Virus record (IMG/VR): IMGVR_UViG_3300035688_000196
Span: 1 to 20,258 of that record
Strand: one strand, 5' to 3'
DNA: 20,258 bases
From: a virus
Within the stretch, counting starts at the first letter, position 1. Each line of letters opens with the position of its first letter. Shown here in pieces: positions 1-20,258 of the stretch. The notes below the pieces were generated by a model. It saw only the letters and a program-made list of their open reading frames with translations. It had not been told where the DNA came from and ran no database searches. The position numbers were made by a program, and so were the translations under genes.

Positions 1-1054
1 TGCCCCGATTGGCAGTTGCGACAGGGGCGGAGTTGTCCATCTCCCACAGGGCAAGAAGGTATGGTCCGACGGCGAACAGGGCCTTGACGCCACCACGTAT
101 CGCGTCTGGCACGCCATCGTCCCCGAAGAGCGACACGTCGATGGGCGGCTGGGTCGGGTGCCAGAGGATGATGCGGGGTGACCCATCGGTGAGCGCAAAG
201 CGATCCTCATACTTGCACGCAGACGCGATGACAGCCAGGGATGTCGGGTAGATGCCTGATACGGATGTATAGAGGAAAGCGACTGCAGAGGGAGAAGACT
301 TTATCGACCAAACATCGGGGCCATTAGCCACATAGTATTCCGTGGGGTCGCCGAGGAAGCCAAGCGGTATGACATCTATCCCCGGAGACGTCACAATATC
401 GACCCCTGTATCAGTCCACGCGCCTACCAAACTGGCACCCAGGCCCCACAGGTTGCCACTTCCATCGAGGCCCAGAAGCCGTGATGATAGTTCGGGGTCC
501 AGGTTGATCATCATTTTCCAGCCGCAGACCAGTTGCCTCCCCTCTGAACCGAGGGTAGCCCAACTTGTCGCGTTGGTGCTGTACTTAGCCACCACGCCGC
601 TGCCAGTACCGTTGAACCAGATCACCGCACCATTCACCGGGTCGTACAGGAGTTGCCTGCCCTGAGCGTTAGCGATGGTGCCGGTGGCAACCGCTGTACC
701 AAAGGCAGCACCCGTTGTTGCCCATACGCTGTCACCCTTCGCTAGAAATACCCGCCGCGAGCCGCCGATGTACGCCTCGATGATCGAGGCGTAGTCGGTC
801 TTGGCCGCTGACATGGGGGTGCTGCCATCGGACTTTAGGGGTGTCGTGGAGGCGGTTGAAAGCAGCGGCAGATGGACAACCCCTGGGCTCCACGTGTCCA
901 CGTAGCCATACCAGTACCCGTACATGGATTTGAGATCGCCCTGGTGCTCGCGCCGCCAGCGGGTGCCGATGCCGCCAGAGAAGTCGCTAAGACGGAGTAC
1001 CCGTTCGTTCTCCCCGATTTCCTCTAGGTCGTCGTTGAAGTCCCAGAGGGGCAT
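1..1054 (-). CDS. Tail protein, propeller-like, 3' end cut by window edge
   Basis: An uninterrupted minus-strand reading frame of 351 codons runs from ATG at 1054 off the left edge, so the C-terminus is missing. The start has GGAG seven bases upstream and lies one base after the stop of the adaptor gene, implying translational coupling. The N-terminus is acidic (MPLWDFNDDLEEIG) and is followed by RLSDFSGGIGTRW; an 'FSGG' stretch of this kind recurs near the start of phage tail and stopper proteins. The rest is rich in G, W, Y, S and T with recurring short strand-like units such as LLYDPVNGAVIWF, LLGLDGSGNLWGL and YYVANGPDVWSI, which suggests a beta-propeller or repeated beta-sheet fold. A tail, fibre or receptor-contact component is likely from fold style and position after the adaptor. 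No enzyme motif was seen. Structural role is fairly secure; the exact role is inference. Confidence 0.72.
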   Translation of the reverse strand, partial: MPLWDFNDDLEEIGENERVLRLSDFSGGIGTRWRREHQGDLKSMYGYWYGYVDTWSPGVVHLPLLSTASTTPLKSDGSTPMSAAKTDYASIIEAYIGGSRRVFLAKGDSVWATTGAAFGTAVATGTIANAQGRQLLYDPVNGAVIWFNGTGSGVVAKYSTNATSWATLGSEGRQLVCGWKMMINLDPELSSRLLGLDGSGNLWGLGASLVGAWTDTGVDIVTSPGIDVIPLGFLGDPTEYYVANGPDVWSIKSSPSAVAFLYTSVSGIYPTSLAVIASACKYEDRFALTDGSPRIILWHPTQPPIDVSLFGDDGVPDAIRGGVKALFAVGPYLLALWEMDNSAPVATANRG

Positions 1055-1055
1055 T

Positions 1056-1892
1056 CTACATCTCCTCTATGATCACGGTGCCCTGCTCGAAGCCGCGTCC
1101 CAGTTCTAGCCTCTCGATGGCCTTGACAAGCGCATCCCGCGTCGGCCCGATCTGCTCGACACTATTCAGGGTTTGTAGCCGTAGCAGGGCAGCGGCCAGA
1201 GTCAGGAGCGGCCCTGTGTTGATGTCGAGTGTCGAGTCGTCGGTCGTCGGCTCCGTCTCAAATGCCTGCCCCACGATCCGCAACTTCTTGCCCGACTCAA
1301 TCCAGCCGTGGTGGTCAGCGATGGCCTTGTCCAGCCGTATCTTCCGCGTGGCACTCCGCACCGGATACCACCACGGACAGTCGCTATCGCCAGGTCCAGG
1401 GACGTGCAGGGTAAAGAGCCCCGCTAGGGAAGTGTCCTCGCGCCAGATCGAGCGGATAGCAGCGAAGCCAGTTGGCACGGTGAGTTCGTAACTGGCGGCC
1501 AGTGTGGGGTCGCCTAGAGTTAGGCTCTCGTCCACTTTCGGCAACAGTGTGCGGCGTCGCAGGAACCGAAGGGCGATCTTGAAGGCTCTCTCGATGGTGA
1601 CATTCTTGTAGGTCGAGTAGATGTAGTATTTGCTGGTGTTGTCAGGAGTGGCGGCAAAGGCGGCCGTCACGGAGGCCCCACTCGAAGACGAGGCGGTTAT
1701 CAGTTTCTCATCGCCCTGGTCTACGCCGTCATGGACATAGACGCGGAAGTTCTTGAAGGTATCGTCTGCATCAACCAGGACGCCCGCATCAACAAGAGTT
1801 GTGCCCGTGCCGCCGCTGGCCGTCCCCTCGCGTTCGAGGGCACCCACCATCGCCAGGAGGTCGCCCTTCAGGTCGCCGAATCGTGTGCTCAT
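1056..1892 (-). CDS. Head-tail adaptor-like structural protein
   Basis: A 278-aa protein starting at ATG 1892, whose ATG overlaps the TGA of the upstream dehydrogenase gene (ATGA); GGAGA lies five bases upstream. Residues ~25-95 are beta-rich with a phrase (TFKNFRVYVHDG...KLITAS...KYYIYSTY) that resembles the inserted beta domain of phage head-tail adaptors. It is followed by a helical part (NVTIERAFKIALRFLRRR) of the type that packs against portal rings. The C-terminal ~60 residues are helical again (LLTLAAALLRLQTL...TRDALVKAIERLEL). Length and domain order suit an adaptor of the SU10/P22-gp4-like group. It stands between the glycan cassette and the tail gene, where adaptors or head-completion proteins normally occur. 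A tail-tube or stopper protein is the alternative. The family assignment is by pattern only. Confidence 0.6.
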   Translation of the reverse strand: MSTRFGDLKGDLLAMVGALEREGTASGGTGTTLVDAGVLVDADDTFKNFRVYVHDGVDQGDEKLITASSSSGASVTAAFAATPDNTSKYYIYSTYKNVTIERAFKIALRFLRRRTLLPKVDESLTLGDPTLAASYELTVPTGFAAIRSIWREDTSLAGLFTLHVPGPGDSDCPWWYPVRSATRKIRLDKAIADHHGWIESGKKLRIVGQAFETEPTTDDSTLDINTGPLLTLAAALLRLQTLNSVEQIGPTRDALVKAIERLELGRGFEQGTVIIEEM

Positions 1893-3121
1893 CTCGTTCT
1901 CCCTATCCGCCGTACCCGCACCCCCGGTTGGTCTGAGACATAGCCCCAGGGATCGATCACGACCGAACCTGGCGGGTAGGGGAAGAATTGAAACTCAGGG
2001 TGATTCGTCCCCACTACAAAGACGCATGGCCCCACTAGTTCTGGTCCGATAGCGCCGTCAACATACGGGTCATACATCGCGGGCCAGCCGAGGAAATTGG
2101 CAAGCAGGAAAGCCGGACTGCCGACCATGATGTTAGTCTCGGCCTTGAACGCCTTGCCCAAGATGACGATGGGCAGTTTGGCCTTCTTCGCCTCCTCCTT
2201 AACGATGTCTGCCAGCCATCGCGTCTGCCTCTCCCTGGCCTCCATGAGCGAGCCGAACAGGTCATGTGACAGGCTGAGTTTCCGCGCTAGCCATGAGAGT
2301 GCGATATTGTCGCGGGGATGGCAGCCGCCTCCGTCCCCCATGCCTCCCCGCAGATACTTGGGGGAAACCACACGGTCGGTGGCGTGACCCAGGGCGTCAG
2401 TCACCATGTCCACGTCAGCGCCAATGCCCTCGCAGACTTCCATGAGGGTGTTGGCGAAGACAATCTTGGACGTGACGAAGGTGTTGTAGGCAACCTTCGT
2501 GAGTTCGGCCTCCTCGATGCCCATGACGATAACCGGCTCGTGGTGAATCGTGTGGTAGAACTTGCGGAGCAGGAGGTCCAGGGCCACCGACTCCGTGCCG
2601 ATCAGGTTGAACTCTGGCCGGCGGAAGTTCCGAACGGTCTCGCCCATCGCTATGAAGGACGGGTTGTAGGCCAGCTCGATGTACTTGTTCAGCAGGGGCA
2701 TGACCTCACGCCGTATCGTGCCTGGTAGGACGGTGGAGATGATGACCAGCACCGTGTCCTTGCGCTGCCGTTCGGCGGCATCGGCGACATGGCTTACCGC
2801 TTCCTTCAGGAAGGAGTAGTCGAAGTCGGCCCGCGTCTCAGGTAAGGGCGTGGTGCCCTCATACTGCGGCTCGTGCGGCGTCTGCACGGCCACGAAGATG
2901 ATGTCGGCGAACTCCACCGCCTCAGAGATCGTGCCGAGCCAAAGTTTGCTTTCCTTCAGGAGTTCTTGCACCCCTGGCTCGTGATTGGGGTAGTAGCGGG
3001 CCAGGATGTTCTTGCGAACCTCCGTGGAGATTTCGCAACCCATGACCTCATGCCCCTTGCTCTCTATCGTCAGGAGCACAGGCAGGCCGAGTTTGCCGAG
3101 GCCGATCATGGCGATCTTCAT
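1889..3121 (-). CDS. Nucleotide-sugar dehydrogenase, UDP-glucose/GDP-mannose dehydrogenase superfamily
   Basis: A 410-aa protein, normal length for this superfamily, which oxidises the C6 hydroxyl of a nucleotide sugar to a carboxylate in two NAD-dependent steps in the cytoplasm. Visible motifs: Rossmann GLGKLG at 7-12; STVLPGT at 129-135; the mid-domain helix EEAELTKVAYNTF with Lys209 and Asn213; the nucleophile region GGGCHPRD with Cys267 and Asp271. The C-terminal domain ends with GSVVIDPW. Two departures stand out: the usual PEF glutamate is Ser (YNPSF, 152-156), and the position between Cys and Asp that is normally Lys is Arg. ATG 3121 is preferred because AGGA lies five bases upstream and the Rossmann fold begins at once. 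ATG 3148, which overlaps the TGA of the radical SAM gene, would add nine residues. Its place beside glycosyltransferases implies it supplies an acidic sugar donor; the substrate is unknown. Confidence 0.88.
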   Translation of the reverse strand: MKIAMIGLGKLGLPVLLTIESKGHEVMGCEISTEVRKNILARYYPNHEPGVQELLKESKLWLGTISEAVEFADIIFVAVQTPHEPQYEGTTPLPETRADFDYSFLKEAVSHVADAAERQRKDTVLVIISTVLPGTIRREVMPLLNKYIELAYNPSFIAMGETVRNFRRPEFNLIGTESVALDLLLRKFYHTIHHEPVIVMGIEEAELTKVAYNTFVTSKIVFANTLMEVCEGIGADVDMVTDALGHATDRVVSPKYLRGGMGDGGGCHPRDNIALSWLARKLSLSHDLFGSLMEARERQTRWLADIVKEEAKKAKLPIVILGKAFKAETNIMVGSPAFLLANFLGWPAMYDPYVDGAIGPELVGPCVFVVGTNHPEFQFFPYPPGSVVIDPWGYVSDQPGVRVRRIGRTR

Positions 3122-3144
3122 GACTGTCCTAACATACGGCGGCC

Positions 3145-4317
3145 TCATACCAGCGCCGCCTCCACGCGGCGATCCGGCGACCCCGTCAACTGTTCACAGG
3201 CTTCTTGCAACACCCGACGGGCCTCTCGCAGTTCCTCTCTCGTCATGGAATCGAAGGCGGCCTGGAAGCCTTCATCCTCTTCCAGCCCCACCTGCCAGTA
3301 GGTCTCTAGGTTGCTCTTGTCGATGGTGCAACCGAAGGCGGCAGGGTTGTTCCAGACAGCGCAACCTGGGTAGGGAACAAAGTTGTTGACCAGGGCGCGG
3401 TGGGGACGGGTCCGACGCACGAAGTCAAGGGTCTGGTTGACGCTCTCCCAGGTCTCGCCGGGGAACCCCACGATGAGGTAGATGCGGGAGTACAGGCCCA
3501 CCTCGTTTGCCCAGGCAATCGCCCGCTCGTTATTCTCCACCGTGTTGGCCTTCCCCATGAGGTCAAGCATCCGCTGGCTGCCGCTCTCGACGCCGAAGCC
3601 CACCTCGACACAGCCGCAGTCCTTCATCATGCGAAACTCGTCCAGGCTGACGTGATCGGTTCGAGTGTGCATCCGCCACTTCATCCCCAGGTCGGAGAGA
3701 CCCCGACAGAGCTTGACGAAGCGCGGCTTTTTCAGGTTGGCAACATCGTCTTTGATACTCAGTTGCCGGATGCCGAAATCGTTGCAGAGATACTTAGCCT
3801 CAGCCAGTACGTCCTCCACTTCGCGGAACTGTACCTGGCGGTGCCACATGACCTCGCTCGCACAGAAGTTGCAGGCGTAGGGACAGCCGCGAGAGGTAAT
3901 GATGCTGCATCCAGGCTCCGTCTCCTCGCCCTCCACAGCGCAGGCGCTCAGTTGCCCCAGTTCGGGCCAGAGGTCGTAGGCGGGCCAGAGGTCGCCCGTG
4001 GGAAATGGCCCCTCGTAGGCCACGTCAAACGGGCCACGTTCTCGTGTCGCCGTCGGGTGAGGCCCGCCTACGACCTTCAACCTTGCCCGTATACGTCTTG
4101 CAACCTCACACGCCGTCGGCCAGGTGGGGGTGTTGGCCGTCACCATGAGGAGGTCGCACTCGTCAACGGGCGGCTCAGACGAGTAGTTCATGTCCCACAG
4201 GAGAACTTCAGCCCCTGCCTGCCGACAGGCCGCGCCGATGTAGAGGATGCCCAGCATGGGAAACATCCGTGGCTCCCAGAATCGGGGCGTGCTAGGGCTA
4301 ACCAACAGGACTCTCAA
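3145..4317 (-). CDS. B12-binding-type radical SAM enzyme
   Basis: A 390-aa protein with the radical SAM cluster motif CPYACNFC (Cys145, Cys149, Cys152), which holds a [4Fe-4S] cluster that cleaves S-adenosylmethionine. It is preceded by an N-terminal segment like a B12-binding domain (MRVLLVSPSTPRFW, GGPHP at 84-88) and followed by GVESGS at 242-247, a SAM-contact strand typical of the class. The N-terminal region is compact, and I see no clear cobalamin-ligating DxHxxG, so cobalamin binding may be lost. The start is TTG at 4317 with GAGG seven bases upstream, overlapping the previous glycosyltransferase gene by 20 bases. Related enzymes methylate unreactive carbons, cyclise or rearrange sugars, lipids and peptides. 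With glycosyltransferases and a sugar dehydrogenase around it, action on a sugar or a glycosylated product is the best inference. The reaction itself cannot be read. Confidence 0.85.
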   Translation of the reverse strand: MRVLLVSPSTPRFWEPRMFPMLGILYIGAACRQAGAEVLLWDMNYSSEPPVDECDLLMVTANTPTWPTACEVARRIRARLKVVGGPHPTATRERGPFDVAYEGPFPTGDLWPAYDLWPELGQLSACAVEGEETEPGCSIITSRGCPYACNFCASEVMWHRQVQFREVEDVLAEAKYLCNDFGIRQLSIKDDVANLKKPRFVKLCRGLSDLGMKWRMHTRTDHVSLDEFRMMKDCGCVEVGFGVESGSQRMLDLMGKANTVENNERAIAWANEVGLYSRIYLIVGFPGETWESVNQTLDFVRRTRPHRALVNNFVPYPGCAVWNNPAAFGCTIDKSNLETYWQVGLEEDEGFQAAFDSMTREELREARRVLQEACEQLTGSPDRRVEAALV

Positions 4318-5053
4318 TGACCTGCCTCAGCTTCTCGGCGTCCTGAATCCGCTTCAGGGCCGTCGCATCCCAGGTTCTACCGTCTGAGCCGTCATCCTGC
4401 CGTTCGACGGCTTCCGCGTAGGTCGTATCTACGACCGTCCGCCCTGTCAGGAAATGCACATGCTCAATGAAGACATCCTCTAGCCAGACCTTACGCTGAA
4501 TGCGGTCGGCCAACTCCTGCGTCCACTGGTCGCTCCAGTAAACCTTGAAGTAGGGCGCGGCAAAGTAGCCGAGGGTATCGACCCATCGGCGACTCAGGAA
4601 CGGGTGTGTCGCCTGCGGCCAGCCCACCTTGAAGGGCCGGTCTTCCGCGTAGACCATGACGATGCCATCAGGGTATTTCTCGAACTCGGCCCGCACTCGG
4701 TCATCCCATCCCTGAGTACGGAACACGATGTCGTCGGCACCCTGCATTACGATGTCGCCCTTGCTCCACTCGTAGGCATCGTTCCAGTTCTGGGGTTCAT
4801 TCTGGCGCGGCCCCACCCGAACCTTGTGGTTACAGGGAAGCCGCACGGTGAACAGGCTCAGGTCGTCCTCGTCCACGTAGAAGATGAACTCCACGAGTTC
4901 AGGATGGCCTGCCAGCGCCAGTGCGCTCTTCACCATCGCCAACACCCGCTGCGGTCGGTGCCGCGTCGGGCAGAGGATCGAGATCAGACCCGCAGAGGCG
5001 ACGGTATCGAACGCTCGGCGACCGTTTCGCCTTCCCTGGTCATTTTCAGCCAT
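4298..5053 (-). CDS. GT-A fold glycosyltransferase
   Basis: A 251-aa protein with the opening strand of GT2-like glycosyltransferases (LISILCPTRHRP, 23-34) and a helix (RVLAMVKSALAL). Acidic clusters YVDEDD (59-64) and GADD (105-108) are candidates for metal and nucleotide-sugar binding. It is likely to transfer a sugar from a nucleotide donor in the cytoplasm. No membrane segment is seen. The only in-frame ATG before the fold is at 5053, so its first ~23 codons overlap the end of the fusion gene by 70 bases in another frame; the ribosome binding site there is weak. Its 3' end overlaps the radical SAM gene by 20 bases. The residues before the fold (MAENDQGRRNGRRAFDT) are unlike the rest, so a non-canonical later start is possible. 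Acceptor unknown. Confidence 0.78.
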   Translation of the reverse strand: MAENDQGRRNGRRAFDTVASAGLISILCPTRHRPQRVLAMVKSALALAGHPELVEFIFYVDEDDLSLFTVRLPCNHKVRVGPRQNEPQNWNDAYEWSKGDIVMQGADDIVFRTQGWDDRVRAEFEKYPDGIVMVYAEDRPFKVGWPQATHPFLSRRWVDTLGYFAAPYFKVYWSDQWTQELADRIQRKVWLEDVFIEHVHFLTGRTVVDTTYAEAVERQDDGSDGRTWDATALKRIQDAEKLRQVIESPVG

Positions 5054-8022
5054 TGGTCACACACCTTGCTCCACGTGTGTTCTCTCGCATACTCGGCGGC
5101 GATTTGCCGCTGGACGAGAATGAGTTTGTTCTTAGGGTTGTCCCAGAACTTCAACGCTTTGAGGAACTTGGTGACATCCCGTGAATCAATCGCCCTACTC
5201 TCGCCGTAGTCATACCATGTGCCCCAGTCGAGCATCGGCAATCGCTCAGGCAGCGCCCCCACTGGCCGCGTGATCGGGATACACCCGTTTGCCTGGGCTT
5301 CAAGGGCCGTGATGCAGTAGGTCTCATACCAGTCGCCACCATCGGGGCAGATGCTCGGATAGAGCCAGAATTGGGACTTGGCGAACTCCTTGTAGAGTTC
5401 GGGTTGTCCGATGCGCCCATGCCAGAACAGGCCGTCCTGGTCCAGAAGCGCCTCTACCTTCATCTTGAAGGTTCGCAGGTGGGGCAGCCGCTCCGACATG
5501 GAAACGAGGTTCTGCCAGCCGTAGAAGATGTGGAGTTCGGCATCCGACCACATGGCCCGTATCGCCGGCCACCATTCTAGGAGGACATCTAGGCCACGGT
5601 CAGGGCTCGAAGCGTAGATGAATCTGTGGCGCTGGGGTTCAGCCAGTGCGCCGGCGGGCGACACGATGCCATCCGCCGTGATCGTCGGCCCAGACCCGTT
5701 CCGATAAACCCGTTCCCACTCTCTCTTGTGCCACTCACTCAGGACCAGAATCTTGTCGGCGTTGTCCAGGTGCTCCTGCTTGCCGTACTGAATGTCATGG
5801 CACCAGAGCCAGACGTGCTCGGCGTTGTACTTGTGGTCGAGCATCCCCGGCTGGCGGCTGATAACCAGCAACCAGAACTGCTGCGTGGGGTCGAAGTGCT
5901 TGTAGTTCCGGTAGAGAACGCCGTCATAGATGCCATCCGCCTCGGCGTAGACGACTACGCGGTGTCCACGCTTGGCGAACTCCTGGGCCATGCGGATAAC
6001 CGCCGTCTCACTCCCGCCCAGCCCAGCAGTATCGGGCGAACTGGGTTCCCAAAACTCTGGACCCGGACCGACAAAGAACACTACTGGCTGGTCATTGACC
6101 CCCTCATGGTCGTACTCCACGACCCAGATGCGCTGTCGCGTGTCGCCCGCTTCCTTCCAGGGTTGGGTGAGGGTATGGAGTTCAACTGGGTGGCGGTACT
6201 CGTCAAAGGTCAGTTCTGTCAATTGGTCGTAGGAGAACTCTAGGATGTGCTCGCGGGGTGCCTCTGGCGTAGGTACGGTCGGCCCGATCTCGCCCAACCC
6301 AGGCCAGTCGCCCACCAAAGGAGAGGGCGTGGTGATCAATACTCGCTTGCCCAAGTCGTCAGCCCGCCGCAGGTAGTGGCCGACGAGGTGGGGCGGCAGG
6401 TGCTCGATAAGTTCGGCCATGATGACGGCATCAAACGGCTCGAAGTTCTCATCCTTCCGGCAGCGGGTGTGAAACTCCTCTAGGTCGCAGGCCAGGAAGA
6501 TGCAGTCCAGACCCTCCTCTTCGGCCTTCTTCTGAGCCCGCTCGACGTTCCGAGAGTGAATGTCGATGCCCGTGACCTCGTATCCCCTACGGGCCATCTC
6601 CAACGCAGGGCCACCATTGGCGCACCCCACGTCCAGCACACTCTTGACGCCCGCCTTCTCGAAACGCTCGAAGACCCACTCCCAGCGGAAGGGGTCAAGG
6701 ACTGTTCCTACGACCTCGTGCCATACGTTCGTATCGTCGTAGAACGCCCTGTAGAGTTCTGGGTTGTAGGCGTGTTGGGTGATCTTCTGCAACAGCGCCC
6801 GCTTCTCCGTAATCTCTGACTGGTCTCGGATGTTGGCTGGCAGGTAGCCTTCCAGGAGCCAGCGGGCGCGGAGCGTGTCACCCCGCCGTGTGAGGTGGTC
6901 GGCGAGTTGCTTCGCTGCCGCTATGCTGCCCTGGGCCTGGATCGCCTCGGAGTAGAGGCGGACGAACTTGCTCCAATCGTCCGTAGGTTCGAGTTCGTAT
7001 GCCTGCCCCGCGATCTTCAGGGCCTTCTCGTAGTCGCCCTTCTGCGCGTAGACCCTGTGCATCACATCCCAGAGGTTCAGGGTATACTCGCGGGGCGTCC
7101 GGCATACGACCAGCGGTGCCTCCTCTTTGCCGATGCTGGACTGCGCCCAGGCGATGGCTTCATCCCCGTTCTGCTCCCCCCACCAGCAGACGTGCGCCAT
7201 GAGGCAGTAGGGATCGCGGTAGCGTCCGTCAGCGTCGAGTGCCGCCAGAGTCCAGCCCCGCGCCTTACGGAAGTCCTGGGTGATAAGGCAGATACGCGCT
7301 ATCTGGCACGCCGCCCACCACTGCTCGATCTTGCTCTCAGGGTTGTAGTAGTACAGAGTGTAGTGTTCCATCGCGTCGGCGTAGCGTTCAATCCCGAACT
7401 CAGCATGGGCTAGGGCCAGGACGTGGCGCATCTTCCCCGGTTCATCCTTGATGGCCTTCTTGATGATGGGGATGTTTCGACCGGCTTTCTCCAGGTCTAC
7501 CGGCGCGTTGGAGTAGTTGGCGTGAATGACCTTAATGCCTTCCTCTATGTGGAGTTTGACACCTGGCTTGTCGCAGGCGCAGCACTCGTGAATGCGGTTC
7601 ACCCAGTACCAGCCATCCGCCGTCTTCATAATGCGTTCGCGGACCTGAATCTGGGTCGGGGTGCCGCGTTCGTCCATCTGGTAGACGTAGGGGAACCAGA
7701 CGCAACTTATCCCGTTCTCCTCCATCCATCGCACCACGTCAGGAAGAACATGGGGCTGCGTCACCGCGATGTCGTCGCCGTCCAGCCAGAACCAATAGGG
7801 CTGAGTGACGAGGGAGAGGGCGAAGTTACGTGCCGCCGCGAAGTCGTCAATCCACTCGAAGGGATAGACCTTCTCGGTGAACTCGCGGGCCACGGCCTCA
7901 GTGTCATCTGAAGACTCGCCGCCCAGGACGATGATGATCTCGTCCATATAGGGAGAGACTGCACTCAGACACTGCCGTAGCGTCGTAGCGCAGTCTTTCA
8001 CGACCATGCAAAGTGAGAGCAT
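4984..8022 (-). CDS. Four-part fusion: GT2 - helical repeats - SAM methyltransferase - GT4
   Basis: A 1012-aa polypeptide. Residues 1-175 are a GT2 glycosyltransferase (MLSLCMVVKD opening, LDGDD metal site at 80-84). Residues ~195-395 are TPR-like helical repeats (ADAMEHYTLYYYNP, YEKALKIAGQAYELEP). Residues ~415-640 are a class I SAM methyltransferase with DVGCANG at 464-470, GIDI at 485-488 and ELIEHLPP at 538-545. Residues ~645-990 are a GT4-like transferase with GLGGSETA at 667-674, SSPDRGLDVLLEWW near 805-818 and the E-x7-E pair Glu900/Glu908. ATG 8022 is chosen because AGGAGG lies four bases upstream and the GT2 fold begins immediately; an in-frame ATG at 8073 would add 17 residues that overlap the previous gene. 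The enzyme probably extends and methylates a glycan, with the repeats as scaffold or acceptor-binding surface. It is larger than most phage glycosyltransferases. Substrates are unknown. Confidence 0.88.
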   Translation of the reverse strand: MLSLCMVVKDCATTLRQCLSAVSPYMDEIIIVLGGESSDDTEAVAREFTEKVYPFEWIDDFAAARNFALSLVTQPYWFWLDGDDIAVTQPHVLPDVVRWMEENGISCVWFPYVYQMDERGTPTQIQVRERIMKTADGWYWVNRIHECCACDKPGVKLHIEEGIKVIHANYSNAPVDLEKAGRNIPIIKKAIKDEPGKMRHVLALAHAEFGIERYADAMEHYTLYYYNPESKIEQWWAACQIARICLITQDFRKARGWTLAALDADGRYRDPYCLMAHVCWWGEQNGDEAIAWAQSSIGKEEAPLVVCRTPREYTLNLWDVMHRVYAQKGDYEKALKIAGQAYELEPTDDWSKFVRLYSEAIQAQGSIAAAKQLADHLTRRGDTLRARWLLEGYLPANIRDQSEITEKRALLQKITQHAYNPELYRAFYDDTNVWHEVVGTVLDPFRWEWVFERFEKAGVKSVLDVGCANGGPALEMARRGYEVTGIDIHSRNVERAQKKAEEEGLDCIFLACDLEEFHTRCRKDENFEPFDAVIMAELIEHLPPHLVGHYLRRADDLGKRVLITTPSPLVGDWPGLGEIGPTVPTPEAPREHILEFSYDQLTELTFDEYRHPVELHTLTQPWKEAGDTRQRIWVVEYDHEGVNDQPVVFFVGPGPEFWEPSSPDTAGLGGSETAVIRMAQEFAKRGHRVVVYAEADGIYDGVLYRNYKHFDPTQQFWLLVISRQPGMLDHKYNAEHVWLWCHDIQYGKQEHLDNADKILVLSEWHKREWERVYRNGSGPTITADGIVSPAGALAEPQRHRFIYASSPDRGLDVLLEWWPAIRAMWSDAELHIFYGWQNLVSMSERLPHLRTFKMKVEALLDQDGLFWHGRIGQPELYKEFAKSQFWLYPSICPDGGDWYETYCITALEAQANGCIPITRPVGALPERLPMLDWGTWYDYGESRAIDSRDVTKFLKALKFWDNPKNKLILVQRQIAAEYAREHTWSKVCDQWLKMTREGETVAERSIPSPLRV

Positions 8023-8030
8023 GAAGCCTC

Positions 8031-8672
8031 CTACGTCCGCCGAGCGTGGCCGCCCGTGATGCGGTTCAACCACTCGAAGACATCATCGCCGGTCTCGGCC
8101 CTCTTTCTCTCCATCCTGTTCTCCACGTAGTAGTGGTAGACCGACGGTGGCAACTTGCACATCTTGTTCGCCGCGACTGACCACTCCACGTTGTTGATGT
8201 AGAAGACGAGGTTTTCCTCCCCCATAAACTCCTTCCACTCCTCGCCTTCCTCGAAGAAGTCCTCGTGCCGCCAGGGGACGGTGCCTATAACGCGCCCCCG
8301 TTCGTCAAGGATGGGGTCGCCTGGCCTCGTGCCGACGCGGGCCAGTGATGCCTTGTCGATGATGGCCTGGTAACTCGGTGTCGCCATGAGGTCGGCGACC
8401 GCACTCGCCGGTAGGCGGGCCATCGCCTTCGCCAGCGTATTGGCGGCTTCCTGGGCGTCCTTAGTAGACACGGCCCGCTGAATCTCCAGGAAGACCGCGC
8501 CGATGTCCGCCGGCAGAGTAGAGGCTAAAGCCTCGGCCACTTCGGGCTGTTGAGCCTGCTCTTTAAGTGTGGTTGCCTCCTCTTTCTGTCTCCGCCGCTC
8601 CTCTTGGTATCGCTTGAACCCTGGGGGTATCTCGCCCTTCTTGTACGGTCCCCTCTCGCCTTTGTGTGCCAT
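8031..8672 (-). CDS. Unknown protein between capsid gene and glycan cassette
   Basis: A 213-aa protein starting at ATG 8672 with a strong purine-rich site (AGGAAGG, six bases upstream). The first ~35 residues are very basic (GPYKKGEIPPGFKRY, EERRRQKEE) and could bind nucleic acid or line a capsid. Residues ~45-115 look helical and Ala-rich, followed by an acidic linker (EDFFEEGEEWKEF). The C-terminus is mixed and ends with ITGGHARRT. There are no membrane segments or known catalytic motifs. It follows the major capsid gene after a long hairpin and lies eight bases from the start of the glycosyltransferase fusion. It could be a minor head protein, or the acceptor or partner of the glycan enzymes. 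I do not recognise the family. Confidence 0.7.
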   Translation of the reverse strand: MAHKGERGPYKKGEIPPGFKRYQEERRRQKEEATTLKEQAQQPEVAEALASTLPADIGAVFLEIQRAVSTKDAQEAANTLAKAMARLPASAVADLMATPSYQAIIDKASLARVGTRPGDPILDERGRVIGTVPWRHEDFFEEGEEWKEFMGEENLVFYINNVEWSVAANKMCKLPPSVYHYYVENRMERKRAETGDDVFEWLNRITGGHARRT

Positions 8673-8685
8673 GACCTTCCTTCCT

Positions 8686-8742
8686 AACCTGTGTCAGCGG
8701 GGAGGGCCGAGCGGTCTCGGCCCCCCACTGCCGACACAGGTT
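8686..8742 (-). terminator. Long GC-rich hairpin after the major capsid gene
   Basis: An imperfect inverted repeat begins at the capsid stop codon. The outer arms AACCTGTGTC and GACACAGGTT pair perfectly over ten bases. The inner arms pair over most of a further 16-17 positions with one bulge and one mismatch, closing on a four-base ACCG loop. No T-run follows on either strand, so it is not a textbook intrinsic terminator. It ends just before the ribosome binding site of the 213-aa gene. It may act as a partial terminator, a 3' stabilising structure for the abundant capsid message, or a processing site. Confidence 0.7.
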
Positions 8743-9725
8743 TACGTGGTCGGGTGAACCACAATCGCCGTGTCGTTCTTGGTCGAGGCCGTCTCAAGGC
8801 GCTGACCAAAGTTCTGGTTCAGGATGGCGGCAGCGTAACTCGTCTTCCAGCCGACCGTGCCGTACTGGTTGAGCGGGTCGTCTGCGCCAGCCGAACCCAC
8901 CGGCTTCACGATGATGTCATCCCCCAGCTCGGCCAGGGTGACTTCACCGTAGTACCCATCGCCCACAAGCTGGGTGACGTAGACGGCGATGTTCACCGAG
9001 AGACCGCCAGAGGGTCGCACCCTCGCGTTGCTGGCCTCGATGATGCGGGCACCACCGAAGTCGAATGAACCGCCCGTAAAGAGCGGGTTGTCCCCGCCGC
9101 GAGGCAGGGCGTACTGAAGGGCCGCACCGATGTTGGTGTCCAGGAGCATGTCCACGTACACATCAGGGTGTGTAATGCAGGGGAAGCGCCCCTCTGCCTT
9201 CGGGTGCCCTGGAGCCCCTCTCTTCTTCAGCGAAGCGACACCGCCCAGCAGGGTCGCGGCGTTCATCACGGAACCCGTGCTGATAGCGGTCGGCGCAGTG
9301 CCGGTGCGGTAGCTGACGTTCGTGCCAGCCACTATGATGTCGCGGGCCAGGAAGTCGATAACACGGGCTCGTTGACCAGCGAACATGTCGCTCATCTCAG
9401 CCACCACGTTGTCAATCGACTGGCTCTGGGCCACGTCGCTGATGAAGTCGAAGGCACCGTACTGCCGTGCCGTGACCGCCACAGAACTCCAGGTGACGTT
9501 CGTGCCCGCCGGAGGCGTACCCTCGGTGGCGATCCACGAGACGTTGCCCGGAACCTGCTCCAACCGGCGCATATTGGCTACGATGCCCATGTTGCGGGGG
9601 ATAGATCGCTGCACGCCCCAGCCCGCGTGCTTCAGATACGGCTGCGCACGGGCGAGAAGCTGCATCACATAGAAGATGCGGGCTTCCTCCGTGAAGCCAC
9701 CAGTTGCGTAAAGTTCGGTTGCCAC
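8742..9725 (-). CDS. Major capsid protein, N4-gp56 type
   Basis: A 327-aa protein that matches the N4-gp56 major capsid pattern. It has an early helix (FTEEARIFYVMQLLARAQPYL), a conserved IPRNMG stretch, the arm-to-core phrase ATEGTPPAG, QYGAFDFISDVAQ, and a long helix ending in ARDIIVAGTNVSY. The C-terminal half carries SLKKRGAPG, CITHPDVYVDM and GGARIIEASNARV. Such proteins assemble the icosahedral shell with an HK97-type fold. The start is GTG at 9725, four bases after the stop of the scaffold gene; GGAGG lies ten bases upstream, a little far. The scaffold-then-capsid order is the usual one. Capsid role is secure; the N4-gp56 label rests on motif reading. Confidence 0.9.
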   Translation of the reverse strand: MATELYATGGFTEEARIFYVMQLLARAQPYLKHAGWGVQRSIPRNMGIVANMRRLEQVPGNVSWIATEGTPPAGTNVTWSSVAVTARQYGAFDFISDVAQSQSIDNVVAEMSDMFAGQRARVIDFLARDIIVAGTNVSYRTGTAPTAISTGSVMNAATLLGGVASLKKRGAPGHPKAEGRFPCITHPDVYVDMLLDTNIGAALQYALPRGGDNPLFTGGSFDFGGARIIEASNARVRPSGGLSVNIAVYVTQLVGDGYYGEVTLAELGDDIIVKPVGSAGADDPLNQYGTVGWKTSYAAAILNQNFGQRLETASTKNDTAIVVHPTT

Positions 9726-9728
9726 TTG

Positions 9729-10403
9729 TTATGTTCCTCCCGAAGAGGTTGCGACCCGTCGCCGAAAGTCGCCTTCCTTCTTCTTGAACTCCTCTCTACC
9801 TTCGGGAGTGGACATATCTATCGCACGCAGTTCGTCCAGAAGGCCGCGCTTGGTGGCCGTGGCTTTGCCCCCGTCCACTTCGGGCTTCCTCGGTGCCGTC
9901 TTCTCTGTAGCAGCCTCCGCCGCCTCTTCCTTGAGCCGCATACGGATTTCCCGCACGGCCAGTTCGAGTTCCTTTTGAGAAGTCACGTCGCCGATCTCGC
10001 CCGCGATCCTGTCGCGGTCCTCGGACTTTAGGCCGAACTCCAGAGCGACGCTGCCCGCCTCCGCTTTCGCAGCCAAGCGCCATCCGGCGCGGCGAGCAAG
10101 GTCCAGATGTTCTACCGTCTGGGCATGTTCTCTACGCAGGGCCTTGACCGCAGCGGGATTAACCGTGCCGTCCTCCCCCACGTCCTGAATCTCAGCCTCT
10201 AACGCGCCGAGGCGGCCTCGCAGGTCTGCGACTTGACCCTCGGCCTCCTCCCGCGCTCCACGTGCTTGTTCCAACTGCTTGTTGAGTCCGTCGAACTTCT
10301 GGTTGAAGGTGGCCTGCATCTTCCGGTGTTCCTCAACGGGGACCGTTTCAGACTCTTCTCCTGCCACTGGCTCCACGTTCTCAGGGTTGTCAGTTGTGTC
10401 CAC
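9729..10403 (-). CDS. Capsid scaffold-like protein
   Basis: A 224-aa protein directly upstream of the capsid gene. It has an acidic N-terminus (TDNPENVEPVAGEESET), a heptad-like coiled coil (~residues 25-75, GLNKQLEQARGAREEAEG and following), a charged middle and a basic tail with repeated Lys/Arg. That charge pattern and position are typical of scaffolding proteins, which guide shell assembly and then leave; their basic C-terminus binds capsid protein. GTG 10403 is the best start because GGAGG lies five bases upstream. An in-frame TTG at 10415 would add four residues but sits inside that ribosome binding site. No protease motif is seen. Identification rests on composition and position. Confidence 0.75.
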   Translation of the reverse strand: MDTTDNPENVEPVAGEESETVPVEEHRKMQATFNQKFDGLNKQLEQARGAREEAEGQVADLRGRLGALEAEIQDVGEDGTVNPAAVKALRREHAQTVEHLDLARRAGWRLAAKAEAGSVALEFGLKSEDRDRIAGEIGDVTSQKELELAVREIRMRLKEEAAEAATEKTAPRKPEVDGGKATATKRGLLDELRAIDMSTPEGREEFKKKEGDFRRRVATSSGGT

Positions 10404-10415
10404 CTTGCCCTCCAA

Positions 10416-10500
10416 ACAGCATCCCGTCCCTACGCTGGCGTCCGACTGGACCCCAGGCCCGCCACGACCTCCTCAGTCTCAGCGGTTCGGTGCGATGCCC
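10416..10500. other. Leader region before the scaffold gene
   Basis: This stretch lies between the intrinsic terminator and the scaffold ribosome binding site. Because a terminator precedes it, a late promoter for the scaffold and capsid genes would be expected here, but I see no convincing sigma-70-type -35/-10 pair. A phage-specific promoter could not be recognised by eye. A 10-codon minus-strand frame (ATG 10423) overlaps the scaffold start; it is too short to call. Confidence 0.4.
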
Positions 10501-10546
10501 AAAACAAAAGAGACCCCGTGCCCCGAAGGGCTGCGGTGGCCTCTTT
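10501..10546 (-). terminator. Intrinsic terminator upstream of the scaffold gene
   Basis: On the minus strand a GC-rich stem (outer AAAGAGGCC pairing with GGTCTCTTT through one G-U pair; inner GCCC/GGGC) closes on a TTCG tetraloop and runs into TTTTGTTTT. Only one bulge and one small internal mismatch interrupt the stem. This is a classic rho-independent terminator. It lies downstream of the 467-aa gene, inside the run of head genes. Confidence 0.85.
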
Positions 10547-10578
10547 CTCCTCGAATATAGTGCGAAGTCGTTAGCGCG

Positions 10579-11982
10579 TCAAGCTAACCCGGCATAGACC
10601 GGTTTCTCCTTCTTGGGCTTCTTCTCTTCTGGGAGGGGCTCCGTCTTCGGAGCCACCGGCCCCAGTGTGCCGATGTAGGCTTGGGCATACTGCTGACCCA
10701 ACTCGGCCTTTGCCTGCTTCTGTTGGGCCTGCTGCTCAAGGCCCGCCCCATACTGGATACGGAAGAACTCCTCGCCGAGAGGCGTGAGGGGCATGCCACG
10801 CGGCACACCAAGCATCGGCACCCCGCGAGAGCCGCCCATGCGCGGCCCGAAAATTGGCCCGCCGATAGCGCCCGCACCAGCCTGGGGTACTTGGGCCTCC
10901 TTGGCACCACGCGCGAGTTCGTACTGCAATTCCTTCGATGTCGGCCCCCACCGGGCGTGCTGCTCAGCCTCGGACATAACCGTGGGGATGTCGCCACGGC
11001 GGGCGACGCGGGTGATCAGCTCGTCGGCGGTCGGCAGTCGCTCGCCTGGCAGGGGTTCGGGCATCTTCGCCTTGAACTCGCCCGCGCCAGGTGTGTAGGT
11101 TATTGTCTCCCTACCAGGACCAGGAACGGTGACGGTGCCGGGGGCTTCGAGAGCTGCGGTAGCGAGTTCCTGAGTGCGACGCTTGACGTATGCCTCCTGT
11201 TCCTTCTGTCTCTCTTCCTCTAGGGCAGCGGCGACCCCTGGCTGACTCAGGAGGGTAGGGCGAAGGTTGGTAGTCCGCTGTCCCCACACATCCTCAAACT
11301 CAGCCTCAGCCTGGGTCGCGGCAGCCTTGGTCTTTACCTCCCCTACCTTTTCCGGTAGGGACTGGCCGGCGAGGGTCGCATTCCGAATGTCAGCGTCAGT
11401 GAGGCCCTGAGACCGCGCCCAGATGTAGTCGCTCACGGGCACATCTAGGAGCTTGGCGGTTCCCATCTCGCTGATCGAGATGCCACGCACGAGTCCAGGT
11501 GCCGCTTCTTCCTGGGTGATGCCCAGGGTTTGCATCTGGCGGAGGTCCGAGAGTGAGAGGCGGTACGCGAGGGCGAATTGAAACTCGTCGCCGGTGATGC
11601 CCTTAGCCTCTAGCGCGGCGTTCAGTTCAAGGAAGTCTTGCTGGGTGATCTCTTCAGCGGTCGGTGCCACAGCCTGAACCCCGCCGACGCCGCCACCAGC
11701 CGCAGTAGCAGGGGCAACCGTAGGCTCGACAAATGGCCCTTGCTCGAAGCGGGCGCGAAGAGTCTCCGGCGAGAGAGGGCCAGGTTCGATCTCCCACTCT
11801 GCGGCCTGAAACTCGTCGAAGGTCATGTCCCGCCATCGGGTCTGACCCATCGCGGTCTCCTGAATCTCCCAGTGGCCCGGTTTGGTCTTCGTGGGCTCGA
11901 CCCAGCGGGTGGCACCAGTCGCCGGTTTCTCACCGAACTCACTGCCCCAATCAATACCGTCAGTCATGGTTGCACCCCACAT
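10579..11982 (-). CDS. Unknown, probably structural or ejected protein
   Basis: A 467-aa protein between the 1327-aa internal-type protein and the scaffold. The N-terminal ~80 residues are W-rich (TRWVEPTKTKPGHWEIQE, TRWRDMTFDEF). The middle (~110-215) is helical with small-domain phrases (FALAYRLSLSDLRQMQTLGI, ISISEMGTAKLLDV). Residues ~215-280 look like a long charged helix rich in E, Q and A. The C-terminal part is Gly/Pro-rich (GAIGGPIFGPRMGG) and ends in a Lys/Pro/Glu tail (PLPEEKKPKKEKP). A PLPGE motif also occurs twice near the start of the neighbouring 1327-aa protein. No enzyme motif is seen. ATG 11982 gives the longest frame; ATG 11967 (MTDGIDWG) is equally possible, as neither has a strong ribosome binding site. 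The terminator at 10546 closes the unit. Confidence 0.72.
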   Translation of the reverse strand: MWGATMTDGIDWGSEFGEKPATGATRWVEPTKTKPGHWEIQETAMGQTRWRDMTFDEFQAAEWEIEPGPLSPETLRARFEQGPFVEPTVAPATAAGGGVGGVQAVAPTAEEITQQDFLELNAALEAKGITGDEFQFALAYRLSLSDLRQMQTLGITQEEAAPGLVRGISISEMGTAKLLDVPVSDYIWARSQGLTDADIRNATLAGQSLPEKVGEVKTKAAATQAEAEFEDVWGQRTTNLRPTLLSQPGVAAALEEERQKEQEAYVKRRTQELATAALEAPGTVTVPGPGRETITYTPGAGEFKAKMPEPLPGERLPTADELITRVARRGDIPTVMSEAEQHARWGPTSKELQYELARGAKEAQVPQAGAGAIGGPIFGPRMGGSRGVPMLGVPRGMPLTPLGEEFFRIQYGAGLEQQAQQKQAKAELGQQYAQAYIGTLGPVAPKTEPLPEEKKPKKEKPVYAGLA

Positions 11983-11983
11983 C

Positions 11984-12013
11984 TTGACAAAGCGCCAAAG
12001 GGAGGATTAGAGT
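11984..12013 (+). promoter_or_regulatory. Candidate sigma-70 promoter for the plus-strand membrane gene
   Basis: A perfect -35 TTGACA (11984-11989) is followed 18 bases later by TAGAGT (12008-12013), which matches four of six -10 positions. The predicted start near 12020 would leave a short leader ahead of the ribosome binding site at 12026. It is the only such plus-strand signal I found paired with a good gene start. Confidence 0.55.
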
Positions 12014-12025
12014 ATTTTCCCCGCC

Positions 12026-12031
12026 AGGAGG
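12026..12031 (+). promoter_or_regulatory. Strong Shine-Dalgarno site
   Basis: AGGAGG lies five bases before ATG 12037. It fixes the start of the small membrane protein there and excludes the much longer in-frame extension back to 11638, which is antisense to the 467-aa gene. Confidence 0.8.
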
Positions 12032-12036
12032 ATGCG

Positions 12037-12267
12037 ATGCTATTCATGGTGGCCATCACCATCTTCATCTGGATGGGTCTACCCCTCACCTTGGCCTTCC
12101 TGGTTGAGAGGGAAATGTTCCCAGTTCTCGACCGCAAGTTCCTCGGTTGCCCCGTATACGGCTGGCTCATGGTGTTCGCCATCATCGGCTGGCTCGTCTG
12201 GGTTGGCCTCGGTGCCACATCTGACACCTGCTCCCTTGAGGCGGGGGGCCTAGAGTGCGGCGAGTAG
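12037..12267 (+). CDS. Small two-helix membrane protein, moron-like
   Basis: A 76-aa protein and the only convincing plus-strand gene. Two hydrophobic segments (residues ~2-23 and ~41-60) are joined by a short charged loop (EREMFPVLDRKF), and an acidic, Cys-containing tail (DTCSLEAGGLECGE) follows. Third codon positions are mostly G or C as in the neighbours, and AGGAGG precedes the ATG at ideal spacing with a promoter-like sequence before that. It is convergent with the 1327-aa gene (three bases between stops) and divergent from the 467-aa gene. Such isolated units inside phage late operons often act on the host membrane, for example in superinfection exclusion; a holin is the other option, although the acidic tail is not typical of one. 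No terminator is seen after it. Function unknown. Confidence 0.75.
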   Translation: MLFMVAITIFIWMGLPLTLAFLVEREMFPVLDRKFLGCPVYGWLMVFAIIGWLVWVGLGATSDTCSLEAGGLECGE

Positions 12268-12270
12268 ACA

Positions 12271-15200
12271 TTACTCTCTCAGCCTCGGCGGCTCCGTGCC
12301 GATGTTCTCCTTCCACCACTTCTGTGCGGCCTCGGTGAGTACGGTCTCATAGCCACGTATCCCCCAGTACACCAGCAAGGCGTCCACGTCTGGGTTCCCC
12401 CGCCGGTATCGGTCTAGGTATGAGTCTGGATTATTGCTGCTACTTCGATCCATGTAGACCTTCAGAGCTGGGTGATTCTGTCCCAGTTTGGCCATCGCCT
12501 GATCAACAGTCTGGTCATTAGGTTTGTTGGCCGTCGCCTGCACAGCAAGGTCGCCATAGTCGCGGAACTGTTGGAGCCACGGGTCTTTAGCCTGAGCCTG
12601 CACCCAGAGGCGGTCGGGTAGGTCAAAGAATCCAGTATCCGGTTTGTCCGATGGCTTATCGCCAGGCAAGGTGAAGATGATACGCGACTCGTTGATAGTC
12701 TTCAGCGCCGCCGAGTATTTCTTCTCCCTCGGCGTCTGATTCAAACCGAGGTTGTCACTGAGGGCCTGGCCTTGTGCAGGTGTAAGCATTGACTGGAAGC
12801 GGTCAAGATCATCATAGAGAACAGTCTTGTCATCGACCTTACTCGTAGCGGGATTGGTGTGATCAGTGTAGATGGCAAGATAGCGGGCGACAATATCGTC
12901 CGGGGTCCAGTTCTCCGGTATCGTGAATGGGTCGCCGAGTTTCTCATGTTCCTTCTGCAGCCGGTCGAATTGCTCAGGATTGGCGAAGTAGAAACCGGCG
13001 ATGGCCGCAGAGCGCGCGTCTTGCCGACCCGTTCGGTCGTCCCGCCATGCCTTGTTATCCACGATGCTGGCGTCCGATGCCAGTTGCTCCTGGGTGAACG
13101 GAATGAGCATACTCTTCAGGCTCTTGTTGGCCGTCCCATACCATGCCTTTCTGTCCTCCACGGCCTGGTCAGCCGCGAGGACAGCAGGATCGTCAGCCAC
13201 AGCCGCGTTAGCAGCGCGGGTGCCCCGTTCCCTCCGCAAGTCCTCTATGCTCATACCAAACCGATCCTGGGAGGTCCGGTCGCGGGCATCTTCCAACTTC
13301 TGCCACTCCGTCTCATAGGTGAGTACACCCGCGCCGAAGAATGACAGGACACCAAGGAATCCCATCTTAGGCCCGCCGTTTCGGATGGCCTCAACGAAAT
13401 CCTGAAACCAGAATGGCGCGACCCGATTCCATGCCTGCGTCTTCAGGTTCCGAAGGCTCGGCGTCACCTCCTCGCCCACGTAGGTCTCGCCCCTCATGTA
13501 GTCGATCAGGGTGCCGAGACCAGGCGCGAGTTTCGCCTGAAGGGCACGGAGAGCCGTCATGCCCAGATTCATGGGGTACGTCTCTCCCGTCACGGTACTC
13601 TTACCCTCACGCATGATCATCTGAGCCGCTGTGCGGAATACCGGCTGTAGGCCCCCCATCGTGTCGAAGCGTGTGTTGCCGATCCGAATCCGGCCCCAGT
13701 CTGTCGAACGCGGGTCTAGTTCCACATCCACGCCTGGAATCCCAGAGTATTTCATCAAGGCCAAGAGGCCCGCATTAAGAGCCGTGAAGGAACCCAGGTC
13801 ATACATGACCTGCTTCCTAATAGTCGGGTTCCGCAGGATGTAGTAGAGGCCAACGGGGTAGGCTTCAAGGCGTGAGAACCAGAAGCGGGGAGCGAACAAT
13901 ACGGTCCCAAGTTCTGGCACTATCTTCTCTAGCGGGCCAGGGAGGCGCGCCCACCCAGTCGAGATGTTGACCCAGTTGGCAAGAGCCCTCACTTCCCGAA
14001 CCGTGTACTGATGCCCACCCTCTGCGGCGATCCTCTTCCAAGCGAGAAGCGTATTCTTCGCGTAGTTGCCCCGCATCTCATTGCCGGCCGTGGTGTAGGC
14101 CCATTGCGACTCCCGTATACCGGGCAACTTGCTAGCCCACTTGGAGACGTACATCTCCTGGCTCGGCACCGTCACCCCCATCCGCTCCGCGATCCCTGTA
14201 CCTGGGTTGGCTATCGCCAAGCCGTTCGGCACCAACTCGTCGCGGATAATGGGGTCGTTCATCAGGCGCTCGAAGGAGGCGCTCGCGTAGTCCTTGTCGA
14301 TAGCGCGGACCATCGGCCCGATGGCTTGGTAAAACTCCTTGCGGGCGATAAGGATTGCGCCCTGACGCAATGGAAACGACAAGTCAAATGAGGCGGCGAT
14401 GGCACGCGGCAAGTTCGCGGCGTCGATGACTTCGCGCCAGAGGTTAAACCCTGCCTGGTTCGTGACGTTCTTAATGACAGGTGCCAGGTCGGGCCATATC
14501 TTGAGTAGATATTCGGCTTGGTGGGGGGCTAATGCCTGCCTCTCCAGAAGCAACTGCTCGACTGCCTTTTCGGCGTTCCGTGCGTCAAGGGAACGGAGGG
14601 CAGGATTGGTGAAGGCCCGAACCATGTAGTCCTTAGCTTCCTGATCGGTGAATGTCTCAGAGAACTTGAAGGTCCGCGCCGTGATACCTTCACTGGCCTT
14701 ATAAGCCTTCGCCGCCATCTCCTGAACATTCTCGGCTGTAGCCTGGGCGCGGTAACTGGCGGTAGCAGCAGCAGCAGCCCGACGTTTCGCCGCGATCTCC
14801 GACACGACTTCGCCTCTGTATTCAGTCTGCGAAGCCTCCATCGCACGGTACAGTTTGCCGATGCCAGCAGTCTCTGCCTTCGCAGCGGCCTCAGCACCCC
14901 CAAGTTCACCTTTGGTAGCCTTGAGCGCTTGTCTCAGAGCCTTGGCATCGGCGGCTGTAGGAACTGAGAGTTGACTGTCTTTCAACCAGACAGTTGCTCG
15001 TGCCCCAGTCTCTCGGTTGTAGAAGTGGACAAGGGTTTCGTTCCTGTCGGGGTTGTGGGCCACCACCGTCCCAAGATTGTTCCTGTCTGCCGCCCTGACA
15101 CGGGCATTAGGTTGAAGATGCGATGGGATGCCCATCCCTTCCCCTGCGGCTGCGGCCTTCGGGCCGCGAGCAAGAGCCTCGACCCTGGGCACCTCAACAC

Positions 15201-16254
15201 CGAATCCACGCGGGACAACGCCAGTCTCGACGGCGGTCTGCCACTTAGTACGGATGACCTCTAGTGCCCGTGCCGCCTCTCGCTGGGTCAAACCCTTAGC
15301 GACCGCAGCGACATCCGACACTGAGACCTGGCTTGGACTAGCCTTCGCTATGGCCGCCAACACGATCACGTCAGCTAGAATGTCGGCCACCATATCAGGG
15401 ACGCCTATCCGCTTCAGGTTCGCGGCCATCGGGGCGGCTGGCGCGGTGAGTGCCCGCATGACCGGCTTGCCAGGTACAATACCTAGACTCTCGGCAGCCT
15501 GTTCGGCAAGGAAGCCAGCTCCGAGTACGCCGATCTCTGGAAGGGCTACGGCCAGACCCGCCGTTTGGAGAATCGTAGCGAGCGTAGTCTCGCGTGCCGC
15601 CTGTTGCTGTGCCCATTCCTGAAGGGCCTTGCCAGGGCCGAGTTCGACAGCCGCAGCCCAGGCCGCCTGTTCAATGGCCTGCTTGTACTGTTTGGGCAGT
15701 TGCTCAAACGTGAGTGCGCCCTTTGGCGCTGGCCCCATCATGGCGTGTTCTGGCGGCGCTGGCCCCATCGTGAGAGGAATGGGGATGCCCGCCGCTCGAA
15801 GCGCTTCAGTTTCGGGAACGCCGAGACGTTTCAGACTCTCAACCTTGCGTTCAGCAGCGGCACGATCTAGTTCCCCCCGCACCTGTCCCGCCAGACCCAT
15901 CATCCGCTCTCCTGCCGCCTGCACCTGTTCGAGCGGCATAGTCATCGCAGCGGTAGGTCCAGCCGCAGCCTCCCCAGGCAGGGGCTCGATGGCCTGGCGC
16001 GTGATCACGTCCGGTGTAGCGCGTGCCACCTCCTCGTTGAGCGCCTGCTCCCGTGCAAGTTGGGCGTCTTCGCCAGGAAGTGGGCCAGGAGGGGGCACGG
16101 TCTCACGGGTGATCACGTCTGGCGTAACGATGGGGGGTGCGAACGGTTGCGTACCGATGATCGCCTGCTCCTCCAGCGTGGGGTAGCCCTGCCGTTGCGC
16201 CTCTTTGCGCTTGCGGGCCTCGGCCTCCGCGTAGATAACGTCGGGAGTGGTCAT
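12271..16254 (-). CDS. Large internal/ejection-type virion protein with LPD38-like region
   Basis: A 1327-aa protein whose ATG overlaps the portal stop (ATGA). Residues 1-95 hold three TPDVI repeats (3-7, 44-48, 80-84) in a Pro-rich setting. Residues 225-300 contain hydrophobic, Ala-rich helices (TILQTAGLAVALPEIGVLGAG; DMVADILADVIVLAAIA). Residues ~380-430 look like a small SH3-like beta domain, followed by long Ala/Glu-rich helices (435-520). Residues ~615-980 resemble 'large polyvalent protein associated domain 38': FDLSFPLRQGAIL, LFAPRFWFSRLEAYP, ELDPRSTDWGRIRIGNTRFD and RGETYVGEEV. The C-terminus is a helical region rich in Asp/Pro motifs. LPD38-like regions often close giant polyvalent phage proteins; here the region sits in a protein of ordinary ejection-protein size after the portal. 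A role in DNA ejection or inside the head is inferred. No catalytic motif was found. Confidence 0.75.
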   Translation of the reverse strand: MTTPDVIYAEAEARKRKEAQRQGYPTLEEQAIIGTQPFAPPIVTPDVITRETVPPPGPLPGEDAQLAREQALNEEVARATPDVITRQAIEPLPGEAAAGPTAAMTMPLEQVQAAGERMMGLAGQVRGELDRAAAERKVESLKRLGVPETEALRAAGIPIPLTMGPAPPEHAMMGPAPKGALTFEQLPKQYKQAIEQAAWAAAVELGPGKALQEWAQQQAARETTLATILQTAGLAVALPEIGVLGAGFLAEQAAESLGIVPGKPVMRALTAPAAPMAANLKRIGVPDMVADILADVIVLAAIAKASPSQVSVSDVAAVAKGLTQREAARALEVIRTKWQTAVETGVVPRGFGVEVPRVEALARGPKAAAAGEGMGIPSHLQPNARVRAADRNNLGTVVAHNPDRNETLVHFYNRETGARATVWLKDSQLSVPTAADAKALRQALKATKGELGGAEAAAKAETAGIGKLYRAMEASQTEYRGEVVSEIAAKRRAAAAATASYRAQATAENVQEMAAKAYKASEGITARTFKFSETFTDQEAKDYMVRAFTNPALRSLDARNAEKAVEQLLLERQALAPHQAEYLLKIWPDLAPVIKNVTNQAGFNLWREVIDAANLPRAIAASFDLSFPLRQGAILIARKEFYQAIGPMVRAIDKDYASASFERLMNDPIIRDELVPNGLAIANPGTGIAERMGVTVPSQEMYVSKWASKLPGIRESQWAYTTAGNEMRGNYAKNTLLAWKRIAAEGGHQYTVREVRALANWVNISTGWARLPGPLEKIVPELGTVLFAPRFWFSRLEAYPVGLYYILRNPTIRKQVMYDLGSFTALNAGLLALMKYSGIPGVDVELDPRSTDWGRIRIGNTRFDTMGGLQPVFRTAAQMIMREGKSTVTGETYPMNLGMTALRALQAKLAPGLGTLIDYMRGETYVGEEVTPSLRNLKTQAWNRVAPFWFQDFVEAIRNGGPKMGFLGVLSFFGAGVLTYETEWQKLEDARDRTSQDRFGMSIEDLRRERGTRAANAAVADDPAVLAADQAVEDRKAWYGTANKSLKSMLIPFTQEQLASDASIVDNKAWRDDRTGRQDARSAAIAGFYFANPEQFDRLQKEHEKLGDPFTIPENWTPDDIVARYLAIYTDHTNPATSKVDDKTVLYDDLDRFQSMLTPAQGQALSDNLGLNQTPREKKYSAALKTINESRIIFTLPGDKPSDKPDTGFFDLPDRLWVQAQAKDPWLQQFRDYGDLAVQATANKPNDQTVDQAMAKLGQNHPALKVYMDRSSSNNPDSYLDRYRRGNPDVDALLVYWGIRGYETVLTEAAQKWWKENIGTEPPRLRE
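15725..15772 (-). repeat. Short direct repeat within the 1327-aa gene
   Basis: The plus-strand 18-mer GGCGCTGGCCCCATCRTG occurs twice, 30 bases apart (15725-15742 and 15755-15772). In the minus-strand protein it encodes the duplicated MGPAP phrase at residues ~163-176. It is a small in-frame duplication in a Pro/Ala-rich linker. Confidence 0.75.
16001..16126 (-). repeat. Repeated TPDVI-encoding segments in the 1327-aa gene
   Basis: Near-identical GTGATCACGTCYGGYGTA stretches lie at 16001-16018 and 16109-16126 and encode TPDVIT twice. A third, diverged copy at the very start of the gene (near 16235-16250) encodes TPDVIY. The spacing is about 36-41 codons. The peptide repeats lie in the disordered-looking N-terminus. 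Confidence 0.7.
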
Positions 16255-18122
16255 GCGCCCCTCACCATACCGAGTGCCCTGAGCCGCTGTTCCTCACCGC
16301 CAGGCGCACCCACGCCAGGAAGGTGTTGTGGCCCGCGAGTAAACGGCTGTAGGTGCTGCTCCATCTGGCCGGCCATCTCAGGCGACAGTATCTCCGGCGG
16401 CATCCCGCCGCCCGCCGCCCCGCCCGCCGCGCCGCCTGCTGCCTGCTGCGTGGCGGCGATGCGCTGCGCGAAGAAGTCGCGCATTGCCAGGTAGAGTTCC
16501 TGTGTGTGCTTGCCCTCGTCTGTCGTGGCGTCCTGGGCGGCGGCCATCTTGTCAGCCCAGAAGACCCGGCGCATGTCCATCACGGCAGGTTCAGCGTCAG
16601 CGTTCTCCGCGAGTTTCAAGAGGTAGGCTGCGCCGGGGTCTTGGAGGTGCAGCAATTCATCGAAGATTATCTCCAGGGGAACGCCCAATTTCTGCCACAT
16701 CGAGGCAATATTCGCGTCTTGCTGGCGGGTAATGGGCAGATCGATGCGTAGGTTTGCAGCCAAGTAGTATTTAGTTCTGAGTTGCTGGGATGTTATGTCG
16801 TCCATGAAGGGTTTTCCGCGTCGATCCAGCCCACGAACCGTCACTTTCCGTCTTACCTTGATGAATTGCTGGATGAACTCGTCCATCATCTCTCGGTGGA
16901 GGTCGCACATCGCGTTCTTCTGGCCAACGATCTTCAGATCGAGGGCACCCTGAAGCTGGGAGATGGCGATGCCCGTGAGTTCGTAGGGAGTCTGGCCGTA
17001 GATGGTCTGGGGGACAGAACCGCGCTGTAACTGGCCGGTCACGAGGGCTTCTAGCTGCTGGGCGCTCCTACTGACTTCGGGCGGGACAGTGGCTTCGAGT
17101 TTGACCCCTTTACCCTGAACCATCCCGAACGGTTCTAGTGCCTTGCGTATTTCCTCAGCACTCAGTTGCCTTCCTTCTGGCCCCCAGTCGAAAACCCACG
17201 GCCCGATAGCCCCGTTCCTCACGCAGAGCATGAACAGGGTGACGACGCGGTTATAGGCGGCATACATCTCACGGTTCGGGGCCAGTATCGAGTCCCACTG
17301 GTCAGTCAGGTAGTTCTGGCTCTTGTTGTGCATCCTGGGGCCAACAGGTGCGCCGGAGGCCCGCTTGATGATCACTGGGATGTGGTCTACGCGGTGAGAA
17401 CGATCGGTGAACTCCTTGAGTTCCACGCCGCCGGCCGTACAGACGCTATTCCAGACCCGTGCCTCCTCATCCAACCACCAAGAGTCGTAGACCTCGGCGT
17501 TGCCACTCTCATCGCCCTTGATGTCAGCGTCCCACTCATTCCATGTCTGGCGGAGGTCTTTGACGCCCGCGAGGTAGTGGTGAGCGAAGAAGGTAACACC
17601 GTTCTGGCCGATGTCCCACACACAGTCCATCGGGTCAAAGAGGTCAGCCCTGAAGGGAGTCACGCCTGCACCAGACTTGATCACCCACGGCCTGAGAACG
17701 CACCCACCCCGCACGGTGTTGAACCACGATGCATCATGTTGAAGCGACATCTCCACTCGGCGGGAGCGAAGTTCGTCAATCTCGCGGCATACGCCCTGGG
17801 CGAACCGCTCATGGACTGAAATCTCATCCTTCTTGGCCTCGTCCAACATGACTTCATAGATGTCACCCCGCCACTCGATCCGGTAGCGGTTTAGGCTCCA
17901 CACGATGACATCGACGAAGTTACGGGGGTCATTGCCTGTGAAGGAGGGGTAGTTCTTCTCGCGGGGCGTGTCCTTGACCTCTTGGAGAACGTACTTCTCC
18001 AGCCGCCATATCTTCTCGTCAAGTTCCTGCTGCTCGACCCGCGACTTATGGCGCTTTTCTAGTTCCGTGGTGATCTCCTTGAGATCACCTGGCGTCTGGG
18101 GGCCGCCGGTTGGTTTGTCCAT
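16251..18122 (-). CDS. Portal protein
   Basis: A 623-aa protein directly after the large terminase. The start is ATG 18122, overlapping the terminase TGA by one base; a GTG at 18125 would add one residue. It has the usual portal layout: a helical N-terminus (KRHKSRVEQQELDEKIWRLE), a wing domain with NFVDVIVWSLNRYRIEWRG and DLFDPMDCVWDIG, a helical stem/crown region (ITRQQDANIASMWQKLGVPLEII) and a low-complexity tail (AAGGAAGGAAGGG, then Pro/Gln-rich). The GQTPYELTGIAISQL phrase is typical of the helix that lines portal rings. Twelve copies would form the DNA entry vertex and dock the terminase. Length is within the range of P22-like portals. Identification rests on pattern and gene order and is fairly secure. 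Confidence 0.85.
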   Translation of the reverse strand: MDKPTGGPQTPGDLKEITTELEKRHKSRVEQQELDEKIWRLEKYVLQEVKDTPREKNYPSFTGNDPRNFVDVIVWSLNRYRIEWRGDIYEVMLDEAKKDEISVHERFAQGVCREIDELRSRRVEMSLQHDASWFNTVRGGCVLRPWVIKSGAGVTPFRADLFDPMDCVWDIGQNGVTFFAHHYLAGVKDLRQTWNEWDADIKGDESGNAEVYDSWWLDEEARVWNSVCTAGGVELKEFTDRSHRVDHIPVIIKRASGAPVGPRMHNKSQNYLTDQWDSILAPNREMYAAYNRVVTLFMLCVRNGAIGPWVFDWGPEGRQLSAEEIRKALEPFGMVQGKGVKLEATVPPEVSRSAQQLEALVTGQLQRGSVPQTIYGQTPYELTGIAISQLQGALDLKIVGQKNAMCDLHREMMDEFIQQFIKVRRKVTVRGLDRRGKPFMDDITSQQLRTKYYLAANLRIDLPITRQQDANIASMWQKLGVPLEIIFDELLHLQDPGAAYLLKLAENADAEPAVMDMRRVFWADKMAAAQDATTDEGKHTQELYLAMRDFFAQRIAATQQAAGGAAGGAAGGGMPPEILSPEMAGQMEQHLQPFTRGPQHLPGVGAPGGEEQRLRALGMVRGA

Positions 18123-19624
18123 CACAGGTAACTCCCTACCACGACAGAACTCGTGCGCTTGGTGGCCTGTTCCACCGCGACGTTGGCGATCATGGCCGCC
18201 ATGAGGATGTCGTCTTCCCTGTCGGTCGCCGTCTTGATCTCGCCCATATCGTTCACCAGTACGTCAAACGCCTGCCCCAAGAGTTTCGTATCCCAGGACC
18301 TGAAGTCGCCGCACCGAATTGCACGGTCGAACTCGTCGCAGAGATACCGTTTGGACCGCGAAGTTGTCCTGAAACCGAGTTCGTAGGTCAGAAGGTCATC
18401 ATCCGTCCACTGCGCCCGCTTCTCGTTGCGGTAGACACGTTTGCACTTCAGGCTCTCGGTTAGGAAGGTGATGAAAGACTGGCCGGAGGCCGTGCCACCT
18501 TCGGGGGCGAGGAGGGCCTCGTAGTATTCCTTCGAGAGATTGTTACAGTAGCGGGCGAACTCGTAGGGCGGGATACGACCCCAGATAGTGGCGACATGCT
18601 GGCCGGTGTCGCAGTTCTCAACTACGCCGGCGCAGGCGTCGCCGTGCGCCTTGCCCTCTGAGGGGTCGATCCCAATAACGTAGGAGTGTCCCACGCCCGG
18701 CCTCTCCCATATCTTGATCTCACCCCCTGGGAGGTAGCGGGTTTCTAGCACGGGTCGCGCCTCGGCCTGATTGATAAGGAGTTGAATGAAACCCGGTTCA
18801 AAGTAAGGTCGGCCCGATACGAGGAAACAGGTCTCATCATCCTCTGGGTACTCCTGGGCAAAGAGGACCGGCCCCATGTCCGCGATCTGCCGGCGCCGCC
18901 AGGCGATGTTGCCATAGTCCAGCGGCAGGCCCATCCTGGCCGCTGCCTCCATGACGTTCGCCTCTTCTGCCGTGAGTTCACCAAAGTCGTCCGGTATGGG
19001 GTCGCGGTACTCCTCGCGGCTCCAGTACCAAGGCAGGAAGAGAGGGGTGTAAGACCCGATGCCCTTGCGGGCCTTGTCATAGGTGTTAAAGAACCATCCC
19101 TGCCGTCCGAACGGGCTGGACTCGACGGTGATGTACCCTTTGGGCGCGACAGCCTGACCCAGACCGAGCATGATGCGCTCGGCGTTCTCCCAGTGGGCCA
19201 CCTCGGAACAGTGCGCCCAGTGAACGGTGTCACCGCGTCCGAAGGCCCTTGCCCCCGCAGTCCCGATGTAGAGTCTTGACCCATGCTCTGACGCGAACTC
19301 GTGCAGACTCTCGCGTTTCATCGGGTGAGCGTCACGATCCGGCAATTCGTCGTAGGCCAGTTCCACGATGCTTAGGAGCCGCTCAGTGGCCCCGCGTTCG
19401 TGTGAGATGATGACGCCAGAGAAACCCGCTAGCGCGGGGTCAAGGAGGAGTAGAAGGCCCTCGTTCTCAAGCCAGGTGGAGAGGCCACCCTGCCGGTACT
19501 TCGGCATGACGGTGCGACGGCCACGGGTCTTGTGGAAGTGAAGTTGAACCGGACGCGGGACGAGGGGCAGAATGCCCTCGCCCTTGGTCCGAATATGAAA
19601 GAAGTCTGCCGCCATCTGCGGCAT
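18122..19624 (-). CDS. terL: Terminase large subunit
   Basis: A 500-aa DNA-packaging motor. The ATPase domain has a Walker A-like PKYRQGGLST (41-50) after a conserved FHKTRGRRTVM lead, VIISHERGATERLL (71-84), a Walker B/coupling region HCSEVAHW (138-145) and VESSPFGRQGWF (168-178). The nuclease domain begins at VIGIDPSEG (Asp320) and ends with DREDDILMAAMI (468-479), which carries the C-terminal metal-binding acids. It cuts concatemers and pumps DNA into the prohead through the portal. ATG 19624 is the first standard start, preceded by AGGGG at short spacing. Terminase-like sequence (TDFFERVDQDIGV) continues upstream in frame to the TAG at 19664, and a stronger purine-rich site (AGGAAGG) lies nine bases before an ACG at 19663, so the true N-terminus may be 13 residues longer. 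No small terminase is recognised. Confidence 0.9.
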   Translation of the reverse strand: MPQMAADFFHIRTKGEGILPLVPRPVQLHFHKTRGRRTVMPKYRQGGLSTWLENEGLLLLLDPALAGFSGVIISHERGATERLLSIVELAYDELPDRDAHPMKRESLHEFASEHGSRLYIGTAGARAFGRGDTVHWAHCSEVAHWENAERIMLGLGQAVAPKGYITVESSPFGRQGWFFNTYDKARKGIGSYTPLFLPWYWSREEYRDPIPDDFGELTAEEANVMEAAARMGLPLDYGNIAWRRRQIADMGPVLFAQEYPEDDETCFLVSGRPYFEPGFIQLLINQAEARPVLETRYLPGGEIKIWERPGVGHSYVIGIDPSEGKAHGDACAGVVENCDTGQHVATIWGRIPPYEFARYCNNLSKEYYEALLAPEGGTASGQSFITFLTESLKCKRVYRNEKRAQWTDDDLLTYELGFRTTSRSKRYLCDEFDRAIRCGDFRSWDTKLLGQAFDVLVNDMGEIKTATDREDDILMAAMIANVAVEQATKRTSSVVVGSYL

Positions 19625-19663
19625 GACCCCTATGTCCTGGTCAACGCGCTCGAAGAAGTCCGT

Positions 19664-19861
19664 CTAGGTCTTCCTTCCTAACTCGACTCTCCCACACTGG
19701 CAGCAAGCTTTCATACGCACCACGGGACAACGCTCGAAGGAGGCGCTGGTCGAGGTCTGTACGCCGAACGTGATGCAGAAGTGGTGTTTGCCGGACTCCG
19801 CCGCCTCACACGGTACACATTCCACTTTCGCTTCACGGGAAGGGCGGCACTCTTGCACCAT
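19664..19861 (-). CDS. Small Cys-rich, probable zinc-binding protein
   Basis: A 65-aa protein from ATG 19861, whose A is shared with the stop of the preceding gene (TGATG); GAGGAAG lies just upstream. It has CVPC (15-18), HHFC (26-29), a single Cys45 and CCQC (53-56), the layout of a small zinc ribbon or knuckle. An upstream in-frame ATG at 19933 would overlap the previous gene and is not favoured. It sits immediately before the large terminase, where a small terminase often lies, but it is too short and lacks a helix-turn-helix. DNA or protein binding is inferred; the function is unknown. Confidence 0.6.
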   Translation of the reverse strand: MVQECRPSREAKVECVPCEAAESGKHHFCITFGVQTSTSASFERCPVVRMKACCQCGRVELGRKT

Positions 19862-20037
19862 CACTTCCTCGACTTCTTCACCCGCTTGTACTCGCCCTTC
19901 GCGGTCAGCCGTCCGGCACGTTGCATCCCCCACGCCTCGCCGTAAGCCTGCTCCGGCGTCTTGCCCTCGTGAATCAGGTGCTCGGTCTTGGCCCTGACAG
20001 ACGGTGGGGCCTTGCCGCGAGATCGCCTGGTGGCCAT
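19861..20037 (-). CDS. Small basic protein
   Basis: A 58-aa protein starting MATRRSRGKAPPSV at ATG 20037, one base after the stop of the gene before it. It is strongly basic, with a predicted helix around KTEHLIHEGKTPEQAYGEAWG and a Lys/Arg tail (EYKRVKKSRK). The phrase 'HEGKTPEQAYGEAWGM' recalls small phage and prophage proteins with the same helix and a basic tail, function unknown. An in-frame ATG at 20112 would run through the preceding gene and is rejected. Nucleic-acid binding is plausible from charge alone. Confidence 0.65.
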   Translation of the reverse strand: MATRRSRGKAPPSVRAKTEHLIHEGKTPEQAYGEAWGMQRAGRLTAKGEYKRVKKSRK

Positions 20038-20038
20038 C

Positions 20039-20239
20039 TCACTTCTTCCCGATCTTGGGATAGCGCCGCTTGACGGCCGTACGCACTCTTTTCTTCTCAC
20101 TAGAAGACCCATGCTGGCTCACCCTGGACAAGGCGTTCCGCGCATGGGCCTCGTCGTGAATGGGATACCCGTTCTTCTCTGGAACCGCAAAGGACTTCTT
20201 CGGTAATGCCTTCCGTGCCCTCGTCGTTAGTACCGCCAT
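20039..20239 (-). CDS. Small basic phage protein, DUF6582-like
   Basis: A 66-aa protein from ATG 20239 with AAGGAG five bases upstream. Its phrases ALPKKSFAVP, YPIHDEAHARNALSRVSQHG and RYPKIGK match a small family found in phages and prophages, often near capsid maturation or packaging genes. I attach the DUF6582 name from memory with caution. It is basic, with no membrane segment or cysteines. It begins the tight run of three small genes that leads into the terminase. Function unknown. The 19 bases to its right end in a C-run on this strand at the window edge and show no further gene. Confidence 0.7.
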   Translation of the reverse strand: MAVLTTRARKALPKKSFAVPEKNGYPIHDEAHARNALSRVSQHGSSSEKKRVRTAVKRRYPKIGKK

Positions 20240-20258
20240 CTCGCTCCTTTTAGGGGGG

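Follow-up and report, generated by a model that had tools for sequence, protein, structure and literature searches.

Why would a phage keep four genes of sugar-enzyme families inside the operon that encodes its particle? This question is raised by a stretch of 20,258 nt, hereafter the window, which comprises positions 1-20,258 of the IMG/VR virus record IMGVR_UViG_3300035688_000196. A preliminary description had reported four contiguous minus-strand genes, with overlaps of 70 and 20 bases, that encode a fusion of two glycosyltransferases (GT) and a methyltransferase (MT), a second GT, a B12-type radical SAM enzyme and a nucleotide-sugar dehydrogenase (UGDH). All four ORFs are present, profile matches support the domains given for each, and both overlaps are exact.

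Organization of the locus

The cassette spans 1889-8022. It is flanked on one side by an N4-gp56 capsid gene and a 213-aa gene, and on the other side by a putative adaptor gene. The features are as follows; the sister is a 31-kb contig described below.

8742..9725, minus strand: major capsid protein (MCP), N4-gp56 family (context; TIGR04387; PHROG 1357, 1.6e-31; 95% identical in the sister)
8686..8742, minus strand: very stable RNA hairpin, between the stop codon of the capsid gene and the 213-aa gene
8031..8672, minus strand: 213-aa conserved gene 3' of the capsid gene (context; 92% identical in the sister)
4984..8022, minus strand: GT2-TPR-methyltransferase-GT4 fusion, 1012 aa (PF00535, TPR, PF13649, PF00534)
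4298..5053, minus strand: small GT-A-type glycosyltransferase, 251 aa (PHROG 14945, 1.4e-33)
3145..4317, minus strand: B12-domain radical SAM enzyme, TTG start (PF04055, 9.7e-24)
1889..3148, minus strand: nucleotide-sugar (UDP-glucose-type) 6-dehydrogenase (PF03721, PF00984, TIGR03026)
1056..1892, minus strand: 278-aa gene, putative adaptor/connector (context; labelled by position alone; 67% identical in the sister)
2-1054: 351-aa ORF, no database match

Starting at the 213-aa gene, the joins are, in order, +8, -70, -20, -4, -4 and +1 bases, and the four cassette genes overlap one another by 70, 20 and 4 bases. The capsid gene is a genuine member of the N4-gp56 family, with a TIGR04387 score of 129.8 bits against a cut-off of 60 bits. 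The placement of the cassette between head genes and an adaptor/tail gene, as first proposed, is thus confirmed on the capsid side; the genes past the cassette are putative adaptor/tail genes by their position, and the 278-aa gene, like the 351-aa ORF, gave no match in database searches. The 213-aa gene matched no family, nor did it match the gene that follows the MCP in gut phage L013. The hairpin has a minimum free energy of -48.7 kcal/mol (z -7.65) and is without a T-run; its equivalent in the sister reaches -56.6 kcal/mol (z -10.6). It is possibly an attenuator, or an mRNA-processing or stabilising element, that separates the expression of the capsid from that of the cassette.

Enzymes of the cassette

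The fusion, for which the ATG at 8022 is the preferred start with the Shine-Dalgarno sequence GTAGGAGG upstream, can be divided into four parts. These are a GT2 domain (PF00535, 1e-13), a TPR region (TPR_19, 0.00015), a methyltransferase domain (PF13649, 1.7e-14) and a GT4 domain, whose PF00534 match (7.6e-6) is slightly below the cut-off and in which the EX7E motif is present. The GT2 half matches GmaR (2.4e-20) and SunS-type enzymes, and the fusion has the architecture of GmaR/SunS-like proteins, with a GT2 of the protein-acceptor type followed by TPRs and with no membrane segment. Assignment to SunS itself was rejected, the TIGR04195 match of 50 bits being far under the equivalog cut-off of 350 bits. 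No membrane segment was found in any other cassette protein either. Searches of Pfam and the PDB with the 251-aa GT-A protein gave no match.

The radical SAM enzyme has an intact CxxxCxxC motif. Its B12-binding domain matches PF02310 with 3.3e-7 and 30.6 bits, under the cut-off of 32.1, and no NCBIfam equivalog cut-off was reached. The nearest solved chain is AprD4 (4.2e-19). When the enzyme is aligned with its relatives in two siphoviruses, L003 (IMGVR 2703719286_000002) and L004 (IMGVR 3300032173_000009), the C-terminal part of the B12 domain is absent; past the GGPHPT motif the domain is shorter by about 70 aa in the window and by about 50 aa in the sister. The chemistry of the enzyme is uncertain because of this shortening in both contigs. 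AlphaFold models of the radical SAM enzyme (mean pLDDT 53.5, 4 sequences) and of the fusion (mean pLDDT 32.7, 2 sequences) were too weak for a fold search; in the former, the low-confidence N-terminal domain has four strands only.

The dehydrogenase comprises the N-terminal domain (UDPG_MGDP_dh_N, 2.7e-22) and the central domain of its family. It passes the cut-off of NCBIfam TIGR03026, which is a subfamily model only, and meets no equivalog cut-off. Its catalytic cysteine motif (GGxCxPxD) reads GDGGGCHPRD, aligns with that of GDP-mannose dehydrogenase and is conserved in L007.

Conservation and recurrence

The sister contig has all four genes in identical order and place, with 84-91% identity, and the complete set was found in these two contigs only. 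The dN/dS values between them, 0.07-0.19, are comparable to those of the portal and MCP genes: 0.10 for the fusion (88.5% identical), 0.19 for the GT-A (84% identical), 0.115 for the dehydrogenase and 0.073 for the radical SAM gene, which is among the most constrained of the cassette. The cassette ORFs are therefore real coding genes under purifying selection. What had been read as an oxidising, methylating, radical-SAM glycan cassette is, by its domains and dN/dS, a real and constrained set of genes beside head genes. Two places downstream, the two phages have tail genes of unrelated sequence. Since gene order and constraint are kept in the sister while this nearby tail gene is not, the cassette moves with the head module.

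Recurrence beside capsid genes of this type had been proposed as a check, and it was found in the one sister contig: none of the 45 other relatives with this capsid type has a GT2, GT4 or UGDH-family gene (PF00535, PF00534, PF03721). That the cassette belongs inherently to phages with an N4-gp56 capsid is thus not supported. That these 45 phages do without it is an observation that counts against a role in decorating virions.

Parts of the cassette recur beside other capsids. L003 and L004, whose capsid is unrelated, have a radical SAM enzyme of the window's family with 51% identity. Here the order is GT/radical-SAM/methyltransferase/GT/GT, a GT4 included, and the genes lie exactly between the MCP and the major tail gene. 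L112, a relative of these two, has no radical SAM gene; a DegT/DnrJ sugar aminotransferase (1.6e-74) and an MT fill that part of the slot, which fits a sugar-modifying role. In a third lineage of two genomes, ctKR88 (Manatee Spring podovirus MW202524) and L191, a GT2-TPR-GT4 fusion is found one gene past yet another type of capsid gene. Within the searches made, the radical SAM family was seen in phage contigs only, and scans of bacterial genomes gave no homologue; these scans were pattern-based and detect close relatives only, so that absence elsewhere is weak evidence. Pattern matches in bacteria and in L099, L101 and L103 were rejected as chance.

Comparison with known systems

The preliminary description had not recognised any described system of this combination and position. 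The general kind, GT and MT genes in a structural operon, is already known: Corndog-type mycobacteriophages have an O-methyltransferase and three glycosyltransferase genes between the portal and protease genes, and their enzymes are made in infected cells and absent from virions, for which decoration was proposed (PMC4351075). Glycosylation of mycobacteriophage virions has been shown according to the passages of PMC12619734 and PMC13313380 that cite Freeman 2023. The window shares with Corndog and Cluster O phages an MT and several GTs that are contiguous inside the structural operon. However, the Corndog enzymes are separate proteins at the portal-protease site, with no sugar dehydrogenase or radical SAM enzyme reported, whereas the window, from an N4-gp56 phage, has in its head-tail gap a UGDH, a B12-radical SAM enzyme and a single GT2-TPR-MT-GT4 chain. 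The UGDH and radical SAM equipment and the four-domain fusion appear to be new.

The other likenesses are partial. L003 and L004 share the radical SAM enzyme, MT and GT4 genes and a site between MCP and major tail protein, but their MT and GT genes are separate, their B12 domain is of full length and they have no UGDH. In ctKR88 and L191, the fusion (33% identical) is followed by further GTs before the tail genes, but it lacks the MT domain, and there is no radical SAM gene or adjoining UGDH. GmaR and SunS resemble the fusion in their GT2 domain, and FlmG, for which TPR-guided cytosolic O-glycosylation of protein is established (PMC7591256), resembles it in its modular TPR-GT design. The acceptors of these three are flagellin or a bacteriocin peptide, whereas the fusion has a putative virion protein as acceptor and carries additional MT and GT4 domains. 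AprD4, GenD1 and GenK are radical SAM enzymes of the B12-domain type that act on sugars (PMC5461906); they belong to antibiotic biosynthesis, and the similarity is limited to the radical SAM core. Pelagimyophages carry glycosyltransferase, UDP-glucose 6-dehydrogenase and radical SAM genes, read as modifying the host O-antigen (PMC7029224), but these lie with tail-fibre genes in a hypervariable region or are scattered. The occurrence of these gene types near tail fibres, so read, is a further observation against virion decoration.

Discussion

From sequence, the cassette is probably a cytosolic set for virion glycosylation with which the phage decorates its own particles. We favour this reading because the cassette proteins have no membrane segment and because the GmaR and SunS relatives of the fusion glycosylate proteins. 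The dehydrogenase would make a UDP-uronic acid, probably UDP-glucuronate. The TPR region of the fusion would bind a virion protein, to which the GT2-TPR half would add the first sugar, and the GT4 half and the small GT-A would lengthen the chain. The methyltransferase domain may add a capping O-methyl (or N-methyl) group to a sugar, and the radical SAM enzyme may change a sugar carbon by C-methylation, deoxygenation or epimerisation. With transcription as part of the structural operon, the enzymes would be made as capsid or tail subunits accumulate, and the particle would be coated before release. We infer this late timing, as we do the glycan chemistry. A Ser/Thr-rich C-terminus of the capsid protein as acceptor signal was not supported, 9 of 77 relatives being equally high. 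This result, the uncertain radical SAM chemistry and the restriction of the complete set to two contigs also weigh against virion decoration.

The cassette could instead modify the host envelope (capsule, O-antigen or teichoic glycan), either excluding other phages or avoiding adsorption to debris at lysis, and the head-tail gap would then be no more than a place in the late operon where accessory genes are tolerated. Late-operon insertion slots do commonly hold unrelated accessory genes. The published reading of the pelagimyophage genes points the same way (PMC7029224), as do the relatives of the window GT-A and UGDH in pelagiphage HTVC008M. We nevertheless regard this as unlikely, given a cassette without membrane protein, flippase or lipid-carrier transferase, a GT2-TPR half of the protein-glycosylating type, a predicted late-operon expression that would come too late for exclusion, and movement with head rather than tail genes.

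It is also conceivable, but decidedly improbable, that the cassette is mixed or decayed, with GT, MT and UGDH glycosylating virions and the radical SAM protein catalytically altered or serving another purpose. The shortened B12 segment, of which the sister retains more, and the four-stranded model would agree with this; the strong constraint on the gene and its intact cysteine motif do not, and AprD4 shows that sugar modification is possible without methylase activity. A cassette that modifies viral DNA or some other small molecule (e.g. sugar-hypermodified bases), and that lies beside head genes by chance, is very improbable: DNA can be a substrate of phage glycosyltransferases (reviewed in PMC12619734) and base-modifying genes could lie outside the 20 kb seen, but neither the window nor the annotated ORFs of the sister hold a base hydroxymethylase or other DNA-modifying gene, a UGDH and a protein-type GT2 with TPRs are unexpected for DNA sugars, and the head-tail placement recurs in unrelated phages.

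This recurrence of related cassettes in unrelated phages suggests, beyond the virion decoration proposed here, that the head-tail gap repeatedly serves as a slot for glycan modules that can replace one another. Only tentatively, we propose that such a slot exists in several unrelated phages and that in two of these lineages it holds a dedicated radical SAM enzyme, whose product, a C-modified sugar (e.g. branched-methyl or deoxy), would be exposed on the virion; a step of radical chemistry has not yet been described in the decoration of viral particles. If so, membrane-less phages would encode a pathway of their own for unusual sugars, with the products of which they coat their particles, and this coating would affect recognition, stability and adsorption. 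A slot with swapping enzymes would be a place to seek further such pathways, and it supplies enzymes for laboratory testing, the radical SAM family included.

Results

The window spans an entire IMG/VR record of 20,258 bases that is classed as linear, so it is probably a fragment. Its main genes all lie on the minus strand, where TerL is followed by a putative portal, proteins of 1327 and 467 aa, a scaffold-like protein and the N4-gp56 family capsid (TIGR04387, above cut-off). Next come a 213-aa gene, the cassette of four genes, a 278-aa gene and an open frame of 351 aa. The preliminary description had placed a four-gene glycan cassette at 1889-8022, and the genes lie at exactly these positions:

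4984-8022, minus strand: fusion of GT2, TPR, methyltransferase and GT4 domains in a single 1012-aa chain; start ATG at 8022, preceded by GTAGGAGG
4298-5053, minus strand: GT-A transferase
3145-4317, minus strand: radical SAM enzyme
1889-3148, minus strand: dehydrogenase (UGDH), with nucleotide-binding and catalytic-cysteine motifs both kept

From the 213-aa gene on, the joins are +8, -70, -20, -4 and -4 bases, in agreement with the 70- and 20-base overlaps first described, and Pfam, PHROG and NCBIfam matches bear out the domain assignments.

The same cassette genes, in the same order and place, are found in a sister contig of 31 kb (IMGVR 3300035688_000047; coordinates prefixed L002). Over aligned codons, amino-acid identities between window and sister are 88.5% for the fusion, 84% for the GT-A transferase, 91% for the radical SAM enzyme and 88.5% for the dehydrogenase, with dN/dS values of 0.10, 0.19, 0.07 and 0.12, respectively. 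For comparison, TerL, MCP and portal gave 0.05, 0.07 and 0.09. The cassette is under selection. Downstream of it the two phages diverge: identity falls to 68% in the 278-aa gene, and the tail-side gene that follows is not related between them (351-aa frame, 2-1054, in the window; 744-aa gene, L002:13342-15576, in the sister). The cassette thus travels together with the head module. An unrelated tail-side gene in two otherwise close phages suggests tail-module exchange.

Other features of the two contigs are as follows. The 1327-aa protein (12271-16254, between portal and scaffold) is about 34% identical to the sister over part of its length, unlike its neighbours, which are 85-95% identical. 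A very stable hairpin at 8686-8742 (minus strand; -48.7 kcal/mol, z -7.65) begins at the stop codon of the capsid gene and lacks a T-run, and the sister has one at L002:5636-5700 (-56.6 kcal/mol, z -10.6); it could hold capsid expression above that of the downstream genes. Immediately behind a tail-fibre-like gene, the sister also has a second glycan gene of 409 aa (L002:18057-19286; GT2 plus methyltransferase) and a gene for a 423-aa protein (L002:19283-20554); the window stops short of the matching point.

A profile scan with the window capsid protein gave 79 loci. Beside N4-gp56 capsids, the whole set recurs in the sister, but PF00535, PF00534 and PF03721 had no match anywhere in the records of 45 other relatives (44 from the scan plus Bacillus phage Pony). 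With many records fragmentary and the search confined to these three Pfam families rather than weak GT families, this count sets a minimum for glycan genes. On these sequences, the cassette was acquired as a module and is not a trait of the clade.

Relatives of the radical SAM enzyme with 51% identity occur in two siphovirus contigs, L003 and L004, whose capsid (PHROG 1005) is unrelated to that of the window. In both, MCP is followed by a ~155-aa gene, a GT-B-like protein, the radical SAM enzyme, a methyltransferase, a second GT-B-like protein and a GT4; a 187-aa gene then precedes the major tail protein (PHROG 9522) and the tape measure. The two GT-B-like calls were made from sequence motifs, with no Pfam match. 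In the same capsid clade, the capsid-to-major-tail gap of L112 holds a GT-B relative (38%), a methyltransferase, a DegT/DnrJ sugar aminotransferase and a GT4 (L112:9032-13226), without a radical SAM gene. In L114 the GT4 of the head-tail gap is split into two adjacent frames (11867-13089), possibly by a frameshift or an error of sequencing, and is accompanied by a further GT and a methyltransferase; L127 has a weak GT there. MCP and the major tail gene are 6.6-8.4 kb apart in L110-L112, 3.0-3.3 kb in L154-L156, L187 and L188, and 5-10 kb in several other records of the clade. In a third lineage, podovirus ctKR88 (MW202524) and L191, a GT2-TPR-GT4 fusion lacks the methyltransferase domain; in ctKR88 it lies one gene past the capsid gene, with more GTs and, beyond these, tail genes behind it. 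A 78-kb phage contig carries the same three enzyme types as the window within 6 kb (L007:7669-13047; GT-A relative, 49% identical dehydrogenase, 611-aa B12-radical SAM), not adjoining recognised head genes.

The best solved match of the radical SAM enzyme is AprD4 (4.2e-19), an enzyme that deoxygenates an aminoglycoside, and methylation of sugar carbons is known from GenD1 and GenK (PMC5461906). Aligned with L003/L004, about 70 residues are absent after GGPHPT in the window and about 50 at the same place in the sister, an in-frame loss, larger in the window, where the B12 fold should end. Cobalamin dependence is putative; the gene is nonetheless strongly constrained.

Discussion

Glycan genes among phage structural genes are already known. 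In Corndog and its relatives, the stretch between the portal and protease genes encodes an O-methyltransferase, two glycosyltransferases and a putative N-acetylglucosaminyltransferase; these enzymes were detected in infected cells but were absent from the virion proteins, and capsid modification was proposed (PMC4351075). Later work, as cited in PMC12619734, reports that the capsid and tail-tube proteins of mycobacteriophages bear glycans at their C-termini. A Microbacterium phage has two GTs and a UDP-glucose dehydrogenase (PMC7302621). What would be new is a radical SAM gene within a glycan cassette that adjoins head genes; no description of one was found in the literature searched, with incomplete coverage.

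The preliminary description read the cassette as making an oxidised, methylated, perhaps radical-modified glycan for virion decoration or envelope change; the observation is confirmed and this interpretation partly supported. The main rival to virion decoration is that the enzymes modify the host envelope; the GT, UDP-glucose dehydrogenase and radical SAM genes of pelagimyophages were interpreted as O-antigen modification (PMC7029224). The GT2 half of the window fusion, however, resembles GmaR (2.4e-20) and SunS/ThuS-type enzymes, which glycosylate proteins or peptides; in FlmG, a cytosolic glycosyltransferase, a TPR domain can choose which protein is the acceptor (PMC7591256); and the cassette has no flippase or lipid-carrier enzyme, nor any protein with a hydrophobic segment of membrane-spanning length. 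The simplest reading is therefore that sugar is attached to a virion protein while still in the cytosol. We infer that the fusion would carry out this attachment, that the dehydrogenase would supply a uronic acid and that the radical SAM enzyme may modify a sugar carbon, the last because its slot is shared with a sugar aminotransferase in a relative and because of the AprD4 match and the GenD1/GenK precedent. On balance, we lean towards virion decoration as the best explanation of the cassette.
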